In this document: positions 1-64,000 of the stretch, piece by piece
How the letters are laid out: each line of letters opens with the position of its first letter
Position numbering within the stretch: position 1 is the stretch's first letter
Notes under the pieces: generated by a model
Database searches by the model: none
Told to the model about the DNA's origin: nothing
The model's input: only the letters and a program-made list of their open reading frames with translations
Made by a program: the position numbers and the translations under genes
Assembly: GCA_019347575.1 (NCBI GenBank)
Contig: JAHWKY010000027.1
Span: 1-64,000 of the forward strand
DNA from: Actinomycetota bacterium
GTDB taxonomy: Bacteria; Actinomycetota; Nitriliruptoria; Nitriliruptorales; Nitriliruptoraceae
Length of the DNA: 64,000 nucleotides
Reading direction: 5' to 3'

Positions 1-239
1 AGCGACCTGTGGGGTTGGACCGACGCCGAGACCGGTGACGAGTACGTCATCATCGCAAGTCGAACGGTGTGGCGTTCTTCCGTGTCACCGACCCGACGGA
101 TCCGCACAGGCCCCACAGGCTACGCATGTCCCCCGACCGGGTCGCGGCGCGGCGCGTGACCAGCCGGCACCTGCCGGAAGCCGGAAGCCCCCCCGCAGCC
201 GCTCCGTCACAGCTGTGGGCGGTCATCTGTCGGTCATGA
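1..239 (+). pseudogene. Frameshifted 3' remnant of a choice-of-anchor B family protein
   Basis: Reading from base 1, the first frame gives SDLWGWTDAETGDEYVII, the characteristic start of a choice-of-anchor B repeat. At about base 55 one base is missing and the reading continues in another frame as KSNGVAFFRVTDPTDP. The two pieces join perfectly if one base is restored. After that the sequence loses family character and runs to a TGA at 237-239. This family is secreted and propeller-like. The gene starts left of the window, so its full state is unknown; a sequencing indel is possible. Confidence 0.55.
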
Positions 240-246
240 AAAGGCG

Positions 247-270
247 AAAACCCCCAAGCTAGGGGGTTTT
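247..270. terminator. Terminator hairpin downstream of the tRNA
   Basis: Perfect arms AAAACCCCC and GGGGGTTTT flank a 6-base loop. The stem is followed by T residues in either direction. It lies 6 bases past the 3' end of the minus-strand tRNA and is probably its intrinsic terminator; it could also stop readthrough from the plus-strand remnant. Confidence 0.8.
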
Positions 271-275
271 CTTAG

Positions 276-350
276 TAGCGGGGGCAGGATTTGAACCTGC
301 GACCTCCGGGTTATGAGCCCGGCGAGCTGACCAGCCTGCTCCACCCCGCG
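276..350 (-). tRNA. Initiator tRNA-fMet (anticodon CAU)
   Basis: On the minus strand the cloverleaf is complete: acceptor CGCGGGG with 3' partner CCCCGC, D-arm GAGC/GCTC, anticodon loop CTCATAA, and a T-arm with TTCAAAT. Two initiator hallmarks are visible: position 1 is C, unpaired with T72, and the anticodon stem ends in three G-C pairs (GGG/CCC). The CCA tail is not encoded. Confidence 0.95.
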
Positions 351-430
351 TCGTCGGCCGACGAAGCTACCGAGCCTCGGAAAGGCGCGCAAACCCGCCG
401 GTGAGGCCGGGACGCCCCGCGCCCCACCCG

Positions 431-721
431 TCAGACGCTGGCGATGGCGCGGCGCGAGGACGGCAGCGAGGACACGCTGCCGCGGGAACGGGTGGCCGCG
501 GTCTCGCCCATCTCCACGGCGGCGATCTCGTCGGAGACGATGACGACGGTGGACGCTTCGGTACGCACGGTCACGCGCTGGCCCGATCGGAACAGCCGCG
601 CGATGCCGACGCCGTACTGGTCGGCGAGGTTGCACTCCTCACCGTTCGCGTCGATGAAGGTCTGGTCGATGTCGTAAGCCTGGCCGCTGCGGAGCACGAG
701 GCGGATGGGACGACGGTCCAT
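431..721 (-). CDS. Small hypothetical protein
   Basis: A protein of about 96 residues, not recognised. It starts MDRRPIRLVLRSGQAYDID and looks like a single small beta-rich domain, with no signal peptide or membrane segment. I chose the ATG at 721 because GGAGGG lies about 8 bases upstream; the GTG three codons earlier would overlap that ribosome-binding site. The C-terminal 25 residues are Ser/Arg rich and probably disordered. It stands alone between the tRNA and the UPF0182 gene. Confidence 0.7.
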   Translation of the reverse strand: MDRRPIRLVLRSGQAYDIDQTFIDANGEECNLADQYGVGIARLFRSGQRVTVRTEASTVVIVSDEIAAVEMGETAATRSRGSVSSLPSSRRAIASV

Positions 722-849
722 GGTGGGCACCCTCCGGGTCGGAGCGCAGCATCGGCGACCCCACGCCCCGCCGTTGCCCGGCGCCCCGTCCGCCCGAGCT
801 AGTCCGGTCAGGGCGTGGACGGACGGTCCCGTCCGGAGGGAGGCACACG

Positions 850-869
850 CCCCGGTCGCGCGACCGGGG
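850..869. terminator. GC-rich palindrome after the UPF0182 gene
   Basis: A perfect 20-base palindrome, CCCCGGTCG-CG-CGACCGGGG, lies 13 bases past the UPF0182 stop codon. It has no T-tract, as is common in high-GC actinobacteria. It is likely a transcription end for the minus-strand block. Confidence 0.5.
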
Positions 870-882
870 ACGCTGTGCTCGC

Positions 883-3732
883 TCAGGACGATGCGGTCGC
901 GGTCGCCTCGGGCGCGGGCTCGGTCGCGTCCGTGGTCGGCTCGGTCCCGGGGGTCTCGCCGGCGGTCGGCTCGGGCTCGGGTGCCAGGCCCTGGCGCTCG
1001 AGCAGGCGGTTGTACAGCTCCGACGCCCGCTCGAACTGGGTCTGGAAGCCGCCGAGATCGCCCGCTTCGAGCGCGTCCTGCGCGGCCTGGAACGCCTGGG
1101 CGATGCGCTCCTGGAGCTCGATCAGGTCCTCGCCCTCCTCCTCTTCCTCCCCCTCCTCGGGGGAGGGTGCGGTCACGAGGGTCTCGAGAGCCTCTTGGAG
1201 CGTCCGTTCGAACACGACGCGTTCGCCCATGACGAGCACGACCCGCTCCAGCTGCGGGATGCGTGCCTGCGGCGACTCCAGGAACAGCGGCTCGACGTAG
1301 AGGATCGAGCTGCCGATGGGGATGACCAGCAGGTTGCCACGGATCACCTCGGAGCCGGCCTGGTCGCGCAGCGTGATGTACTCGGCGATGCGGTCGTCCT
1401 GCTCGATGCGCGCCTGGGCCTGCTGCGGGCCGAGGATCGTCTGCGAGCTGGGGAACTGCACCGCGAACAGATCACCGAGGTGACCGGGATCCGACCGCCC
1501 CGCGAGCCACGCGATCATGTTCGGCTTGTTGCGGGCGAGGTACGGCTGGATGAGCACGAACTCCTCGTCGGCCTCTCCCGGCAGCCGCATCAGCAGGTAG
1601 TAGGGCCGCAGCAGCGGCGCGGCCTGGTTCTGGCCGGCGGCTTGGTTGGCGATCTGCGAGGGATCGTTGGGGATGTCCCAGGCGTCGGCCTTGCTGTAGA
1701 ACGCCTCGGTCGTGGGGATGTGGTAGGTCTGGTAGACGCGCGCCTGGATCGTGAACAGGTCCTCGGGGTAGCGGAAGTGCGCGGCCAGCTCGGACGGGGC
1801 GTCCTCGACGTCGGCGTACGGCGCGGGGAACGTCCGCCGCCACGCCTCCACGACGGGGTCGTTCTCGTCGACCACGTACAGGGTGACGGTGCCGTCGTAG
1901 GCGTCGACAACCGCCTTGACGCTGTTGCGCAGGTAGTTGACCTGGTGACCGAGGAAGCCGTCCACGCGCTCGGAGTAGGGGTACATGTCGGAGTGCGTGT
2001 AGGCGTCCTGGATCCAGGCCAGCCGCTCGTTGAGGATGACGGGGTAGGGGTCGTTGTCGAACAGCAGGTAGGGGGCGACCCGCTCGACACGGGCCCGCAC
2101 ACCCCGGTGGTAGATGACCTTGGAATCGTCGTTCAGCAGACCGGAGAGGACGAAGTTCGGGTCGGCGAAGCGGATCGAGAAGGCCAGTCGCCGGAGCCGG
2201 TTGCCCAGCGGCACGCCGCCCTCGCCGGCGTAGACGGTCGTGACCTGCTCGGCACCCTCGCTCGTCTCGTAGTCGAGCTCGGGCTGCTCGGTGTCGACGA
2301 TGGAGTACGAGGGCTCGTCGCGCTCGCCGAAGTAGATGCCGGACTCGCCCGCGGGCACCAGCGCCGGGTTGCCACGTGGCGGGATGTCGCGCGCCAGGAA
2401 GATGGGCTGACCCTCGGGGTTGGTCGTGTTGATCTGGCTGGCGACGGCGCCGAAGCCGTGCGTGAACGTCAGCCGCTGGTTCTGCCATGTCTGGGCCTGC
2501 TCCGGCAGTCCAGACTGGTCGAGCTCGCGCGCCGAGAGCATGACCTGGCGCAGCTCCCCGTCGAGTCCGTAGCGATCCACGTCGACGTCGTTGAAGGCGT
2601 AGTACGGCCGCAGGGCCTGCAGCTCGGCGTAGGTGGTCTCGAGGACGCGCGGGTCCCACAGCCGGATGTTGGCGAGCGTGACCTGCTCCTCCTCGAGGTC
2701 CGCCTCGGTGATGTCGTCGGTGACCTGGAACAGCCCGAAGTCGATGTCCTCGAGGCCCCAGGCGGCCCGCGTCGCCTCGAGGTTGCGGTCGATGAACTCG
2801 CTCTCGCGCTCGAGTTCCTGCGGGTCGACTCGGACCCGCTGGATGACGGCCGGGTACGCGCCTGACAGCACGATGCTGGCGAGGACGAGCAGCCCGATGG
2901 CGGCGCCTGGCAGCAGCCACCCGCTGCGGCGGATGCTGATGAGCACGAGCACGATCGCGACGCCGGTCACCACGAGCAGCAGGTACAGCGCGGGTAGTTC
3001 GGCGTTGACGTCGGTGTAGGAGGCGCCCGTCACCTGGCCGCGCGGTGAGAAGTTCAACATGTAGCGGTCGAGCCAGTAGCCCCAGCCCCGGACCGCGAGG
3101 ATGATGGCGAGCAGGACCGACAGGTGGACCTTGACGGGTCGTGTGACCTTGTCGCCCGGGGCCTCGGGACGGATGCCGCCGAGGAGGTAGTGGGCTCCTG
3201 CGGTGAGCAGCCCCACCAGGATCAGCGACGTGAACAGCCAGTTCTGCACGAACCGCACCCACGGAAGGTCGAAGACGTAGAAGCCGACGTCGCGGCTGAA
3301 CTGCGGATCGGCGACGCCGAACTCGCCTCCGTTGCGCCACAGGAGGAACGACTCCCACTGCTGCGACACCGCCGCCCCGGCCGTCAACCCGAACAGCAGC
3401 GCGAGTCCACCGATCAGCCACGGCAGGTACGGGTCGGCCATCTGGCGGTAGCGCTCGACGATGGCCTGCTGTGGGGTGGAGGGGATGATCGTGGGTCGCA
3501 GCCGCCGCGCGATCTGCAGGTTGGCGGCGACGACCACCGCGAGGAAGACCCCGAAGACCAGGCCGAGCACGACCTGGGCGCCGAGGACCCCGGTGAACAC
3601 GCCGCGGTAGCCGAGCGCGTCGTACCACCACAGGTCGGTGAGGAAGGTCGCGATGCGGTTGGCCGACAGCAGGACGACGACGAGCACGACGGCGATGACG
3701 ATGCCGAGGCGTCGCCGGAGCAGATCGCGCAC
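883..3732 (-). CDS. UPF0182 family large membrane protein
   Basis: A 949-residue protein of the UPF0182 family (Rv3193c-type), whose function is not established. The N-terminal third has about seven hydrophobic segments; family landmarks such as FLTDLWWYDALGY, YRQMADPYLPW and the GWGYWLDRY region are present. A large extracytoplasmic domain follows, then an acidic Glu-rich stretch and a Pro/Thr/Glu tail. I placed the start at the GTG at 3732 (VRDLLRRRLG), which has GGAAGGG about 6 bases upstream. An upstream start would add an Arg-rich out-of-family extension overlapping the next gene. The gene is last in a minus-strand run (HK, FecR-like, DivIVA-fusion). In mycobacteria the same family sits beside PDZ-Lon and DUF2342 genes, as here. 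Confidence 0.9.
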   Translation of the reverse strand: MRDLLRRRLGIVIAVVLVVVLLSANRIATFLTDLWWYDALGYRGVFTGVLGAQVVLGLVFGVFLAVVVAANLQIARRLRPTIIPSTPQQAIVERYRQMADPYLPWLIGGLALLFGLTAGAAVSQQWESFLLWRNGGEFGVADPQFSRDVGFYVFDLPWVRFVQNWLFTSLILVGLLTAGAHYLLGGIRPEAPGDKVTRPVKVHLSVLLAIILAVRGWGYWLDRYMLNFSPRGQVTGASYTDVNAELPALYLLLVVTGVAIVLVLISIRRSGWLLPGAAIGLLVLASIVLSGAYPAVIQRVRVDPQELERESEFIDRNLEATRAAWGLEDIDFGLFQVTDDITEADLEEEQVTLANIRLWDPRVLETTYAELQALRPYYAFNDVDVDRYGLDGELRQVMLSARELDQSGLPEQAQTWQNQRLTFTHGFGAVASQINTTNPEGQPIFLARDIPPRGNPALVPAGESGIYFGERDEPSYSIVDTEQPELDYETSEGAEQVTTVYAGEGGVPLGNRLRRLAFSIRFADPNFVLSGLLNDDSKVIYHRGVRARVERVAPYLLFDNDPYPVILNERLAWIQDAYTHSDMYPYSERVDGFLGHQVNYLRNSVKAVVDAYDGTVTLYVVDENDPVVEAWRRTFPAPYADVEDAPSELAAHFRYPEDLFTIQARVYQTYHIPTTEAFYSKADAWDIPNDPSQIANQAAGQNQAAPLLRPYYLLMRLPGEADEEFVLIQPYLARNKPNMIAWLAGRSDPGHLGDLFAVQFPSSQTILGPQQAQARIEQDDRIAEYITLRDQAGSEVIRGNLLVIPIGSSILYVEPLFLESPQARIPQLERVVLVMGERVVFERTLQEALETLVTAPSPEEGEEEEEGEDLIELQERIAQAFQAAQDALEAGDLGGFQTQFERASELYNRLLERQGLAPEPEPTAGETPGTEPTTDATEPAPEATATASS

Positions 3733-3770
3733 TACCGCCCTTCCGAGGAGAGCTAGCTGGTCACGCGACC

Positions 3771-5363
3771 CTACCGGGGCGCGAGCGCGCAGTCGCAGCC
3801 GGCGTGCGCCGGCGGTACGACCTCGCCGGTCGGGAAGTGGTCGTCGAGGCCGACGGCGCCGGCGTCGGCGTTCTGGATACGCATGTCCTCGGGGCAGCGG
3901 GGCGCGTCTCCCGGCACCCACGCCTTGCTCGCGACCCCGAGCTCGCGCCACGCATCGAGCACGCCGTAACCGTAGGTGCGCACGAGGTGCTCGTCGGCGA
4001 TGCCCTCGACGACTGGGCCCTTGAGGTCACGGAACACCTCGCCCACGCGTTCGGAGAGCTGCGAGGTGGGTTCGTCGGCGCTCATGCCGGCGCGGAGTGT
4101 GGCCTTGAGGGAAGCGACGATCTCGTGGGACAGAACCGCCCCGAACGTCGCCGAGCTGGCGGGGACACGTGATGGGTCCTCGGTGCCGTCTCCGAGATCG
4201 CCATCAGCGAGTGTCGCGCCGTCCGACAGCCCCGCACGGTAGGCGTCGGAGAGGAACGACTCCCCCACCTCGGTCAACGGGGCGAGCAGATCGCGCGACG
4301 GCAGCAGGCTGTCGAGGCTGTCGTCTCCGGCCGAGCGCCGCACCGAGTCGAGCACGGTGTTCTGGACGTCCTGCAGCGACCGACGGAGACGCCGCAGCAT
4401 CCCGGGACGCACACCGGCGAGCGACTGCTCGCGCAGCTGTCGCGGCAGGGGCTCGCTGGCCTCGGCGTCGACCGCCCCCACGTCGGGGAGCTGCTCCTCG
4501 AGCTCGTCCTCGAGCTCGGCGAGTTGCTCGAGGTCCTCGTCGACCTCTTCGTCGAGCAGCTCGTCGTCGAGGTCGTCGGTGGTCTCCTCGTCGCCGAGTT
4601 CGGTGGGAGGCGAGGCGGACGGGGCGGCCGGCGTCGTGGGCGGGATGACGCGGACGGACTCGGTGCCGTCGTCGAAGACCGCTCGTTCGACGTCACCGTC
4701 GTCCTCGGCTGGTTCGTCGCCGCGCGTGGGGCGGACCGAGCGGGGCGTCGAGGTGCGGTTCTCGACAGCTCGGGTGCGGGTCGCCGTGCCGCCACCACCC
4801 GTGCTGGTACGACCGTTGCCGTCACCGTCGCCGGGCTGCAGGCCGCGCATCGCGCCCTGGGCGGTTTTGATCGCCGAACGCAGATCGCGCAGGAAACCGT
4901 CCCGCATCGACTCGAGGTTCCGGATGTCCTCGGCGACGCTGTTGCGGCGCCGCTCCGCGTCCGCGACGATCTTGCTCGCGGTCCGGCGCGCGCTCTCGAC
5001 CTCGTCGCGCGCCTCCCGGCGGGCGGTCTCGAGCTCCTGCTTGGCGCGCTCCTCCGCGCGCTGCTTGATCGTCTGCGCGCTCTCCTCGGCGGCCACGAGG
5101 ATGCGGGTCGTCTCCTCGCCGAGGGCCCGGAAGGCGTCGCGCGGGTCGGAGGACGGGCGCGCGGCCGACGCCTCCTGACGCACCACGGGTGCGGTGCCAA
5201 CGTCATCGGCGGTCTCGAGCTCGCTCTCGAGCTCGCGGATACGGCGCTGGAGGTGGGCGTGCTCCTCGGCAACCTGACGCAGGAAGCTGGCGACCTCGTC
5301 ACGGTCGTACCCGCGCAGCGAGATGAGGAACTCGCGCGACGCGATCTCGTCTGGTGTCAGCAA
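3771..5363 (-). CDS. DivIVA-domain protein fused to a phage head-morphogenesis-like domain
   Basis: A 530-residue protein. Residues 1-55 form a DivIVA N-domain (LTPDEIASREF, then RGYDRDEV), the part that binds curved membrane in this family. A long coiled coil with Ala/Glu/Arg heptads runs to about residue 190, then an acidic, Pro/Thr-rich linker. The last 200 residues are helical and end in a motif of the Mu gpF / SPP1 gp7 minor head protein family: W-x-P-G-x6-CPED near residue 490, then VVPPAHAGCDCALAP at the end. The start is the TTG at 5363, preceded by GGGGGG; this gives the expected DivIVA N-terminus. No other phage gene is nearby, so the domain appears to have been captured for a cellular role. 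Its function is unknown. Confidence 0.85.
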   Translation of the reverse strand: MLTPDEIASREFLISLRGYDRDEVASFLRQVAEEHAHLQRRIRELESELETADDVGTAPVVRQEASAARPSSDPRDAFRALGEETTRILVAAEESAQTIKQRAEERAKQELETARREARDEVESARRTASKIVADAERRRNSVAEDIRNLESMRDGFLRDLRSAIKTAQGAMRGLQPGDGDGNGRTSTGGGGTATRTRAVENRTSTPRSVRPTRGDEPAEDDGDVERAVFDDGTESVRVIPPTTPAAPSASPPTELGDEETTDDLDDELLDEEVDEDLEQLAELEDELEEQLPDVGAVDAEASEPLPRQLREQSLAGVRPGMLRRLRRSLQDVQNTVLDSVRRSAGDDSLDSLLPSRDLLAPLTEVGESFLSDAYRAGLSDGATLADGDLGDGTEDPSRVPASSATFGAVLSHEIVASLKATLRAGMSADEPTSQLSERVGEVFRDLKGPVVEGIADEHLVRTYGYGVLDAWRELGVASKAWVPGDAPRCPEDMRIQNADAGAVGLDDHFPTGEVVPPAHAGCDCALAPR

Positions 5364-5433
5364 GGTGACCCCCCGAGGCGGGCTGGGAACGACCGGCAGG
5401 GCAGCATAGACCAGCCTCGCGGCCGCCCGGCGG

Positions 5434-6714
5434 TCACGGCAGGGACAGCGTCGCGGGCGGGAGGGGAACCACGTCCTCGATCGGGTCGAGCAGCTCGTCC
5501 AGGGGGTCCTCGACCGGATCGAGCAACTCGTCCAGGGGGTCCTCGACCGGGTCGGGCAGCGGCTCGAGCAGCTCGTCGAGCGGGCCGGGGCTAGGGCTAG
5601 GCGACGGCGACGGGCCGGGCGACGGCGACGGGCCGGGCGACGGGCCGGGCGAGGGCGACGGCGACGGCGACGGCGAGGGGTCCGGGGACGGGGGCGACGG
5701 CGTCGGCGACGGTGTCGGTGCGACCGTGGGAGTCGGTGATGCGGCGACCTCAGCCGCGCGCGAACGCAGGGCCGCATCCGCGCCTGCGGCGAGAGCCGCG
5801 GGACCGAGATCGTGGTGCGCCAGGATGAGCCCCCACGTGGCGTCGAGCCGTCGCAGCGAGGTGACCTGTTCGATCGCGTCCGCGGCGTCGAGGCCGACGG
5901 TCTCGCGTAGCAAGCTGACCACGACGATCCCGATCAGCACATCGGCGGGGGGTCCGAGCGCGTCGCCGTCGACCTCGCTCGCGAACTCGGCGAGCGCCCC
6001 GCCGAGCTGCTCATCGACCGCGATGAAGTCATCGAAGAAGGCCGGCGCTCGCGGCGCGGTTCCGTACGCGGCGTCCCATGCGGTCTCGAGCCGCTCGACC
6101 TGGGCATCGACCGCGATCGCGTCAGCGAGCAGGCGCTGGTCCCACGGGTCGGCGAAGAAGTAGCGCAGCGGCAGCACGGTGTCCGACGGCACCCCGTCGA
6201 CGAGCTCGAGCTGCTGCAGCCGAGCCACGGGGGCGTTCGCTGGTGCATCCGTTCCGGTGATCGTCGCAGCGGCTCCGCCGTCGTACACGCCGACGCGAGG
6301 AGCCACGCCGGCATCCACGCGCCAGGTCCCACGGCCGACGACCTCCGTGAACTGGAGGTGGACCGTGCGCTGGAGATCCACGGCGAGCAGCACCGCGCCG
6401 CTGTCGAGCTCGATGGTCGTGTCGAGGGTCGCCAGCGAACCGCGAGCGATCTCGAGGCGACCGCCCTCGATCTCGAGCACCGCGACCTCGTCCGGCGTCC
6501 TCACGTCCGCGCCGTGAGCGATGACCTCGCCGATGGCGACGGGGCGCCATCCGTCCGAGGTGAGCTGCTCCATCCGTCCCTCGACGAGTCGCGCGGCCGC
6601 CCCGGCCGGCAGAGAGGGTCCACCACCGGGCGGGGCGAGGACGAACCCGACGATGACCGCGGCGACGGCGAGCCACGCGGCGGCGCGGGCCTGGAACGCG
6701 CTGCGCGCGCTCAT
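5434..6714 (-). CDS. Secreted FecR-like protein with proline/serine tail
   Basis: A 426-residue protein with an N-terminal signal or anchor segment (residues 12-30). A FecR-like region follows (WRPVAIGEVIAHGADVRT, then LEIARGSLATLD), as in secreted proteins that relay envelope signals. The middle is helical. From about residue 335 the chain is low complexity: PSPSPSP/GPSPG repeats, then three copies of a PLDELLDPVED-type acidic repeat, ending shortly after with no C-terminal membrane segment. Its start overlaps the kinase stop by ATGA, so it is translationally coupled to the sensor kinase. It may be a periplasm-side partner of that kinase (inference). Confidence 0.75.
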   Translation of the reverse strand: MSARSAFQARAAAWLAVAAVIVGFVLAPPGGGPSLPAGAAARLVEGRMEQLTSDGWRPVAIGEVIAHGADVRTPDEVAVLEIEGGRLEIARGSLATLDTTIELDSGAVLLAVDLQRTVHLQFTEVVGRGTWRVDAGVAPRVGVYDGGAAATITGTDAPANAPVARLQQLELVDGVPSDTVLPLRYFFADPWDQRLLADAIAVDAQVERLETAWDAAYGTAPRAPAFFDDFIAVDEQLGGALAEFASEVDGDALGPPADVLIGIVVVSLLRETVGLDAADAIEQVTSLRRLDATWGLILAHHDLGPAALAAGADAALRSRAAEVAASPTPTVAPTPSPTPSPPSPDPSPSPSPSPSPGPSPGPSPSPGPSPSPSPSPGPLDELLEPLPDPVEDPLDELLDPVEDPLDELLDPIEDVVPLPPATLSLP

Positions 6715-9377
6715 GAACCGCTCCTGGCAGCGCGCAGGATGATGTGGATGTCGGTGCCTCGGTCCGGGGCCGACTCGACCGCGACCTCACCACCGAAGCG
6801 ATCGACGATCCGCTGCACGATCGACAGCCCCAGCCCCAGCCCACCGTGACGGCGGGTGGCACTGCCATCCGCCTGGTGGAAGTCACGCAGGATGACGTCG
6901 AGGCTCTCGGCGTCGATGCCCGAACCGCGGTCGCGCACCGTCAGGCGCACGTGCCGGTCGTCGATCGACCGCGCGGTGACGGTGACGCGATCCGTGGAGA
7001 ACTTCAAAGCGTTATCCAGTAGCTCGTCGAGAACGCGGCGCAGCAGCGCCCCATCGGCCAGTACGGGCGGCAGGTCGCGCTCGATGCGCCGGGAGAGCTT
7101 GCGCTCCGGGTAGCGCTCCCGCAACCGACCGAGCACCTCGTCGACCTCGGTGGAGACTTCGGTCGGGGCGAGGTTGACCTCCGTGCGCCCCGCTTCGAGC
7201 GACGCGAAGTCGACGAGCATCGCCACGATCCGCTCGAGTCGCTCCGCGGATTCGGTGATGGCACGCGCGAACTCGGCGACCCGCTTCGGCTCCAGGGCCT
7301 TGCTGCGCATGACCTCGGCGTAGCCCTTGATCGGGGTCAGCGGGGTGCGCAGCTCGTGCGAGATGTTGGCGAGGAACTCGGTCTTCATCCGTTCGACCTC
7401 GGCCTCGCCGGTCACGTCTCGCAGCACGTACACGCGGCCGAGTCGCTCTCCGTCGTCACCGAGCAGCGGCGCCGCGGTCGCGGCGACGGAAGTCGCGTCC
7501 CGACCCCGGCCGACGACGCCCCGCGTCGCTCGCGACGCGTCGTCCTCGGGTCCGCCGAGGACCTCGTGCAGCGGAGTCCCTGCCGGGTCCGTTCCGCGCA
7601 GCACCCGGCGGATGTCGCGGCCGACCAGGCGCGATGGCGAGCGGCCGAGCAGGGTCGCGGCGGCCGGGTTGACCGTGACCACCTTGCCGTCGGCGTCCAC
7701 CGCCAGCAACGCCTCGCCCATCGACCCGGTGACCGCTTCGAGGCGCCCACGCAGCTCGGCCTCGACCGCGGCTGCTCGACGCAGCGCCGCATCGCGCTCG
7801 GACAGCGATCCGGTCATGTCGTTGAACGCGGTGGCCAGGCGGCCGACCTCGTCGGGGCGGTCCACCGACACGCGGGTCCCGAGGTCGCCTCCGGCGACCC
7901 GCTCGGCCGCATCCGTGATACGCCGCACCGGCCGCGCGGTCCGGCTCGCGACCACGCTCGCCAGCACCAGCGCGACCAGCAGCCCCACGACGGTCGTCAC
8001 GAACGCGGTGCGGACGAACGACTCCTCCACCGCGGCGAGCGTCCCCGCCTCGACCGACAGCACGAGCGTCCCGAAGGGTTGGCCGTCGGTGCCGCGTACC
8101 GCTTCAGCCGCCACGAACCGCGACGTACCGGCGACGTCCGAGAGCCCCGCGGACGGCGAGGTGCTAACCAAGTTGGCGAGTGCAGCACTGGTCTCGCGGC
8201 TGAGGGTCGAGACCGCCACCGACCCTCCGACGAGGATGGTGGCGTCGGCACCCGTGAGCTCGTCGATGCCGGCGACGACGCGCGGGTCGGTCACCCTTCG
8301 GCCGAGGACGAGCACGCCGGTCCGCAGATCCAGCCGCGGTTCGCCGCCCGCCGTGGGTGCGACCACGACCGCCCCGACACTGAGGATGTCACGCTCCCCG
8401 AGGGCGATCACGTTCGCGGCCTGGGTCGCGCCTCGCAGCACCTCGGTCACGACCGGATCCCCCGCGATCACGCTCTCGTCGGCGAGTTCGAGCGGTCCCT
8501 GCTGCGCCCCGGCGTCCCACGACCCCACCACCCTCCCGCCGCTCTCGACGAGGACCACCACGTCGATACCGGGCAGCCGACCGGCGATCGTCCGAGAACG
8601 GGCGTCGAGGTCGGCGATCTCGCCCGAGACCGCGCTGCTGATCTCGTTGGCGAGGCTCGCCCCGGCGAGGGCCCCGCCGGTGGCGAGCATCTCGCGCGGC
8701 CACTCGACGGTGAACTGCTCGACACGAGCCTCGGCTGCCGCCTCGAGGGTCGCGGTCTGGTCCGCCTGGAGGTCCGACACGAACACCACGCCGCCGGCGG
8801 ACGCGAGCGCGACGACGGCAACGAGCAGCACGCCGACGAACGATGCCACGAAGCGGGACAGCAGGCTGGTCCGGACCTGTCGCAGCGTCCACCAGCCGAC
8901 CGCGACCGACCCGGCCAGCGACAGCGACGCGGCACCGGTTGCGTGGGTCCGTACGAGCAGGTCGGCCGCTGCCCACAGGGCGAGTCCGGTGCCGAGCAGG
9001 AACGTGGCCTGTCCGCGACCGACGATGCCGCGGATCGCCGCCAGGGCGGCCATGACCGCGGCGACGGCGGCGGTGACGTGCGCGGTCATCGGGGCGGCGA
9101 CGACGACCCCGGCGCCGGCGCCGACCAAGCGGCCTGCAGCCCCGACCGCCAACGCCGCGTAGCCGGCCGCCCGGAGGTAGACCGGCCAGGCGTGATCGGG
9201 CGCGATCAGCGCCCCGGTGACGACGTACGAGGCGGCCAGCATCAGTCCGCCGAGAGCGAAGCCCAGCCAGCCGTCGCTACCCCGGGAACGCCGGGAAGTC
9301 GCGGTGAGGGCGAGAGCTACGGTGAGCCCGAGCACGTGCACCGCGAGGTGGAGGGGGATCGCCACGCCGGCCGTCAT
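6711..9377 (-). CDS. Membrane sensor histidine kinase (multi-TM, HAMP, PAS)
   Basis: An 888-residue kinase. Residues 1-170 hold about six transmembrane segments. A seventh segment near 175-200 is followed by an extracytoplasmic sensor region (about 200-455), a further membrane segment, and a HAMP linker (about 475-530). Next come a PAS domain with conserved VDADGKVVTVNPAAATLLG, a HisKA domain with phospho-acceptor His in NISHELRTPLTPIKGY, and a HATPase domain with N-box ELLDNALKF and G-boxes DRGSGID and GGLGLGLSIV. No response regulator gene is adjacent, so it is an orphan in this window. The stop overlaps the FecR-like gene start. Confidence 0.93.
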   Translation of the reverse strand: MTAGVAIPLHLAVHVLGLTVALALTATSRRSRGSDGWLGFALGGLMLAASYVVTGALIAPDHAWPVYLRAAGYAALAVGAAGRLVGAGAGVVVAAPMTAHVTAAVAAVMAALAAIRGIVGRGQATFLLGTGLALWAAADLLVRTHATGAASLSLAGSVAVGWWTLRQVRTSLLSRFVASFVGVLLVAVVALASAGGVVFVSDLQADQTATLEAAAEARVEQFTVEWPREMLATGGALAGASLANEISSAVSGEIADLDARSRTIAGRLPGIDVVVLVESGGRVVGSWDAGAQQGPLELADESVIAGDPVVTEVLRGATQAANVIALGERDILSVGAVVVAPTAGGEPRLDLRTGVLVLGRRVTDPRVVAGIDELTGADATILVGGSVAVSTLSRETSAALANLVSTSPSAGLSDVAGTSRFVAAEAVRGTDGQPFGTLVLSVEAGTLAAVEESFVRTAFVTTVVGLLVALVLASVVASRTARPVRRITDAAERVAGGDLGTRVSVDRPDEVGRLATAFNDMTGSLSERDAALRRAAAVEAELRGRLEAVTGSMGEALLAVDADGKVVTVNPAAATLLGRSPSRLVGRDIRRVLRGTDPAGTPLHEVLGGPEDDASRATRGVVGRGRDATSVAATAAPLLGDDGERLGRVYVLRDVTGEAEVERMKTEFLANISHELRTPLTPIKGYAEVMRSKALEPKRVAEFARAITESAERLERIVAMLVDFASLEAGRTEVNLAPTEVSTEVDEVLGRLRERYPERKLSRRIERDLPPVLADGALLRRVLDELLDNALKFSTDRVTVTARSIDDRHVRLTVRDRGSGIDAESLDVILRDFHQADGSATRRHGGLGLGLSIVQRIVDRFGGEVAVESAPDRGTDIHIILRAARSGS

Positions 9378-9478
9378 GTAGCCCCGAGTCTAGGAGGGTG
9401 GGGCCCGGCGATGGCCGACCGCCGGAGCGCCCTTGTCGCCCGTTATCCTCGTCGGCCGGCGAGACGCCTGGCTGTAGC

Positions 9479-10555
9479 TCAGGGGCCCAGCGCGAGCGCG
9501 CCCTCGGGCCGCTGGTCGGCGAGGAGTTCGCGGAGCGCGGCCAACGCATCTCCGAGGCTATCGACGGGGATCAGGAGCACCTCACGGTCGACCGGGGTCG
9601 CGCTCGCCTCCTCGAAGTTCCCGCGCGGGACGAGGAACACCTCGGCTGGTGGGAGGTCGTCGCCCCGGTTCAGCGCACCCAGGATCTTCTGCTGGACTCC
9701 ACCGATGGCGCTGACGAGCCCCTGACGGTTGATGATGCCGGTGCCCGCGATGACGGTGCCCCCGGTGAGATCCTCCTCGCTCAGCAGATCCACGATCGTG
9801 ACCGCGAACATCAGGCCACCCGAAGGACCAGCGATGCCGCGCTCGTCGATGGTCACGTCGGTCGGGAGGTGGAAGTGCGTCATCACGATCACCCCCAACG
9901 TCGCTCGGCCCGGCTCGGTGAGCGAGTCGTCGAGTCGGACATCGACCTCGCGCTCGGTCCCATCCCGCGCCCGTACCGTGATGGAGACCTCGTCGCCGAC
10001 CGAGAACCCCGACAGTCTGGCGATGACCGCCTCAGCACTGCGGGTGGGCTCGCCCTCCACCGCCGTGATGACGTCGCCGACGTCGAAACCGGCCCGTGCC
10101 GCGGGTGAGTCCTCGAGCACCTGGGTGACCTCGGCCCCGTCCGGCTCGGGATCGACGTTGGCCTGACCCAGCGCGCGGAGAGCAGCGACGACCGCGTCGA
10201 TCTGGCTCTCCTCCATCAGCGCAGCGTTCTCGCGCCGCACGTCCTCGACGTCGGCGTCCTCCGGGAACAGCACCGCACGCTGGATCACCCGCACGTCGGA
10301 GGAGAACGATCCGTCGAGCCACTCCCACAGGGTGAGGTCGGAGTCAACCGCCACCGTGGTGAGGAGGTACTCGCCCGCGCTGGCGGTCGTGGCCTCCCCC
10401 CGGATGTCGACCAGCTCGAGGGTGTTCTCGGTAGGGCCCTCGTGCAACGTGACGTAACAGGTCGGCTGCGCGGAGACGATGCTGCAGGGGAACGCGCCCC
10501 GCGCGAGCAGCCCGATACCGGCGACGAGCAGCAGCACGACCAGGATCCGACGCAC
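9479..10555 (-). CDS. PDZ and Lon-protease (S16) domain protein, YlbL family
   Basis: A 358-residue protein anchored by an N-terminal membrane segment (residues 4-22). A PDZ domain lies around residues 135-210 (LEDSPAARAGFDVGDVI, then VEGEPT). The Lon-type proteolytic domain follows, with the catalytic serine in GPSGGLMFA and the lysine in GGVQQKI, the standard Ser-Lys dyad. The family cleaves extracytoplasmic substrates. The GTG start at 10555 has GGAG upstream. In mycobacteria (Rv3194c-type) the gene is next to UPF0182, and the order is similar here. Confidence 0.92.
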   Translation of the reverse strand: MRRILVVLLLVAGIGLLARGAFPCSIVSAQPTCYVTLHEGPTENTLELVDIRGEATTASAGEYLLTTVAVDSDLTLWEWLDGSFSSDVRVIQRAVLFPEDADVEDVRRENAALMEESQIDAVVAALRALGQANVDPEPDGAEVTQVLEDSPAARAGFDVGDVITAVEGEPTRSAEAVIARLSGFSVGDEVSITVRARDGTEREVDVRLDDSLTEPGRATLGVIVMTHFHLPTDVTIDERGIAGPSGGLMFAVTIVDLLSEEDLTGGTVIAGTGIINRQGLVSAIGGVQQKILGALNRGDDLPPAEVFLVPRGNFEEASATPVDREVLLIPVDSLGDALAALRELLADQRPEGALALGP

Positions 10556-10652
10556 GTGGACTCCGCGAGGACGGGACGGTGGAGCGACCGATAACGCAAC
10601 GGGTACCCGCAGGGTACCCGTCGCACCTCACCGTTCCGCGGCGCTCAGCGCC

Positions 10653-11105
10653 TCATGAACGGCCGAACAAGGTCCTTCGTGACGCGCCCTCGCCACCGAT
10701 CGGCGTCACGTTCTCGGGTGCCGACTCGCCCTCCGCCTCGGCGTCCGAGCTCTCGTCCGTCGAGGGGGCCACGGGGCGCGCCGCGAGTGGCATCGCTCCG
10801 GGGGGCGGCTCCGACGGCTGGGCGACGGGGGGCATCGCGGGAGGGATCGGCGCGGGGTCGGACACCGGCGGCGGAGCGGTGGGAGCCTCGGGGGCCGCGA
10901 CGGGCACCTCCGGGACCACAGCGTCGGCCACGGTCACCTTGTACTGGACCTTGAACTCGATCGGGACCTCGCGGAAGATCTGGGCGTCGCTGGCGCCGTA
11001 GTCGTTCCGTGCCGTCTCGACCAGCCGGGTCGCCTCCTCGAGCGAGGCCGCATCGCGGTACTCGTGGTGGCCACCGGGCATGGTGTACCGCACCAGATGC
11101 TGCAT
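10653..11105 (-). CDS. Hypothetical protein with proline-rich tail
   Basis: A 150-residue protein, not recognised. Residues 1-60 look folded (MQHLVRYTMPGGHHEYRD, then an alpha-beta pattern), and the rest is a Pro/Ala/Glu-rich disordered tail. A strong GAGGAAGGA ribosome-binding site precedes the ATG, which supports a real gene. It has no signal peptide or membrane segment. Confidence 0.7.
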   Translation of the reverse strand: MQHLVRYTMPGGHHEYRDAASLEEATRLVETARNDYGASDAQIFREVPIEFKVQYKVTVADAVVPEVPVAAPEAPTAPPPVSDPAPIPPAMPPVAQPSEPPPGAMPLAARPVAPSTDESSDAEAEGESAPENVTPIGGEGASRRTLFGRS

Positions 11106-11221
11106 CGTGTGTCCTTCCTCGTGCTGCGCTCACGCACCACACGGACGTGGTCGTCCTGTCGGCGCCGGTCCAGCGGAGGCGGCCTGCCGCCGCCCGTCCT
11201 CATGTCGGCACGTAGGTGGCG

Positions 11222-12544
11222 CTACTTGACCGGTCGCCCCACCGTGAGCACGACCCCGCTGGAAGCGACGACGAGGAGGCTCGCGGCGAGCAGACCCACC
11301 CAGGACCTACCGGGGGGTCCGTCGGCGGCGGCCGCCTGCGGCGGTGACCGCTCGATGACGGGGCCGAGTGTCGTACCCGGCTCTGAGAGGATGGCTGGCC
11401 TGCTGGGCTCGTCGGCGGCTGACCGCTGCGGCGATGGTGTGGACGAGGCTCGCGCAGGCGGCGGGAACCCCACGTCGGGTTGCGAGACCGAGGTGGGCGG
11501 AGCGGCCGTCGCGGGCGGGGTGGGCGCTGGCTCCACCGTCGGGGCGGGGTCAGGACCCGCTTCGGGCGGGACGCCGCTGGCAGCCGCGAGGTCGAGGCGC
11601 CCCACACCGTGCTCGCGGTCGGGCCCAGGGGGTCCGAGGTCCACCGCGGTCTGTCGCACGCGAGCCAGGGCGGCCCCGGGGCTCAACCCGCTGCTGAGCA
11701 GCACCGCCAGGGCACCGCTGACGTGGGGTGCGGCGAACGAGGTGCCGTCGGCCTCCCCGTAGCTGGGGGTGCCGCCGGGACCGCAGGGATCGCACCACGT
11801 GCTGATGATCGCGACCCCCGGCGCCAGCAGCGCGTCCTCGCGCACCGTGTCGGAGAAGCCGGCCCGCCGATCGTCCTCGTCGCTGGCTCCGACCAGCACG
11901 ACCGGCGAGGAGTCGGGGTAGTCGCTGGAGCCGCTGCCGCTGTTGCCGGCCGCGGCGACCACGAGGACGCCGTGGTCCCACGCGTACGCGACGGCCTCCG
12001 TCGGGGCTCGGCGAGGAGCCAGGAGCGGATCGACCGGCGCGGTGCTGCCGTCCTCGAGGACGGCTTCGAGCGAGACGTTGACGACGTCGGCACCGTTGTC
12101 CACGGCCCACCGGATCGCACGGTCGACGTCGTCGCCGTCTCCCCCCGCATCGGCATCGAGGACGCGGATGGGCATGATCCAGGCCCCTGGCGCGACGCCG
12201 GCGACCCCGATGTCGTTGTCAGCGGTGGCGGCGACGATCCCCGCGACGACGGTGCCGTGCCCGTTGGGGTCGTCGGGATCGTCGTCCTCATCGATGACGT
12301 CGAGTCCGACCACCGTGCCGTCCTGGCGGCGTAGCACCCGATCGGCCAGATCGGGGTGGTCGAGATCGACACCGGTGTCGACGACGGCGACCACCGCTCC
12401 GGCCCCGTCGGCCACGGACCAGGCCCGCTCCGCCCCGATGCGCTGCAGTCCCCACTGCACCGGGCGGTAGGGATCGCCCGCGGCCAGCACCATGAGCGAC
12501 GTCGCCGCGGCGAGCACCACCGACGCCCAGCGATGGCGCGACAC
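11222..12544 (-). CDS. Secreted, membrane-anchored subtilisin-like serine protease (S8)
   Basis: A 440-residue protein with an N-terminal signal peptide (ASVVLAAATSLMVLAAG) and a complete S8 triad: Asp in VVDTGVDLDHPD, His in GHGTVVAG, Ser in GTSFAAPHVSG, with oxyanion Asn in AAAGNSG. A Pro/Ala/Thr-rich linker leads to a C-terminal membrane segment (WVGLLAASLLVVASSGVVL) and a short basic tail, so the protease domain faces outward. This layout resembles the mycosins of type VII secretion, but no ESX gene is near. The GTG at 12544 is chosen for the AGGGAGG site 5 bases upstream. Confidence 0.92.
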   Translation of the reverse strand: MSRHRWASVVLAAATSLMVLAAGDPYRPVQWGLQRIGAERAWSVADGAGAVVAVVDTGVDLDHPDLADRVLRRQDGTVVGLDVIDEDDDPDDPNGHGTVVAGIVAATADNDIGVAGVAPGAWIMPIRVLDADAGGDGDDVDRAIRWAVDNGADVVNVSLEAVLEDGSTAPVDPLLAPRRAPTEAVAYAWDHGVLVVAAAGNSGSGSSDYPDSSPVVLVGASDEDDRRAGFSDTVREDALLAPGVAIISTWCDPCGPGGTPSYGEADGTSFAAPHVSGALAVLLSSGLSPGAALARVRQTAVDLGPPGPDREHGVGRLDLAAASGVPPEAGPDPAPTVEPAPTPPATAAPPTSVSQPDVGFPPPARASSTPSPQRSAADEPSRPAILSEPGTTLGPVIERSPPQAAAADGPPGRSWVGLLAASLLVVASSGVVLTVGRPVK

Positions 12545-12614
12545 GAGGCCTCCCTGGGCGTGGAACCGGACGTCCGAGAGGGTACGGCGCTGGCGGGAGG
12601 GGGGTGCAGGCCTC

Positions 12615-12800
12615 CTAGGCGTCCACGCGCTGACGGTCGGCGTCGGCGTCATCGGACGCCCGGACCGGCTCCATGGCCGCGAGCGCACGGTGGAAGTGGT
12701 CCACGCTGGAGGCTGGGTCGCGGTCGACGCGGCCCTCCCACCAGGTCCAGGCGAGGCCGACCGCGACGATCACGATGATCGGCAGGAACAGGTAGACCAC
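12615..12800 (-). CDS. Small single-pass membrane protein
   Basis: A 61-residue protein that starts at a GTG with GAGGAG upstream. One membrane segment (VYLFLPIIVIVAVGLAWTW) is followed by a short cytoplasmic tail containing SSVDHFHRALAAM. That arrangement recurs in small actinobacterial membrane proteins of unknown function. It lies between the subtilase and moaE genes, all on the minus strand. Confidence 0.7.
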   Translation of the reverse strand: MVYLFLPIIVIVAVGLAWTWWEGRVDRDPASSVDHFHRALAAMEPVRASDDADADRQRVDA

Positions 12801-12834
12801 GGGCGCGCGCTCCTCGGGACAGCGGAGGCCGAAA

Positions 12835-13317
12835 CTAGTCCGTTCGGGCCGGGTCCTCAACCGCAGGGTGACCGTCAGCCCCCGGCCACCGGCGCGTGCC
12901 GTCGGCGAGGAACTCGTGCTTCCAGATGGGCACCTCGGCCTTCAAGCGGTCGATCAGATCCCGGGCGGCTGTGAACGCCTCGGCGCGGTGGGGTGCCGAA
13001 GCCGCGACGACGACGCTCACCTCGCCGATGTCGAGGGGACCGAGGCGGTGCGCCAGGTAGACGGCCCGGACCGACGTTCGCTGGCGGACGACCGCCTCGC
13101 CGACCTCCCGCAGACCGGCCGCCGCACGCTCCTCCCAGGCCTCGTACTCCAGGCGCTCGACCGCTGCACCCTCGTGGTGATCGCGGACGGACCCGGTGAA
13201 CACCGTCGTACCACCGCAGGTCGGGTCGGCCACCGCGCGGTGCGCCGCCGCCACGTCGAGCGGATCGGTCGTCAGGAGCGTCTCGATGCGAGGCGCGCCC
13301 CGGGGCGGATCGGTCAT
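12835..13317 (-). CDS. moaE: Molybdopterin synthase catalytic subunit MoaE
   Basis: A 160-residue protein of the usual MoaE length. MoaE with MoaD converts precursor Z to molybdopterin by adding two sulfurs. Family features are clear: FTGSVRDHHEG near the N-terminus, LEYEAWEE, HRLGPLDIGE, and the active-site segment RLKAEVPIWKHE carrying both conserved lysines. No moaD or other moa gene is in the window. The ATG start lies inside the first copy of a 65-bp tandem duplication, so the region upstream repeats the gene's own first codons. Confidence 0.95.
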   Translation of the reverse strand: MTDPPRGAPRIETLLTTDPLDVAAAHRAVADPTCGGTTVFTGSVRDHHEGAAVERLEYEAWEERAAAGLREVGEAVVRQRTSVRAVYLAHRLGPLDIGEVSVVVAASAPHRAEAFTAARDLIDRLKAEVPIWKHEFLADGTRRWPGADGHPAVEDPARTD

Positions 13318-13447
13318 GCCTCCCCCCTGGAGGGGGGAGGGGCCGGCGTTGCCGGCCTGGGGGGTGAAGCCTGATCGGTCATGCCTCCCCCCTGGAGGGG
13401 GGAGGGGCCGGCGTTGCCGGCCTGGGGGGTGAAGTCTGATAGGTCAT
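13308..13447. repeat. 65-bp tandem duplication at the moaE start
   Basis: Two nearly identical 65-base units (13308-13372, 13373-13437) are followed by the first 10 bases of a third. Each contains the moaE start codon region, a perfect inverted repeat CCTCCCCCC-TG-GAGGGGGGAGG-like hairpin, and a second hairpin GGCCGGC-GTT-GCCGGCC. The third partial copy overlaps the stop of the upstream lipoprotein gene. The duplication inserts a double hairpin between the two genes. Confidence 0.9.
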
Positions 13448-13965
13448 CCGCCGACCTCGTCGTCTTCGACCTCCCCGCCCCGTGGCAGCTCGGGAACGCG
13501 GACGTCGCACTCGAGGGACACGTCGCCCGTGATCCGCGCCAGGGCGACGCCGGCCGGCACCCCGACGATGACGTAGGGCGAGGTCTCGCCCCCGGCCGAC
13601 TCCGCCGGCCCCTCGTCCAGTCGTAGTTCGATCACCGCGGCTGCGCCCTCGACGTCGCTCGTGACGACCGTGGGCGGACCGCCACCCTCGCGGTCGGTCC
13701 CGATGAAGACGCCAACCGCCGGGGGTTCGAGATCGGTCGGCAGCGGTGGCGGAGGGCTCTGTCCGCCGGCGTCGCCGAGCAGCCACAGACGCTCGAGGGA
13801 GGTGTCATCGATGGCGAGGAAGCACGCGGGTCCGGCTCCCGGATCGTCGGAGCCGAACGTCGCGCTCGTCCCACGCGCGATCGCGGCGTCAGGCTCGGCA
13901 GGTGCGTCGTCACCGCAGCCCGCCGCCAGCGCGACGAGGACGAGCAGCGTGGCGGCGCACCTCAT
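13444..13965 (-). CDS. Putative lipoprotein
   Basis: A 173-residue protein with a signal peptide ending in a lipobox (LVALAAGCGDD), so it is probably lipid-anchored on the outer face of the membrane. The mature part is Pro/Gly rich with beta-strand character; the C-terminus is acidic. No family is recognised. Its ATG overlaps the stop of the membrane-protein gene upstream (ATGA), indicating coupled translation. Confidence 0.75.
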   Translation of the reverse strand: MRCAATLLVLVALAAGCGDDAPAEPDAAIARGTSATFGSDDPGAGPACFLAIDDTSLERLWLLGDAGGQSPPPPLPTDLEPPAVGVFIGTDREGGGPPTVVTSDVEGAAAVIELRLDEGPAESAGGETSPYVIVGVPAGVALARITGDVSLECDVRVPELPRGGEVEDDEVGG

Positions 13966-15194
13966 CGGCTGACACCGGCGGGTACGTCCTCGAGCGGCAG
14001 CGGCGCATCCGGAGGCCAGTGCTCGTGCGGACGGTCCGGCGCCACGGCAGCGAGGATCACGAACGGGATCGCGAGCACGGGACCCGTCACCTGCCACGCC
14101 GGTGGCCACCACGGACTGGCCAGCGCGAGGATCGCGCCAGTCGCCGCTGACAGCCGGGTCGGCGACAGCGGCACGCGCGGTGCTGCGCCTGCCAGCGCGA
14201 CCGCCGCGAGCGCGAGGGGCAGCACGGCGCCGAGATCGGCAGTCCCGACGGGATCCACGACGACGGCGCGCCACAGTTCCCCAACGCCCCAGCCCGTCGG
14301 CACGAGTGCCGCGACCGACACGACCACGGCGCTGAGCAGACCCACGACGAACCACGCGAGCTTGCGACCCGACAGCCGCCGGATCCACAGTGGACCCACG
14401 AGCAGTGGCCACACCGCGGTGCCTGCGGCCACGCCGAGTAGCACGCCGCTGACGACCGCCATGCGCGATGGGAGGTGACGTCCGGCCCAGACCTCAGCGA
14501 GGGCCCACCAGGCCCAGACGAGGGCGACCCCGGCGATGAGCAGCACGGGCGCGTGGACGTGAGCGAGCAGCAGCGGCGGGGCCCAGGCGACCGCAGCGGT
14601 CGTGGCCCTGCCCGTCCCGGTGTAGCCCCAGCCGCGCGCCAGATGACCGGCGCCGATGACGAGTCCGGCCGTGGCCGCCAGCGTCAGGGCACCCGTCGCT
14701 GCCGCCGGGTCGACGCCGGGTAGGCGCGACAGCAGCCAGATGAACGGCAGGGCGAGGGGGGCGGCGGCGTCAGCGGTCAGTTCCGTCGCGGGCAGCTCGC
14801 CTCCGGCCCACGCGCCCGCGGCGACGGCGAGCGCCCCACCGTCCGCGTGCCACGCCTGGGCCGCGTGGACCAGGATCGCGCCGAACGCGAGGGCGGTTGC
14901 CGCCGATGGGCCGGTGCGCGGTTCCCAACGCAGCGGTGAACCGGCGGCGGTGGCCGCGAGCACCACGGCGAGCGCGAGCCACGGCAGGACCAGCCACCTG
15001 GCCGGGGTCAGATCACCCACCCCGGTCGTCGTCGCCATGACACCGAGCGCGCCGACGACGACGATGCCAGCCACGGTCCAGCCGAGCCGGCCGACGGGGC
15101 GGAGCACCGCCAGGATCACGATGAGCCCGATCGCCCACACTTCGTGCGGGGCGAGGAACGGCAGCATCGCCCCCAGTCCGGAGGGCTCGTTCAC
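13962..15194 (-). CDS. Polytopic integral membrane protein
   Basis: A 410-residue protein, almost entirely hydrophobic, with roughly 10-12 membrane segments rich in Ala, Val and Leu. The pattern is reminiscent of DUF2029/glycosyltransferase-87-type polytopic membrane enzymes, but no diagnostic motif is visible and I do not assign a function. The GTG start overlaps the epimerase stop (GTGA), and the stop overlaps the lipoprotein start, so the three genes form a tight operon. Confidence 0.75.
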   Translation of the reverse strand: MNEPSGLGAMLPFLAPHEVWAIGLIVILAVLRPVGRLGWTVAGIVVVGALGVMATTTGVGDLTPARWLVLPWLALAVVLAATAAGSPLRWEPRTGPSAATALAFGAILVHAAQAWHADGGALAVAAGAWAGGELPATELTADAAAPLALPFIWLLSRLPGVDPAAATGALTLAATAGLVIGAGHLARGWGYTGTGRATTAAVAWAPPLLLAHVHAPVLLIAGVALVWAWWALAEVWAGRHLPSRMAVVSGVLLGVAAGTAVWPLLVGPLWIRRLSGRKLAWFVVGLLSAVVVSVAALVPTGWGVGELWRAVVVDPVGTADLGAVLPLALAAVALAGAAPRVPLSPTRLSAATGAILALASPWWPPAWQVTGPVLAIPFVILAAVAPDRPHEHWPPDAPLPLEDVPAGVSR

Positions 15195-16237
15195 GACCGG
15201 TCGCGGCGCAGCGCGCGGAGGAGGAGCAGTCCTCCCAACGTGAGCAGCCCCGCGGCCGCGAGCTTGATGTCGCGGCGACGCGCACGCGCACGACCCACCG
15301 ACACGTAGCCCCGGTGCTCCTCGGCGAGCTCGACCAGCGCGTCCCGGTTGGAGTGCTTGGGACGCCAACCTTCCTGGAGGAGCCGGTCCGGGCTCAGCAC
15401 CCAGGGGTGCATCACGTAGTGCAGCTGGCCGACCGGCACCTCGGACACGCCGACGGCGCCGAGCCTCTCCGCGAGGGAGAAGGCGACCTCCTCCGGCACC
15501 TCGACGGTCCGGACACCCGAGACGGCGAGCATCTCGTCGAACGACAGCCAGCCCTCGGGCGCCACGTTGTAGGGCCCGGACAGGTCGCGCTCGATCGCCA
15601 ACGCCAGGGCCGATGCGACGTCGTCGACGTGCACGAACTGCATGGGGGGCCGGTGGCCGCGGATGGCGGTGGCGCGCGGCGCCTCGAACTGCCGGCTGAT
15701 GAAGTTCTGCACGCCGGGACCGGCGACGACGGTGGGGCGCAGGACGGTGACGGTGGGGGTGTCGCGGTCGGTGGTCCAGTCCGCGAGCCACCGTTCGATC
15801 TCGAGCTTGTGCTCGGCGTACGGGAAGTCGGGGTTGGCGCGCAGCGGGCTGCCCTCTGTCAACGGGAAGTCGTTGTCGGGGTGGGCCCCGTACACCACAC
15901 CCGACGAGACGTAGACGATCTTGCGTACGCCCGCTGCCAGCCCGGCGGCGAAGACGTTGCGGGTCCCCTCGACGTTGATCGATCGCATCTCGACCTCGTC
16001 ACGGATCGGATCGAGTTGGAAGGCGAGGTGGACGAGCGTGTCGACGCCCTCGAGGTGACGGTGGAGATCACGATCGCGCACGTCGGCCAGCACGAGCTGG
16101 ATGCGATCACCGTGCAGGCCCTCGGGACGCTGCGTGTCTATGCCGACGATCCGATCGACGTCGGACGATGTCGCGAGCTCGGCGACGAGACGGCGGCCGA
16201 TGAGCCCCCCGATGCCCGTGATCGCGACGGTGGACAT
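15191..16237 (-). CDS. NAD-dependent epimerase/dehydratase (extended SDR)
   Basis: A 348-residue Rossmann-fold protein. The N-terminus has the dinucleotide motif GIGGLIGRRL, then DVRD near residue 50, the SSGVVYG segment, and the catalytic pair in YAEHK, as in extended short-chain dehydrogenases acting on nucleotide sugars. The C-terminus carries an extra hydrophobic segment (LAAAGLLTLGGLLLLRAL) ending in Arg/Asp residues, suggesting membrane tethering. Substrate is unknown. It heads the operon with the polytopic membrane protein and lipoprotein. Confidence 0.88.
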   Translation of the reverse strand: MSTVAITGIGGLIGRRLVAELATSSDVDRIVGIDTQRPEGLHGDRIQLVLADVRDRDLHRHLEGVDTLVHLAFQLDPIRDEVEMRSINVEGTRNVFAAGLAAGVRKIVYVSSGVVYGAHPDNDFPLTEGSPLRANPDFPYAEHKLEIERWLADWTTDRDTPTVTVLRPTVVAGPGVQNFISRQFEAPRATAIRGHRPPMQFVHVDDVASALALAIERDLSGPYNVAPEGWLSFDEMLAVSGVRTVEVPEEVAFSLAERLGAVGVSEVPVGQLHYVMHPWVLSPDRLLQEGWRPKHSNRDALVELAEEHRGYVSVGRARARRRDIKLAAAGLLTLGGLLLLRALRRDRS

Positions 16238-16345
16238 GTACCCCCTGGTCGTGAGGCTGCTCCCCGAGCCTAGCGCCAGCCTCCGGAGGCGGTCCCGTGC
16301 GGACCGGGTGGTGCGAGAGCCACGCGCGGGTGTCAGACTGGTGAC

Positions 16346-17701
16346 ATGAGCGACGTCCCCGACGATCCCTTCGGCGGCCTGCCCGACGAGCTGCGCCAGA
16401 TGATCGAGCAGCTCGGTGGGTCGCAGGTGTTCAACCAGGTCCGCATGCTGCTCGAGAACACCGGGACCGGCCCGGTCAACTGGGACCTGGCCGGCCAGGT
16501 GGCGCGCCAGCTCGCGGTGGAGGGCGATCGAGCCCCGACCGCCGACGAGCGCGAGCGCGTCGAGGACGCCCAACGGCTCGCGGAGTACTGGCTCGACGAG
16601 GGCACGCTGCCCGCCCCGCCCGACGCCGGGCACACTCGCGTGGGCAGTCGGCAGGAGTGGGTCGGTGACGCACTGCGAGCGCTGCGACCGATCATCGAGC
16701 CGGTCGCGGAGGCCTCCACAGGTGCCCTCGCCGAGCTGACCGCGGGGCAGTTCGAGGAGCTGGGGATGCCCGAGGAGCTCGCGGCCCTCGGCATGCCCGA
16801 CCTGTCGGGCGTCCTGCGCCCCATGGGCGCCATCCTGACCGGGATCCACACCGGCCAGGTCGTCGGTCGCCTCGCCCGCCAACTGCTCGGTCAGTACGAG
16901 CTCGGCATCCCGACCGCGGCTCCCGACACGGCGTGGCACCTCGCCGTGAACATCAGCGAGACCTTCGAGGGCTACGAGCTGGATCCGACCGAGGTGGCGA
17001 TCGCCCTCGCCCTGACGGAGGGTGCGCACCGCCGCCTGTTCCACGCGGTGCCGTGGCTCGAGGGCCACATCCAGGCGCTGGTGGCCAGCTTCGCTGCCGG
17101 GACGCAGCTGGATCGTGACAAGCTGCTCGAGCTCAGCAACGAGCTCGCGCTCAGCTTCGATCCCGAGGATCCGGAGTCGCTGCGGGACGCGATGGAGTCG
17201 GCGTCCGATTTCCGTATCGATCCCACGCCCGAGCAACAGCGCGTGCTGGAGCGGATCCAGGGCGTGGTGTGCCTGGTGCAGGCGTGGGCGCGCCGCGAGA
17301 TCCGCGCAGCCGCCAGCGACCGACTCCCGCACCTGGATCGGATCGACGAGGTGCTGCGCCGACGCCGTGCCGCTCGGGGCGACGGCGAGCGGATGCTGCA
17401 GCAGCTGCTCGGCCTGGACCTCAAGCCGGCGGACGAGACCGTCGGCGACCGGTTCATCGCCGCGGTGGAGGCGGCGCGAGGGCTCGAGGGGCTGCGGCGG
17501 GGGATGGCCCACCCCGAGAACCTCCCCGACCACGCCGAGCTCGCCGATCCGAGCGCTTGGCTCGTGCGCATGGCGTCCGGTGAGGACATCCCGGATGACG
17601 CCGGGGCGCTGCTCGACGTCGGCGACGCCCCGCACGAGGCCTCCGCCGAGGAGCGCTTCGGCCGTGGTCAGGGCGACGACGACGGTGACGGAGCGGACTA
17701 G
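16346..17701 (+). CDS. Zinc-dependent metalloprotease-like protein (DUF2342)
   Basis: A 451-residue protein of the DUF2342 zincin-like family (Rv3195 type; also labelled F420-biosynthesis-associated hydrolase). Recognisable parts are the acidic N-terminus with FGGLPDELRQM, the central LAVNISETFEGYELDPTEV, and the histidine-bearing helices EGAHRRLFHAVPWLEGHI where the metal site is expected. The tail is acidic and disordered. True biochemical function is not established. It is convergent with the YgjP-like protease gene; the two stop codons share bases (CTAG). Confidence 0.88.
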   Translation: MSDVPDDPFGGLPDELRQMIEQLGGSQVFNQVRMLLENTGTGPVNWDLAGQVARQLAVEGDRAPTADERERVEDAQRLAEYWLDEGTLPAPPDAGHTRVGSRQEWVGDALRALRPIIEPVAEASTGALAELTAGQFEELGMPEELAALGMPDLSGVLRPMGAILTGIHTGQVVGRLARQLLGQYELGIPTAAPDTAWHLAVNISETFEGYELDPTEVAIALALTEGAHRRLFHAVPWLEGHIQALVASFAAGTQLDRDKLLELSNELALSFDPEDPESLRDAMESASDFRIDPTPEQQRVLERIQGVVCLVQAWARREIRAAASDRLPHLDRIDEVLRRRRAARGDGERMLQQLLGLDLKPADETVGDRFIAAVEAARGLEGLRRGMAHPENLPDHAELADPSAWLVRMASGEDIPDDAGALLDVGDAPHEASAEERFGRGQGDDDGDGAD

Positions 17702-18297
17702 GCGTCGGCCTGCTCCTCGGGTTCGACGATGTCGTGGTCCATCGGGGCGATCGCGCCCCGGGCGGAGCCGGCCGTGAAGCCGTCGAGGAAGGCCCGAGCG
17801 CGCACGGTGTCGGGGTAGCGGGCGACGAGCGTCTCGAACGCGGTGGAGTGGTCCGCATGGACGAGGTGGGCGAGCTCGTGGACGATGACGTAGTCGAGGA
17901 CGTAGTCGGGGAACGCGGCGAGCTCGCGACTGATGCGGATCGACCCGTCGGCGGGGGTGGCCGAACCGAAACGGCGTCGCATCCGACCCGACCACCGCAC
18001 CGACGTCGGCCGCACCGCGTCGACGTACGCGTCGGCCAGCCGTCGCGCGCGGGCGGCCAACGCGGCATCGCCGCCCGCGGCGGCGATCTGGGCCTGACCG
18101 GTCACCTTGTCCACCAGCTCACCGATCAAGCGCTCCTGCTCGTGACGGGGCAGGTGCGCGGGGAGCTGGACGACGACCACGCCGTCACGCGCGTACGCGG
18201 ACGCCGAACGGCGCCGGCGCGTGCTGCGCACGACCTCGACGGGAGGCCGGCCGTCGCCGGCGGGGCGGCGCTCGACGGTGCGGGCGGGTGCCGCCAC
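17698..18297 (-). CDS. YgjP-like (M48/DUF45) metallopeptidase
   Basis: A 199-residue protein with the zinc motif HELAH in VIVHELAHLVHADH, followed by a downstream His/Glu-bearing helix, as in the WLM/YgjP group. The preceding SIRISRELAAFPDYVLDYV segment is typical. The GTG start has GGAAGGA upstream. A 12-bp tandem array sits directly in the leader (16 to 99 bases upstream of the start). The overlap with DUF2342 is conserved in neighbouring actinobacterial lineages (family knowledge). Confidence 0.88.
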   Translation of the reverse strand: MAAPARTVERRPAGDGRPPVEVVRSTRRRRSASAYARDGVVVVQLPAHLPRHEQERLIGELVDKVTGQAQIAAAGGDAALAARARRLADAYVDAVRPTSVRWSGRMRRRFGSATPADGSIRISRELAAFPDYVLDYVIVHELAHLVHADHSTAFETLVARYPDTVRARAFLDGFTAGSARGAIAPMDHDIVEPEEQADA

Positions 18298-18312
18298 AGA
18301 GCTTCCTTCCTA

Positions 18313-18396
18313 CACAGCTTCTGGCACAGCTTCTGGCACAGCTTCTGGCACAGCCTCTGGCACAGCCTCTGGCACAGCCTCTGGCACGGCATCCGG
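18313..18396. repeat. 12-bp tandem repeat array (7 units)
   Basis: Six near-identical copies of CACAGC(T/C)TCTGG are followed by a seventh degenerate copy, CACGGCATCCGG. The first three units carry T at position 7 and the next three carry C. The array lies in the leader of the YgjP-like gene. The 12-base period preserves reading frame and could vary in copy number. Confidence 0.92.
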
Positions 18397-18504
18397 CAGG
18401 GCGTGCGACGCGACGCCCCGACCGTAGCCAGCGTCTGCGACAGCTCAGCGCACGCCTCGCCGCGCGGCCCCCGCACGGGGTCGCGCGAGATGCTCGATCC
18501 GTCG

Positions 18505-18668
18505 CAATCCACAACGTGTGGATGCACTGTGGATGTGTCCCCGCAGGTGACGAGGGGGTTGCGGTGAGGTGACGGCGGGCGTGCCGTCGCGGCATCCACA
18601 GCACCCCGGCCGGCCATCCACAGGTCGTCCACACGCACGCCCTGTCCATCCCCAGGGGCTGTGGACAG
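18505..18668. other. Cluster of seven DnaA-box-like 9-mers
   Basis: Seven sites with the TCCACA core occur in 164 bases. Forward copies are at 18505 (CAATCCACA), 18592 (GCATCCACA), 18614 (CCATCCACA) and 18625 (TCGTCCACA). Reverse copies are at 18517, 18528 and 18660 (TGTGGACAG, reverse of CTGTCCACA). Actinobacterial DnaA boxes resemble TTGTCCACA. No dnaA or dnaN gene is present in the window, so this may be a DnaA-titrating or regulatory site, or part of an origin. Confidence 0.5.
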
Positions 18669-18709
18669 GTGACTCGACACCCTCCTGAGGCGCGCGTACG
18701 GTGGCGCCC

Positions 18710-18839
18710 GCGAGGTCCCCAGCAGCAGGCGACAGGGCCCGTGCTCTGAAGGGGAAGGGAGCACGGTCCCACCGGAGCCGGTGTTGCTGGGGATCTCGCG
18801 TTCCCGGACCGGTGGCGTCAGGTGACGGGTCCGCGAACG
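18710..18839 (+). ncRNA. Candidate structured RNA (three-way junction plus hairpin)
   Basis: A 17-bp stem (18710-18726 with 18783-18799) encloses a 12-position stem with one mismatch (18735-18746 with 18759-18770) and a short stem (18771-18775 with 18778-18782). A fourth hairpin follows (18799-18810 with 18828-18839). Two pairs of the long stem are G-U only if read on the plus strand; on the minus strand they would be A-C mismatches, so plus-strand transcription is favoured. No known RNA family is recognised, and no plus-strand gene follows closely. Confidence 0.45.
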
Positions 18840-18860
18840 GCCAGGGTCGTGCCGCCCCCC

Positions 18861-18927
18861 CAGGACCGTCGGGCAGGACCGTCGGCCAGGACGTCGGGTC
18901 AGGACCGTCAGGTCAGGTTCGTCAGGC
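18861..18927. repeat. Degenerate 13-14-bp repeats at the end of rlpA
   Basis: Five successive units of the form CAGGACCGTCGGG (variants CAGGACGTCGGGT, CAGGTTCGTCAGGC) run up to and slightly into the 3' end of the RlpA-like gene. They are likely replication slippage products; no function is seen. Confidence 0.7.
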
Positions 18928-19452
18928 CAGCACCTCGATGCGCACGTCAGCATGCCCCGAACCGACGAGGCCGATCGCCTCAGCAGCTGCGCGGGAGAGG
19001 TCGAGGTCGCGCCCGCGGACGTAGGGGCCACGGTCGTTGACGGCGACCTCGACGGACCGACCGGTGCGCAGGTGGGTCACCCGCAGCCGCGTCCCGAACG
19101 GCAGCGTGCGGTGTGCGGCGGTGAAGCGCGCAGGGTCGAAGCGCTCGCCACTGGCGGTGCGCTGACCGGCGAAACCGTGGCCGTACCACGACGCCACCCC
19201 GTCGTACGACGCGATCGCCGGCTCGCGCGCCGTGCGGTCCCCACGCACCGGGATGGTGGGTGGCCGCACCGGCGCTGCGGGCGTGGCCGCCAGGGCGTCG
19301 GCTGCGATCAGTCGCGCAGCCGCCCGGCCGTCGGCGGCGGTGGCGGTCCCGGGATCCTCGGTGAGCGGCCCGGTCGCACTGGCGATGCCGCCGAGCACGG
19401 TCAGGCCGGCGACGAACACCGCCAGCAGGGCGGCGTGTCTCCTCAGGGGCAC
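18922..19452 (-). CDS. RlpA-like double-psi beta-barrel protein
   Basis: A 176-residue secreted protein with signal peptide (HAALLAVFVAGLTVLGGIASA). The C-terminal RlpA domain is complete: GVASWYGHGFAGQRTASGE, then FNAAHRTLPFGT-like FTAAHRTLPFGTRLRV, and VNDRGPYVRGRDLDLSRAAA with the catalytic-type Asp. Proteins of this fold act on peptidoglycan glycan strands, though many Gram-positive members are uncharacterised. I chose the GTG at 19452 (GAGGA upstream), which gives a normal signal peptide; a longer reading would add an Arg/Pro-rich segment without a ribosome-binding site. Confidence 0.87.
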   Translation of the reverse strand: MPLRRHAALLAVFVAGLTVLGGIASATGPLTEDPGTATAADGRAAARLIAADALAATPAAPVRPPTIPVRGDRTAREPAIASYDGVASWYGHGFAGQRTASGERFDPARFTAAHRTLPFGTRLRVTHLRTGRSVEVAVNDRGPYVRGRDLDLSRAAAEAIGLVGSGHADVRIEVLA

Positions 19453-19707
19453 AGGGAGGATCCTCGAGACGGGGACGGCGTCGGTCGACGGCGGGCCGAT
19501 GCGACGACCCGGCGCTGCTAACTTCTGCAAGCAGGTTACCCCGCCCGCTAGCTGCGGTTCGCGACGCGCGTACACTGGTGAGCAGTTCGGGGGCCTGGCG
19601 GGCTCCCGGACGGCACCCTCCGGAACCCCCGGCGCTCCGTCCCCTGTCCGCGCGTCCTGCGCGCGGCACTACGCTCGGGACTCACCGTCCACGACCAGGA
19701 GGCCCCG

Positions 19708-20523
19708 GTGGCCGAAACGACCCGGGCTGCGGCGTTCTTCGACCTCGATCGCACGCTGATCAGCGGCTCGTCCGCCTTCGCATTCGGCATCGCCGCGTGG
19801 CGCGCCGGGATGATCCCCACCGGGGACCTGCTCAAGGACGGGTTGAACAACGTCACGTTCCGGCTCGTCGGGGCGACCGACGAGCGCAGCCAGGCGGTCC
19901 GCGACCGGATCCTCAGCGCGGTCGAGGGCCACCCCCAGAGCGACCTGCTCGAACTCAACGAACAGATCGTCCCGGCGGTGCTACAGAAGGTCAGGCCCGA
20001 GGCCAAGGCGCTGCTCGAGATGCACGCCGAGGCGGGGCGCGACCGCTACCTCATCTCGGCATCGCCGATCGAGTTCGTCGACCGGCTCGCCAAGGACCTC
20101 GGTCTCGAGGGTGGCATCGGCACCGAGTCCGAGGTCGTCGACGGCTGCTACACCGGACGGCTCTCGGCGCCCTTCTGCTACGGCGAGGGCAAGGCCGAGC
20201 ACATCGAGAAGATCGCGGCCGAGCGCGGCTACGACCTGCGCCTCTGCTACAGCTACAGCGACTCCGCCAGCGACCTGCCGATGCTCGAGATGGTCGGCCA
20301 CCCCGTCGCGGTCAACCCCGACCGCGCGCTCGAGCAGGTCGCACATCAACGCGGCTGGCCCATCGTCATCTTCGCGCGGCGTGCCAAGCAGGTCGTCAGG
20401 ACCACGACCGCCGCGACCAGCGCGGCCGCGCTCGCGACGGGGACGTACCTGCTCGGGAGACGTCACGGTCGCATGCAGGCCGAGGCCGCGGGGGTCCGGG
20501 CGCTGCTGAACCGGCTCCGCTGA
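19708..20523 (+). CDS. HAD-IB family phosphatase
   Basis: A 271-residue protein of the HAD-IB group (SerB-related). Motif I is FFDLDRTLISGSS, motif II is LISASPIEFV, the motif III lysine is in GEGKAEHI, and motif IV is YSYSDSASDLPML. The C-terminal 40 residues include a hydrophobic stretch (TSAAALATGTYLLG), suggesting membrane association. Many homologues act on phospholipid or phosphoserine-like phosphate esters; the substrate here is not determinable. The GTG start has AGGAGG 5 bases upstream. Confidence 0.88.
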   Translation: MAETTRAAAFFDLDRTLISGSSAFAFGIAAWRAGMIPTGDLLKDGLNNVTFRLVGATDERSQAVRDRILSAVEGHPQSDLLELNEQIVPAVLQKVRPEAKALLEMHAEAGRDRYLISASPIEFVDRLAKDLGLEGGIGTESEVVDGCYTGRLSAPFCYGEGKAEHIEKIAAERGYDLRLCYSYSDSASDLPMLEMVGHPVAVNPDRALEQVAHQRGWPIVIFARRAKQVVRTTTAATSAAALATGTYLLGRRHGRMQAEAAGVRALLNRLR

Positions 20524-20534
20524 GCCTTGCGCGA

Positions 20535-21587
20535 GTGAGCGCAGCGCCGTTGCGGTTCTCACGCACCCCCCACCTCGTGTCCCTGGTGGCCGAGGCGGAA
20601 CGGCTGGCGGCCCGTCTCGACGCCGCCCCGAGCGAGGCACGTGCGAAGCTCGCCGATCTCGTCCGAGCCGAGTCGGCCATCGCCACGCTGCGCCTCGACG
20701 GATCGCCGATCGCCGAGCCGCCCCGCCGCGAGTCCGTCGAAGCACGGCTCGACGCGACCGAGCGCCCACGGTCGGGGACGTGGCTCGACGCGTTCGGGGT
20801 GGTCGACGACGTCCACGACGATGCCCTGCAGACGCTGGAGTACCACGGGGTGCAGGCGGCGTACAGCTCCGAGGATCTCGCCGAGCGACTGCTGACCGAC
20901 CTCGCAGGTGCGTTGGCTCCGCTGCACCACCGCCTCACCAGAGGGTTGATCGCCGAGGTCGATGCCGGCCGCCTGCGGACATCCCACCAAGCGGTCCACG
21001 ACGCGAGTCAGGGCCGCATCATCTACTTCGCCACCGACCCCGACCGCATCGCCGACTGCCTCGCACACCTCAGCAGTTGGATGGCCTCGGTCGGGGCGCG
21101 CGAGCACGGCCTACTGACCAGCGGCGTGCTGCACTACGACCTGCTCGTGATCCACCCGTTCGAGGCCGCGAACGGACGCCTCGCGCGGGTCGCCGCTCGG
21201 CTCGTCCTGCGAGCACGGGGCCTCGACCCGTCCGGGCTGGCCGCTCCGGAGCCGGTCATCGTCGGCGACGCGATCGGCTACTACGAGGAGGTCGCGCGCA
21301 CGACCCGGCGTCGCGACGCCACGATCTGGCTCGAACGGTGGGGCGAGGCCGTCTGCGCGGGTCTGCGCGCATCGGCACGGCGACTGGGGGCGCTCGAGGT
21401 CGAGGTGCCGCCCCGCGCGCTGGCGTTCATCGAGGCGCTCCCCGACCGCGCGTTCACGGTCGCCGACTACCGCGCGGACGTCCACGTGGGACCCGAGGAC
21501 ACCCGCGCCGACCTGGTCGCCCTGCTCGATTCCGGGACGGTCGACCGCGTCGCGGGCAGCCGGGGCCTGCGCTTCCGGGTCCTCTGA
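20535..21587 (+). CDS. Fic-domain protein with altered active-site loop
   Basis: A 350-residue protein: N-terminal helical Fic_N-like region with the ALxSSxIEG-like segment SAIATLRLDGSPI, then the Fic core. The signature reads HPFEAANGRLAR. His, Phe, Asn and both Arg of the consensus HxFx(D/E)GNGRxxR are kept, but the acidic residue that binds Mg2+ and the following Gly are both Ala. AMP-transfer activity may therefore be reduced or changed. A winged-helix-like C-terminus (FTVADYRADVHVGPEDTRADLVALLDSG, residues about 310-335) follows. The start is the GTG at 20535, 11 bases after the HAD stop. Confidence 0.85.
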   Translation: MSAAPLRFSRTPHLVSLVAEAERLAARLDAAPSEARAKLADLVRAESAIATLRLDGSPIAEPPRRESVEARLDATERPRSGTWLDAFGVVDDVHDDALQTLEYHGVQAAYSSEDLAERLLTDLAGALAPLHHRLTRGLIAEVDAGRLRTSHQAVHDASQGRIIYFATDPDRIADCLAHLSSWMASVGAREHGLLTSGVLHYDLLVIHPFEAANGRLARVAARLVLRARGLDPSGLAAPEPVIVGDAIGYYEEVARTTRRRDATIWLERWGEAVCAGLRASARRLGALEVEVPPRALAFIEALPDRAFTVADYRADVHVGPEDTRADLVALLDSGTVDRVAGSRGLRFRVL

Positions 21588-21590
21588 CGC

Positions 21591-22484
21591 TCACGTCTCG
21601 GCGATGAACCGGACGATGCGCGGCGCGAGATCGTCGCCCGCGTCCTCCTGCAGGAAGTGGTTGGCGCGCGGGAACGTCTCGCACCCCACCCCTCCCGGCA
21701 CCGCGGCGGCGTACGCCTCGCCGATGAACGGCGGCAGCAGCGGATCGTCGGCGCCCCACAGCGCGATGAGCGGCTTCTCCCACGCCAGCAGAGCCTCGTT
21801 GGCGGCGATCATCGCCGGCGCCGACGGGTGCTCGTCGGAGGTGGGGATCAGCAACGGCAGCGCGACCGCGCCCGCCTGTGACGCGTCGGTGGGGAACGGC
21901 GCTTCGTAGGCGGCGACGACCTCGGGGCGCAGGTCGCTCTCGGTCGAGCGCGACATGAGCTTGCGGATGTCGAGACGCTCCGCCTCGCGGACGTGGTCCA
22001 GCCACCGCTGCAGGCCCTCGGACACCCGCGCGCCACTGGCGTACAGCCCCGTGTCGTGCATGACGATCCGTGCGACCTGGTCCTGGTGGTCCATCGCCCA
22101 ACGCAGCCCGATGGGGCCACCCCAGTCGTGGACCACGAGGGTCACGGGCTCGGTCGGGGCGGCGGCCGCGACGGCGGCGGTGAAGGCATCGACGAGCCGG
22201 TCGTAGTCGTACCAGTCGCGGTCGGTGGGCTTGTCGCTGCGACCGAACCCGACGTGGTCGGCGAGGATGACGCGGAACCCGGCGTGGGTCAGCGGTCCGA
22301 GGTACTTGCGGTACAGGTAGGACCAGGTCGGCTCGCCGTGCACGAGCACGACGGGGTGGCCGTCCTCCGGGCCGGCTTCGTACCAGGCCAGCCGCAGCCC
22401 CTCCCAGTCCGTGTACCGGGGTTCGAGGTCCCAGCCGGGCAGGCCGACGAAGCGCGAGTCGGGGGTTCGGAAGGCATCGGGCAT
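21591..22484 (-). CDS. Haloalkane dehalogenase-like alpha/beta hydrolase
   Basis: A 297-residue protein matching haloalkane dehalogenase subfamily I. The oxyanion and halide segment HGEPTWSYLYRK is present. The nucleophile is Asp, not Ser, in VVHDWGGPIG, with the halide-binding Trp right after it. The acid is in LWGADDPLLP and the catalytic His in ANHFLQED. Such enzymes hydrolyse carbon-halogen bonds to alcohols. The ATG at 22484 has GGAGGAAG upstream. Convergent with the Fic gene, 3 bases apart. Epoxide hydrolase is the alternative, but the Asp-Trp pair favours a dehalogenase. Confidence 0.85.
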   Translation of the reverse strand: MPDAFRTPDSRFVGLPGWDLEPRYTDWEGLRLAWYEAGPEDGHPVVLVHGEPTWSYLYRKYLGPLTHAGFRVILADHVGFGRSDKPTDRDWYDYDRLVDAFTAAVAAAAPTEPVTLVVHDWGGPIGLRWAMDHQDQVARIVMHDTGLYASGARVSEGLQRWLDHVREAERLDIRKLMSRSTESDLRPEVVAAYEAPFPTDASQAGAVALPLLIPTSDEHPSAPAMIAANEALLAWEKPLIALWGADDPLLPPFIGEAYAAAVPGGVGCETFPRANHFLQEDAGDDLAPRIVRFIAET

Positions 22485-22505
22485 CGACTTCCTCCATTCC
22501 TTGGC

Positions 22506-22574
22506 GACGCCGCATCCGCGGCGTCGATGGTGGGTTCGTGGGGGGACCGCGGCCGAGAGCGCGGTCTCGGCCGC
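22506..22574. terminator. Two perfect hairpins between minus-strand genes
   Basis: GACGCCGC-ATCC-GCGGCGTC (22506-22525) and GCGGCCGAGA-GCGCGG-TCTCGGCCGC (22549-22574) are both perfect inverted repeats. They lie between the DinB-like gene stop and the dehalogenase start, so they may terminate the first transcript or form the leader of the second. There is no T-tract. Confidence 0.5.
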
Positions 22575-22612
22575 TGGGTCGGGTGCGCAGCCGGGCGATC
22601 CTGTCGTCGCGG

Positions 22613-23425
22613 TCAGATGGTCACGGCGAGGCCTTCGAGGAAGCGCCGCGCGAGGTCGGTGTCGCCACCGAGCTCGACACGCCCCGCCTCGAGCAGCTCC
22701 TCGGCGCTGCGGCGGCCGTAGCCGCGCAGCAGCAGCGCCTCGAAGTCGAGGGTCAGGGTCGCATCGGGGTCGCTCGGCACCTCGGCGGCCACCGTGCCAC
22801 GCCCGTCGCGGACGATCAGTGGCACCACGCGGCCGTTCGACCCGGTGACCTCGACGACGAACGTCGTGCCCTCGGTGGCCCCCGCTCGCTTGACGAGGAC
22901 GAAGCCGAGCGCGTCGTAGAACACCTCGGCTGCCTTCGCGGCGACGGGACCATCGAGGTGGCCCGGCCGTCCGGTGGCACGGCGGATGTCCTGCTCGTGG
23001 CCGTACCAGTCGAAGATCCGCAGTCGCAGTGCCTGGTCGTGGGTCGCCGGACCCGTGACGGTGTACGTGTCCGCGGCCCACTGCTCGTCGTCGAGGATGC
23101 GGAGGGCCTCGAGCCGTTCGGTGGTGTTGTCGTCGAGCTCAGCGAGCACGTCTTCGGGTGCCCACGAGCGCCGGTAGTCGACCTGCCTCTCGTTGAGCCG
23201 ACCGACGTCGTTGCGGATGTGCGGGGCGTCGGGAGGCTCGTGGTGGGGCTGGTCCCTACCGAGCAGCAGTCCCTCGAGTCCGGCGAGGTGGCTCACCTGG
23301 TCCTGCACGGTCCAGCCTTCGCAGTCGGTGGGGCGCCGCCAGTCGTCGGCATCGAGCTCGTCGCAGAGCTCGCGGACCGTGCGGTACTCCTGCTCCATCA
23401 GATCGATCATCGGACGGTTCGCCAC
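22613..23425 (-). CDS. Maleylpyruvate-isomerase/DinB-like protein (TIGR03083 type)
   Basis: A 270-residue protein. The N-terminal helical bundle has RRPTDCEGWTVQDQVSHLAG, the hallmark of mycothiol-dependent maleylpyruvate isomerase-like proteins, with a conserved His. A second metal-binding-type His occurs in RIFDWYGHEQDIRR. The C-terminal third resembles an SCP2-like fold (VVPLIVRDGRG ... LTLDFEALLLRGYGRR). In actinobacteria this group uses or detoxifies thiol adducts; the substrate is unknown. The GTG start has GGAGGAAG upstream. Confidence 0.82.
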   Translation of the reverse strand: MANRPMIDLMEQEYRTVRELCDELDADDWRRPTDCEGWTVQDQVSHLAGLEGLLLGRDQPHHEPPDAPHIRNDVGRLNERQVDYRRSWAPEDVLAELDDNTTERLEALRILDDEQWAADTYTVTGPATHDQALRLRIFDWYGHEQDIRRATGRPGHLDGPVAAKAAEVFYDALGFVLVKRAGATEGTTFVVEVTGSNGRVVPLIVRDGRGTVAAEVPSDPDATLTLDFEALLLRGYGRRSAEELLEAGRVELGGDTDLARRFLEGLAVTI

Positions 23426-23470
23426 CCGCTTCCTCCTCGCTGTCCTGCCGCCGCGCTGCTGCGGCGGTCG

Positions 23471-24379
23471 TCAGGGCACGCCCACCGGTTCCTCGGCCTC
23501 GTGGTGCACCGCCACCCGGGCGGCGCGGTGCGCGACGGCGACCCCTGCCAGGACGATGGCCGCACCAGCCACCTGCGGGGGGCCGATCGGCTCGCTGAGC
23601 AGCAGCGCGCCCCACAGCATCGCCAGGACCGGCTGCAGCAGCAACGCCACCGACGTCAGCGCGGCTGGCAGCCGGTCGATGCTGCTGGTCAGCAGCAGCC
23701 ATCCGGCGACCTGCGAGCCGAGGGCGAGCGCGACGAGCCACACGTTCGCCTCGAGCGAAGCGGGCGGGGCGGCGACGCCCTGGGCGGCCGCGAACGCGAA
23801 CGCCACGACGGTTGCCCCGAGCGTCGCGGACGCCATCGACGGCAGAACGTCGGCGCCGCCCAGACGTGCCTGCCGGAGCACGACGAGGAACACCGAGTAC
23901 GCCAGGGCGGTCAGGACGCCGAACCCGACGCCCGCGAGTACGGAGCCGCCAGACTCGACCGGCTCGCCGGTCGCGCCGAGGAGCCACACACCGACCAGCA
24001 CGATCGGCAGCGCCAGCCAGAACGTCCCCCGCGGTCGCTCGCGGAACAGCACCACCCCGATGATCCCGACGACCACCACCTGCAGGTTCGCCAGGACCGT
24101 GGCCAGCCCCGCCCCGATCAGGCCGATCGAGGTGTGCCACGACACCAGGTCGAGCGCGAGGAACGCGCCCGCCACGGCCGCCACCGGCACCCAGTAGCCG
24201 TCGGTCGTGGGGGTCTCGGACCGACGACGGCGCCACACCACGAGCAGAGCGAACACGGGGAGCGCGTAGGCGACGCGCAGGAACGCCGATCGGGTCGCCT
24301 CGACGTCCGCGAGACGGACGTAGACGGCGCTGAACGAGATGAGCACGACGCCAGCCCACGTCCGGAGTAGGTCGCTCAC
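23471..24379 (-). CDS. EamA/DMT-family transporter
   Basis: A 302-residue protein with ten membrane segments arranged as two EamA repeats; the repeat-1 signature is around NLQVVVVGIIGVVLFRERP and that of repeat 2 is around LLQPVLAMLWGALLLSEPIG. These are drug/metabolite transporters of the inner membrane, usually exporters of amino acids or related compounds. I start at GTG 24379, which has TGGAG upstream. The C-terminus is soluble and His/Glu rich. Confidence 0.88.
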   Translation of the reverse strand: MSDLLRTWAGVVLISFSAVYVRLADVEATRSAFLRVAYALPVFALLVVWRRRRSETPTTDGYWVPVAAVAGAFLALDLVSWHTSIGLIGAGLATVLANLQVVVVGIIGVVLFRERPRGTFWLALPIVLVGVWLLGATGEPVESGGSVLAGVGFGVLTALAYSVFLVVLRQARLGGADVLPSMASATLGATVVAFAFAAAQGVAAPPASLEANVWLVALALGSQVAGWLLLTSSIDRLPAALTSVALLLQPVLAMLWGALLLSEPIGPPQVAGAAIVLAGVAVAHRAARVAVHHEAEEPVGVP

Positions 24380-24454
24380 GTGGCTCCAGGTGACGGGTCG
24401 GCAACGGCGGAAGCCTAACGACGAGTGCTTCACCGCACACCGGCAGTGGCCGAC

Positions 24455-24512
24455 GGGTCACCCGTACGGTCGTGCGCGCCACCTCCGTCGGTGCCAGGCG
24501 GGTCACCCGTAC
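24455..24512. promoter_or_regulatory. Two direct copies of GGGTCACCCGTAC
   Basis: Identical 13-mers at 24455-24467 and 24500-24512, 45 bases start to start, each with an internal GGGT-C-ACCC dyad. They lie between the divergent EamA and SCP2-hydrolase genes, 28 bases upstream of the latter's start. This spacing fits an operator pair for a repressor; none is encoded nearby. Confidence 0.5.
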
Positions 24513-24539
24513 AGTTGGAGAACAGAACAGGGGCTGCGG

Positions 24540-25832
24540 ATGGCCGAACCTGAGTTGACCGGCGAGGTGACGGAGTCGCGCGCGGGTGCCGCACGGGCCT
24601 TCGAGCCCACTGGTGCGCTGGACCTGCAGCCTGCAAGCGTGCGGGCGGCGCTGCTCGATCTGATGGAGCGCTTCCTGCCTCACGAGGCGGACCGCCTGCG
24701 GGCGATCTTCGCGCTCGAGGTCGCTGACGGCCCCACCTACACCCTGCAGATCGCCGACCGTCGCTGCGTGCTGTCGCCGGGCCGCCCCGGCTCCGAGCCG
24801 AGTGCGACCATCACGGCGAACCCGGCGACGTGGCTCGATCTCGCTAGCGGCGCCTCCGATGCGGTGCAGGCCTTCATGAGCGGGGCGCTGCAGGTGACCG
24901 GCGACCTCAACCTCGCGCTCCGGCTCTACACGCTGTTCCGCCCCGGTCCCGCGACGACACGCATGGTCCACACCGCGCAGACCAACATCGGTGGGTTCCG
25001 TATCGAGTCGCTCGTGGCCGGCGTCGGCCCCCCGGTGGTGCTGATCCACGGCCTCGGAGCGTCGAAGGTGTCGTTCCTGCCGACCTTCGATGCGCTCGCC
25101 GACCGCTTCGAGGTCCACGCGCTCGACCTGCCCGGGTTCGGCAAGTCCGACCGGCCCTTCCCCACCGGCCGGCGCTACACGATGCGCTGGATGGCGGGGC
25201 TGGTGCACGGTTACCTCCGCCGTCACCGCATCACCCCCGCGTACCTCGTCGGCAACTCGATGGGTGGCCGCATCGCGACCGAGGTGGCGCTGCGCCACCC
25301 GCGCTCGGTGTCGGGCTTCGTGGGCCTGGGCGCCGCGGTCGCGTTCGACGAGTGGCAGCGGTTCGGTCCGCTGCTGCGGCGGCTGCAGAGCCAGTGGCTG
25401 GGACTCACGCCACTCCCCGTCCGCCACGACTGGATCGTGTCGGTCCTGCACGACATGTTCCACACCCCTTCAGCCGTCCCCCTGATCAACATGGAGGCGG
25501 CGGCGCTCGATGTGGCGCGCGACCTGCGCGACCGGCGCTTCCGCATGGCGCTGCTGTCGTGCGCCCGTCACCTCGGCGGCGAGCGCGCCGGTGGCCGCAA
25601 CGGCTACTGGACGCGGCTCGCTGATCTCGCCGTACCGTCGTACTGGATCTGGGGCGATACCGATCGGCTCGTCAGCCCGCGCTACGCGGACAAGATCAGC
25701 CAGGTCGTCCCCGACGCCCGCGTCGAGGTCTGGGAGCGCTGCGGCCACGTGCCGCAGTTCGAGGCACCCGACCGCACCAACCGCGCGATCATCGACTTCA
25801 TCGGGGCGCTCGAGGCCGACCGCCTCGCCTGA
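24540..25832 (+). CDS. SCP2 sterol-binding domain fused to an alpha/beta hydrolase
   Basis: A 430-residue fusion. Residues 30-140 form an SCP2-like lipid-binding domain (ALLDLMERF ... YTLQIADRRCVLSPG ... ITANPATWLDLASG). Residues 160-425 form an alpha/beta hydrolase: oxyanion LIHGLGASK, nucleophile Ser in VGNSMGGR, acid Asp in WGDTDRLV, His in CGHVPQFEAP. The combination suggests an esterase or hydrolase with a hydrophobic-ligand-loading domain. The ATG at 24540 follows AGGGG; the upstream in-frame extension is non-family. Confidence 0.85.
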   Translation: MAEPELTGEVTESRAGAARAFEPTGALDLQPASVRAALLDLMERFLPHEADRLRAIFALEVADGPTYTLQIADRRCVLSPGRPGSEPSATITANPATWLDLASGASDAVQAFMSGALQVTGDLNLALRLYTLFRPGPATTRMVHTAQTNIGGFRIESLVAGVGPPVVLIHGLGASKVSFLPTFDALADRFEVHALDLPGFGKSDRPFPTGRRYTMRWMAGLVHGYLRRHRITPAYLVGNSMGGRIATEVALRHPRSVSGFVGLGAAVAFDEWQRFGPLLRRLQSQWLGLTPLPVRHDWIVSVLHDMFHTPSAVPLINMEAAALDVARDLRDRRFRMALLSCARHLGGERAGGRNGYWTRLADLAVPSYWIWGDTDRLVSPRYADKISQVVPDARVEVWERCGHVPQFEAPDRTNRAIIDFIGALEADRLA

Positions 25833-25850
25833 CGCACCGCCTCCCGCTCG

Positions 25851-25900
25851 ACTTCGTCTCCCGATCCTGTCGGATATCCGAACGAAGTGGGGGACGAATT
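25851..25900. repeat. Dispersed 50-bp palindromic repeat, copy A (divergent)
   Basis: The most divergent of four copies of one 50-base imperfect palindrome centred on GGATATCC, with arms ACTTCGTCTCCCGATC and GGGGGACGAATT. It lies between the convergent ends of the SCP2-hydrolase and PPOX-like genes and may act as a bidirectional terminator there. Confidence 0.8.
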
Positions 25901-25905
25901 CGGGG

Positions 25906-26415
25906 TCACCTCGGGCTGAAGTGCCAGCGCGTGGCGCTCCGGACGAAGTCGGATTCGAGCCAGCCGAACGCGACGGCGGGGCGCAGCACCCAGAGTCCCG
26001 GAGCGGTCTCGGTGCCGAGGCGGAAGGGCTCGCCGGTATCGGGGTCGGTGTACTTGGCGGCGTAGCCGTCGTTGACCCGCTCGAGCGTCTCGGCGTCGAC
26101 ACCCTGGTCGATGCGGCCCTCGATGATGACCACCTCGTCGCCGCTTTCGAGGTGGGCGACCACCCACGGCTGGTGCGCCATAGCACGTGCCTTCACCGCG
26201 CCCGGGTCGGTGCCGAAGTGCAGCGCCCCGCCCGTCCACGCGCCCCACACTGGTGCCGCGTGCGGGCGCCCGTCAGGGCGGGTGGTCACGATCCAGTAGT
26301 TGCGCGCGGCCTCGAGCCTCTGGGTCGCCCAGCTCCAGTCGAGCAACCCCGCCTCGTCACCTGTGGCGATGCCGTAGCCGGGCGCGAAGTCAGGGCGGGT
26401 CGCGGTGACGTCCAC
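25906..26415 (-). CDS. Pyridoxamine 5'-phosphate oxidase-like flavin/F420-binding protein
   Basis: A 169-residue split-barrel protein. The N-terminal strand-turn NYWIVTTRPDGRPHAAPVWG is the standard PPOX-like motif, followed by LHFGTDPGAVKARAMAHQP and a C-terminal FVRSATRWHF. Members bind FMN or F420 and reduce small molecules or act as nitroreductase/haem-related proteins. The cofactor cannot be told. The GTG start has GAGGAGGAA upstream. Confidence 0.87.
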   Translation of the reverse strand: MDVTATRPDFAPGYGIATGDEAGLLDWSWATQRLEAARNYWIVTTRPDGRPHAAPVWGAWTGGALHFGTDPGAVKARAMAHQPWVVAHLESGDEVVIIEGRIDQGVDAETLERVNDGYAAKYTDPDTGEPFRLGTETAPGLWVLRPAVAFGWLESDFVRSATRWHFSPR

Positions 26416-26444
26416 GCGTTCCTCCTCATCGGTGGAAGCACGTT

Positions 26445-27548
26445 CTACCGCGGACCTGCGACATCGACCGGCGCGGTGCCCGCGAGCGCGGCGAGCGTCG
26501 CCTGCGCCTCGGCGACGAGTCGGAGGACCACCTCGGCCGCGGTCGGGATGTCGTGGACCAGGCCGGTGCTGGAACCGGCGGGGATCACGCCCTCGTCGAC
26601 GTCGCCGCGGCGTAGCGCCCACGCCCCGCGCCCCTCGTTCGCGAGCGCCTGCATCGGGAACGGCAGCACCTCGTGGTCGCGGCCACGCCACCCGTCGACG
26701 TAGGCGTTGCGGATCACCCGCATGGGCTTGCCGCTGATCGCGCGCGTGACGGTCGTGCCGTCCGTCGCGGTCTCGACGAGGCGCTGCTTCGCCGCCTCGT
26801 GCGCGTCGGCCTCCACGGTGGCGAGGAAGCGGGTCCCGACCCACACTCCCTGGCACCCGGCGCTCAACGCGGCCACGAACGTGCGGCCATCGGCGACCCC
26901 TCCCCCACCGATCACGGGCACGTCGACCGCGTCGACGCAACCGCACCACAGCGACAGCGAGCCCACCCGGCCGACGTGGCCGCCGCCGTCCGATCCGGAT
27001 GCGATCACGGCATCGACACCATCCGCCGCGTGCCGCACGGCGTGCCCCACCGATCCGGCGAGCGCGAACACCTGCACGCCCGCGGCGTGGAGGCGGTCGA
27101 GGTACGGAGCCGGTGACCCCAGACCGGCCACCAGCACGGGCACGCGCTCGTCGATGCAGACCTGGACCTGATCGTCGACGTGGCCGGGGCGCACGATGGC
27201 CTCGAGCTCGGGCACAGCGTCCCGCTGCTCCTGAGGCAGATCGGCGACGGCGTCCCGCACCGCTGCGACCGTCGGGTCGTCGGTGGTCAGCTGGGGTGGC
27301 AGCAGCAGGTCGACGCCGAAGGGCCGGTCGGTCGCCGCTCGGACCTGGTGGATCTGGGCGCGCAGCTCGTCGGAGCGCAGCGGGGCGCCGCCGATCACAC
27401 CGAGACCACCCGCCCCGCTGACCGCAGCGACCAGCTCGGCGCGTGCCCCCAGCCCCATGCCGGCCTGCAGGATGGGAACGTGGATGCCGAGGGAACGCCG
27501 CAGCGCGGTGTCGAGGGCGGTGCCCGCGGGATCGCCGAGGCCGGTCAC
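26445..27548 (-). CDS. Nitronate monooxygenase / 2-nitropropane dioxygenase-like FMN enzyme
   Basis: A 367-residue TIM barrel. The N-terminus has VPILQAGMGLGARAELVAAVSGAGGLGVIGG. The GSDGGGHVGR loop carries the active-site His region, and IGGGGVADGRTFVAALSAGCQGVWVGTRFL is the phosphate-binding part. Such enzymes oxidise nitronates; actinobacterial copies in acyl-CoA clusters are sometimes annotated as enoyl reductases. The GTG start overlaps the crotonase stop (GTGA). Confidence 0.9.
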   Translation of the reverse strand: MTGLGDPAGTALDTALRRSLGIHVPILQAGMGLGARAELVAAVSGAGGLGVIGGAPLRSDELRAQIHQVRAATDRPFGVDLLLPPQLTTDDPTVAAVRDAVADLPQEQRDAVPELEAIVRPGHVDDQVQVCIDERVPVLVAGLGSPAPYLDRLHAAGVQVFALAGSVGHAVRHAADGVDAVIASGSDGGGHVGRVGSLSLWCGCVDAVDVPVIGGGGVADGRTFVAALSAGCQGVWVGTRFLATVEADAHEAAKQRLVETATDGTTVTRAISGKPMRVIRNAYVDGWRGRDHEVLPFPMQALANEGRGAWALRRGDVDEGVIPAGSSTGLVHDIPTAAEVVLRLVAEAQATLAALAGTAPVDVAGPR

Positions 27549-28306
27549 CGCCCGGTCCAGACGGGTTCGCGCTTCTCCAGGAACGCGGCGATGCCCTCGT
27601 GGAAGTCCTCGCTGCCGAGGATCTCCTCCACCGCGTTCTCGGTACGCGACCACCCCTCGCCGATGGTGACGGTCGGTGCCTCGAGGACCAGCCGGCGCGA
27701 CACGCGCACCGCGAGCGGACCGTTCGCGGCGATGCGTCCCGCGAGCTCGAGCGCGATCGCGAGCTCCTCGCCCGGTTCGACGACGCGGTTCACGAGCCCG
27801 AGGCCAGCTGCCCGCTCGGCGTCGATCGGGTCGCCGGTCATCGCCAGCTCGAGGGCGACCGCAGGCGCGACGCGGCGGCCGAGGTGCAGCAGTCCACCAG
27901 CGGCGGCGACGAGCCCGCGCTTGACCTCCGGCAGGCCGAACACGGCGGTTCGTGAGGCGACCACGAGGTCGCACGCCAGCGCGATCTCGAAGCCCCCGGC
28001 CAGTGCGGGACCGTTGACCGCCGCGATCACGGGCTTGGCGAGCTCGCGCCGGACGATGCCGGCGAACCCGCCCCGCTCGGTCTGCAGTCCCTGCGGGTCG
28101 GTGCCCGCAGCCCGCAGGTCGGCCCCGGCGCAGAAGACGTCGCCGGCTCCGGTCAACACGACCACCCGCACGGCGTCGTCGGCATCGGCGCGGTCGAGCG
28201 CGGCCTCGATCCCCTCGGCGATCGAGCGGTCGACCGCGTTGCGTGCTCCCGGGCGGTCGATGGTGATGACGGTCACCTCGCCCCGTCGTTCCTCGCGGAC
28301 GCTCAT
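27545..28306 (-). CDS. Enoyl-CoA hydratase/isomerase family protein
   Basis: A 253-residue crotonase. The oxyanion-hole segments are present: VFCAGADLRA near residue 60 and NGPALAGGFEIALACD near residue 100. The catalytic-acid segment reads FGLPEVKRGLVAAAGGLLHLGRR, with the first catalytic glutamate of typical hydratases kept in PEVKRG and a Gly-rich region following. Length is normal. It overlaps the thiolase stop (ATGA) and the downstream nitronate monooxygenase (GTGA), so the three form one operon for acyl-CoA conversion. Confidence 0.9.
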   Translation of the reverse strand: MSVREERRGEVTVITIDRPGARNAVDRSIAEGIEAALDRADADDAVRVVVLTGAGDVFCAGADLRAAGTDPQGLQTERGGFAGIVRRELAKPVIAAVNGPALAGGFEIALACDLVVASRTAVFGLPEVKRGLVAAAGGLLHLGRRVAPAVALELAMTGDPIDAERAAGLGLVNRVVEPGEELAIALELAGRIAANGPLAVRVSRRLVLEAPTVTIGEGWSRTENAVEEILGSEDFHEGIAAFLEKREPVWTGR

Positions 28307-29901
28307 CCAGGGCTCCGTTCGTCGATGGTGAACACGTTGCCGTCCGGGGTTGATTCGACCGTGCCGGTGGCACCGACCGGGTCGTGACGCGCATCGGTGA
28401 GCAGCCCGACCTGCCCCCGAGGGACGGTGGCGACGAACCGCTCGTCGGTGCGATCCAGGCGGCCGATGACGATGCCGCGCTCCGGCTCGCCGGCGTGGTC
28501 GTAGGGGGCGGTGAAGGTCTCGATGCGCCCACGGCCCGATGGGGTGGCGGTGACGGCGGGAGCGGGGAGCGCGTCGACCCGCGCCTGGAGGGCCGCGTCC
28601 CGCCCCACGCCGTCGGTGGTGTACCCCTCCGTCGTGTCGTCGCTGCCGAGCACGAGGGTGTGGTGTTTGGTCACGAACCCGCCGTTGCCGTAGAGCAGGC
28701 CGGTCGCGCCCTGCCGCTCCCGGAGGAGGCGGGCCATCGAGACGACGGCGTGCAGCATGTAGTCGTTGCCGGGACCACCGAACGACGTGAGCCCTCCGGC
28801 CACCGTGATGTCGCGATCCAGTGGCAACCCCAGCTCGAGCAGGGCGAGCTTGGGCACGCACGGGAAGCAGCTGTACAGCTCGAGCAGATCGATCTCGGGG
28901 GCGCTGCGACCGACCTCGTCCAGCGCCCCGAGCAGGGAGGCGCGCATCGCCGGGGCGGTGTGGTAGCTGACCCGCGCCAGGATGTCCTGGGGATCGTCGG
29001 CACCGGCCGCACCGAGCGGGTAGACCCACCGCGACTCGTCGATGCCGAGACGCCGTGCCGCGCCGATCGACGTCACGACGATGGCCGCCGCCTGGTCCAC
29101 GGTGATGCGGGCGTTCATCAGTTTGGTGTAGGGGAAGCTGATGGGTCGGTTGTCCGCCGATGGCGTGACAACCTCCTCCACGGTGCGCACGGTCCGATCC
29201 CACGCGTCGGGGTTGTCCGCCGCGATCTGCGACATGCGAGCCCACAGCTGCGCGGACCAGCGCTGACTGGCGTCGAGGTCGAGCCCGACGCGGTGTCGCA
29301 GGCCGTTCTCGTAGAGGGGGTAGACCTGCACGGGCGAGAACAGGCCGTGATCCCACGCCGTCGCGGGCAGGTGCTCCTTGGGGTCGGGGAGGACCGCGTC
29401 CGGCGGTGGCGGCGTCCAACCCGGCATCCGGCCCTGGCGGGCCGTGAGCTGCAGGCTCCGGAACGACTCGGCTCCGACGACCACGGCGACGTCGTGCTCG
29501 CCGGCCGCGATGCGTCCCGCGGCGCGGTCTAGCAGCAGCGTTGGCTGGTTGCCACCCCAGGTGCTGTGCTCCGTGCGCGACGGTGATGCCCCCACACGCT
29601 TGGCGATCGCGCCGGGGAGATCGGCGTACATCCAGCTCACGACGTTGACGACGTCGATGCTGTCGATGGCCGAGGCACCGTCCGGTCCCAGCCCGGCGTC
29701 GCTGAGGGCCTGGGTCAGCGCCTCGGTCGCGAGATCGAGGGGCTCCCTGCCGTCATCGGGGTCGGTCACCCGGTTGGTGATCTGCCCGACCCCGACGAGG
29801 ACCGGACGGCTCAGTTGGTCTACCGCCCTCCGGGCTACTTGAGACCTCAGTTGGTCTACCGGCCTCCGGGCTACTTGAGACCGGTGCTCGTCGCTACTCA
29901 A
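28303..29901 (-). CDS. Thiolase-like acetyl-CoA acetyltransferase
   Basis: A 532-residue thiolase-superfamily protein of the SCP-x-related type. SRPVLVGVGQITNRV starts the fold; VVVGAESFRS lies where the nucleophile loop is expected, without an obvious Cys nucleophile. LLELYSCFPCVP and the GGLTSFGGPGNDYMLHAVV segment are characteristic, and the C-terminus has TGLLYGNGGFVTKHH. The C-terminal 110 residues form an extra OB-like domain. The first 30 residues contain a 12-residue duplication (QVARRPVDQLRS / QVARRAVDQLSR) coded by a 36-bp tandem repeat. The TTG at 29901 has GAGGA upstream; an inner start cannot be excluded. Confidence 0.85.
   Translation of the reverse strand: MSSDEHRSQVARRPVDQLRSQVARRAVDQLSRPVLVGVGQITNRVTDPDDGREPLDLATEALTQALSDAGLGPDGASAIDSIDVVNVVSWMYADLPGAIAKRVGASPSRTEHSTWGGNQPTLLLDRAAGRIAAGEHDVAVVVGAESFRSLQLTARQGRMPGWTPPPPDAVLPDPKEHLPATAWDHGLFSPVQVYPLYENGLRHRVGLDLDASQRWSAQLWARMSQIAADNPDAWDRTVRTVEEVVTPSADNRPISFPYTKLMNARITVDQAAAIVVTSIGAARRLGIDESRWVYPLGAAGADDPQDILARVSYHTAPAMRASLLGALDEVGRSAPEIDLLELYSCFPCVPKLALLELGLPLDRDITVAGGLTSFGGPGNDYMLHAVVSMARLLRERQGATGLLYGNGGFVTKHHTLVLGSDDTTEGYTTDGVGRDAALQARVDALPAPAVTATPSGRGRIETFTAPYDHAGEPERGIVIGRLDRTDERFVATVPRGQVGLLTDARHDPVGATGTVESTPDGNVFTIDERSPG
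29812..29883. repeat. 36-bp tandem duplication in the thiolase 5' end
   Basis: Two copies of a 36-base unit (29812-29847, 29848-29883) differ at one position within the second half-turn (CCGCCCT versus CCGGCCT). The unit is divisible by three, so it adds 12 residues without a frameshift if translation begins at 29901. Confidence 0.9.
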
Positions 29902-30016
29902 TCGTCCTCACCGCTCAGCAAGACGTCCAGGGTCCTCGCCCTCTCTGCGCCTCGTGCCGCTCGACTGCCGCGACCCGATCCCGGGGCCATCGCCGGTTCC
30001 GGCTACCCAAGCCGGA

Positions 30017-30050
30017 AGTATCCAACTAAGGTAGATGATACTAACGATAC
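30017..30050. promoter_or_regulatory. AT-rich operator/promoter candidate between thiolase and LIV-type binding protein
   Basis: AGTATC (30017) and GATACT (30037) form an inverted repeat with a 14-base spacer, and a further GATAC follows at 30046. The segment AGGTAGATGATACTAACGAT (30029-30048) resembles a motif upstream of the secreted-protein gene at 38479. The area is clearly richer in A/T than its surroundings and separates divergent operons. Confidence 0.45.
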
Positions 30051-30087
30051 GCTTACGATGGCGGGATCGTGAGGGAGGACAGGGGCC

Positions 30088-31572
30088 GTGCGAGCAGCCG
30101 ACCGGGGGCCGCGCCTGCGCACCGTCGTGGCCTTGCTGCTGCTGGCCGCCACCGTGGCCGCGTGCGGCTCGCGCCGTACCGAGGAGGAGCTGCGTGCCGC
30201 GCTCGTGGTCGAAGCCATCGCCAGCCCCGCGCCCGGCACCGCGACCGCTCCGGGGCCGAGCTCCGCGAGCGACGAGGCGGACGACGAGGGGAGCGCGAGC
30301 TCACCGGCTCCAGGAGCCACCGGCGGCGCGACGACGACCGGACCGGACGTGCCGAGGTCGGTCGACGAGAGCTCGGCAACCGACCCTTCCGGCGCGAGCG
30401 GTGGGCCCGACCCGGCTGCATCGGAGGCCGATCCGCGCCCTGGCGACGCCGCCCCGCCGCCTCCTGCCGAGGAGAAACCGCCGCTGATCATCGGCAGCGT
30501 CGGTCCCCTGACCGGACTCGTCGGCGCGACGCTGAAGCCTGGGGTCGACGGCCTGAGGGCATGGGTCGCTCACATCAACAGTAAGGGCGGTCTCAACGGG
30601 CACCCGGTCGAGCTGATCGCGGTCGACGACCAGGCCGATCCGGCGCGACACCGGACCCTGGTCCAGGAGCTGGTGGACGAACGAGGCGTGGTCGCCTTCG
30701 TACAGAACGGCGAGGCGGTCTCGGGCGAAGGGAGCATCTCGTTCCACCAGGAACGTCGCATCCCCGTGATCGGCAGCGAGGGCGGGGCGCACTACTTCTA
30801 CGAGCACTCGATGTACTTCCCGCAGATGTCGAGCGGTCGCCACCTGTCGCTCATGAACCTCGGGTCAGCGGCGACGTACGCCGAAGCCAACGGGCTGACC
30901 AAGTACGGCACGCTGGTCTGCCAGGAGGCGCAGGTCTGCGCCGACTCGCTCGCGCTCGCCCGCGAGTACGCCGACGACCTCGGGCTCGAGATGGTGTACG
31001 GAGCACAGGCGTCGCTGGCCAAGCCGGACTTCACCGCCGAGTGCCTCAACGCCCGCGACGCCGGCGCGGAGATCTTGAACCTCGGGATGGATCGCAACTC
31101 GTTCACCCGGGTCGCCGCGGCCTGCGCCCGGCAGGGGTTCTTTCCCGTGTACACGGTGGCCGCGTCGATCGGGTCGAGGACGCACCTCGAGGACGAGAAC
31201 ATCGCCACGTTCGTCATGGGCGCCCCCGTGGCGCCGTTCCCGTTGGCGTCGCATCCGGCGGTGGCGGAGTTCAACGAGGCGTTCGCCCGCTTCGCTCCCG
31301 GTGAGGATCCCACCGTCGGCCACGTGACGGGCTGGGTCTCCGGCAAACTCCTCGAGGCGGCCGCCCACGATCTGGCCGAGCCCACGACCGCGGCGGTCCT
31401 CGAGGGTCTGTGGCGCATCCGGGGCGACGACCTCGACGGCATGACCCACCCCCTGACGTTCACGCGCGACGGCACCGCCGAACCAAGCACGTGCTGGTGG
31501 CCGGTCGTCGCCCAGGATGGTCGCTACTCCGTCCCCTTCGGGCCAGCCATCCGCTGCACCGACCTGCTGTGA
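30088..31572 (+). CDS. LIV-type ABC transporter substrate-binding lipoprotein
   Basis: A 494-residue lipoprotein with signal peptide and lipobox VAACGS. A Ser/Pro/Ala/Asp-rich linker of about 100 residues is followed by a periplasmic-binding-protein type I (LivJ-like) fold: IIGSVGPLTGLVG, HINSKGGLNGHPVELIAVDDQ, and later YGTLVCQEAQVCADS. It probably feeds the LivF-LivG-LivHM importer encoded on the opposite strand downstream. The substrate is undetermined; the acyl-CoA genes next door hint at an organic acid or steroid-like compound (inference). Confidence 0.88.
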   Translation: MRAADRGPRLRTVVALLLLAATVAACGSRRTEEELRAALVVEAIASPAPGTATAPGPSSASDEADDEGSASSPAPGATGGATTTGPDVPRSVDESSATDPSGASGGPDPAASEADPRPGDAAPPPPAEEKPPLIIGSVGPLTGLVGATLKPGVDGLRAWVAHINSKGGLNGHPVELIAVDDQADPARHRTLVQELVDERGVVAFVQNGEAVSGEGSISFHQERRIPVIGSEGGAHYFYEHSMYFPQMSSGRHLSLMNLGSAATYAEANGLTKYGTLVCQEAQVCADSLALAREYADDLGLEMVYGAQASLAKPDFTAECLNARDAGAEILNLGMDRNSFTRVAAACARQGFFPVYTVAASIGSRTHLEDENIATFVMGAPVAPFPLASHPAVAEFNEAFARFAPGEDPTVGHVTGWVSGKLLEAAAHDLAEPTTAAVLEGLWRIRGDDLDGMTHPLTFTRDGTAEPSTCWWPVVAQDGRYSVPFGPAIRCTDLL

Positions 31573-33128
31573 CCGAGGACACCAGCGTGCCGTCGCATCC
31601 GGTGCAACCACGGGCCGCACGTGACGTCGCGACCACCCCGATGCGATCGATCGATCCGCGGACCGGTTCCGTGCTCGGCACGTTCGAGGACATGGGGCCC
31701 GCCACCGTCGCGCGTCGGGTCACCCGGGCTCGGGAGCTCCAGCGCGACTGGGCGGCGTTGCCGCTGCGCGAGCGCGGCCGCCACCTGCTGCGGATCCGCG
31801 CCAGCCTGGTCGCGGCTGGTCCCGACCTCACCCGCATCTCCGCGGAGGAGACCGGTAAGCCGGTCGCGACCGCCTACTACGAGCTGTTCGCAGCCTGCGC
31901 GATGCTGACGTGGGCGGCGCGCAACGTCGAGAGGGCGCTGCGACCCGAGCGCCGGCCCAGCTACCCGGTCGTGAGCAAGCGGGCATGGGTCGAGTACGCC
32001 CCCTTCGGCGTCGTGGGGCTGATCTCGCCGTGGAACTACCCCATCGGCATCCCGTTCCAGACCCTGCCCTACGCGCTGGGGGCGGGCAACACGGTCGTGC
32101 TGAAGCCGTCCGAGCTCGCGACGCTGACGGGGCTGCGCCTCGTCGAGGCCGTCAACGCCGCCGGGATCGAACTGGCGCAGGTCGTCACCGGCGCGGGCCG
32201 GACCGGAGAGGCGCTGGTGCGGGCCCCAGTGGACGCGCTGTCCTTCACCGGCAGTCCGGGTACGGCGCGTCACATCCTGCGCGCCGCCGCCGACTCGCTG
32301 ACCCCGGTCGTGCTCGAGCTTGGCGGCAAGGACCCGATGATCGTCGCCCCGGACGCCGACCCATACCAGGCCGCGCGCGCCGCCACGGCGGCGGCCTTCC
32401 TCAACGCGGGCCAGACCTGCATGTCGACCGAGCGCGCCATCGTGTGCGCCCCGCTGCACGAGCGCTTCGTGCGGCACGCGGCCGATCTGGCACGGAACGT
32501 TCGGGTCGGCCCGGCCGACGACAGTCAGGTCGGCCCCCTGACGCGGCCCGCCCAGCTCGATGTGCTCCGCTCACGCATCGAGGACGCGGTGAGCAAGGGT
32601 GCGACGATCGTCGCCGGTGGGCGGGAGCGACGCGGGCTCGGGCACGGCACCTACCTCGAACCGACCGTGCTCGACCACGTCACCGCCGCGATGGACGTCT
32701 ACCACGAGGAGTCGTTCGGGCCGATCCTGTCCGTGGTGCGAGCGCGCGATCTGCAGGAAGCGGTCGCGCTCGCCAACGACTCGCGGATGGGCCTGACCGC
32801 GAGCGTGTTCACGACTGAGCGCGCCACGGGTTTGCGGCTCGCCCACGGGATCGAGGCGGGTGGGGTCAACGTCAACGATGCCATGCTCGGGGCGGCGATG
32901 GCAGCGGTGCCGTTCGGCGGCACGAAGTCGTCGGGGTACGGCAGACTCCAGGGCACCGAGGGCTTCCGCGCGTTCAGTCAGTCGCGGGCTATCACCGTCG
33001 ACCGGTTCCGCTGGACGCCCGCGATGATCTCGTTGATGTTCCACCGCCGGCGGCACCCGTCCGCACGGATGCTCCAGGCGGGCCTGTGGGCGCTGTTCGG
33101 ACGCAACGGCCGCCGTCAGCCCAGGTAG
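31569..33128 (+). CDS. Aldehyde dehydrogenase family protein
   Basis: A 519-residue NAD(P)-dependent enzyme. Typical motifs are present: GLISPWNYPIGIP, VLKPSELATLTG, SFTGSPGTARHI, catalytic Glu in VLELGGKDPM and catalytic Cys in NAGQTCMSTER, then EESFGPILSV and PFGGTKSSGYGR. Resembles succinate-semialdehyde dehydrogenase-type ALDHs; an extra C-terminal amphipathic tail ends in Arg. The GTG start overlaps the binding-protein stop, so the two are co-translated. Its 3' end overlaps livF (opposite strand) by 13 bases. Confidence 0.92.
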   Translation: MTEDTSVPSHPVQPRAARDVATTPMRSIDPRTGSVLGTFEDMGPATVARRVTRARELQRDWAALPLRERGRHLLRIRASLVAAGPDLTRISAEETGKPVATAYYELFAACAMLTWAARNVERALRPERRPSYPVVSKRAWVEYAPFGVVGLISPWNYPIGIPFQTLPYALGAGNTVVLKPSELATLTGLRLVEAVNAAGIELAQVVTGAGRTGEALVRAPVDALSFTGSPGTARHILRAAADSLTPVVLELGGKDPMIVAPDADPYQAARAATAAAFLNAGQTCMSTERAIVCAPLHERFVRHAADLARNVRVGPADDSQVGPLTRPAQLDVLRSRIEDAVSKGATIVAGGRERRGLGHGTYLEPTVLDHVTAAMDVYHEESFGPILSVVRARDLQEAVALANDSRMGLTASVFTTERATGLRLAHGIEAGGVNVNDAMLGAAMAAVPFGGTKSSGYGRLQGTEGFRAFSQSRAITVDRFRWTPAMISLMFHRRRHPSARMLQAGLWALFGRNGRRQPR

Positions 33129-33832
33129 AGATCGGCGACCGCCTCGGCGTCGAGGTCAGCAGCGGGACCGTGGTGGGCGATCCGGCCTTGCCTCATGACC
33201 CATACCTCGTCTGCGAACCCGAGCGCGCGGGCGATGAACTGCTCGACGAGCAGCATGGTCACGCCCTGCTCGCGCAGCCCGTGCAGGAAGGTGTAGATGT
33301 CGTCGACGACGATGGGGGCGAGGCCGAGCGAGACCTCGTCGAGCAGGATCACCTCGGGGTGCGAGACGTAGGCGCGTGCGACGGCCAGCATCTGGCGCTC
33401 GCCGCCGCTCATCATCCCCGCCGGCAGGTCGAGCCGCCGGCCGAGGGACGGGAACGCCGCGACCGCCCGCTCGATCGCGTCGTCGGGATCACCAGCGGCG
33501 AGCAGGATCAGGTTCTCACGGGTGGTCAGCGACGGGAAGATGCCCCGCCCCTCTGGGACGTGGCACAGCCCCCGCCGCTGGCGATCGTGCGGCGCGGCCG
33601 TGGTCACGTCCTCTCCGCCCAGCACCACCCGCCCGGCGCGCGGAGACACCAGCCCTGACATCACGGCGAGGGTCGTCGACTTGCCCGCGCCGTTGGGGCC
33701 CAACAACGCCCCGACGGTCCCGCGGTGCACCCTCAGCGACACGTCCCGGAGCACGGTCGTGCTGCCGTAGCCGGCGTCGACCGAGTCCAGCTCGATGCCG
33801 GTCGTCAGCTGCGTGGGCGTGTCAGACCGCAT
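33116..33832 (-). CDS. livF: Branched-chain/LIV-type ABC transporter ATPase LivF
   Basis: A 238-residue ATPase. Walker A is GPNGAGKST, the Q-loop/early part includes CHVPEGRGIFPSLT (the typical LivF 'PEGR' box), the signature is MSGGERQML, and Walker B is VILLDEVSLGLAP. It ends in ADLYLG as usual. The ATG at 33832 overlaps livG by 11 bases. Confidence 0.93.
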   Translation of the reverse strand: MRSDTPTQLTTGIELDSVDAGYGSTTVLRDVSLRVHRGTVGALLGPNGAGKSTTLAVMSGLVSPRAGRVVLGGEDVTTAAPHDRQRRGLCHVPEGRGIFPSLTTRENLILLAAGDPDDAIERAVAAFPSLGRRLDLPAGMMSGGERQMLAVARAYVSHPEVILLDEVSLGLAPIVVDDIYTFLHGLREQGVTMLLVEQFIARALGFADEVWVMRQGRIAHHGPAADLDAEAVADLYLG

Positions 33833-34604
33833 CGGCGGTGGTCCCGAGGTAGGCGGTGCGGACGGTCTCCGACGCACGGACCTCCGCGGGGGCGCCCTCG
33901 AAGATGAGCCGTCCGAAGTCGAGCACGTAGATGTGGTCGCACAGCGACAGCACGAGCGGGATGTCGTGCTCGACGAGCAACACGCCGCACCCACGCTCGG
34001 TCTGGACGGCCCGGATGATGTCGGCGAAGCGTGCGCTCTCGTCGCCATCGAGTCCGGCACTGGGCTCGTCGAGCAACAGGAGGTCGAACTCGCCAGCGAG
34101 CGCCCGGGCGAGCTCGACCAACCGGCGGTTGCCGGTCGACAGGGTACGGGCTGGCTCGTCGAGGAGCGCTCCGACATCACACAGCGCGGCGGCCGCTGCG
34201 ACCGCGGCGCTGACCTCGTCGTCGTCCCCTCGCCGGGCCCGCAGGTGACGGAGGGGGTTCGCACCTGCGAGCCCGAGCTCGCGCCCGAGCGCGATGTTCT
34301 CCCGTACGGTCATGGACCCGAACAGCGCGGTCTGCTGGAACGTCCGTCCGAGCCCCAGCTGGGCGCGCTCGGCGGGAGCAGCGGTGGTCACGTCACGCCC
34401 ACGCCACCACACCGTCCCCGACGTGGGCGGCCGCAGTCCCGAGCACACGTCGAAGGTCGTGGTCTTGCCCGCCCCGTTGGGACCGATGAGGCCGGTGATC
34501 TCACCAGCCGGAGCCCGCAGGCTCAGCTGGTCCACTGCGACGACACCACCGAAGCGGACCACGAGATCGCGGACCTCGAGCGTGGGCACGGGCTCGGCGC
34601 TCAC
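33822..34604 (-). CDS. livG: Branched-chain/LIV-type ABC transporter ATPase LivG
   Basis: A 260-residue ATPase with Walker A GPNGAGKTT, an early GRTFQQTALFGSMTVREN segment that is the LivG Q-loop, signature LSTGNRRLVELARAL, and Walker B LLLLDEPSAGLD. The signature has STGN where most ATPases read SxGx, normal variation for LivG. The GTG start overlaps the permease stop (GTGA). Confidence 0.93.
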   Translation of the reverse strand: MSAEPVPTLEVRDLVVRFGGVVAVDQLSLRAPAGEITGLIGPNGAGKTTTFDVCSGLRPPTSGTVWWRGRDVTTAAPAERAQLGLGRTFQQTALFGSMTVRENIALGRELGLAGANPLRHLRARRGDDDEVSAAVAAAAALCDVGALLDEPARTLSTGNRRLVELARALAGEFDLLLLDEPSAGLDGDESARFADIIRAVQTERGCGVLLVEHDIPLVLSLCDHIYVLDFGRLIFEGAPAEVRASETVRTAYLGTTADAV

Positions 34605-36505
34605 GCCGTTGCCTCCGTCTGCAGGTCCTCGAGCCGTGCCCGGACCGGACTCGCGTCGAGGCGCCAGCGGCTGGCCTCGGCGCGCGCGGCGAACCACGAC
34701 CGCGCCGCCTCCGAGTCCGCGAGCACGGCCGCCACGATTGCCACCGCGCCGAAGGTCACGGTCTGCACCGCCGGATCGGAGCCGACGTAGCCGGGCAACA
34801 CCCCCAGCAGCAGCGCCCCGCCGATGGCTCCCGCCAAGGGGGATCTGCCCGCGATGGTCAGCACGGCCAGCCAGGTCAGCGACTGGAAGGGACCGAGGGG
34901 ACCGCTGCTGATCGAGCCGGTGACCCCGCCGAGCAGACCACCGGCGACCGCCGCGAGGAACGCCGACACGCAGAAGACGATGGTCAGCGCCACGTTGACG
35001 CTCGCGCCATGCGTGGTCACGGCCAGCGGGGCGTCCGAGACCGCCCGCAGGACGCGTCCGAGCCTCGACCGCAGCAGGCTGCGGACCCAGACGGCCGCGA
35101 CTACGACGACGGCGACGACCACGTAGAAGTAGGCGACGTCGGTGGCGGCGCCGAGGCCAGGGAGGGCGGGGCGCGGGAACAGCCGGAAGCCCAGGGCTCC
35201 GAACATGAGCCCGCTGGGGTACAGCAGTTGCTCGACGAGGATGCCGAACCCGAACGTGGCCAGCGCGAGGTAGACGCCGGACAACCGGATCGCGGGGATC
35301 GCGACGACCGCACCCACGGGCACGGCCACGAGACCCGAGACGAGCAGGGCAGCGAACCAGGGCAGCCCGGCGCCGGCGGTCAGGTGCGCCATCGTGGTCC
35401 CCCCGACGGCTACGAACACGGCGTGGCACAGCGACACCTGGCCGGCGGTCCAGACGAGCAGGCCGAGCGACAGGAACAGCAGCGCGAGCGCGCCTCCCGT
35501 GAGGAACATCGGGATGCGCGCGCCCGCCAGGTGGGGCAGGACGATCAGTACACCGCAGCCCGCGACGAGGGCGACCCGGGCGACCAGCGGCGATGCCGTC
35601 CGCGCACCTCCGATGTGGGCACGCCCCGGCGGGGTCCGGGGCAGGCGTCTCGGGAACGCGACCAGGACCCCGAACAGCACCAGGAACGGCAGGCTCGACG
35701 GCAGCCCTCGCAGCGCGGGCACCTCCGCCACGAACTTCGTGGACAGCGCGACGGCGACGCCCAGACCGAGCCCGCCGGCGTAGGTCAGACCGAGGCTCGA
35801 GAAGCGTCCGACCGCCGCCGCCCCGAACGCCTGCACGACGAGCAGCGTCAGCAGCAGCACGTCGAGGCCGAGGAACGGCGCGATGAGGATCCCCGACAGG
35901 GCTGCGAACGCGCAGCCGATGACCCACGCCACGCGGCGCACGGTGACGGGGTCGGTACCGGACAGGCTGATGAGGTCGGCGTCGTCGACCACGCCCCTCA
36001 TGGCGATGCCGATCCGCGTCCGGGCCAGCAGTCGCGTCAGCCCCAGCGCGGCAGCGGCCGTCACGAGCACCGTGACGAGTTGGTCGACACCGACGTTGGT
36101 CCCGGCGAGCCGGAACATCCCCGTCGGCAGGAACGGCGTGGCCTGTCGCGTGAGCGCTCCCGTGGTCAGGGTCAGGCTCCCCTGGATCACGAGCAGGATC
36201 CCGACCGTGGCCACGACCTGCATGACGGGGCGGCTCCCGCCCCCGAGGGAGCGCGACACCGCCTCGAGGACGTAGCCGACCAGCGGCGCCACGATCGCGA
36301 GGACGATGGCGAGGGCTACCGGGTAGGGGATGCCAGCCCCCTCCCACAGTCCGTAGAACGCGAACGCCCCGACCGCGGCGACCGCACCGTGCGCGAAGTT
36401 GAACACGCCCGCGGTGCGTTGCGTGAGCACGAGGCCGAGCGCCGCCAGCGCGTACACCGACCCGCTGGTGAGACCGGTGATGATGAACGGCAGGTAGTCG
36501 GTCAT
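34601..36505 (-). CDS. Fused LivH-LivM permease
   Basis: A 634-residue permease in which the two LIV-type subunits are joined. Residues 1-290 are LivH-like (ITGLTSGSVYALAALGLVLTQRTAGVFNFAHGA; RGVVDDADLISLSG). Residues 320-600 are LivM-like (GLLVWTAGQVSLCHAVFVAVGG; LSGVYLALATFGFGILVEQLLY; GRSPLAGAIGGALLLG). About 16-18 membrane segments in total. In this operon a single polypeptide therefore supplies the whole membrane channel for livF-livG. Confidence 0.92.
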   Translation of the reverse strand: MTDYLPFIITGLTSGSVYALAALGLVLTQRTAGVFNFAHGAVAAVGAFAFYGLWEGAGIPYPVALAIVLAIVAPLVGYVLEAVSRSLGGGSRPVMQVVATVGILLVIQGSLTLTTGALTRQATPFLPTGMFRLAGTNVGVDQLVTVLVTAAAALGLTRLLARTRIGIAMRGVVDDADLISLSGTDPVTVRRVAWVIGCAFAALSGILIAPFLGLDVLLLTLLVVQAFGAAAVGRFSSLGLTYAGGLGLGVAVALSTKFVAEVPALRGLPSSLPFLVLFGVLVAFPRRLPRTPPGRAHIGGARTASPLVARVALVAGCGVLIVLPHLAGARIPMFLTGGALALLFLSLGLLVWTAGQVSLCHAVFVAVGGTTMAHLTAGAGLPWFAALLVSGLVAVPVGAVVAIPAIRLSGVYLALATFGFGILVEQLLYPSGLMFGALGFRLFPRPALPGLGAATDVAYFYVVVAVVVVAAVWVRSLLRSRLGRVLRAVSDAPLAVTTHGASVNVALTIVFCVSAFLAAVAGGLLGGVTGSISSGPLGPFQSLTWLAVLTIAGRSPLAGAIGGALLLGVLPGYVGSDPAVQTVTFGAVAIVAAVLADSEAARSWFAARAEASRWRLDASPVRARLEDLQTEATA

Positions 36506-36807
36506 GGCTCGGTGCCGGACGGCGCATCCACCTCGTGGTCCGCGTCGGTCAGCGGGGTCAGCCCCAGCTCGGCGAGCAGCTCACGCCGGCGCTGACTGAT
36601 GCGGAAACGAGCCTGGCGCAGGAACGCGACGGCGAGCACCGACGCGGCGATGACCGCCGCCGCGCCGAGGTTCAGCCACACCACCTGCGCTTTTAGCGAC
36701 GCCTCACCCGCCCCGCCGTACCACGCCACCAGCAGGATCGCGAAGCACAACCCCGCCCCGAGCGTGACCGCGATGACCGCCCGCCGCGGCCACAGCTCAT
36801 CCCTCAT
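36502..36807 (-). CDS. Small two-TM membrane protein
   Basis: A 101-residue protein with two hydrophobic segments (about residues 9-30 and 45-65) and a basic/acidic C-terminal tail. No family is recognised. It overlaps the permease (ATGA) and the next small gene (11 bases), so it is probably an accessory of the importer. The start is taken at MRDELWPRR. Confidence 0.65.
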   Translation of the reverse strand: MRDELWPRRAVIAVTLGAGLCFAILLVAWYGGAGEASLKAQVVWLNLGAAAVIAASVLAVAFLRQARFRISQRRRELLAELGLTPLTDADHEVDAPSGTEP

Positions 36808-37084
36808 CGGTCGCAGACCCTCGCGCGGCCAGATGCCGCTCGATGCGGCGCAGCTCGCGCCACTCGTCCCGCAGGTCGGCACTCAGCCACAGCGCTGCGC
36901 CGACGCCACAGAGGAACAGCCCGACCATCCCACCCGAGACCACGTAGGGGATCTGCGCCGCGGGGAGCACGGCATCAGCGACGCCGATCCATCCCAGAGT
37001 GAGAGATACGACGCCGACGGCCACCGCGACGACGGCGGCGACCCGGTCCCACTGTGCGCGCAACCACGAGCGCAGCTCTCTCAC
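36797..37084 (-). CDS. Small two-TM membrane protein
   Basis: A 95-residue protein with two hydrophobic segments (about residues 16-40 and 46-66) and a charged C-terminal helix (DLRDEWRELRRIERHL). It resembles its neighbour in layout but not in sequence. The GTG start overlaps the secreted-protein stop (GTGA). Function unknown. Confidence 0.65.
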   Translation of the reverse strand: MRELRSWLRAQWDRVAAVVAVAVGVVSLTLGWIGVADAVLPAAQIPYVVSGGMVGLFLCGVGAALWLSADLRDEWRELRRIERHLAARGSATDEG

Positions 37085-38448
37085 GTCGGATCTCCCGTGT
37101 CGGCGTCGGATGGGGCGGAGGCGCGGCCACCGGTCCGGGTCGTGTGCATCGACACCAGTGCGGCCAGCGCGCCGACGACGAGGACCGGGTAGAAGTAGCC
37201 CGCCTCGAGCGGCTCGCTCGCGGCGAGGAGCATCCGCGGGGAGGTGGCTGTGGGAGCGTCGACGGGCGGGTCGGCAGCGCTACCGACCGGGGGCGCGATC
37301 GACGGCGGGGCGGCGCGGGTCGTGAGCGGCGGCGCACTCAACGGCAAGCGGGGCGCCGTCGGTGGCGGGGCGGGATCGGATGGTGCCGACCGGACTGGCT
37401 GGGTGCCGGTGGCAGGGGGCGGTGGTGTGTCGGTGGAGGTGCCGGGAGCGACGATCGGCGACGCTTGGACGGCCGCGGTCGTCAGTCCGAACGTGTAGCG
37501 CAGCTCGACCTCCTGGCCGGGCGGCACGACGTTGGGGATGCCGTCGGTCAGCACGTGGCGCACGCTGATGCGCAGGGCGGTCGAAGTGGCGGTTCCAGCC
37601 GCCGCGTCCTCGGCTCCTCCGAGCATGTGGACCTCGACACCCGCCTGCGCCAGCGCCTCGCCGACCGGGGACGTCTCGAGCGGCGCTGCGTTCCCGGCGA
37701 CCTGCAGACCCTCCTCGGTGATCTCGACGCCCACCCCGTCGACGGTCACGCCGTCCGCGTGGAACGAGCGCTCCACCTGCGGCGATCCGTCCGGACCCAC
37801 GATGACGCGGACCGACGAGCTCACCCGACCGATGACGAGCGGACCGAAGGTGGCGGGTTCGGCGACTGCGACCGCCTCGGCGACGACCGACCCCTCCTCG
37901 ACGTAGCCGGTCGCGGTGGAGCGCGAACGGACCGCCACGTCACCGTCAATGCCGTCCGTGCCGGTGAGGGAGAGCGCATCCGACCGCAGCGCCTCGCTGG
38001 TGGCGGTCACGGCGTAGGGCCCTGCCGCCGACGAAGCCTCCGGCTGACTGGGGTAGCTCGACCGGGCGACCGTGGGCTGCTCGGGGTTGGGGAACGGCAA
38101 CCCGCTGAGTCCGGCGATCAGGCCTGGTCCGGTCAGCACGAGTTCGCCAGGGTCGGGACTGGCGGCGAACGCCTGGCTCACGCCGAGCGAGGTGACCTCC
38201 GCCTGCGCCACCCCGCCTCCGAGGTCGACGATGGTGTCGACGATGGTGAGTCCCGGGGCGACGACCGCCACCGAGGCGCCGGTCGCGCTCGCGATGGCCG
38301 AGAAGCCCGCGGGGTTCGTCTGCGCGGTGGCGGATGCCGTGAGGTGGAGCGACAGCGCGCTCACGACGATGACCGCGACGCCCACGCCGGCGCCCCGCCG
38401 ACGCGCTCCTGCGGAGCCACGCGAGCTCGAGTCGTCCTCGCTCCCCAT
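37081..38448 (-). CDS. Secreted protein with C-terminal membrane anchor
   Basis: A 455-residue protein. The signal peptide is AVIVVSALSLHLTASATA, with cleavage likely before QTNPAG. The body is beta-rich, the linker Pro/Thr rich, and a C-terminal membrane segment (YFYPVLVVGALAALV) ends in a charged tail. It has no recognised family. It heads the operon of two small membrane proteins and the LIV-type importer, so it may be an extracytoplasmic partner (inference). I start at MGSEDDSS (38448), 4 bases after GAGGG. Confidence 0.7.
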   Translation of the reverse strand: MGSEDDSSSRGSAGARRRGAGVGVAVIVVSALSLHLTASATAQTNPAGFSAIASATGASVAVVAPGLTIVDTIVDLGGGVAQAEVTSLGVSQAFAASPDPGELVLTGPGLIAGLSGLPFPNPEQPTVARSSYPSQPEASSAAGPYAVTATSEALRSDALSLTGTDGIDGDVAVRSRSTATGYVEEGSVVAEAVAVAEPATFGPLVIGRVSSSVRVIVGPDGSPQVERSFHADGVTVDGVGVEITEEGLQVAGNAAPLETSPVGEALAQAGVEVHMLGGAEDAAAGTATSTALRISVRHVLTDGIPNVVPPGQEVELRYTFGLTTAAVQASPIVAPGTSTDTPPPPATGTQPVRSAPSDPAPPPTAPRLPLSAPPLTTRAAPPSIAPPVGSAADPPVDAPTATSPRMLLAASEPLEAGYFYPVLVVGALAALVSMHTTRTGGRASAPSDADTGDPT

Positions 38449-38478
38449 CTGGCCCTCACAGAGAGAGGTAGTCAAAAC

Positions 38479-38500
38479 AGGTAGATCATCTAACGGATGC
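38479..38500. promoter_or_regulatory. Operator-like motif shared with 30029-30050
   Basis: AGGTAGATCATCTAACGGAT lies about 30 bases upstream of the secreted-protein gene and contains a TAGAT-C-ATCTA dyad. It resembles AGGTAGATGATACTAACGAT in the promoter of the LIV-type binding protein (30029), allowing a two-base gap. One regulator may link both operons. Confidence 0.45.
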
Positions 38501-38543
38501 TAGGAGTGCAAGGGGCCTCGGGTCAACGGCCTCGTGATGGCGC

Positions 38544-40595
38544 CTACGGGGCGAAGAGCGAGCGCAGGTCGTCGACGGACGTGACGGGGCGCTCGCACAC
38601 GAAGTCGTGGCACACGTACGCCGCGGGCGCGCCGTCGGCCTCGCCCCGGCCCTCCAGCAGCGGGACACGGACGGCAGCGGGGTCATCCGGGGCGGCCACG
38701 GCCACGACCGTGCCGGGCCTCAGCGCATCCCAGACGGCGCGAACGAGCGCGTTCCGCTGCTCGCCCTCCGCCCCGACGATGGCGATCTCGCGCGGCCCGG
38801 CCACAGCGAACTCGACCGCCTGTAGCAGCCAGCCGTAGCCGGTCGGCATGCGCGCGACGTCGCCCTGGAAGGTGGCGATGACCTCGTCAGCGACCTCGCG
38901 CCAGCGCGCCTGGCCGGTGTAGGCGGCGAGTCGCAGCGACACGTCCGCCATGACGCTGTTGCCGGACGGCGTGGCGTTGTCCCAGGTTTCCTTCGGTCGG
39001 CGGTACAGCTCTTCGCCGTCCGCTGCGGTCTGGAAGAAGCCGCCGCCGTCCTCGTCGCGGAACCTCGCCAGCGCGTCGTCGGCCAGTTCGACCGCGCGGT
39101 CGAACCAGCCCACCTCCCCCGTGGCCGCGTACAGATCCAGGTACGCCGCTGTGAGGTAGGAGACGTCCTCGAGGAAGGCCGGTACGGATGCCCGGCCGTC
39201 CTTCCAGGTGTGATGCAGGACGCCGTCCACGACGAGGTTGGCCTCGAGGAACCGCGCGATGCGGACCGCCTCGGTGGTGTAGCGATCCACGTCGAGGTGG
39301 ACCCCGGCACGCGCCAATCCCCGGATCGCGAGGGCGTTCCAGGAGGTGAGGACCTTGTCGTCGAGCCCCGGGTGCACACGTTGCTGACGATGCGCGTAGA
39401 GCGTCTCCCGGACCGCCTCGAGGTCACGGCGGAACGAGTCGGCGTCGAGGTCGTTCTCGGTGACGAAGTCGTCACGCGGGACCGGCTCGTGGAGGATGTT
39501 GGTGCCCTCCCAGTTGCCGTCGGCAGTCACACCGAAGAAGCGCGCGAACACGTCCGCATCGGCGCCGGCCTCGGCGACGACCCCGCGGAACTCCTCGTCG
39601 CTCCACACGAAGAACCTCCCCTCGACGCCCTCGCTGTCAGCGTCGGTGGCGGACCAGAGGCCTCCCTCCGGGTGCTGCATGTCGCGCAGCAGGTAGTCGG
39701 CCGTCGAGCGAGCGACGCGGGCGAAGCGGTCGTCGCCGCTCGACACGGCCGCTTTCGCGTAGCAGGGCAGCAGCAAGGCGTTGTCGTACAGCATCTTCTC
39801 GAAGTGGGGCACGAGCCAGTGGGCGTCGGTGGAGTAGCGGGCGAAGCCGCCACCGATCTGGTCGTGGATCCCGCCCCGCGCCATGGCGTCCAGCGCCTGC
39901 CCCGCCGCGAGCAGCTCGTCGTACCCGCCGGTGCGCGCGTGTCGGTCGAGCAGGTACTCGATCGTCATGGCCTGCGGGAACTTCGGGGCGCGACCGAACC
40001 CGCCCGCGTGCCGGTCCCACGCCTGCTCGAGGATCGTGCTCGCTGCGTGGTCGGTGACGTCGAGGTCGACGTTGCCGCGGGGCGCCTGCTGCGCCGCGCG
40101 CTCCCTCAGCGCGGTCACGAGTCGCTGCGACTGTTGGGCGACCTCGTGACGCCGTTCGGTCCACGCCTCGTGCACCGCTTCGAGGATGTCCGTGAAGCCC
40201 GGCATCCCCTGGCGTGCGGGGTGGGGCCAGTAGGTGCCGCCGAAGAAGGGCTCGCCGTCGGGCGTCAGGAACACCGACATCGGCCAGCCGCCGTGGCCGG
40301 TCATCGCGGTGACGGCGTCCATGTAGACCGCATCGACGTCGGGGCGCTCCTCCCGATCGACCTTCACGTTCACGAAGTGCTCGTTCATCAGGCGGGCGAC
40401 GTCGGGGTCCTCGAACGACTCGTGCGCCATCACGTGACACCAGTGGCAGCTGGAGTAACCGACCGATAGGAAGATCGGCTTGTCCTGCTCCTTGGCCTCA
40501 TGGAAGGCGTCCTCACCCCAGGGGTACCACTGCACCGGGTTGTCGGCGTGCTGGAGCAGGTACGGGGAGGTCTCGGTGGCGAGGCGGTTGGACAC
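38544..40595 (-). CDS. DUF255 / thioredoxin-domain protein (YyaL, SPATA20-like)
   Basis: A 683-residue protein. Residues 1-160 form the DUF255 thioredoxin-like domain with [19 protein letters not shown], the CxxC motif in SSCHWCHVM and [21 protein letters not shown]. The remainder is an (alpha/alpha)6 barrel of the N-acylglucosamine-epimerase type ([42 protein letters not shown]). The function of the family is not established. The GTG start at 40595 has GGAG upstream. Fragments of this gene's 5' part recur at 41742 and 46231. Confidence 0.92.
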
Positions 40596-40720
40596 GGGGC
40601 TCCGGAGCGACGGGGTCACCTCCCAGGCTACGAGGTCGCCGCCAGGCCCCGCCGACCGAGCGTCCCGCCTAGGTGCGCCGTGGTCCCCGTGCGCCCATCC
40701 TCGGCCCGCGGCCGGTCGTA

Positions 40721-40770
40721 ACTTCATCCCCCAGATCGCTCGCATATCCGAGCGGATCGGGGGACGAAGT
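40721..40770. repeat. Dispersed 50-bp palindromic repeat, copy B
   Basis: The near-perfect palindrome starts ACTTCATCCCCCAGATCGCT, ends GGATCGGGGGACGAAGT and is centred on ATAT. Together with about 45 further bases on its right it is shared with copy D (63069). It lies 125 bases upstream of the DUF255 gene start. On the minus strand the 130-base shared block reads as an open frame beginning MGEEAESL in both copies, probably a coincidence of palindrome structure. Confidence 0.9.
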
Positions 40771-40908
40771 TGAGCGACGCTCCGTGGAAGCGACTCGGCC
40801 TCCTCACCCACGCAGAGGGTGTAGTCCGCTACGTGCTCATGCGACCTCTAGCCGACCGGCCCGATAGCCACGGTTCTCTTGCTCGGATCCATCAGCAGGT
40901 CCAGTTCA

Positions 40909-40922
40909 TACACTGTTATACT
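40909..40922 (+). promoter_or_regulatory. Promoter -10 element for the toxin-antitoxin pair
   Basis: TATACT at 40917-40922 with an extended TG one base before it (TGTTATACT). It lies about 15 bases upstream of the antitoxin start in an AT-rich patch; no good -35 hexamer is seen. Confidence 0.5.
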
Positions 40923-40936
40923 CGGGTGTCAGGGAG

Positions 40937-41197
40937 GTGACGGCGACGGAGCGAAGATCGAAGGTGCTGTCGGTGTCGGTGCCCCCTGAGCTCGCGCGTG
41001 ACTTCGAGCGCCTAGCCGAGGAGCAGGGGCGGAACAAGAGCGAGCTGTTCCGCGAGATGCTCCGGATCTACCAGGCCTACCAGGAGACCGGACGTTTCGA
41101 GATCCTCCAGCGCTACGGATCGGCGCGCGCTAGGGCGGTCGGGGTCGCCGACGAGGGCGACGTCGAGCGGTTGATCAAGGAAGCGCGCCACGGGTGA
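40937..41197 (+). CDS. CopG-type ribbon-helix-helix antitoxin
   Basis: An 86-residue protein. Residues 8-50 read LSVSVPPELARDFERLAEEQGRNKSELFREM, a ribbon-helix-helix DNA-binding domain. The C-terminal part should wrap the toxin. The stop overlaps the PIN toxin start (GTGA), the usual antitoxin-toxin order with autoregulation. The GTG at 40937 directly abuts an AGGGAG site; an in-frame GTG ten codons on is possible. Confidence 0.85.
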   Translation: MTATERRSKVLSVSVPPELARDFERLAEEQGRNKSELFREMLRIYQAYQETGRFEILQRYGSARARAVGVADEGDVERLIKEARHG

Positions 41198-41592
41198 GGG
41201 TCGTGCTCGACACGAACGTGCTCGTGTCGGCGTTCGTGTTCCCAGGTGGGCCACCCGAAGCCGTCTACCGGCGCATGCTGTCCGGTGAGGTCACGATGAT
41301 CGTGTCCCGCCCGTTGTTGGCCGAGCTCGGTCGAGTGCTGATCGACAAGTTCGACTGGGAGCCGGCCTACGCCGAGGAGGTGGTCGCCCAGCTGCTCCGC
41401 ATCGGCGAGCTCGTCGAGCCGGGCGACGTGGTCGAGGACATCGAGGACGATCCCGCGGACAACCGAGTGCTGGAGGCGGCCGCCGAGGGCGAGGCGGACG
41501 TGATCGTCAGCGGCGACCGTCACCTGCTCGCGCTGGGCCAGTGGCGAGACATCCCCATCGTCAACCCGGCCGGGTTCGTCGAGGAGGCCTGA
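41194..41592 (+). CDS. PIN-domain toxin (VapC-like RNase)
   Basis: A 132-residue PIN-domain protein. The acidic metal-binding residues are visible: Asp in VVLDTNVLVSAF, Glu in LLAELGRVL, Asp in EDDPADNRVLEAA, and Asp in DVIVSGDRHLLAL. Of the TIGR00305 'PIN family' type. Such toxins cleave RNA, and the CopG partner neutralises them. The pair sits between the DUF255 gene and its decayed fragment, next to repeat copy B. Confidence 0.88.
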   Translation: MRVVLDTNVLVSAFVFPGGPPEAVYRRMLSGEVTMIVSRPLLAELGRVLIDKFDWEPAYAEEVVAQLLRIGELVEPGDVVEDIEDDPADNRVLEAAAEGEADVIVSGDRHLLALGQWRDIPIVNPAGFVEEA

Positions 41593-41741
41593 CAGCGCCG
41601 CGTTGCGGCGCCGACCAGCAACGGTGGAGTTCTTCCCACCTGGGAAGACGGCGGGAAGAACTGAAGCGAACTCGCAGGTAGACGGGGGCAGAACCACCGT
41701 AGACGGGGTCCTACGGCGCTGTCGCGACGGACTCTGGTGTT

Positions 41742-41795
41742 ATCACGTGGCTCCAGTGGCAGGACGAGTAGCCGACGGAGAGGAACACCGGGACG
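41742..41795 (-). pseudogene. DUF255 5' fragment (thioredoxin-motif piece)
   Basis: Minus-strand translation gives [15 protein letters not shown], matching [15 protein letters not shown] of the intact DUF255 gene at 40.4 kb, with the second Cys changed to Ser. No flanking reading frame continues the similarity. It is a short relic in an otherwise empty 370-base gap (41593-41965). Confidence 0.7.
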
Positions 41796-41965
41796 TTCCG
41801 GCGACGTCCCGTTGCACGGGCGGTTCCCTCGCGGTCGCTCTCGCCTCGGGGGTGATCCGTACGCTCTCGACACGACGCGGGATCGAACCCCCCTGGCGCG
41901 CGCCGTCCGCCCGCACCATATGTCCCACAGGGACTTGTCCGCTAGCGATCCGGTTGAAGCTGGTA

Positions 41966-42508
41966 TCAGGGCGTGCGAGCCAGGGGGTGCTGGGCGGATC
42001 GCCGGTGGTGTGGGGCTGCGGTGCGGCTTCGTCTCGCTTCCCGCCATAGCCGCGAGAACGTAGCTACCGAGGCTGGGAGGCCGGGCAATGTGGACACCTG
42101 CAACCACAGCTCGAGACGGTCGAAGTGGTAGGTGTGTGAGCTGATGCCGTCCTCAGCCAGCGCGTAGATCGACACGCCTTGCCAGCACAACCGCCGTCCG
42201 CTGCTGGGAAGGTCGATCGAGGGCATCCGCAATCGGCCGAGGTGCGTGCCTCGTTCGCGCCATTCCAACGCGATGAGCCCGGGTTCTGACAAGACGCGCA
42301 GGACGTCGGAGGCGACGTCGGGGAACGCACGGAACCATGCCGTCCACATGGCCTCGGCTCCGCTGCGTCCACGGATCTCCATGCCCGGGAGCGTGATCCG
42401 GCAGGCAGGCGAGTACAGCGCCGCCAGCGCCTGGGGGTCGTGCCGGTGGTAGGCATCGAGGAGCGCCAGCAGTTGTTCGGGGAGGTTCCGCAGCGGCGAC
42501 CGGGTCAT
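41966..42508 (-). CDS. SnoaL-like (NTF2-fold) protein
   Basis: A 180-residue protein. The NTF2-like cone is indicated by LLDAYHRHDPQALAALYSPACRITLPG, then AEAMWTAWFRAFPDV and RERGTHLGRLRMPSIDLPSSGR, as in polyketide cyclase SnoaL-type proteins and related isomerases. The C-terminal 40 residues are basic and probably disordered. It overlaps the methyltransferase stop (ATGA), suggesting they act together. Confidence 0.82.
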   Translation of the reverse strand: MTRSPLRNLPEQLLALLDAYHRHDPQALAALYSPACRITLPGMEIRGRSGAEAMWTAWFRAFPDVASDVLRVLSEPGLIALEWRERGTHLGRLRMPSIDLPSSGRRLCWQGVSIYALAEDGISSHTYHFDRLELWLQVSTLPGLPASVATFSRLWREARRSRTAAPHHRRSAQHPLARTP

Positions 42509-43377
42509 CGCTCGTCGCCTCCTGCAGACTCGCCGGGCCGGGTCGCGAGGAGGCTCGCGTAGGCGATGTGCCCGAAGAACCGGCCCGCAGCCATCCGGCG
42601 TCGAGCCTCATCGCGCAACGCGTCGGCGGCGACGGCTTCGATCACGCCCTCCTCCGCGAGGGCCTGAGCCCCGAAGTCGATGATGGTCGGGATGTAGGTG
42701 GGTGCTTCGATCTCGACGTAGCCGTGGCTCTCCAGGTCGAGCGCGACGAAGCCCGCATCCGCCACCAGGGTGTGCAACCGGCGGACGAGCCACGGGTCAT
42801 ACACGAGGCGCGACACCGCCGCGGCGACGCATGCCTGGAGCGGGTCTGCAGGAGACAGGGCGCCTGTGGTGGTCGCGTAGTCGCCGTCGAACACCAGCAG
42901 CGTCCCGCCGGGTACCAGCACACGGAACGCCTCCTGGAGGGCGGCGGTTGGGCCCGGGATGTGACACAGCGTGGTGGCGAAGACGACGACGTCGAAGCGT
43001 CGGTCTCCGAAGGGCAGCTCCCGACCGTCCGCGAGGTCGAAGGCCACCGCGGGGTCCGCACTGACGGCGCGGCGGGCGTACTCGACGAACCGGGGACAGG
43101 GATCGATGCCCACGACCTCCGTGACTCCCGGCAGAGCTGCGAGCTCCCGGGCGACCACTCCGGTGCCGGATCCGACTTCCAGCACCCGGCAGCCGGCACG
43201 GCGGGGGATCCGCGACAGGACAACCTGGCGCAGAGCCCTTTGGCGCGGCTCGGCGCCGCGGACCTCGAGCCGCGTCATCAGTGCATCGGCGGTGGCGGCA
43301 TCCAGCTCGCCGCCGCGCGCGTACGGGTCCGTCGGTACCGTGCCGGTGCTGGGCGGCGGGGCGGTCTTCGTGAGCAT
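42505..43377 (-). CDS. SAM-dependent methyltransferase
   Basis: A 290-residue class I methyltransferase. Motif I is VLEVGSGTGVVARELA, the acidic end of strand 2 is VVGIDPCP, motif post-I DGRELPFGDRRFDVVVFATTLCHIP, and the post-III LVPGGTLLVFDGDY. The substrate is unknown; the SnoaL-like partner suggests a small aromatic or polyketide-like molecule (inference). I start at the ATG at 43377 (GGAGGCG upstream), 9 codons inside the longest reading frame. Confidence 0.88.
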   Translation of the reverse strand: MLTKTAPPPSTGTVPTDPYARGGELDAATADALMTRLEVRGAEPRQRALRQVVLSRIPRRAGCRVLEVGSGTGVVARELAALPGVTEVVGIDPCPRFVEYARRAVSADPAVAFDLADGRELPFGDRRFDVVVFATTLCHIPGPTAALQEAFRVLVPGGTLLVFDGDYATTTGALSPADPLQACVAAAVSRLVYDPWLVRRLHTLVADAGFVALDLESHGYVEIEAPTYIPTIIDFGAQALAEEGVIEAVAADALRDEARRRMAAGRFFGHIAYASLLATRPGESAGGDER

Positions 43378-43407
43378 GTCGCGCCTCCGATGATCCGGTG
43401 GCACGAC

Positions 43408-43449
43408 GGTACGGATCCGACCACGCCGGTGTATCCGTACCAGTACGGA
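43408..43449. promoter_or_regulatory. Palindromic operator upstream of the methyltransferase
   Basis: A 16-base palindrome TCCGTAC-CA-GTACGGA (43434-43449) and an upstream half-site GGTACGGAT (43408-43416) whose partner is ATCCGTACC (43433-43441). They lie between the methyltransferase and the hydrolase-LuxR gene, partly across the 82-base gap. Size and symmetry fit a dimeric regulator, plausibly the adjacent LuxR-type protein. Confidence 0.6.
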
Positions 43450-43459
43450 GATCCCGCGG

Positions 43460-44509
43460 CTACAGCCCGAGCGTGGCGGCCTGGCGGGCCAGCTCTAGCT
43501 TGGACGACAGGCCGAGCTTCGCGTACACGTTGGCCAGGTGCGTCTCGACGGTGCGCTCACCGATGGACAGGCGCTCCGCGATCTCTGCGGCCTGGAGGCC
43601 GTCGGCGGCGAGCCGTGCCACCTCGAGTTCGCGTCTGGTGAGCGACCTGCGCCCCCAGGACGGGCGCGGCCGGCGTGCCCGGCGGACCCCGGTGACGAAC
43701 GCCTCGACCTCCGACACCGCGGCATCCGCGTCGCCGATCCACGGCCAGTGGTCGATGCCGGGCAGCTCGATCAGTGTGGCCCCCGGGATCCTGGCCGCAA
43801 GGTCGCGTCCAACGTCGATCGACACCCACGCGTCGTCCACGCGGTGGAGCACCAAGGTCGGCGCGTTGATCCGATCGAGCACCCGACGCAGATCGATGCT
43901 CGCGTTGGACCGCATCACCCGCCGCAGGATGCCCGGACCCGCCGCTGCTCGCACGTAGCGCACGAACCAGTCCAGGTAGCGCTCATCTCCGGCGATGGTC
44001 GGGTTCGGTAGCTCGATCCCGGTCCCGTCCTCGCGGACCTGATCCAACCCCTCGACGAAGGACTCGAAGAGCTCCGGGGACCAACCAGGCGCGTCATCAT
44101 CGGTCTTGACCATCCGCGTGAATCCTGCCCAGAGGACGAGCTCGGACGTGCGCTGCGGGTGCGCGACCGCGAACAGCGCGCTCAGCGCCGCACCGTCGGA
44201 CACACCGAACAGCGCCGCGCGCTGCGACCCGGCCGCGTCCATCACGGCGCGGATGTCGTCAACCCGCTGCTCGATCGGAGCGTCTGACTCGACCGGATCC
44301 GACAGGCCCGTGCCGCGTTTGTCGAACCAGATCAGGCGGCTGAAGCTTGCGAGGTCCTCCAGGAACTGCGCCAGGAAAGGCTCCTCCCAGGCGAGGTCGA
44401 GATGAGACACGAAGCCGGGCAGGAACACGAGGTCGATCGGCCCCGCGCCGATGACCTGATAGGCGAGGCTGACGTCGCCGTTCCTGACATAGCGCACCGT
44501 CGACCGCAC
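43460..44509 (-). CDS. Alpha/beta hydrolase fused to a LuxR-type HTH
   Basis: A 349-residue protein. Residues 1-275 form an alpha/beta hydrolase-like domain (YVRNGDVSLAYQVIGAG, LVFLPGFVSHLD, IWFDKRGTGLSDP, nucleophile region FGVSDGAALSA with Ser-Asp, final His in GIDHWPW). Residues 285-345 form a LuxR HTH (LTRRELEVARLAADGLQAAEIAERLSIGERTVETHLANVY). The hydrolase half is likely a ligand-binding sensor, as in other actinobacterial fusions. I start at the GTG at 44509 with GAGGGGG upstream. Confidence 0.88.
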   Translation of the reverse strand: MRSTVRYVRNGDVSLAYQVIGAGPIDLVFLPGFVSHLDLAWEEPFLAQFLEDLASFSRLIWFDKRGTGLSDPVESDAPIEQRVDDIRAVMDAAGSQRAALFGVSDGAALSALFAVAHPQRTSELVLWAGFTRMVKTDDDAPGWSPELFESFVEGLDQVREDGTGIELPNPTIAGDERYLDWFVRYVRAAAGPGILRRVMRSNASIDLRRVLDRINAPTLVLHRVDDAWVSIDVGRDLAARIPGATLIELPGIDHWPWIGDADAAVSEVEAFVTGVRRARRPRPSWGRRSLTRRELEVARLAADGLQAAEIAERLSIGERTVETHLANVYAKLGLSSKLELARQAATLGL

Positions 44510-44697
44510 GGCGCCCCCTCTTGTCGTGGCCCAGTCTGCCATCCTGTGCGCGCGTGATGGAGGCACGTACCGTGCCTGCCGTCCGACCACACGTCGCACG
44601 GCGGCGATCGCGCGCCACAGCCGAACGACAGTGGCGCGGCGCCGCAGCGCGCCGAGCGAAGCCCGACCCTGCCGGCACGCGATCGAGGGGAACGTCG

Positions 44698-46203
44698 GTG
44701 GAGCGAGCCGGGAAGGGGCCGACGACCGCCTGGGGCGGGCTGCAACGGCGCCTGCGCCGGCTCGTGCCACGCCCTGTCCAACGCGCCGACCTCGCGGTCT
44801 TCCGGGCGCTCGCCCGTACCGAGATCCCCCTGCTCGGTCCGCTCCTCCCCCGTCTGTCGACTGCCGCGAACCACTCGCGGCTCTGGATGGTCCTCGCGGC
44901 CGTGATGGCCCTCCGCGGTGGACGGTCAGGACGCCGCGCGGCCGTCAGGGGCATGCTCGCCATCGGCGCGACGTCGGCCGTCACGAACCTGCCCGCGAAG
45001 ATGCTGACGGGACGGGTGCGCCCGGACGTCACCGTGGTCCCCGAGATCCGCCGTCTCGTCCGCGTGCCGACCTCCACGTCGTTCCCCTCCGGCCACTCGG
45101 CGTCGGCGTTCGCGTTCGCCACGGCCGCGTCCCTCGAGCGCCCCGGACTGCGTCCCTGGCTGTTCCCGCTCGCTGCCGCGGTCGCCACCTCCCGCGTCTA
45201 CACCGGCGTCCACTACCCCGGCGACGCGCTCGTGGGGGCGGCCATCGGGGTCGCCGTCGCGTACGCCACGCGCCGCCCCTGGCCGCTCGTGACGGACGTA
45301 CCGGCGACCGCGGACGCGCCGGACGACGGAGCGATCCTGCCCGACCGTGACGGGACAGGGCTCGTTCTCGTCGCCAACGTGGGCGCCGGGAACGCGCTCT
45401 CCCGCCAGGAGACCGACCGACTGCGACGCGCGCTGCCCGGGATCCGCATCCTGCGGGCGGAGCCCGACGAGGACCTCCCAGCCACGCTGCGGCGGGCAGC
45501 GAGAGACGCCCGGACGCTGGCGGTCGCCGGCGGGGACGGCACGGCCAGCGCCGGCGCGCAGGTCGCCGCCGAGGCGGACATCCCGCTCGCCCTCGTACCC
45601 GCTGGAACGCTCAACCATCTTGCACGTGACCTGGGGATGGACGACCCCTCGGCGATCGTTTCGGCGGTGCGGGCCGGCCGCGCCATCCGTATTGACCTCG
45701 GCGAGATCGACGGGAGGACGTTCGTGAACGCGGCGAACGTGGGGGCGTACCCCCACCTCGTAGCAGCGCGTGAACGGCTCGAGGAGCGACTCGGGAAGTG
45801 GCCAGCGACCCTCTGGAGCGCGCTGCGGATCATGGCCGGCGGCGAGCCCATCGAGATCGACATCGCCGGGCGCCGACGCCGCGTCTGGCTGCTCTTCATC
45901 GGCAACGGGCGCTACGTCACCGAGGGTCTGACGCCGGCGCGCCGGGATCGGCTCGACGAGGGCCTACTGGACGTCCGTCTCGTCGACGCGGCGCACCCCT
46001 GGGCCCGCACCCGGGTGCTCCTCTCGATCCTCACCGGTCGGCTCGGCAGGTCCGGGCCCTACGAGCACTGGACCACCACGGAGCTCCACATCCGCTCGCA
46101 CGAGGGGCCGCTTCTTCTGGCGCGGGATGGCGAGACGTGGCAGGGGCCCCAGGAGTTCACGGTGCGCAAGCGGCCGCGATCACTGCTCGTCCTCCAGGCG
46201 TGA
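44698..46203 (+). CDS. PAP2 phosphatase fused to diacylglycerol-kinase-like domain
   Basis: A 501-residue fusion. Residues 1-195 are a membrane PAP2 lipid phosphatase with all three motifs: KMLTGRVRP, PSGH and SRVYTGVHYPGD. Residues 215-495 are a DAGK catalytic domain with the nucleotide-binding GGDGTASAG and the LALVPAGTLNHLARDLG segment, plus the C-terminal beta domain. Such proteins may dephosphorylate and phosphorylate lipid substrates or act in lipid recycling. The GTG start has GAGGGGAA upstream. Confidence 0.92.
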   Translation: MERAGKGPTTAWGGLQRRLRRLVPRPVQRADLAVFRALARTEIPLLGPLLPRLSTAANHSRLWMVLAAVMALRGGRSGRRAAVRGMLAIGATSAVTNLPAKMLTGRVRPDVTVVPEIRRLVRVPTSTSFPSGHSASAFAFATAASLERPGLRPWLFPLAAAVATSRVYTGVHYPGDALVGAAIGVAVAYATRRPWPLVTDVPATADAPDDGAILPDRDGTGLVLVANVGAGNALSRQETDRLRRALPGIRILRAEPDEDLPATLRRAARDARTLAVAGGDGTASAGAQVAAEADIPLALVPAGTLNHLARDLGMDDPSAIVSAVRAGRAIRIDLGEIDGRTFVNAANVGAYPHLVAARERLEERLGKWPATLWSALRIMAGGEPIEIDIAGRRRRVWLLFIGNGRYVTEGLTPARRDRLDEGLLDVRLVDAAHPWARTRVLLSILTGRLGRSGPYEHWTTTELHIRSHEGPLLLARDGETWQGPQEFTVRKRPRSLLVLQA

Positions 46204-46230
46204 TGCCGCTCCGTACGCTGATCTCGACGA

Positions 46231-46347
46231 CGGGAGGCGGGAGAGCGTCCTCGCCCCATGAGACGGGTACCAGTCCACGGGTTGTCGGCGTGCTGCAGCA
46301 GGCACGGCGCGATCTCGCTAGCGAGACGGTTGGGCACGGGGCGCTCC
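46231..46347 (-). pseudogene. DUF255 N-terminal fragment
   Basis: Minus-strand translation [20 protein letters not shown] is nearly identical to the intact gene's [20 protein letters not shown]. After that a one-base slip leaves DWYPSHGARTL instead of QWYPWGEDA, and similarity fades. It lies just left of repeat copy C, with the same order as in the intact locus (gene start, then repeat), so it is a truncated duplicate of that segment. Confidence 0.75.
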
Positions 46348-46411
46348 ATGGCCTTGGGGCCCCGCCGAGGCTACGGGCGCGGGCGGTCCACGAAGGCCGC
46401 GGCCGCTCGCA

Positions 46412-46461
46412 ACTTCATCCCCCAGATCGCCCGCATATCCGATCGGATCGGGGGACGAGGT
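46412..46461. repeat. Dispersed 50-bp palindromic repeat, copy C
   Basis: Near-identical to copy B: ACTTCATCCCCCAGATCGCC at the left and GGATCGGGGGACGAGGT at the right. The 20 bases before it (CGCGGCCGCTCGCA) also match those before copy B. It follows the DUF255 fragment and precedes the S15 hydrolase stop. Confidence 0.9.
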
Positions 46462-46478
46462 GGAGCGACGCCAGACCG

Positions 46479-48506
46479 CTAGCGCCCCAGACCCCGGCGA
46501 TCGGGCTGCGAACTTCCGCGTCCGTGGCGTAGCAGCAGCGCGGTGGTCAGTAGCAGCGGCCCGATGATGGCCATGCCGGTTCCGGTCGCCGGTAGATCGG
46601 GGGCGGGTTCAACCCCCAGTTCAGGAGTGGTGTCCGGCTGGGGTTCGCCGGTGTCTGCGGCGGTGACCGGAAGCAGCAGGTAGCTCGCTTGGGCCTCGTC
46701 GAGGGACACCGTGGTGACCGCTGGACGCAGGAGGTTGAGGTGGTTGGGTGTGTCTGCCGAGTACAGGTCGACGCGGAGGCGGTGTCCGGGTCGCAGGGTC
46801 TTCGCGGTTGGCCACACCTCGATGAGGTACTCGTGCACCTCGCCGGGCACCGGCGGTTGCAGCGTGTCGCGGGTGTGGGGGTGGAAGGGCACGACGACCT
46901 CACCGTCCACGACCTGCGACCGGTCGGTGTCCACGGCACGATGGGAGGCGCGCAGGAAACCCTCGGTGAGCAGGTGAGCGGTGCCGTCGGGTGCGACGTC
47001 GGAGACCTTCACGACGAAGTCGGTGTCGTGGTACGGCGGCAGCAGCTGGTCGAGAACGGGCGGTTGATCGTCGGTGGGCTCGTCACCGCCGTCAGCGCCC
47101 TGGGTTGCGGCATGCAGACGCAGCATGAGCGGTCCCGCGAACGTGAGCCGCTGATCGACCACGTCGGTCTGGAAGGTCAGTCCGGCGCGTTCGCCATCGA
47201 TCCGCTGGTCGTGCTGCGGGTGGGGGACGGCCGGCAGCGCGTTGTCCCACCGTGATGGGAAGGCGGTCGCGCCGGTGGAGGGGTCGTAGAGGTAGGTCGC
47301 GCTGGCTCCGTCGGCGTCGGGTGCCGAGAACGTCATCGTTCCGTCAGCACGCAGGTAGAGGCGTTGGTACTCGGTGGGCGGAGGCCAGCTGGCCGTCGTG
47401 CGCCACGTCCCGGTGTCGTCATCGAGGGTCCCCTCACCCAACTCGTAGTAGCGCACCCGCTCGAGCCCGAACCAGTCCGGCTCAGGGCCGTCATCGAGCC
47501 AGTACCTGTACCAGTCGATGAGCCGCTGGAGATCGTTGGCCGGCTCGATGAAGTGTGTACCGGCATGGTTCCAAGGACCCACGATCAGGTAGTGCGGACC
47601 GCCATCCCCGCGCTGCTCGCGCGCCAGTGCGGCCTGGAACGTCAGCAGCTGACCGCGCGTGAACGTGTCGAACCAGCCGGCCAAGTGCAGAGCAGGGACG
47701 TCGAAGTGCTCGATGCGCGAGAGCACTGAGGAGTCGCGATACAGCTGCTGCGTCCAGCCCGGGTCGGAGTCGTCCGACGTGTAGGTCGCGTCGTCGTAGG
47801 GCGCGGTCATGTAGATGGGCCACATCGGGTCGTTGTTGGCCAGATGATCGCTCCACGAACTCGCACCCTGGGTGGTGTGCAGGTTGGTGGGAGGCTGGAC
47901 GTACAGCGCGGTGGCCGCCGACGACCAGGCCGCCCCGAACGAGCCGATGAGCTGACCGCCGTGGTAGACGATGTCGCGATACAGGTCCCCGAAAGCCCGC
48001 TGCGGAGCGATCGCGGCCAGGTGACGGGCAGTGCGCTCCGGAGGCAACGACGCCGTGAGGTACTGGATGATCCCCGAGTAGGACCCGCCGAACATGCCGA
48101 CACGTTGAGTGCACCAGCCCGAGTCCTCCGCAGCCCAGTCGATGACCTGCGCCGCATCCCACTGCTCACGCAGCGAGAACACGATGTCGTACTCGCCCTC
48201 CGATCCACCCGTCCCACGGATGTCCACCTCGATCACTCCGAAGCCCTCACCCGGCAGCACAGAGACCGCCTCCGCCGCCCGGTTCTCCTTGCGGTACGGA
48301 GTCAGCTCGACCAGGCACGGGACCTGGACCGAACCATCGGTGGGCGTACCTGCAGGCAGGTACACGTCGGCAGCCAGCCGCACGCCGTCATCCATCTCGA
48401 TGTAGACGTCGGTGAGCACTACAGGCTCCTCAGCCGCCGCGGCCAACCCCGGCAGCGACATCAGCGCCATCGCCGCCAACGCCACAGCGGTCATCCTCTG
48501 ACGCAC
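46479..48506 (-). CDS. Secreted X-Pro dipeptidyl-peptidase/CocE-type hydrolase with LPxTG anchor
   Basis: A 675-residue exported protein. Signal peptide (MTAVALAAMALMSLPGLAAAA), then the S15/CocE fold: MDDGVRLAADVYLP, VEVDIRGTGGSEGEYD, catalytic Ser in GGSYSG, Asp in AGWFDTFTRGQ, His in GPWNHAG. A jelly-roll C-terminal domain follows. The end reads LPATGTG, a hydrophobic segment, then RHGRG: a classic sortase sorting signal, so the enzyme is probably covalently attached to the cell wall. A GTG at 48506 (AGAGGAG upstream) is the preferred start. Confidence 0.9.
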   Translation of the reverse strand: MRQRMTAVALAAMALMSLPGLAAAAEEPVVLTDVYIEMDDGVRLAADVYLPAGTPTDGSVQVPCLVELTPYRKENRAAEAVSVLPGEGFGVIEVDIRGTGGSEGEYDIVFSLREQWDAAQVIDWAAEDSGWCTQRVGMFGGSYSGIIQYLTASLPPERTARHLAAIAPQRAFGDLYRDIVYHGGQLIGSFGAAWSSAATALYVQPPTNLHTTQGASSWSDHLANNDPMWPIYMTAPYDDATYTSDDSDPGWTQQLYRDSSVLSRIEHFDVPALHLAGWFDTFTRGQLLTFQAALAREQRGDGGPHYLIVGPWNHAGTHFIEPANDLQRLIDWYRYWLDDGPEPDWFGLERVRYYELGEGTLDDDTGTWRTTASWPPPTEYQRLYLRADGTMTFSAPDADGASATYLYDPSTGATAFPSRWDNALPAVPHPQHDQRIDGERAGLTFQTDVVDQRLTFAGPLMLRLHAATQGADGGDEPTDDQPPVLDQLLPPYHDTDFVVKVSDVAPDGTAHLLTEGFLRASHRAVDTDRSQVVDGEVVVPFHPHTRDTLQPPVPGEVHEYLIEVWPTAKTLRPGHRLRVDLYSADTPNHLNLLRPAVTTVSLDEAQASYLLLPVTAADTGEPQPDTTPELGVEPAPDLPATGTGMAIIGPLLLTTALLLRHGRGSSQPDRRGLGR

Positions 48507-48765
48507 ATCCACTCCTCTAGGCCCGGACCCGACACGGTCGGTGCCGTACTTCGCCGGTCGCACGACGACCTCCTTGTCCGCCAGGGCTCCCGGGCTCCAC
48601 GGTCGCCCACTCGTGCCGGGCCGAGTCGCACCCTCAGGGCCCACCGGTACGGGAGTGCCGCGTCCGACCGGACGGTTGACACAGCTGGCGCTATGTGGCT
48701 TGCTCACCTAGTGGTGCGATCACCGACGCGCGCGGCACATCCGACGATCCGGGAGGGGGACGAGG

Positions 48766-49041
48766 ATGGTTCTCCTCGCAGTAGGAGCCGTGGGGGCCAC
48801 CGTGTGGTGGCTCGGACTGCTCGTGGTCCTCGCCGTGGTGCTCGCGATCGCCTACCTGGCGCACCAGGTCACCCGGAACGTCGCGGAGATCCGTCGGTAC
48901 TCCCAGGACATCCTCGAACACGGGGTCGGGCTGGCCGGTGAGCTCGACCCGGTGCCACTGCTCGGCCGCACGCGGGAGCTCGTCGTGACCGTCGCCGACG
49001 CCTTCCGTCAGCTCGTCCAACGTCTGGCACCCCGCATCTAG
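48766..49041 (+). CDS. Small single-pass membrane protein (hydrogenase locus, 1)
   Basis: A 91-residue protein: a long N-terminal hydrophobic segment (WWLGLLVVLAVVLAIAYLA) and a helical soluble part (VTRNVAEIRRYSQDILEHG). It resembles the proteins at 49524 and 49786 in order of features: TM, VAEI-type charged helix, short tail. It is first in a tight operon leading to the hydrogenase subunits. Function unknown; membrane tether is the inference. Confidence 0.75.
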   Translation: MVLLAVGAVGATVWWLGLLVVLAVVLAIAYLAHQVTRNVAEIRRYSQDILEHGVGLAGELDPVPLLGRTRELVVTVADAFRQLVQRLAPRI

Positions 49042-49048
49042 GAGCGCC

Positions 49049-49342
49049 ATGGTCAACGCCCTGTACGTTGCCTCGGTCGCGGTCGTCGCTGTGCTCGTAC
49101 TCGCACTCGCCGCGTACCTGCTGACCATCCTCTACCTGCTCCGGTCGACCCGCGACACGCTCGGCAAGGTCCTGTTCGGGGTGCGGGCGATCGCCCACCG
49201 GGCCGAGCCGATCGGACCCGTGCTAGCCGACGCCAACCGCGAGCTGGGCACGGTCCGCGATGCGTTCAACGACGCGTTCCCAGACGAACAACCGGCAGCG
49301 CCCGAGCGCCGGCCCTTCCTCAACCCCGAGCTGCGGCCATGA
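49049..49342 (+). CDS. Small single-pass membrane protein (hydrogenase locus, 2)
   Basis: A 97-residue protein with an N-terminal membrane segment (VASVAVVAVLVLALAAYLL) and the soluble motif KVLFGVRAIAHRAEPIGP. That motif recurs as KTAFGVRAIETQAGAIGP in the protein at 50067, so the two are paralogues. The ATG has GGAG upstream. Function unknown. Confidence 0.75.
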   Translation: MVNALYVASVAVVAVLVLALAAYLLTILYLLRSTRDTLGKVLFGVRAIAHRAEPIGPVLADANRELGTVRDAFNDAFPDEQPAAPERRPFLNPELRP

Positions 49343-49524
49343 GCCTCGAGCTGCGTTGCGCCGAGCTGGGCTTGGCCTGCTCGCACCGGATGTCGGGCGG
49401 GTCGGAGGAGGAGCTGACGGATGAGCTGCGCAGGCACGCCGCGGACCGGCACGACGTTCCCGAGCTCAACGACACGCTGATCGACTACGCGATCAGCCGC
49501 GCCCGTCGCGGATCGGAGACCTGA
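49339..49524 (+). CDS. DUF1059-type small protein
   Basis: A 61-residue soluble protein with CAELGLACSHRMSGGSEEELTDELRRHA, fitting DUF1059: two cysteines about eight residues apart, an acidic helix, then His residues. Overlaps both neighbours (ATGA; one base). DUF1059 has no established function; the Cys pair could bind metal. Its presence inside the operon is unusual. Confidence 0.75.
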   Translation: MSLELRCAELGLACSHRMSGGSEEELTDELRRHAADRHDVPELNDTLIDYAISRARRGSET

Positions 49525-49775
49525 TGGAGGTCGATACCACCACCTGGATCGTCGGCTTCGCGATCGGCGGCGCCGTGGTCGTCATCGTGGTCGCCGTGGT
49601 CTTGGCGATCACCTTCTACGCGACCCGGATACGCGATCAGGTCGCCGAGATCGTCAGCGCCCTCCAGCATGCGGAGACGAACACGGCTCCCCTCTGGAAC
49701 GTGATGGAGGTCGGATACCGGACGAAAGAGCTGCGCCGGGGTGCCGAAGAGGTACGTCGCCGCCTGGGTGGATGA
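49524..49775 (+). CDS. Small single-pass membrane protein (hydrogenase locus, 3)
   Basis: An 83-residue protein with one membrane segment (IGGAVVVIVVAVVLAITFYA) followed by RIRDQVAEIVSALQHAE and a basic tail ELRRGAEEVRRRLGG. It shares the TM-plus-VAEI layout with the first protein of the operon. The ATG overlaps the DUF1059 stop by one base. Confidence 0.72.
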   Translation: MEVDTTTWIVGFAIGGAVVVIVVAVVLAITFYATRIRDQVAEIVSALQHAETNTAPLWNVMEVGYRTKELRRGAEEVRRRLGG

Positions 49776-49785
49776 GGAGAAGATG

Positions 49786-50064
49786 ATGCTGGCGACGGCG
49801 GTGACCGGCGCGTTGCTGGGGTGGTGGTGGGCGGCGTTGGCCGCCGGCCTCGTCGTGGCGTTGGTGGTGATCGTGCTGCTGCACCGACTGCTGACGCGGG
49901 TCCACGAGATCGAGGACGGCGCCCGCCTGGTCTGGTCCACGGGCAAGGCAGTCGCGCGCAACACCGCGACCACCTGGATGTTCGACGACACCGCCGACGC
50001 CCTCGAGGACCTGCGCGACGAGGCGCTGCGACACGGGGAGCTGCTGCGCGGAGAGGGGAGCTGA
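49786..50064 (+). CDS. Small single-pass membrane protein (hydrogenase locus, 4)
   Basis: A 92-residue protein: membrane segment (WWAALAAGLVVALVVIVLL), then LLTRVHEIEDGARLVWSTGKAVARNTATTW and an acidic helix DDTADALEDLRDEAL. I chose the ATG at 49786, 6 bases after AGGAG; an ATG three bases earlier or an upstream GTG overlapping the previous gene are alternatives. Confidence 0.68.
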   Translation: MLATAVTGALLGWWWAALAAGLVVALVVIVLLHRLLTRVHEIEDGARLVWSTGKAVARNTATTWMFDDTADALEDLRDEALRHGELLRGEGS

Positions 50065-50066
50065 CC

Positions 50067-50327
50067 GTGCTGGAACTGCTGATCACGCTCACGATCGTCG
50101 AAGCCGTCCTCGTGCTCGCCGTGCTCGTCTGGTACCTGATCCGGCTCCGCATCAGCCTCCGGAACACCGCAGGCTTGCTGGCCAAGACCGCCTTCGGCGT
50201 ACGCGCCATCGAGACCCAGGCCGGAGCGATCGGGCCCGGCGTCCTCCGCATCAACGCGGTCCTGGAGGAACTGGCCACCGTGGGGCCAGAGCTCGTCGCG
50301 GCCGCCGACCAGTCCACCGACAGCTGA
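50067..50327 (+). CDS. Small single-pass membrane protein (hydrogenase locus, 5)
   Basis: An 86-residue protein with N-terminal membrane segment (ITLTIVEAVLVLAVLVWYLI) and KTAFGVRAIETQAGAIGPGVLRINAVLEEL. It is a paralogue of the protein at 49049. The GTG is preceded by AGGGGAG. It lies 11 bases before the hydrogenase small-subunit gene. Confidence 0.72.
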   Translation: MLELLITLTIVEAVLVLAVLVWYLIRLRISLRNTAGLLAKTAFGVRAIETQAGAIGPGVLRINAVLEELATVGPELVAAADQSTDS

Positions 50328-50338
50328 GAGGATCGACG

Positions 50339-51736
50339 ATGCCGACGCAGACACCGCAGCGCACCCCCGCGGAGCAGCTGCTGGAGGTGCTCGGCCCCGT
50401 CGAGCGCTACACGGGGGAGCGCGACGATCTCGGTGACTTCGGGTCGCCGGGCCGGCAGAGCATGGCCGCCGCCCTCGCTCCGGTCGCGGGGGAGGTTCCG
50501 GCGACCTCCCTGGGGCCCCTCACGAAGGTGCACGCGTTCTGGTTCGCCGGGATGTCCTGTGACGGCTGCACCGTGTCGGTGACCGGGGCCACCACACCGT
50601 CGGTCGAGAGCCTCCTGCTCGGTTCGCACCCCGGGTTGCCTCAGGTGGTACTGCACCATCCGGTCGTCGACACCGAGTCCGGTCCCGCGTACATGCGTCC
50701 CCACGAGGCGGCGGTCAAGGGCGAACTCGATGAGCCCTACGTGATCATCCTGGAGGGCTCGGCCACCGACGAGACCCGCGCCATCAACGGCGGGGGATAC
50801 TGGGTCGCGCAGGGCGAGGAGCCGTGGGGCCCGGACGGTGAGGAGCGCTCCGTCACCACCGAGGAGTGGCTCGCCCGACTCGCACCAGGCGCCGCCGCGG
50901 CCATCGCGATCGGCACCTGTGCCACGTGGGGCGGGATCCCGTCGGCCGACGGCAACCCCACGGGGGCGATGAGCCTCATGGACTTCCTCGGCAAGGACTA
51001 CCGCAGCGCCTTCGGCCTGCCGGTCGTGAACGTCCCGGGCTGCGCCCCGGTCGGGGACAACTTCACCGAGACCGTGGCCGCGATCCTCTACTTCCTGCAG
51101 GGCTTCGGCCCACTACCGGAGTTCGACGAGTTGGGACGTCCGGCCTGGCTGTTCGGGGAGACGGTCCACCGCCACTGCGTCCGGGGGGCGTACTACGAGG
51201 AGGGTTCGTTCGCCGAGGAGTTCGGCGATCCGAACTGCCTGGTCGAGATCGGCTGCTGGGGCCCGGTGGTCAACTGCAACATCACCTCCCGAGGCGCGAT
51301 CCGCCACGTCGGCGGGTGCATGAACTCCGGCGGGGCATGCATCGGCTGCACGATGCCGGGCTTCCCCGACAAGTTCACGCCGTTCTACAAGACACCACCG
51401 GGGTCGGCGGTGTCGACGAGCGCCTCCCGTCTCCTCGGCAGCCTGATCCGTCCGCTGAGGATGACGACCAACGAGCACCTCAACCGCGAGGTGCGCTGGG
51501 ACCTGCACCGCGAGACGCCGAGCGGCTGGGCGAAGCACAAGTCCGAGCCCGGCCTGCTGTCGCGTATCGAGCATCGCCTGTACGACGCGCTGCGCCGCTC
51601 CAACGACCGTGGCAAGAACGACGGCGATGCCTGGGGCAAGCGCAGCGAGTGGACGGACAAGCGCGACCCGGAGGACGAGACCAGCGACGTCGACCAGCGC
51701 GACAACGTGCTCGAGTCGACCGAAGGAGATCGCTAG
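50339..51736 (+). CDS. [NiFe] hydrogenase small subunit
   Basis: A 465-residue small subunit that carries electrons from the active site through Fe-S clusters. The proximal cluster region is AGMSCDGCTVSVTGATTPSVE, with later Cys in IGTCATWGG and NVPGCAPVGDN. The medial/distal cluster region includes FGETVHRHCVRGAYYE, NCLVEIGCWGPVVNCNI and GGCMNSGGACIGCTMPGFPD. No twin-arginine or other signal peptide is seen, so the enzyme probably faces the cytoplasm. Sequence style fits the actinobacterial high-affinity group 1h/1l-like oxidising enzymes, subgroup uncertain. The C-terminal 90 residues are charged and probably disordered. Confidence 0.93.
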   Translation: MPTQTPQRTPAEQLLEVLGPVERYTGERDDLGDFGSPGRQSMAAALAPVAGEVPATSLGPLTKVHAFWFAGMSCDGCTVSVTGATTPSVESLLLGSHPGLPQVVLHHPVVDTESGPAYMRPHEAAVKGELDEPYVIILEGSATDETRAINGGGYWVAQGEEPWGPDGEERSVTTEEWLARLAPGAAAAIAIGTCATWGGIPSADGNPTGAMSLMDFLGKDYRSAFGLPVVNVPGCAPVGDNFTETVAAILYFLQGFGPLPEFDELGRPAWLFGETVHRHCVRGAYYEEGSFAEEFGDPNCLVEIGCWGPVVNCNITSRGAIRHVGGCMNSGGACIGCTMPGFPDKFTPFYKTPPGSAVSTSASRLLGSLIRPLRMTTNEHLNREVRWDLHRETPSGWAKHKSEPGLLSRIEHRLYDALRRSNDRGKNDGDAWGKRSEWTDKRDPEDETSDVDQRDNVLESTEGDR

Positions 51737-53638
51737 ATGTGCTTCCGCAACCTGCCCGTCGACTTCGACGAGGCCGGCAACGCCCGGCTGCGGGGCGGCA
51801 TCCCCGACCCGTACGCCGTCTCGGTCAGCAGACCGGACATCGCCGAGACCGATGCCGACCGTGAGGAGCGCATCCAGAGGTTGATGGCCCGTCAAGGGCA
51901 CATCAAGGATCTCAACATGGATCCGGTCACCCGTGTGGCCGGCGCCCTGGCCGTGAACGTGACGGCCGATCTCGATTCCGGCCAGTACCTGGATGCTCGC
52001 TCGCAGGCGACGCTGTTCCGCGGCTACGAGGTGATCCTCATGGACCGCGATCCCCGCGACGCCATCTTCGTGTCATCACGAGCCTGTGGCGTCTGCGGCG
52101 GGGTGCACTCGCATGCTGCGGCGTACGCCATCGAGATGGCGATGGGCCTGAAGCCGCCGCCGCTCGGCACGGTCATCCGCAACCTCGGTGAGGCTGCCGA
52201 GATGGGGTACGACAACCCCCTGCACCTGTACCTGCTGGCCGGCCCCGACTACTCCGAGTCCATCATCAGGCAGTCGAACCCCGAGCTGTGGCCCAAGGCC
52301 GAGAAGTGGTCGTGCCCGAGCCAGGACATCCACCGGTTCAAGAAGATGTCGGACCTCATGACGGCGCTCAACCCCCTCACGGGCGCCCTCTACCGCGAAG
52401 GCCTCGAGTTCACCCGGGTGGCCCGCGAGCAGTTCTCGATCCTCCACGGCAAGTACCCCCACCCCCAGACCATCGTCCCGGGCGGTGTCTCCACCACGTT
52501 CACCCTGCAGACCCTCAACGAGTACCACTCGCGACTGGCGCAGACCTTCGACTACGCCCAGCGCATGCTGGCCATCTGGGACGACCTCACCGAGTTCTTC
52601 TACGAGGCCGACGACCGCTACGGCGATGTGGGGACCCGCCCGTACGACTTCATCGATCCCGGGTACTGGGACGACCCGTACGCGTACGACGCCACCTACG
52701 AGAACTGCACCGAGTGGGGGCTGCGCCGGCCCTCGACCCCCGGGGTGGTGATCGATGGCGAGCTCATGACCACGCGGCTCACCGACATCAACATGGGCTG
52801 GGAGGAGTTCGTCGAGCACTCCTACTACGAGGAGTGGGCCGGGGACCGCTACCAGACCGACCACCTCGGCAACCCCATCAGCCCCTACCACCCCTGGAAC
52901 AAGCGCACGCTGCCCAAGCCGAGCGAGAAGAGCTGGAAGGACAAGTACACCTGGGCCTGCACGCCCCGCTGGGACCGCACGTCGGTCGAGGCGGGCGCCT
53001 ACGTCCGGCTGCTGACCACGGCCATGGCCCAGGAGCACCCGCCGAACGACTTCTACGAGGCCACGGGGCACTCCCTGCGGATGGAGGTGCCGAAGGGAGA
53101 GCTCGGTACGAGGGAGTACGAGTGGCACGTGCCCGAGAAGTGGAACGCGTTCGAGCGCAACCGCGGCCGTGCCTACCACTACCTGTTCGCCCAGCTCATC
53201 GGCATGACCAACGTCCTCACGGCTTACGACCTGCTGCGCAACGGCGAGACCCAGGTCGCGGCCGTGCCGCCCGACGAGCTCGACAAGCACATCCCGAAGG
53301 AGGAGGTCCGCAGCGTCGGCTGGTGGGGCGCCGGGCGGGGATGGCTGACCCACCACCTCGTGATGGAGCAGGGCAAGATCGCCAACTACCAGATCTGCAC
53401 GCCGTCGACCATCAACGCCTCGCCGCGCGACCCCTGGGACCAGCCAGGGCCGTACGAGCAGGCCGTGATGAACACGCCGATCATCGAGGACGTCTCCGAC
53501 CCGTCGAGGTTCACCGGGATCGACATGCTCCGCACCATCCGCAGCTTCGACCCGTGCATGCCGTGCACCACCCACGTCTACACCGGCAACGGCGTCATCA
53601 CCCGCGAGGTCAACACCTGCGCGTGCGGTGACGACTGA
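51737..53638 (+). CDS. [NiFe] hydrogenase large subunit
   Basis: A 633-residue subunit with the NiFe centre. The N-terminal ligand pair is in SRACGVCGGVHS, and the C-terminal pair in DPCMPCTTH; both Ni ligands of each motif are Cys, so no selenocysteine is used here. A 20-residue extension after the last His (VYTGNG...ACGDD) is expected to be clipped by a maturation protease. The ATG follows AAGGAG at the end of the small-subunit gene. Residues 300-470 carry the long insert typical of the 1h-type lineages. H2 oxidation is inferred. Confidence 0.94.
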   Translation: MCFRNLPVDFDEAGNARLRGGIPDPYAVSVSRPDIAETDADREERIQRLMARQGHIKDLNMDPVTRVAGALAVNVTADLDSGQYLDARSQATLFRGYEVILMDRDPRDAIFVSSRACGVCGGVHSHAAAYAIEMAMGLKPPPLGTVIRNLGEAAEMGYDNPLHLYLLAGPDYSESIIRQSNPELWPKAEKWSCPSQDIHRFKKMSDLMTALNPLTGALYREGLEFTRVAREQFSILHGKYPHPQTIVPGGVSTTFTLQTLNEYHSRLAQTFDYAQRMLAIWDDLTEFFYEADDRYGDVGTRPYDFIDPGYWDDPYAYDATYENCTEWGLRRPSTPGVVIDGELMTTRLTDINMGWEEFVEHSYYEEWAGDRYQTDHLGNPISPYHPWNKRTLPKPSEKSWKDKYTWACTPRWDRTSVEAGAYVRLLTTAMAQEHPPNDFYEATGHSLRMEVPKGELGTREYEWHVPEKWNAFERNRGRAYHYLFAQLIGMTNVLTAYDLLRNGETQVAAVPPDELDKHIPKEEVRSVGWWGAGRGWLTHHLVMEQGKIANYQICTPSTINASPRDPWDQPGPYEQAVMNTPIIEDVSDPSRFTGIDMLRTIRSFDPCMPCTTHVYTGNGVITREVNTCACGDD

Positions 53639-54413
53639 GACCGGTCAGCCCGTGGTCACGCTCGTCGGGGGTGTCGGCGAGCTCTACCAGGGCGACCTGG
53701 ACCTGGGCCGGCGGGTCGCGGAGCTGCTCACCGAGGAGGATCTCGGGCATGGCGTCGCGGTGGAGGACCTGCACTACGGCGCGGTGGCCGTCGCCCAGTA
53801 CCTCCAGGACCTCGCTCCCGACACCCTGATCCTGATCGGCGCGGTCGCCCGAGGCCGCCCCCCGGCGACGCTCGAGCGCCGACGCATCGCCGCGGTCACC
53901 CTCGCGGGCGCAGATCTGCAGCTGGCGGTCGGGGACGCGGTGACCGGCTACGTGGCCATCGACCTCGTGATCGAGGTCGGAGCGGGGCTCGGGGCCTTAC
54001 CGGATCGCGTGGTCACCATCGAGGTCGAGCCCGTCACCACCGGCCCTGGGGACGCCCTCTCACCGGAGGTCGGCGCAATGGTCCCACAGGTGCTCGACCT
54101 GGTGCGCACGGAGGTGGAGCGTGCTCCGGTGTTCGGTCTGGCGGCGCGCCTCGTCGAGCAGGTCGGCGACGGACATCTGGAGCCGTCGCCGAGCACCGAG
54201 TCGCTCGCGGTGCTGCTGGGGGCGCTGAGCAGGACGGAGCGAAGCGGCCACTGGGGCCGCACCTTCTCCCACCGCGACGAGCTCGAGCACCGGCTCGGCC
54301 GGGGCGAGACGTCGCCTGGCATGGATCATCTCGACTGGGGGCTCGTGTGGTCCCTCATCGAGGAGCTGGACCGGCTCGAGGGCGCGGAGGCACGACGCAT
54401 CGCCGGCACGTGA
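53628..54413 (+). CDS. Degenerate hydrogenase maturation-protease homologue
   Basis: A 261-residue protein whose first 150 residues resemble the HybD fold (VVTLVGGVGELYQGDLDLGRRVAELL; then LILIGAVARGRPPATL). The Ni-binding acid of the first motif is displaced (GDLDLG instead of TDEAIG-type), and the central Asp (normally in a V-D-A motif) is replaced by Gly (LIGAV), so proteolysis seems unlikely. The C-terminal 100 residues are helical and unrecognised. The GTG start overlaps the large-subunit stop by 11 bases. It may be a chaperone of the large subunit (inference). Stops 3 bases before the convergent BPL-like gene. Confidence 0.7.
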   Translation: MTTETGQPVVTLVGGVGELYQGDLDLGRRVAELLTEEDLGHGVAVEDLHYGAVAVAQYLQDLAPDTLILIGAVARGRPPATLERRRIAAVTLAGADLQLAVGDAVTGYVAIDLVIEVGAGLGALPDRVVTIEVEPVTTGPGDALSPEVGAMVPQVLDLVRTEVERAPVFGLAARLVEQVGDGHLEPSPSTESLAVLLGALSRTERSGHWGRTFSHRDELEHRLGRGETSPGMDHLDWGLVWSLIEELDRLEGAEARRIAGT

Positions 54414-54416
54414 TGC

Positions 54417-55130
54417 TCAGTCGTCCTCCGCCTCCAGCTCACCGAGGTGCTGAGGCCGGACGGCGATGCGGCCGCCTGCGGCGGTGGCGATGACCAGTGC
54501 TCCGTCGTCCTTCAGATCCGCAGCCGTGCCTTCCACCCTCGGACCGCCCGGTCCCATCGGGATCATCAGCGCCCGGACCTGGGCGCCGAGCGTCGCGCAG
54601 CACGACCGGAGCTGATCCAGCACCGGGCCGGGCTCCCGTGACAGCGCCCGATCCAGCGCCTCCGCAGCGTCAGCGATCACGGCCGCTCGGGGCTCGCCCG
54701 GTGCCCGGATCAGGACCGTGGCCACTGCCCAGTCGACCCGTGCGGGACCGAGCTCTGCGTGGATGCCGACGTGTGCGACGGGCCGGTCGTCGCGCGCCAG
54801 CAGATCGGGCCAGTACCACTGCGCCCCGACCCCGACGATCTCCACCAGCGCGACCGCGGCCGCCGCGTAGAGCCAGCCCTCGCGCTCCGGCGACAGCCCG
54901 GGGCGCAGGATCTGCGAGAAGGTCGCGTCCTCCGGCGCCACCTCCCAGGGCCGTCCGGCCCGCCCCCGTGGGGCCGCCTCGTACCCGGCCACGACGACGG
55001 CCCCCGCCGGCCCCTCTCGCCGGGCCCACGACTGCGCCTCTGCGGCGGTCGACAGGAGGGCTGGGAAGAAGCGGAAGGGCCGGTGTCCGAGGGCCTCAGC
55101 CACCGCGTCGTCACGTAGCGGCGCGATCAT
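54417..55130 (-). CDS. Biotin-protein-ligase-like protein lacking the catalytic lysine
   Basis: A 237-residue protein that looks like a biotin-ligase fold: GYEAAPRGRAGRPWEV matches the BirA ATP/biotin loop (GRGRRGR-W type), QWYWPDLLARDDRPVAHVGIHAELG occupies the KWPNDLL...K segment, and the C-terminus resembles the BPL C-terminal domain (GTAADLKDDGALVIAT). The conserved lysine after WPNDLL is not found (DDRPV), so normal biotinylation is doubtful. Position in the hydrogenase locus suggests an accessory binding role. The ATG overlaps the TPR stop. Confidence 0.62.
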   Translation of the reverse strand: MIAPLRDDAVAEALGHRPFRFFPALLSTAAEAQSWARREGPAGAVVVAGYEAAPRGRAGRPWEVAPEDATFSQILRPGLSPEREGWLYAAAAVALVEIVGVGAQWYWPDLLARDDRPVAHVGIHAELGPARVDWAVATVLIRAPGEPRAAVIADAAEALDRALSREPGPVLDQLRSCCATLGAQVRALMIPMGPGGPRVEGTAADLKDDGALVIATAAGGRIAVRPQHLGELEAEDD

Positions 55131-56347
55131 CCCCAGCCCGAGTCGGGGCCGGCGTGGGTCTCGAAGACGGACTTCAGGCGCATCCACTGCGGGACGTGGA
55201 AGCGGATCATGGCCCGCGAGAACCGACTGCGGAGGGCCTCAGCGGTGTCGTGCGGGAGGGTCGCCGCCGCGGCCACCGTGTCGGCGACCAGCGTGTCGAG
55301 CCGGTCCGGTGGCAGCTCCAGCGCGCAGTCGATGAACGCCTCGGCCAGCGCGATCCCCCGCTCGCCAGCGTCGGCGATCCCTCTGGTCACGGCGGCGAGC
55401 TCCGCCAGGCGCTCGGCTGCCTGGAGGTCCAGCCAGCGTGCCATCTCGGACCGGAGCAGGGCGGTCCAGACCTCCCGTGGCTCGTCCGCCAGTACCACCA
55501 GCACATCGCCGGTGGGGCTCCCAAGGCGCTCGAGGACCGCCGCCGCCTGATCGTGGACGGGCTCGTCGGCTGCCGGCACGACACGGGCCTGCGCGGCGGC
55601 CAGGCGAGCCCGAACCGGCTGCCCGGCGGCCTCGTACGCGAGCGCGAGGTTCGCCAGCGCCATCGCGTGCGGTCCGGGACGGAGCGCACGCGGATGGGCC
55701 GCAACGGCGCGCAGCAGGACGTCCACCGCACGCTCGGCGTCGTCGAGAGCAAGGTGGGCCAGGCCGAGGAGGTTGGCCGCGGCACCGAGGGCCGAGGTGT
55801 CGCCCGCGCGCTCGGCCAGCTCCAGCGCGGACCGGAGGTGTCCGATCGCATCCTCAGGCTCGTCCATCGTGAGCAGGCAGGCGCCGAGCTCGCGGGCGGC
55901 CGCCGCAGCTTCCGCTCGAGCACCCGCTGCGTCGAACAGGTTCAGGGCGTCCAGGAACGCCTCGCGCGCCCCGGGAAGATCCCCAGCATCGCGTCTGGCG
56001 AGCCCGAGGTTGTGGGTTGCCGCTCCCTGCTCGGGGCCCGCCGCCGCGCGCTCGAACGCGGCAGCCGCCCGCGCCAGCACCTCGACGGCGAGCCCCGCCC
56101 GACGGGTCTCGCGCAGCAACGCGCCGAGCGCGTTGAGTGCGACCCCGTGCTCACGTGGCAGCTCCGCCGGAGGGAACCCGGCAGCAGCGGCCGCCAGTGC
56201 GGCCTCGGCGTCGTCGTACCGGCCGACCTGGAAGAAGGCGGAACCGAGATGGAACTGCGCGGTCGCGTGCTGGACGGGGTACCGCTCCGCCGAGTACCTG
56301 CGCACGCTGGACTCGAGCTGACGGATGGTCTCAGCGACGTCGTCCAC
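55127..56347 (-). CDS. TPR-repeat protein
   Basis: A 406-residue protein made of about eight tetratricopeptide-type helical pairs in the first 260 residues, such as QFHLGSAFFQVGRYDDAEAALAAAA and NLGLARRDAGDLPGAREAFLDAL. The C-terminal 130 residues are a different, mostly helical domain. TPR domains mediate protein-protein binding. It is the first gene of a two-gene minus-strand unit with the BPL-like protein, divergent from the HybD-type protease by 17 bases. GTG start. Confidence 0.82.
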   Translation of the reverse strand: MDDVAETIRQLESSVRRYSAERYPVQHATAQFHLGSAFFQVGRYDDAEAALAAAAAGFPPAELPREHGVALNALGALLRETRRAGLAVEVLARAAAAFERAAAGPEQGAATHNLGLARRDAGDLPGAREAFLDALNLFDAAGARAEAAAAARELGACLLTMDEPEDAIGHLRSALELAERAGDTSALGAAANLLGLAHLALDDAERAVDVLLRAVAAHPRALRPGPHAMALANLALAYEAAGQPVRARLAAAQARVVPAADEPVHDQAAAVLERLGSPTGDVLVVLADEPREVWTALLRSEMARWLDLQAAERLAELAAVTRGIADAGERGIALAEAFIDCALELPPDRLDTLVADTVAAAATLPHDTAEALRSRFSRAMIRFHVPQWMRLKSVFETHAGPDSGWG

Positions 56348-56364
56348 CCAACTAGCCTAGGAGT

Positions 56365-56895
56365 GTGCACGTCATGGTGGCCGGGTTCGGCAACGTCCTG
56401 CGGGGGGACGACGGGTTCGGCGTCGCCGTCGCCGAGCTGCTGTCGCGTGCCCCGGTGCCACCCGAGGTGACCGTGACCGAGGTGGGGATCGGGGGCATCC
56501 ACCTCGTGCAGGATCTCCTGGCCGGGCAGGTCGAGCTGCTGATCGTCGTGGATGCGGTCGAGGTGGGTCGTGCTCCCGGCACGGTCGTGATCCTCGAGCC
56601 ACCCATCGACGACGTGCTCGGCATGAGCGTGAACGAGCGCCGCGATGCCCTCGCCGACATGCACTACGCCACGCCGGACCGGGCACTGCTGCTGGCGACC
56701 GCCCTGGAGGTCCGTCCGGCATCGGTCGTGATCGTCGGATGCCAGCCGGTCGACGCCGACACCTGGGAGCAGGGCCTCAGCGGCCCGGTAGCAGCGGCCG
56801 TGCCGGCGGCGGCGGCGGAGATCCGCCGCCTCGTCGCCCAGGCGGGCGTGGCATGGCCCGAACCCACAGGAAGATCAGCCGGGGACGATGGGTAG
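56365..56895 (+). CDS. Hydrogenase maturation protease (HybD family)
   Basis: A 176-residue protease that cleaves the C-terminal extension of the large subunit once Ni is bound. The family motifs are intact: MVAGFGNVLRGDDGFGVAVAELL with the Ni-binding acid in GDDGFG, the central Asp in IVVDAVEVG, and the His in DMHYATPDRA. The GTG at 56365 sits only 1 base from AGGAG, so an ATG three codons on (56374) may be used. The 3' end overlaps the NifU-like gene by 21 bases on the opposite strand. Confidence 0.88.
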   Translation: MHVMVAGFGNVLRGDDGFGVAVAELLSRAPVPPEVTVTEVGIGGIHLVQDLLAGQVELLIVVDAVEVGRAPGTVVILEPPIDDVLGMSVNERRDALADMHYATPDRALLLATALEVRPASVVIVGCQPVDADTWEQGLSGPVAAAVPAAAAEIRRLVAQAGVAWPEPTGRSAGDDG

Positions 56896-57411
56896 TGATC
56901 GCCGCTCCTGCGGGGCGTCGAGCAGCGTCGGCCCGGGCGGCGGATGGGCCTCTGCGTCGTCCTCCTCGACCTCGAGGCCCCGGAACCCGGGGAGGTGGTC
57001 GCGCAGGACCTCCTCGACGCCGTGCCGCAGGGTGATGTCGGAGGCCGTGCAGCCCGCGCAGTTCCCGGTCAGGCGCACCCGCACCCTCCCGGACCGGACC
57101 TCGAGCACCTCGACCTCACCGCCGTGACTGTGCACGTAGGGCCGGATCTCCCCGAGCGCCTCCTCGGCGAGTGCCGGATCGTCGATGGCTCCGTAGGTCG
57201 ACAGCAGCCAGCGTGCTGCGGGGTCCTGGTCCGCCGCTGCGTCCATCCGCTCGCGTCCCACCTCTTCGGTGAGGCGCTGGACGGCGTGCCGGTGCAGCCC
57301 TTCGAGACCGTCGAGGAGCTCGAGCATGTCGCGGGCGACCTCCGGCCCACGCGCCTCCAGTCGCTCGATCACCTCCTGGAGGTGGTCGAGCAGATCCTCG
57401 AGGGTGGTCAC
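56875..57411 (-). CDS. NifU-like C-terminal-domain protein
   Basis: A 178-residue protein. Residues 1-70 form a helical region rich in Leu, Glu and His (DHLQEVIERLEA). Residues 85-160 contain the NifU C-terminal scaffold with the CxxC in GNCAGCTASDITLRHGVEEVL. Such domains carry or transfer [4Fe-4S] clusters. Placed in the hydrogenase locus it is probably for cluster insertion into the small subunit. The GTG overlaps the PadR stop (GTGA). Confidence 0.85.
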   Translation of the reverse strand: MTTLEDLLDHLQEVIERLEARGPEVARDMLELLDGLEGLHRHAVQRLTEEVGRERMDAAADQDPAARWLLSTYGAIDDPALAEEALGEIRPYVHSHGGEVEVLEVRSGRVRVRLTGNCAGCTASDITLRHGVEEVLRDHLPGFRGLEVEEDDAEAHPPPGPTLLDAPQERRSLPIVPG

Positions 57412-57800
57412 GTCCGCGACGCCCGGGGGGACCCCTCCGGGAGTGCCGGCGCAAGGGCCCGATAGCGTGCGAGGAACACCCCGACGAGCCGTCGGCTCTC
57501 GGCGAGCGCGCCCCCCCAGGCGTGGAGCCACTCCACACCGTCTGGGGTGATCTCGTAGCTGCGCCGCGGCGGGCCAGCCTCCGAGGTCTCCCAGGACGAC
57601 TCCACGAGACCGTCCTGCTCCATGCCCCGGAGCAGCCGGTACAGGCCACCCGGATCGGTCGACCCCAGACCCAGCTCGGCGAGCTGCGCGAGCAGCTCGT
57701 ACCCGTGGTTCGGCGACTCGGCCAGCAGCAACAGCGCGCACGGGCGGAGGAAGTTGCGGGGCAGGCCTCCGCCAGCGATCTCTTCGGGATCCGCGATCAT
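57408..57800 (-). CDS. PadR-family transcriptional regulator
   Basis: A 130-residue regulator. The winged-helix reads FLRPCALLLLAESPNHGYELLAQLAELGLGSTDPGGLYRLLRGMEQDGLVESSW, the PadR signature, followed by RRSYEITPDGVEWL and a helical dimerisation C-terminus. Overlaps the Cys-rich protein upstream (one base, TGATG). It may control the hydrogenase locus (inference). Confidence 0.88.
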   Translation of the reverse strand: MIADPEEIAGGGLPRNFLRPCALLLLAESPNHGYELLAQLAELGLGSTDPGGLYRLLRGMEQDGLVESSWETSEAGPPRRSYEITPDGVEWLHAWGGALAESRRLVGVFLARYRALAPALPEGSPRASRT

Positions 57801-58192
57801 CACCGTCGGGTCCCCCCGAGCCGCTCCTCGATGCACGCGTCGGCCTCCTCCGGCGAGCTCTGGCACCAGCAGTCGGCGCCGCACTCACCGTGCCCGGGGC
57901 GTGTGAGCTCAGCGAACTCCTCCGCGAAGATCCGCGCCCCGTCGTCGTGGCCTCGCTGGGAGAGCCGGATGATGCCCTGGTCCGACCACTCGAGGAAGCC
58001 ATCCTCGACCAGCACCTCGAGGTACGGCTCGATCACCTTCGCGTCGACACCGAGGAACCGCTCGAGGACACTGGCGTCGGCCTCGTCACCGAAGCCCTCG
58101 CCCTGCATCCAGAACAGCACCTGGAGGATCTCGTCGCGCCAGTACAGCCGGCGCAGCGACTCGGATTTGGGCTGGGCGACATGGTCGGTCAC
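57800..58192 (-). CDS. Winged-helix-like protein with Cys cluster
   Basis: A 130-residue protein. The first 90 residues look like a helix-turn-helix or winged helix (WRDEILQVLFWMQGEGFGDEADASVLERFLGV, then VEDGFLEWSDQGIIRLSQRG). The tail reads GHGECGADCWCQSSPEEADAC: four cysteines and a His in about 20 residues, a plausible metal or Fe-S site. No family is recognised. The GTG start overlaps the CooC-like stop. It could be a metal-responsive partner of the assembly genes. Confidence 0.75.
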   Translation of the reverse strand: MTDHVAQPKSESLRRLYWRDEILQVLFWMQGEGFGDEADASVLERFLGVDAKVIEPYLEVLVEDGFLEWSDQGIIRLSQRGHDDGARIFAEEFAELTRPGHGECGADCWCQSSPEEADACIEERLGGTRR

Positions 58193-58950
58193 GGGCTGCC
58201 CCCGAGTCGGCGAGCGAGCTGTCTGATGGCGGCGACCCCCGCGCCCTGTGGCGCGTGGTCGATCGGCGCGACGCCCAGGCGCTCGGCATCCTGGAAGGCG
58301 TCGTCCTGCGGGACGATCCCGGCCAGCTCGAAGCCGTGCCGGTCGCAGTACTCGCGGATGAGCTCCGTGTCCCCCTCGCGGGCCCGGTTCCCGACCACGG
58401 CCAGACGATCGAGGCCGAGCCCGGAAGCGAGTTCGTGGAACCGTCGCGCCGTCTCCAGGGACTTGAAGTACGGCTCGGCGACGATGAGCATGGTGTCGAC
58501 GTACGCGTTCGTGGCGCGGCTGAGGTGCTCGGGCGAGGCCTCGAGGTCGACGACGACGGTCCGGTCAGCGGCGAGTTCGGTGAGGACCCCACGCACGGTG
58601 GAGTGGGCGCCGCACAGTCAGCCGCCGCCGGCGCTGCGGGGCGGGCCCATCGCGAGCAGCTGGATCCCCGATGCGGTGTCGACCGCGAACTCGCCGATGA
58701 CGTCGTCGATCGGTCGGGTGAGGACGGCTGTGCGTGTCCCGTCCACGTCCCGATGCTCGAGCAGCCCGTGGGGCAGCGCGCGGACGTGGTCGTACTGCTC
58801 GGGCGGCATGCCGAGCGTCAGGATAAGGTTCGGGTTCGGGTCCGCGTCGACGGCCAGCACACGGTGGCCCTCGTCCGCGAGCGACCGCGCGAGGGTGCCC
58901 GAGATGGTGGTCTTGCCCGAGCCACCCTTGCCGGCCACGGCGATACGCAT
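58189..58950 (-). CDS. CooC-like nickel-insertion ATPase with in-frame TGA (candidate selenoprotein)
   Basis: A 253-residue ATPase if the TGA is read through. The N-terminal P-loop is VAGKGGSGKTT (deviant Walker A of the SIMIBI class), with VLAVDADPNPNL next, and LLAMGPPRSAGGG at residues 98-110. The in-frame TGA (58618-58620) is codon 111, then LCGAHSTVRGVL continues in frame, with DLEASPEHLSRA and EPYFKSLETA downstream, exactly as in CooC. In CooC the aligned segment reads GSGCVCPEHALVRTLL, so the TGA replaces the first Cys of the CxC metal/dimer motif. The frame stays open for 142 further codons, and GTGA coupling to the next gene is kept. Selenocysteine is the best explanation; a nonsense mutation is the alternative. 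Start ATG at 58950 (GGAGGG upstream). Confidence 0.8.
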
Positions 58951-59038
58951 GAGACCCTCCTGAGCGGCGAGACTACCGTCCGGCCGTGCTGCCGACCATG
59001 GCACTGGAGGTGCGTCGACACCACGTCCGACCCGGGGA

Positions 59039-59971
59039 TCAGGTCACCCCGCCCGCTTCCCCACTGGCGAGCGTGTCCGCGGCATCCCCGACGGCATCCC
59101 CGACGAGGTTGATGCCGAGGATCGTGAGCACCAGCGCGGCTCCGGGGAACACCGTGAGCCACCACGCGGTGCGGAGGAACCTCTGGGCGTTGTTCGCCAG
59201 GTAGCCGAGGCTGACCACGTCGGGGTCGGTGAGTCCGACGAACCCGAGGCCGGCCTCGATGAGGATGGCGCTGGAGGCGGCGACCGACAGCATCACCAGG
59301 GTCGTCCCGAGGATGTTCGGCCAGATGTGGCGTGCCAGGACGTGGGCGGGGGATGCGCCGAGGGCCTGGGCCGCGTCGACGAACTCGCGGCGGCGCAGCG
59401 ACAGCGTCTCGGCCCGGACCACGCGCGCCGTCCACGTCCACGAGGTGAAGCCGAGGACGAGGATCAGGTTCACCAGGCCCGGTCCGAAGAGTGCGACGAC
59501 GACCACGGCGAGGAAGAAGCGCGGGACGATCTGGACGATCTCGGTGAACCGCATCGCGATATCGTCGAGTGCGCCGCCGTACCACCCCGCCAGCCCGCCC
59601 GTGATGACGCCGATCAGCCCAGCGAGGACGACCACGCCTGCGGCCACGAGCAGCGATGTCCGCAGGCCGTGCAGAACGAGGGCCACCACGTCCCGGCCGA
59701 GGTCGTCGGTGCCGAAGCGATGGGCGGTGGAGGGAGGTGCGAGCGGGGCGCCGGCCGACGTCAGCGGGTCGGCACTGACGACGAGCGGGGCGACGAGGGC
59801 GGCGAGCAGCATCGATCCGAGCAGCAGCGCCCCGAGTCGCCCGCCCGGCGATCCGAGCGCCGCTCCGACGTACCGCGCCCCCGCGAGACGCCTGGCGGCC
59901 CGGGTCGGGGGAGGCTCGGGAGCCGATCGTCGGGGCCCCCGCGGACGGGTGGCGACGAGCCGCTCACTCAT
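59039..59971 (-). CDS. Peptide/nickel-type ABC transporter permease (DppC/NikC)
   Basis: A 310-residue permease with about six membrane segments and the EAA-type motif in FVDAAQALGASPAHVLARHIWPNI. TM1 is preceded by an Arg/Pro-rich cytoplasmic N-terminus; the TDDLGRDV segment is the standard DppC signature. It overlaps the DppB-type gene by 8 bases. Confidence 0.92.
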   Translation of the reverse strand: MSERLVATRPRGPRRSAPEPPPTRAARRLAGARYVGAALGSPGGRLGALLLGSMLLAALVAPLVVSADPLTSAGAPLAPPSTAHRFGTDDLGRDVVALVLHGLRTSLLVAAGVVVLAGLIGVITGGLAGWYGGALDDIAMRFTEIVQIVPRFFLAVVVVALFGPGLVNLILVLGFTSWTWTARVVRAETLSLRRREFVDAAQALGASPAHVLARHIWPNILGTTLVMLSVAASSAILIEAGLGFVGLTDPDVVSLGYLANNAQRFLRTAWWLTVFPGAALVLTILGINLVGDAVGDAADTLASGEAGGVT

Positions 59972-60926
59972 AGCGCACCCGTGGATCGAGGACCGCGTAC
60001 AGGATGTCGACCACCAGGTTGACCACCAGGACGGCCGCCGCGACCACGAGGAAGATGGCCAGCAGCACCGGGAGGTCCCGGGTCTGGGCCGAGCTGAGAA
60101 GAAGGCGGCCGACACCCGGCCAGCCGAAGACGATCTCTACCAAGGCGGCCCCGGCGAAGAACATGCCGACGCGGTTGCCGATGACGGTGATCAACGGGAG
60201 GATGGCGTTGCGGAAGCCGTGCCAGACTACGCGCCGTTCCGGGAGTCCCTTGGCCCGCGCCGTCCGGATGAAGTCGGCCCTGCTGACCTGGACCATGCCG
60301 GATCGGACGAGCCGTACGTTGAGGGCGATCTCCGTCGTCGCCAGGACCAACGCCGGGAGGGCCAGGTGATGGAGCACGTCGATGACGACGAGCAGGCCCG
60401 TGGACTGCGAGCGGGCATCCGTCATCCCCTGGACGGGGAACCATCCTGTGCGGTACGCCAGCAGGAGCACGGCGAGCTGAGCCAACAAGAACGACGGTGT
60501 GGCGTAGGCGGTCAACGAGACGGCGCGGATCGCGAGGTCCCTGCGGCCGCGCGGGTACCGCGATGTGACGATCCCGAGCGTGGTGCCCACGAGCGTGGAC
60601 GCGGAGAGCGCGGCGCTGGCGAGGAGCAGCGTCGCGGGGAGCCGTTCGAGCACCACGGCGAGGGCGGGCCGTCCCCGGATGTAGGACAGACCCAGGTCTC
60701 CCTGGACCACGTTGCCGAGGTAGGTCGCGAGCTGCTGCGGGAGCGGCTGGTCGAGGCCGAACCGCTCACGGGTCGCGGCGTAGTAGGCCTCGTCTCCGTA
60801 CTGGCCTGCCAAGGCCACGAGCGGGTCCCCCGGCGCGAGGTGCAGGAGGAGCCAGGTCCCGACCAGGATGACCAGCGCCGTCGGTGGCACCTGCGCCAAC
60901 CGACGGAGCAGGTATCCCGTGCTCAC
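59964..60926 (-). CDS. Peptide/nickel-type ABC transporter permease (DppB/NikB)
   Basis: A 320-residue permease: six membrane segments, N-terminal LLRRLAQVPPTALVILVGTWLLLHLAPGDP, the DppB-typical start, and EAA motif in FIRTARAKGLPERRVVWHGFRNAILPL. The GTG start has GGGAGGA upstream. Forms the channel with the DppC-type gene. Confidence 0.92.
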   Translation of the reverse strand: MSTGYLLRRLAQVPPTALVILVGTWLLLHLAPGDPLVALAGQYGDEAYYAATRERFGLDQPLPQQLATYLGNVVQGDLGLSYIRGRPALAVVLERLPATLLLASAALSASTLVGTTLGIVTSRYPRGRRDLAIRAVSLTAYATPSFLLAQLAVLLLAYRTGWFPVQGMTDARSQSTGLLVVIDVLHHLALPALVLATTEIALNVRLVRSGMVQVSRADFIRTARAKGLPERRVVWHGFRNAILPLITVIGNRVGMFFAGAALVEIVFGWPGVGRLLLSSAQTRDLPVLLAIFLVVAAAVLVVNLVVDILYAVLDPRVRYE

Positions 60927-60944
60927 GGGGTCCTCCCTCGTCGA

Positions 60945-62588
60945 TCAGGCCTCGCAGCTGACCTCCTCCGCGAACAGCCCCGTGTGCGGCTTGAAGCCGC
61001 TGCACCGGGTGTTCCAGGCGCGCGTCCCGACGGTCTCGACGATCCAGACGTAGGGGAGGTCGTCGACGACGATCCGCTGGAGTTCCGCGTAGATCGGCGA
61101 GCGGGCTTCGCGGTCGACCGTCCGTGAGGCCTCGTCGAACAAGCGGTCGACGTCGGGGTTGGAGTAGTGAGAGGCGTTCGTGAAGGGGACGTCCCCGATC
61201 TGGGCCGAGTCGTACATCCGCCGCACACCGACCTCGGGGTCGGGGCCGTTGCAGTACGAGATGATGTTCGTGTCGAAGTTGTCCTCGGCGAACACGGTGG
61301 GCGCGAACACCGGAGGCTCCATGGCCTCGAGGTTCACACGGATGCCCACCGCTCCGAGCTGTTCACGGACGAGCTCGCCGTACTTCGCGAAGGTCGGGAA
61401 GTGTGCGAAGCCGATCGCGAGCTGCTCGCCGTCCTTCGTCCGGACACCGTCGTCGCCCTCGACCCAGCCGGCTTCCTCGAGCAGCCGCTCCGCCTCGCCG
61501 GGGTCGTAAGCGGGGAGTTCGACCTCATCGGCGTGAGCCCACGGGATCCCGCTCGAGATCGGCGCCTCGGCGACCTGGCCCTGGCCGAAGAGCACCTGAT
61601 CGACGAACCGTTGCCGGTCGAGCGCGTGGGCGACCGCCCGCCGGACCTCCAGCGTTCCTGGGATAGGCCGGTCGAGGTTGAAGCTCACGGTCATGATGCA
61701 GTTGGCACCGCCGGGGTTCGAGCTCGTGGCGGCGAGCTCGATATCGGGGTTGTCCCGGAGCCACGACAGGTCCGGCCCGGGGACGCCCCACAGGAAGTCG
61801 ACCTCGCCGTTCTCGAGCGCGAGGACCTGTGTCGCCTGGTCGGGGATGATCCGCATCACGAGCTCGTCCACCGACGGGCCATCCTTGAAGTAGTCACGGT
61901 TCACCGTCGCGCGGATCTCGGCACCTTCTTCGTAGGACGCGAAGACGAACGGACCGGTCCCGACCGGCGCCAGGTTGGCGGGGTTCGACTCGATGTCACT
62001 GCCCGCGTAGACGTGCTCAGGCACGATGGGCGCCTCGGTGACGTTGAGCTGCTGGAGGAGCGGTGCGTACGGATCAGCGAACTGGAAGACGACCGTGTGG
62101 TCGTCGGGCGCTTCGATCGACTCGATCGAGGAGCCCATGGACGCCTTCGTCCTGGCGTGGAACTCCAAGAGCACCTCTTCGAACGAGAAGACGACGTCCT
62201 GGGCGGTGAAGGGCTCCCCGTCGTGCCAGACGACGTCGTCACGGAGCGCGAACGTGTAGGTCCGTCCGTCGTCGCTCACCTGCCAGGACTCCGCCAGTTC
62301 CGGCTCTGGGTCACCGTTCTCGTCGAGCGCCACTAGGCCGTTGAAGAACGTCTCGCTGGCGGCGTGGACCGCACCGCTGGTGGTGATCGCCGGGTTGAGG
62401 CTGCCGGGATCCGAGTCGAGAGTCACCACCAGACTCCCGCCCTGCGCTACGGGTGTCCCGGTGGGCGTCTCGGTGTCGATCGGTGCCGTCTGTGCGTCCG
62501 TCGGCTCCTCCCGGCTCGCGCTGTCGGTGCCACATGCGCTCGCGAGGATCGCGATCGCGACCAGTGCGGCCTTCCCGGTCTTCTTCAA
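60945..62588 (-). CDS. Substrate-binding lipoprotein (SBP family 5)
   Basis: A 547-residue lipoprotein with lipobox LASACGT. The fold is SBP_bac_5: LVVTLDSDPGSLNPAI, SWQVSDDGRTYTFALRDDVVWHDGEPFTAQDVVFSFE, AVAHALDRQRFVDQV. It precedes the two permeases by 18 bases. Family members bind peptides, nickel chelates or other solutes; the hydrogenase context favours nickel. The TTG start at 62588 (MKKTGKAALVAIAILASACG) gives a normal signal peptide. No transporter ATPase gene is present beside it. Confidence 0.9.
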   Translation of the reverse strand: MKKTGKAALVAIAILASACGTDSASREEPTDAQTAPIDTETPTGTPVAQGGSLVVTLDSDPGSLNPAITTSGAVHAASETFFNGLVALDENGDPEPELAESWQVSDDGRTYTFALRDDVVWHDGEPFTAQDVVFSFEEVLLEFHARTKASMGSSIESIEAPDDHTVVFQFADPYAPLLQQLNVTEAPIVPEHVYAGSDIESNPANLAPVGTGPFVFASYEEGAEIRATVNRDYFKDGPSVDELVMRIIPDQATQVLALENGEVDFLWGVPGPDLSWLRDNPDIELAATSSNPGGANCIMTVSFNLDRPIPGTLEVRRAVAHALDRQRFVDQVLFGQGQVAEAPISSGIPWAHADEVELPAYDPGEAERLLEEAGWVEGDDGVRTKDGEQLAIGFAHFPTFAKYGELVREQLGAVGIRVNLEAMEPPVFAPTVFAEDNFDTNIISYCNGPDPEVGVRRMYDSAQIGDVPFTNASHYSNPDVDRLFDEASRTVDREARSPIYAELQRIVVDDLPYVWIVETVGTRAWNTRCSGFKPHTGLFAEEVSCEA

Positions 62589-62743
62589 GCGTGTCCCGTC
62601 CTGTGCCTGCCCGTGTTCGTGTGCCGATGGGGTGCGGAACCCTACGGCCGGGTGCGCGCCGCCGGTAGATGCGCCGGACAGCTAGCGGTGCCGTCGGTTA
62701 CGGTGGTCCTCTGCCATGGTCCCGCTCAGGGGGAGGCTCACCG

Positions 62744-63016
62744 ATGTGTCTCGGCATCCCAGGGCAGGTCATCGACTTTCTCGACGGAACCGACCAGCTC
62801 GCCAAGGTCGAGGTGACGGGCGTGACCCGCAACATCAACGTCGGCCTGGTCCGCGAGGACGGTCTGAAGGTCGGCGACTGGGTCCTCATCCACGTGGGCT
62901 TCGCCATGTCGATCATCGACGAGGCGGAGGCCACGGATGCTCTCGAGGGGCTGAGGATGCTCGGCGAGGCGTTCGACACCGAGGTCGAGGACATCGCCCG
63001 ATCGAGGATCGACTGA
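62744..63016 (+). CDS. hypC: Hydrogenase maturation protein HypC
   Basis: A 90-residue protein beginning MCLGIPGQVIDF, the invariant HypC N-terminus whose Met-removed Cys carries the Fe(CN)2CO unit. The C-terminus has VGDWVLIHVGFAMSIIDEAEA. HypC moves the iron centre from HypD to the large subunit. The ATG has GGGAGG 7 bases upstream. It stands alone, divergent from the binding-protein gene, so it is transcribed separately from hypABDEF, which lie elsewhere. Confidence 0.95.
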   Translation: MCLGIPGQVIDFLDGTDQLAKVEVTGVTRNINVGLVREDGLKVGDWVLIHVGFAMSIIDEAEATDALEGLRMLGEAFDTEVEDIARSRID

Positions 63017-63068
63017 TGGTCGGTGGCAGCTGCCGCAATGAACGAACCGGCCGACCCACGAGGTCGTA

Positions 63069-63118
63069 GCTTCATCCCCCAGATCGCTCGGATATCCGAC
63101 CGGATCGGGGGACGACGT
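63069..63118. repeat. Dispersed 50-bp palindromic repeat, copy D
   Basis: Arms CTTCATCCCCCAGATCGCTC and GGATCGGGGGACGACGTT around GGATATCC. The right flank (TTGAGCGACGCTCCG...AAGCGACTCGGCCTCCTCACCCAC region, 63119-63160) is shared with copy B. It lies between hypC and the GNAT gene. No DUF255 fragment is seen beside it. Confidence 0.9.
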
Positions 63119-63271
63119 TGAGCGACGCTCCGCGAAAGCGACTCGGCCTCCTCACCCACGCCGACGTGTCTCCGCTACGTGCCAGTCCGCCCCCATCGCC
63201 GACCGCGCGAGAACCCCGGTGATGTCGGGACACCGGGTTCCTACAAGCACCCGGGGAACTAGCATCGAGGG

Positions 63272-63772
63272 ATGAACATCCGGGTGGAACCCGCCAGGCG
63301 TGAGTGGGTCGCCGCGTTGTCGCAAGGTGATGCGCAGTTCACCGAGCGGTTCGGTCCGCAGGTCGAACCCGGCTGGGAGGGCTTCCCCGAGACGCTCCCG
63401 ATCCTGCTTGCTGCATCCGAGCCCGACAAGTCGGCCGCGTGGGGTCCGCACCTGTTCTTCGACGGGGACGGCGTCCTCGTCGGCAACGGGGGCTGGAAGG
63501 GGCCACCCGTCAACGGTGAATCAGAACTCGGGTACGCGGTGGCGCCCGGTGTCCGTGGACGCGGGATCGCCACCGCCGCTGTACGCGTGCTTCTCGCCCG
63601 TGCTCGTGAGGCGGGTCTCCGAACTGCTGCCGCGCACACGTTGGCGGAGGAGTCGGCGTCCACAGCGGTGCTGCGACGGTGCGGGTTCACGAAGGTGTCG
63701 GAGGTCATCGACCCTGAGGACGGGGTCGTGTGGCGGTGGGAAGCCGACGTCGCCACGGTCACTGAGACATAG
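63272..63772 (+). CDS. GNAT family N-acetyltransferase
   Basis: A 166-residue acetyltransferase of the RimJ/RimL-like group. The acetyl-CoA-binding motif A is APGVRGRGIATAAVRVLLARA, motif B includes AEESASTAVLRRCGFTKV, and NGGWKGPPVNGESELGYAV supplies the substrate-side strands. Its acceptor is unknown. The ATG lies in a weak ribosome-binding context (ATCGAGGG). Confidence 0.88.
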   Translation: MNIRVEPARREWVAALSQGDAQFTERFGPQVEPGWEGFPETLPILLAASEPDKSAAWGPHLFFDGDGVLVGNGGWKGPPVNGESELGYAVAPGVRGRGIATAAVRVLLARAREAGLRTAAAHTLAEESASTAVLRRCGFTKVSEVIDPEDGVVWRWEADVATVTET

Positions 63773-64000
63773 CCGACACGACGGCACCGAAACTGCGAAG
63801 CGATGAGGTGAGAGTTGTGGGCGGATGCCCTAGGTCAGCCGCGCTACAACCACGGCTCGGAGCTGCAGTGGGACAAGGGGCATGCACGCGAGCCCGTGTT
63901 CTGCGAGCCTCAGAGGTCGGTCGGCAACCCGCGGGTGTGGAGTGGGATCGGCAGCCATGCGCACACCCGTTCTCCGCCGGGGTCACGGTCGCCAGTGGAT
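63773..64000. other. Right-edge stretch, no supported gene
   Basis: One plus-strand frame from about 63810 stays open to the window end (WADALGQPRYNHGSELQWDKG...), but there is no clear start or recognised motif. It could be the beginning of a gene cut by the window edge. Confidence 0.3.

Follow-up and report, generated by a model that had tools for sequence, protein, structure and literature searches.

Five small single-span membrane proteins accompany group 1m-type NiFe hydrogenases and form I CO dehydrogenases as a putative exchangeable docking module

The window, that is, the whole 64,000-nucleotide stretch of actinobacterial DNA analysed here, carries six short genes directly upstream of the genes for the small and large subunits of a NiFe hydrogenase, with genes for maturation-type proteins on the other side (Table 1). 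An earlier reading of this DNA, made from the letters alone (hereafter the sequence-only reading), had placed five single-transmembrane (TM) ORFs back to back at this site, and all five were recovered with the same starts (48766, 49049, 49524, 49786, and 50067). The DUF1059 gene that it had seen embedded among them matched PF06348 with an E value of 9.5e-8, over the Pfam cut-off, and its relatives shared the C-x6-C and H-x4-H spacings in the alignment. From S1 through S6 to the small subunit, the spacings were +7, -4, -1, +10, +2, and +11 nt, so the genes do overlap or nearly abut each other and the hydrogenase, as had been said; because the spacings are so tight, the six short genes and the hydrogenase look like one operon. 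The two subunit genes follow each other with zero gap, and the last 11 nt of the large-subunit gene are shared with the protease-like gene. Pfam matches of the small TM proteins themselves (RDD, DUF1512, and others) were discarded, all being below the cut-off and several lying mainly on the TM helix.

Table 1. Genes of the hydrogenase locus, with positions counted from the first letter of the window
Feature	Position	Strand	Description
S1	48766..49041	+	91 aa, single-TM, family A, HylTM4 position; predicted orthologue of the fourth 1l TM gene
S2	49049..49342	+	97 aa, single-TM, family B (FGVRAI..IGP), HylTM5 position
DUF1059 gene	49339..49524	+	61 aa, soluble, C-x6-C ... H-x4-H
S4	49524..49775	+	83 aa, single-TM, family A, HylTM1 position
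S5	49786..50064	+	92 aa, single-TM, family A, HylTM2 position
S6	50067..50327	+	86 aa, GTG start, single-TM, family B, HylTM3 position
Hydrogenase small subunit (group 1m HhmS)	50339..51736	+	without Tat motif
Hydrogenase large subunit (group 1m HhmL)	51737..53638	+	
Hydrogenase maturation protease-like protein	53628..54413	+	TIGR00072, just under curated cut-off
BirA-like protein	54417..55187	-	weak BPL_C match, E 0.0056, under cut-off
TPR protein	55127..56347	-	
HybD/HycI-type maturation peptidase	56365..56895	+	

S1, S2, S4, S5, and S6 each have one hydrophobic 19-mer near the N-terminus (mean Kyte-Doolittle value 2.6-3.1), and no second hydrophobic segment was found in any of them. Arg/Lys residues stand C-terminal of the TM segment in nearly every orthologue, and the predicted topology is therefore N-out/C-in with a cytosolic C-terminal part; the positive-inside rule gave C-in for all five protein families across all three enzyme contexts described below. 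The sequence-only reading had counted at least two of the proteins as paralogues, and its FGVRAI pair, S2 and S6 (family B), indeed showed 47% identity (E 2.6e-6) and a profile-profile probability of 99%. The VAEI likeness that it had noted between the first and third TM proteins, S1 and S4, was borne out within family A (S1, S4, and S5), whose members gave hhalign probabilities of 94-97% pairwise. Cross-family pairs, used as a TM-matched control, stayed below 10% in five of six cases, the exception being S2-S4 at 87%. As judged by these sequence comparisons, the five proteins belong to two paralogous families in a 3+2 arrangement.

The cytosolic regions showed amphipathic periodicity in all five 1m families, with peaks at 103-106 degrees per residue (p at most 0.002 relative to shuffled columns). 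Across 1m, 1l, and two CO dehydrogenase (CODH) sets, the peak was at 100-107 degrees in 18 of 20 profiles; heptad periodicity is 102.9 degrees. AlphaFold2, run on monomers and prone to render any helical peptide as a single long helix, modelled S5 as one helix over residues 2-89 (mean pLDDT 89) and S2 as one helix over residues 2-76 (mean pLDDT 85.5). A PDB profile search returned no homologue among solved structures, only coiled-coil look-alikes; family B matched designed coiled coils, which we read as heptad-like composition and not as kinship. Single-TM relatives of S1/S2/S4 with 190-250 aa were also seen beside some arrays (loci L083, L087, L066, L092, L088, and L111) and may be elongated stalk-like paralogues. 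At L047 (7639-8262, - strand), a single open frame without an intervening stop covers both S5 and S6; a natural fusion is possible, and so is an assembly error, the neighbouring small subunit being split over frames.

Published group 1m loci have adjacent small- and large-subunit genes, a HybD peptidase, an FeS protein, a CooC ATPase, TPR, BirA, and DUF1059 proteins, and are also listed with two single-TM proteins of 82-92 aa (Ray et al. 2022, PMC9561532), the sole paper that we found on DUF1059 with hydrogenase. Of these traits, the window has the adjacent subunit genes, DUF1059, TPR, HybD-type peptidases, and single-TM proteins, together with a weak BirA match; an FeS assembly protein and a CooC-type ATPase were not found among the flanking ORFs scanned. 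The window large subunit shares 68-80% identity with some two dozen sequences from actinobacteria, 53-58% with others, and ~41% with group 1h. In the large-subunit tree, it fell into a clade of 24 rows with a support of 100, apart from group 1h including Cupriavidus HofG and apart from 1l-type loci, which were recognised by their hallmark of five TM genes between the small- and large-subunit genes. Group 1m is the best assignment, a name that rests on gene content and order, the tree containing no labelled 1m reference. The small subunits of the 1m and 1l loci checked had no RRxF Tat motif, which agrees with the earlier remark that the hydrogenase lacks a signal peptide and is in line with a cytosolic enzyme. 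When a plasmid collection was searched for 1l/1m relatives, nothing closer than ~39% appeared, the matches being group 1h and other groups. Two loci, L092 and L064 (genomes G236 and G140), carry a strongly diverged large subunit, on a long branch of the tree, beside the TM module and DUF1059.

Profile mapping revealed that the gene set was kept, in full or in part, in 20 of the 21 close 1m loci. The five TM genes and DUF1059 were all present in the window and in eight of the 21 (L037, L041, L042, L044, L047, L048, L053, and L054), as well as in L066, L108, and L113 from other genomes. Seven Thermoleophilia-type loci had four TM genes with DUF1059, L043 had four without it, and in four close 1m loci the three TM genes S4-S5-S6 were visible, cut by contig ends. 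The 1m locus L052 had no module, its genome containing one weak partial S5 match, and there was none near the second 1m copy in genome G289 (L067). Across a sample of 396 genomes, 19 of the 20 with a 1l/1m hydrogenase contained the module. The sequence-only reading had suggested a search of other 1h/1l-like loci for the same gene set; it is there in 1l, but the module was absent from seven group 1h loci of 12-20 kb, and one of 22 genomes with only a 1h enzyme carried it. The conservation of the set in dozens of genomes excludes chance.

The arrangement of the set varies between loci. In the usual 1m layout, S4-S5-S6 are divergent from the small-subunit gene and S1-S2-DUF1059 follow a few kilobases past the large-subunit gene, and in L066 (also 1m) S4-S5-S6-S1-S2-DUF1059 form one array. 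Group 1l loci have S4-S5-S6-S1-S2 between the two subunit genes, and the passages of PMC9561532 on group 1l, citing an earlier study, describe five short TM proteins, HylTM1-5, that are encoded between the subunits. The window order, S1-S2-DUF1059-S4-S5-S6 upstream of the small subunit, is a permutation. In the profile comparison, the best 1m match of each 1l protein was its counterpart, and the order agreed. The five window proteins are thus predicted one-to-one orthologues of HylTM1-5, as compared with 1l-type loci and not with the published HylTM sequences. Because its TM genes lie upstream of the small-subunit gene, the window locus is not group 1l, and still its module is orthologous. The idea of a module of the hydrogenase therefore holds, and its kind had already been published as HylTM1-5, going by the same passages of PMC9561532.

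When the 396 genomes were searched with the S5 and family B profiles, strong matches also came from genomes that lack a 1l/1m hydrogenase. In at least 11 genomes (loci L076-L082, L087, L088, L093, and L094), the five-gene set, without DUF1059, lies near the form I (Mo,Cu) CODH genes coxMSL, directly adjacent to coxM-coxS-coxL in most and ~6 kb off in L088. Most of these arrays are beside coxG, and coxD/coxE are also near most of them. Every CoxL of the module-bearing loci has the form I active-site motif AYRCSFR, and the subunits were Pfam-confirmed in the loci scanned. In the main clade, the array follows coxG in the order S1-S2-S4-S5-S6; in the other, it adjoins coxMSL as S4-S5-S6-S1-S2. None of 13 control CODH loci, some of them on short contigs, had the module. 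The 37 genomes with a strong S5 match comprised 19 with a 1l/1m enzyme, 15 others with form I CoxL, and three with neither; in two of these three, an HhmS-like gene adjoins the array close to the end of a contig, and the remaining genome is incomplete. Accordingly, a 1l/1m hydrogenase or form I CODH is encoded in 34 of the 37 genomes with the module (Fisher p 2.5e-25), and the association with CODH persisted when 1l/1m genomes were excluded (p 1.5e-11); the species are related, so these p-values overstate independence, and the carriers span many families.

The sequence-only reading had held that homologues mostly outside hydrogenase loci would count against it. About half of the carriers do lack a 1l/1m large subunit, and most of those have the module beside form I CODH. 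A module exclusive to hydrogenases was rejected, since CODH loci carry the same five genes. In the concatenated module tree, the window grouped with 1m modules (87/89), the CODH modules formed two clades, and 1l stood apart; CoxL trees likewise contained two separate module-bearing clades. By the module tree and the placement of the CoxL clades, the module has swapped partner between hydrogenase and CODH at least once. CODH being a second cytosolic quinone-linked dehydrogenase, the general idea of an anchor is strengthened by its presence there.

Several arrays lie in other surroundings. Stand-alone arrays occur at L089 and L095, whose genomes also carry CODH or a 1m hydrogenase. L096 (genome G393) has a complete S4-S5-S6-S1-S2-DUF1059 array near genes for a HAD hydrolase and a transketolase; neither a hydrogenase nor a CODH was present on the stretch read. 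Part-modules of S4-S5-S6 are located directly downstream of a ~1600-aa protein in L084, L086, and L099 (G167, G124, and G264), and this protein has an N-terminal DUF255 thioredoxin-like domain (PF03190) in both loci scanned (L084 and L099). A DUF255 protein of 755 aa is also encoded in the window genome, at 38544-40811. At L056, L061, and L111, CoxD- and CoxE-like maturation genes adjoin group 1m/1l-like hydrogenases.

CoxG is described in PMC13240472, in a passage reporting other work, as the menaquinone-binding protein that connects CODH with the quinone pool. With coxG at or near the array, the module was rejected as a replacement of CoxG as quinone carrier. In the module-bearing CoxL clade of L080, L081, and L088 (the coxG of the last was located in L133), CoxG ends eight residues past its domain in all three, whereas the complete CoxGs of sister CODHs without the module have tails 65-187 residues long, in most cases with a hydrophobic helix at the end. 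Such a loss is as expected if membrane attachment had passed to the module; it is one evolutionary event, and the other module-bearing CODH clade keeps an amphipathic CoxG tail. The S2 proteins of L080, L081, and L088 share a C-terminal extension (GLVESLFPG...), in the same clade as the tail-less CoxG.

Considering these observations together, we favour, as reasonably probable, a hetero-oligomeric, membrane-rooted helical docking module that is exchangeable between trace-gas dehydrogenases. It would consist of three family A subunits (S1, S4, and S5) and two family B subunits (S2 and S6), each predicted to have one N-out/C-in TM helix followed by ~55 residues of amphipathic cytosolic helix. 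Most probably, the cytosolic helices would pack together as a left-handed coiled coil, a stalk that would bind the soluble cytosolic HhmS-HhmL. The enzyme would thereby be held near the menaquinone pool, and electrons from trace H2 could enter the respiratory chain. Going by synteny and orthology, group 1l hydrogenases and, without DUF1059, some form I CODHs use the same module. DUF1059 would act as an accessory on the hydrogenase side, perhaps as a small adaptor that binds metal, a guess that makes this the weakest step. The hetero-oligomeric membrane anchor that the sequence-only reading had proposed is the best reading because the set is a conserved companion of 1l/1m enzymes, its single-span proteins are all C-in, and the hydrogenase has no Tat motif; what did not stand is that it serves the hydrogenase specifically, since a module common to 1l/1m and CODH points to an exchangeable docking device and not to a hydrogenase-specific subunit. 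Our confidence in the anchoring is moderate. The analysis shows the gene set, its orthology, its predicted topology and helical amphipathicity, and its association with two enzyme types; oligomerisation, the stalk, contact with the enzyme, quinone access, and the role of DUF1059 are inferred.

Three other explanations were weighed against this docking module. The five amphipathic helices might instead make up a hydrophobic tube through which menaquinone reaches the enzyme, as proposed for the HucM tetramer, whose stalk is a coiled-coil tube with a hydrophobic lining and a reach of 94 A (PMC10017518). The length and amphipathic periodicity of the helices fit such a stalk and both partner enzymes presumably feed the quinone pool, but the CODH loci keep CoxG, itself a proposed menaquinone carrier, alongside the module, the lumen and quinone site are hypothetical here, and HucM is described without a transmembrane anchor; we regard the tube as rather unlikely. 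A combined version, in which a heteropentameric coiled-coil stalk would be both exchangeable socket and quinone conduit, recruited by 1l/1m hydrogenases and form I CODHs so that atmospheric H2 and CO oxidation would share one membrane-coupling machine, is put forward tentatively. It is improbable that the small proteins are assembly or maturation factors of a membrane-associated enzyme, outside the final complex: the array does lie among maturation genes (proteases, TPR, and BirA), and CoxD/CoxE genes flank the CODH arrays and the few hydrogenases named above, yet the partners, which differ in cofactor (NiFe versus MoCu) and maturation system, share all five proteins, and anchoring is also what the missing CoxG membrane tail of one module-bearing clade points to. 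Less probable again is an array that tethers a respiratory supercomplex or organises lipids or microdomains, placing the enzymes next to terminal oxidases without contact to quinone chemistry, for although the array is common to unrelated dehydrogenases and stands alone at a few sites (L089 and L095), it showed no association with oxidase genes, the stand-alone arrays are in CODH or 1m genomes, and L095 groups with CODH modules in the tree.

If the docking module is real, its sharing by NiFe and MoCu enzymes raises the comparative question of what their docking faces have in common. It predicts that the module, and not the catalytic enzyme, would determine how trace-gas oxidation is coupled to respiration in many soil actinobacteria. 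The results also flag a class of CODH loci with a membrane module, a description of which we did not find in the literature; no paper linking CODH to these small TM proteins was found either, and part of this may already be in print. As far as the literature searched shows, the gene set beside 1l was already known, and what is new is the presence of five TM genes in 1m, the one-to-one orthology with 1l, the 3+2 paralogy, and above all the occurrence with form I CODH.

Compared with the published 1m loci, the window has the same adjacent subunit genes, HybD-type peptidase, TPR, and DUF1059 proteins, its BirA-like protein matches weakly, and its single-TM proteins have 83-97 aa; instead of two, there are five of these in the window and many close relatives and four in Thermoleophilia. 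HylTM1-5 of group 1l would be the same five orthologous single-TM genes, but they lie between the subunit genes, whereas the window set is upstream, permuted, and far diverged in sequence. CoxG, like the proposed module, connects a cytosolic trace-gas enzyme with the quinone pool of the membrane, but it belongs to an unrelated family (PF06240) and is present in addition to the TM module. HucM is one protein that forms a tetramer with peripheral membrane association and serves the group 2a enzyme Huc (PMC10017518). No Huc chain was among the PDB profile matches of A4 or A5, and there was no sequence relation to HucM. Both HucM and the module are proposed helical stalks joining a cytosolic trace-H2 hydrogenase to the membrane; the former is a peripheral tetramer of a single protein, whereas the window module has five different TM proteins. 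By analogy, a five-helix stalk with real TM anchors could act like the Huc stalk.

Follow-up and report, generated by a model that had tools for sequence, protein, structure and literature searches.

A CooC-like ATPase gene in a [NiFe]-hydrogenase locus of an Actinomycetota bacterium very probably encodes, as judged from sequence comparison, a full-length selenoprotein, that is, a CooC-type ATPase with selenocysteine (Sec) at codon 111. The gene lies in the window, by which is meant the whole 64,000-nucleotide stretch of DNA that was analysed (Table 1). It is likely, given its neighbours and relatives, that this ATPase delivers nickel to the neighbouring hydrogenase. In the mechanism proposed here, SelB and tRNA-Sec would insert Sec at the UGA, guided by a short hairpin just downstream, and Sec, a softer metal ligand than Cys, would take the place of the first of the two metal-binding cysteines in the C-x-C of an ATPase with a MinD/NifH fold. 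The ATPase would probably form a dimer in which the U-x-C motifs hold a metal ion between them, and ATP would drive nickel delivery to the precursor of the adjacent actinobacterial-type [NiFe]-hydrogenase large subunit, with the CooC-type ATPase standing in for the HypA/HypB pair. We infer that the gene is translated in the cell, that the protein contains Sec, that its metal is nickel and its client the hydrogenase, and that selenium brings a benefit.

Table 1. Features of the hydrogenase locus and of the selenium genes (positions are those of the window unless a locus is named)
Feature	Position	Strand	Remarks
[NiFe]-hydrogenase small subunit	50339..51736	(+)	
[NiFe]-hydrogenase large subunit	51737..53638	(+)	nearest solved structure HofG (5AA5)
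Second, divergent hydrogenase-protease-like protein	53628..54413	(+)	TIGR00072, 43.3 bits (cut-off 47.45)
Protein with weak biotin-ligase-like similarity	54417..55187	(-)	below cut-off
TPR protein	55127..56347	(-)	
Hydrogenase maturation protease (HycI/HupD type)	56365..56895	(+)	
NifU-like domain protein	56875..57330	(-)	start approximate; below cut-offs
PadR-type regulator	57408..57884	(-)	TIGR02719, E 3e-21, below cut-off
130-aa protein	57800..58192	(-)	no Pfam or NCBIfam match; GTG start overlaps CooC stop (GTGA)
CooC-like ATPase gene	58189..58950	(-)	253 residues, Sec (predicted) at codon 111; MRIAVAGKGGSGKTT...GGGULCGAHSTVRGVL...
In-frame TGA, codon 111, taken as Sec	58618..58620	(-)	same-codon TGA in G017/L060 and other homologues
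SECIS-like hairpin ACUCCAC-CGUGC-GUGGGGU	58586..58604	(-)	nt 17-35 from U of UGA; from comparison
Alternative hairpin CCCAC/GUGGG (earlier note)	58588..58607	(-)	overlaps 58586..58604; in 2 of 31 Sec-111 genes (window, G017)
ABC importer, peptide/nickel type	59039..62588	(-)	matches to nickel and peptide models, none over cut-off
ABC importer permeases	59039-60115, 59964-60926	(-)	
ABC importer family-5 binding protein	60945-62588	(-)	
HypC chaperone	62744..63016	(+)	TIGR00074, over cut-off
SelA-SelB pair and TGA formate dehydrogenase with GGUCU-loop hairpin	L185 3249-10224	(-)	own genome, contig 26

The reading frame runs on the minus strand from ATG 58950 to a stop TGA at 58191-58189, and its sole internal TGA is that at 58620-58618. 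The earlier note had described one frame broken only by the TGA at codon 111, with both halves CooC-like, and this is borne out by re-reading of the frame and by a profile that matches CooC1; residues 4-224 of the read-through protein match the CbiA/MinD/ParA family. The coupling to the next gene that had also been claimed, an overlap of the CooC stop and the following GTG start as GTGA, was likewise found intact. Elsewhere in the window TGA is an ordinary stop, terminating 23 of the 35 longer frames predicted by a simple caller, and thus the code is not reassigned. The window belongs to contig 27 of a 4.89 Mb genome (120 contigs, 98.8% complete) that contains this single CooC-like gene, two further matches being weak P-loop similarities. 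Under the standard code the TGA ends the frame, so that genes of this kind are prone to be annotated as "broken".

The nearest homologue found, from another genus of the same family (genome G017), encodes a protein 67% identical to that of the window and has TGA at the same codon; the G017 gene is also found in locus L060 (JAHWJY01, Actinomycetota 0712_bin1). The TGA is therefore not a unique mutation, a doubt that the earlier note had raised. A scan of one genome per species (84,980 species) yielded 109 relatives, and the best 80 loci of these hold 122 CooC-like matches. At alignment columns 111 and 113 the codons of these matches are TGA/TGC in 15, TGA/TGA in three, TGC/TGA in three and TGC or TGT at both columns in 91, with neither in 10 degenerate copies. 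A phylum-wide sample of 396 genomes, 112 of them with a match at E 1e-30, added 24 new loci, further TGA matches being present in that sample. From the 80 loci, the relatives of the window and the 24 added loci, 178 distinct genes that cover the two columns were obtained, exact duplicates, rows without one of the columns and matches weaker than E 1e-12 having been removed. L195-L197 are copies of L062, L064 and L066. Among these 178 genes an in-frame TGA occurs 51 times, 37 times at column 111 and 14 times at column 113, and none was found elsewhere in the matched stretches. The TGA codons are distributed over 44 genes (30 at 111 only, seven at 113 only and seven at both), 114 genes have Cys at both columns, and 20 are degenerate paralogues. 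According to record titles, the carriers of TGA belong to the Actinomycetota, Thermomicrobiales, Chloroflexi, Acidobacteria and Verrucomicrobia, and two cultured relatives, Pseudonocardia nigra DSM 104088 (L072) and P. kunmingensis DSM 45301 (L116), have it in the motif CPUC. The comparison establishes the UGA as a conserved site at which Cys alternates with what is predicted to be Sec. It agrees with the earlier proposal of Sec at the first C-x-C position beside a [NiFe]-hydrogenase and goes beyond it, in that Sec is predicted at the second position, or at the first and second together, in other lineages.

Two readings in which the TGA has no coding role can be weighed against this distribution. 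A pseudogene or a sequencing or assembly error would account for a TGA that splits the gene under the standard code, yet it is refuted by homologues that carry TGA at the same two columns, and nowhere else in their matched parts, in separate assemblies and in the two DSM strains; with the overlap to the next gene intact as well, its probability is negligible. Termination at the TGA followed by re-start would yield two proteins, and a GTG at 58596 is present as a possible start for a 135-aa C-terminal piece. Such a stop, however, would hit the metal motif in all 44 genes with TGA, the split would have to alternate with intact Cys genes, and the hairpin described below would be left without a purpose, all of which makes this arrangement extremely improbable.

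The relationship of Sec and Cys genes was followed on a tree, from a quick search, of 160 rows thinned from the 178 genes (40 Sec and 120 others, degenerate copies included). The Sec/non-Sec label switches at least nine times on this tree versus about 36 times with shuffled labels, at least five of the switches are forced by well-supported branches, and the Cys genes L205, L061 and L077/L121 branch from within the Sec genes. The window and G017 genes share a run of 12 identical codons (codons 110-121), equalled in 251 of 20,000 shuffles, which is supportive although not decisive.

The homologues can be divided into three paralogue groups, here given names of our own. Group A is the window type, with the motif GULCGAH and its kin. 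Group B comprises 13 genes with the motif CPUC, CLUC or UPUC, some paralogues thus having two predicted Sec residues (UPUC). A degenerate CooC copy adjoins the group B gene in 12 loci, all but L126, whose end is cut off; these adjoining paralogues, seen in L042, L044, L046, L049-L052, L055, L072, L075, L110 and L116, lack the CxC motif. The arrangement looks as if the group B Sec protein and the degenerate paralogue formed a heterodimer-like pair. A Cys-type group A gene shares the locus with group B in L055, L072, L075, L110, L116 and L126. Group C has the motif GUTG, that is, Sec without the second Cys (L053 5353-6120, L054 from 1738, and L056 from 5717 (-)), and no recognised hydrogenase-cluster neighbour of these genes was found in those three loci; the L053 gene has an acyl-CoA dehydrogenase and a periplasmic binding protein in its vicinity. 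One Chloroflexi gene (L088) has the motif GUTU.

A UGA that is to be read as Sec in bacteria would call for a hairpin close behind it. While the UGA occupies the ribosomal A site, about twelve nucleotides behind it are covered, and mainly nt 17-35 would stay free. The earlier note had drawn a hairpin of CCCAC/GTGGG after the TGA (nt 14-18 with 29-33, the T being nt 1). A hairpin does follow the TGA and this pairing is real, but the conserved hairpin is another one, nt 17-23 with 29-35 around the loop CGUGC, whereas the earlier pairing is confined to two of 31 genes. When 45 nt of the window are folded alone, the earlier pairing is assigned a probability of 0.96 and the comparison-backed hairpin one of 0.04, and the window stretch shows no excess of stability over shuffles (z 0.45, its stability being reached or exceeded by 124 of 200). 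The window alone thus proves nothing, and the evidence comes from comparison. In groups A and C nt 19-23 pair with 29-33 across a 5-nt loop, or the register is 17-21 with 29-33, and in group B nt 16-22 pair with 27-33 around AGUU, counted from the column-113 UGA. The fixed-register helix, which was defined on the same sequences on which it was scored, is complete in 19 of 20 A, C and GUTU-type Sec genes versus 0.42 expected from synonymous-codon shuffles, and in none of 98 Cys homologues (0.56 expected). The corresponding group B helix is found in 11 of 13 Sec genes (0.39 expected) and in none of six Cys genes (0.17 expected). Among 11 Sec genes found later, the predefined helix fits two (0.04 expected); the other nine, which form one clade, have a possible hairpin of GCGCAC-6 nt-GUGCGC in all nine (0.74 expected), recognised post hoc. 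The exact form of the hairpin therefore differs between clades.

Covariation was assessed on 17 aligned stretches picked for one shared register, with L083, L090, L132 and the nine-gene clade left out and L066 being identical to L064. In this set 19 cells are altered on both sides of the helix, where shuffles give 5.5 and slid controls 0-2, and 95% of cells pair versus 18-42% when slid. Four of the seven pairs are altered on both sides versus 2.6 in shuffles, a value equalled in 85 of 500, and further pair types number 6 versus 7.1 shuffled, so that shuffles do about as well on two of the five measures. A GU at loop nt 25-26 is common to all 31 Sec-111 genes, yet 90 of 109 Cys genes have it too; it is expected there because GU belongs to a Val codon, and it is not counted as evidence. 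Mean folding z-scores against synonymous shuffles are -1.19 for Sec genes labelled A (n=17, a set that wrongly takes in the B-type CLUC gene of L046) versus -0.37 for Cys genes (n=74), -1.85 for group B Sec (n=12) versus -1.14 for group B Cys (n=6), -1.06 for group C Sec (n=3), and -3.18 for one D Sec gene versus -0.73 for D Cys (n=24). Folding energy would thus part Sec from Cys genes only modestly, the fixed-register helix test doing so far better. Taken over the whole comparison, the predicted hairpin is established as being under selection as RNA. A match to the snoRNA sR53 in Rfam, obtained on 301 bases, had E 7 and was dismissed as chance level.

The presence of a Sec insertion machinery was examined in the genome as a whole, as the earlier note had suggested, and selA, selB and selC are all three present. 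SelB was detected at 55.7 bits in one search and is over the TIGR00475 cut-off in another, and it is adjoined by SelA (TIGR00474, 498.8 bits, over cut-off); the tRNA-Sec scores 76.8 bits, over the Rfam cut-off, and is given the anticodon TCA by ARAGORN. Beside SelB lies a formate dehydrogenase gene, over the NF041513 cut-off, with an in-frame TGA of its own (NQARIUHSS), followed by a 7-bp stem with the 5-nt loop GGUCU (nt 15-33), 2 nt nearer to the UGA than the CooC hairpin. The loop of E. coli fdhF is similar to GGUCU. The outcome was otherwise for selD, for which no match over cut-off was found in the 98.8%-complete, 120-contig assembly; three weak SelD matches proved on reading to be ThiL, HypE and PurM. 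The gap may be one of assembly or it may be real. Among 28 genomes searched the SelD model is over cut-off in 25, the exceptions being the window genome, G017 and G064.

The missing SelD is what favours another decoding, in which a UCA-anticodon tRNA charged otherwise would read the UGA as cysteine or another residue. Against it stand SelA and SelB adjoining a TGA formate dehydrogenase with the GGUCU loop, SelD matches in the 25 genomes, many of them with TGA inside the match, and a hairpin that accompanies TGA and not Cys codons; such decoding is quite improbable, and Sec remains the preferred reading of the codon. Of the 29 TGA-bearing genomes 23 have SelB, and three of the six others have tRNA-Sec; in the remaining three (G054, G063 and G065) neither SelB nor tRNA-Sec was found. 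The tRNA was detected in 12 of the 18 TGA-bearing genomes tested for it. SelB is equally common among genomes whose fetched locus is Cys-only (25 of 29), and its presence therefore does not discriminate Sec from Cys.

With regard to the protein, a profile of seven homologues searched against solved structures matches CooC1 best (3kje and sister entries; E 1.6e-38, profile positions 1-222), the next solved relative being archaeal MinD (E 2e-16). The earlier note had placed the TGA at the first Cys of the CooC CxC motif, and this is confirmed by the alignment, in which U111-x-C113 falls on C112-x-C114 of CooC1, the latter residue numbers being counted by hand. A predicted monomer model (mean pLDDT 88.3; below 50 in the motif loop, residues 107-112) has the MinD/NifH fold. 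In a fold comparison CooC1 ranks 46th (Z 22.2 over 244 residues, 28% identity) and the best entry has Z 23.7; the best 50 entries, at Z 22.0 to 23.7, share the fold of NifH, BchL and MinD, and with ranks so close CooC is not picked out by its fold only. The traits of the CooC type are present nonetheless, namely the deviant Walker A, the MinD/NifH-type fold and U-x-C for C-x-C. CooC1 of Carboxydothermus hydrogenoformans, the nickel ATPase of CO dehydrogenase (3kje, 3kjg, 3kjh, 3kji), is alike in fold, in the deviant Walker A (KGGxGKT) and in the place of the C-x-C, but differs in that the first Cys is predicted to be Sec in the window protein and that the window locus contains a hydrogenase.

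The CxC of CooC1 binds metal where the two subunits of the dimer meet, and dimer formation is triggered by nickel, ADP or ATP; the description given of CooC1 as well as of HypB is that of a dimeric, nickel-delivering NTPase with metal-chelating interface cysteines, two of them invariant in HypB (available part of PMC3792862). The HypB/HypA pair would thus have the same proposed job, although the CooC-type protein belongs to another NTPase family, and the read-through protein searched against NCBIfam has no HypB (TIGR00073) among its 21 families at E <=0.001. No HypA or HypB over cut-off was found in the window genome, which retains the [NiFe]-hydrogenase, HypC, HypD and HypE, so that another nickel-insertion factor is wanted; given that CooC1 and HypB are both described as nickel NTPases, the CooC-type ATPase would probably supply nickel instead. 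Among 47 carrier genomes searched, part of a set of 58 carriers and including many incomplete assemblies, HypB is over cut-off in six and HypA in 11. A HypA match in genome G095 (L219 565-888 (-)) contains an in-frame TGA (HAEG-TGA-RVERV), which by eye does not lie in a Cys-like context and probably arose by mutation or through an error of assembly.

A selenoprotein with a different task is also conceivable, handling another metal or serving the hydrogenase, in the manner of NifH, as a reductase or redox switch powered by ATP, with Sec in a redox role. The fold is common to NifH, BchL and MinD, and most uncharacterised selenoproteins are thought to be redox proteins (available part of PMC13188914). 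CooC1 is nevertheless far ahead by sequence, and a hydrogenase genome without HypA/HypB matches wants a nickel-insertion factor, which renders this task unlikely and leaves nickel delivery as the preferred one.

The context of the gene is that of a hydrogenase cluster. The large subunit matches HofG (5AA5) with E 2.4e-136, the next structure following at 3.4e-50; the HofG structure is that of the actinobacterial-type hydrogenase of Ralstonia eutropha. The L055 homologue of the NifU-like protein is over the Pfam NifU cut-off. In tblastn searches of the 80 named loci the numbers of loci with a match were 57 for the small subunit, 56 for the large subunit, 65 for the 130-aa protein, 42 for HypC and 34 for HypD, counts that are lowered by loci cut at contig ends. 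Groups A and B lie mostly within [NiFe]-hydrogenase loci. A hydrogenase subunit is present in nine of the 15 named Sec group A loci, and L060, L062, L063 and L064 have cluster accessory genes only; none of the searched genes was found in L083, and L090 has a SIS-domain gene only. For the 13 Sec group B loci the figures are a subunit in five, cluster genes only in seven, and neither in L050.

Two known links between selenium and metal handling bear comparison. CobW proteins are nucleotide-dependent and of the metallochaperone type. A CobW-related selenoprotein, NF041053, is listed with the Sec motif UxxC (PMC13188914, Table 1); the CooC-type protein differs from it in NTPase family and motif. 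The [NiFeSe]-hydrogenases likewise combine selenium and nickel in hydrogen metabolism, but there Sec is within the hydrogenase, whereas the window large subunit has DPCMPC, with plain Cys, near its end. The same 2026 review counts 119 prokaryotic selenoprotein families and subfamilies, and no CooC, MinD, ParA or NifH-type ATPase is named in its Table 1 (PMC13188914). No mention of CooC was found in the available parts of PMC12013277 and PMC9312934, and the available part of a 2025 review on [NiFe]-cofactor assembly names HypA/HypB for nickel insertion, with CooC absent (PMC12134894). A literature search, with most subscription papers and all bioRxiv preprints outside its scope, gave no report of a Sec-containing CooC among the matches listed, and six CooC-like proteins run against NCBIfam had no match over cut-off and met no model named CooC or selenoprotein. 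As far as the literature searched extends, this would be a new selenoprotein family within a known kind of ATPase.

A broader reading, to which we give an even chance, is that a selenium-using superfamily of nickel-insertion ATPases, with Sec first, second or both in the motif, replaced HypA/HypB for actinobacterial-type, probably high-affinity, [NiFe]-hydrogenases. If so, the metal of a UPUC dimer would be bound by as many as four selenolates, and we know of no other protein with a four-selenolate biological metal site. The selenoprotein proposed here would in itself add a selenoprotein family with several paralogue groups and double-Sec members, tie selenium to nickel metabolism, and suggest a maturation route for a widespread hydrogenase type where HypA and HypB are missing.

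Some minor observations may be added. Viral contigs gave 45 matches, nearly all to the P-loop part. Ahead of the hydrogenase small subunit, at window 48766-50064 (+), are four small proteins that are hydrophobic by eye; two of them (48766-49041 and 49741-50064) were scanned against Pfam without a family match, and similar small ORFs are also called in L055, L062 and L072. Finally, two minus-strand ORFs at window ~40700-40811 and 63050-63159 have nearly identical starts, and these places probably hold a DNA repeat.
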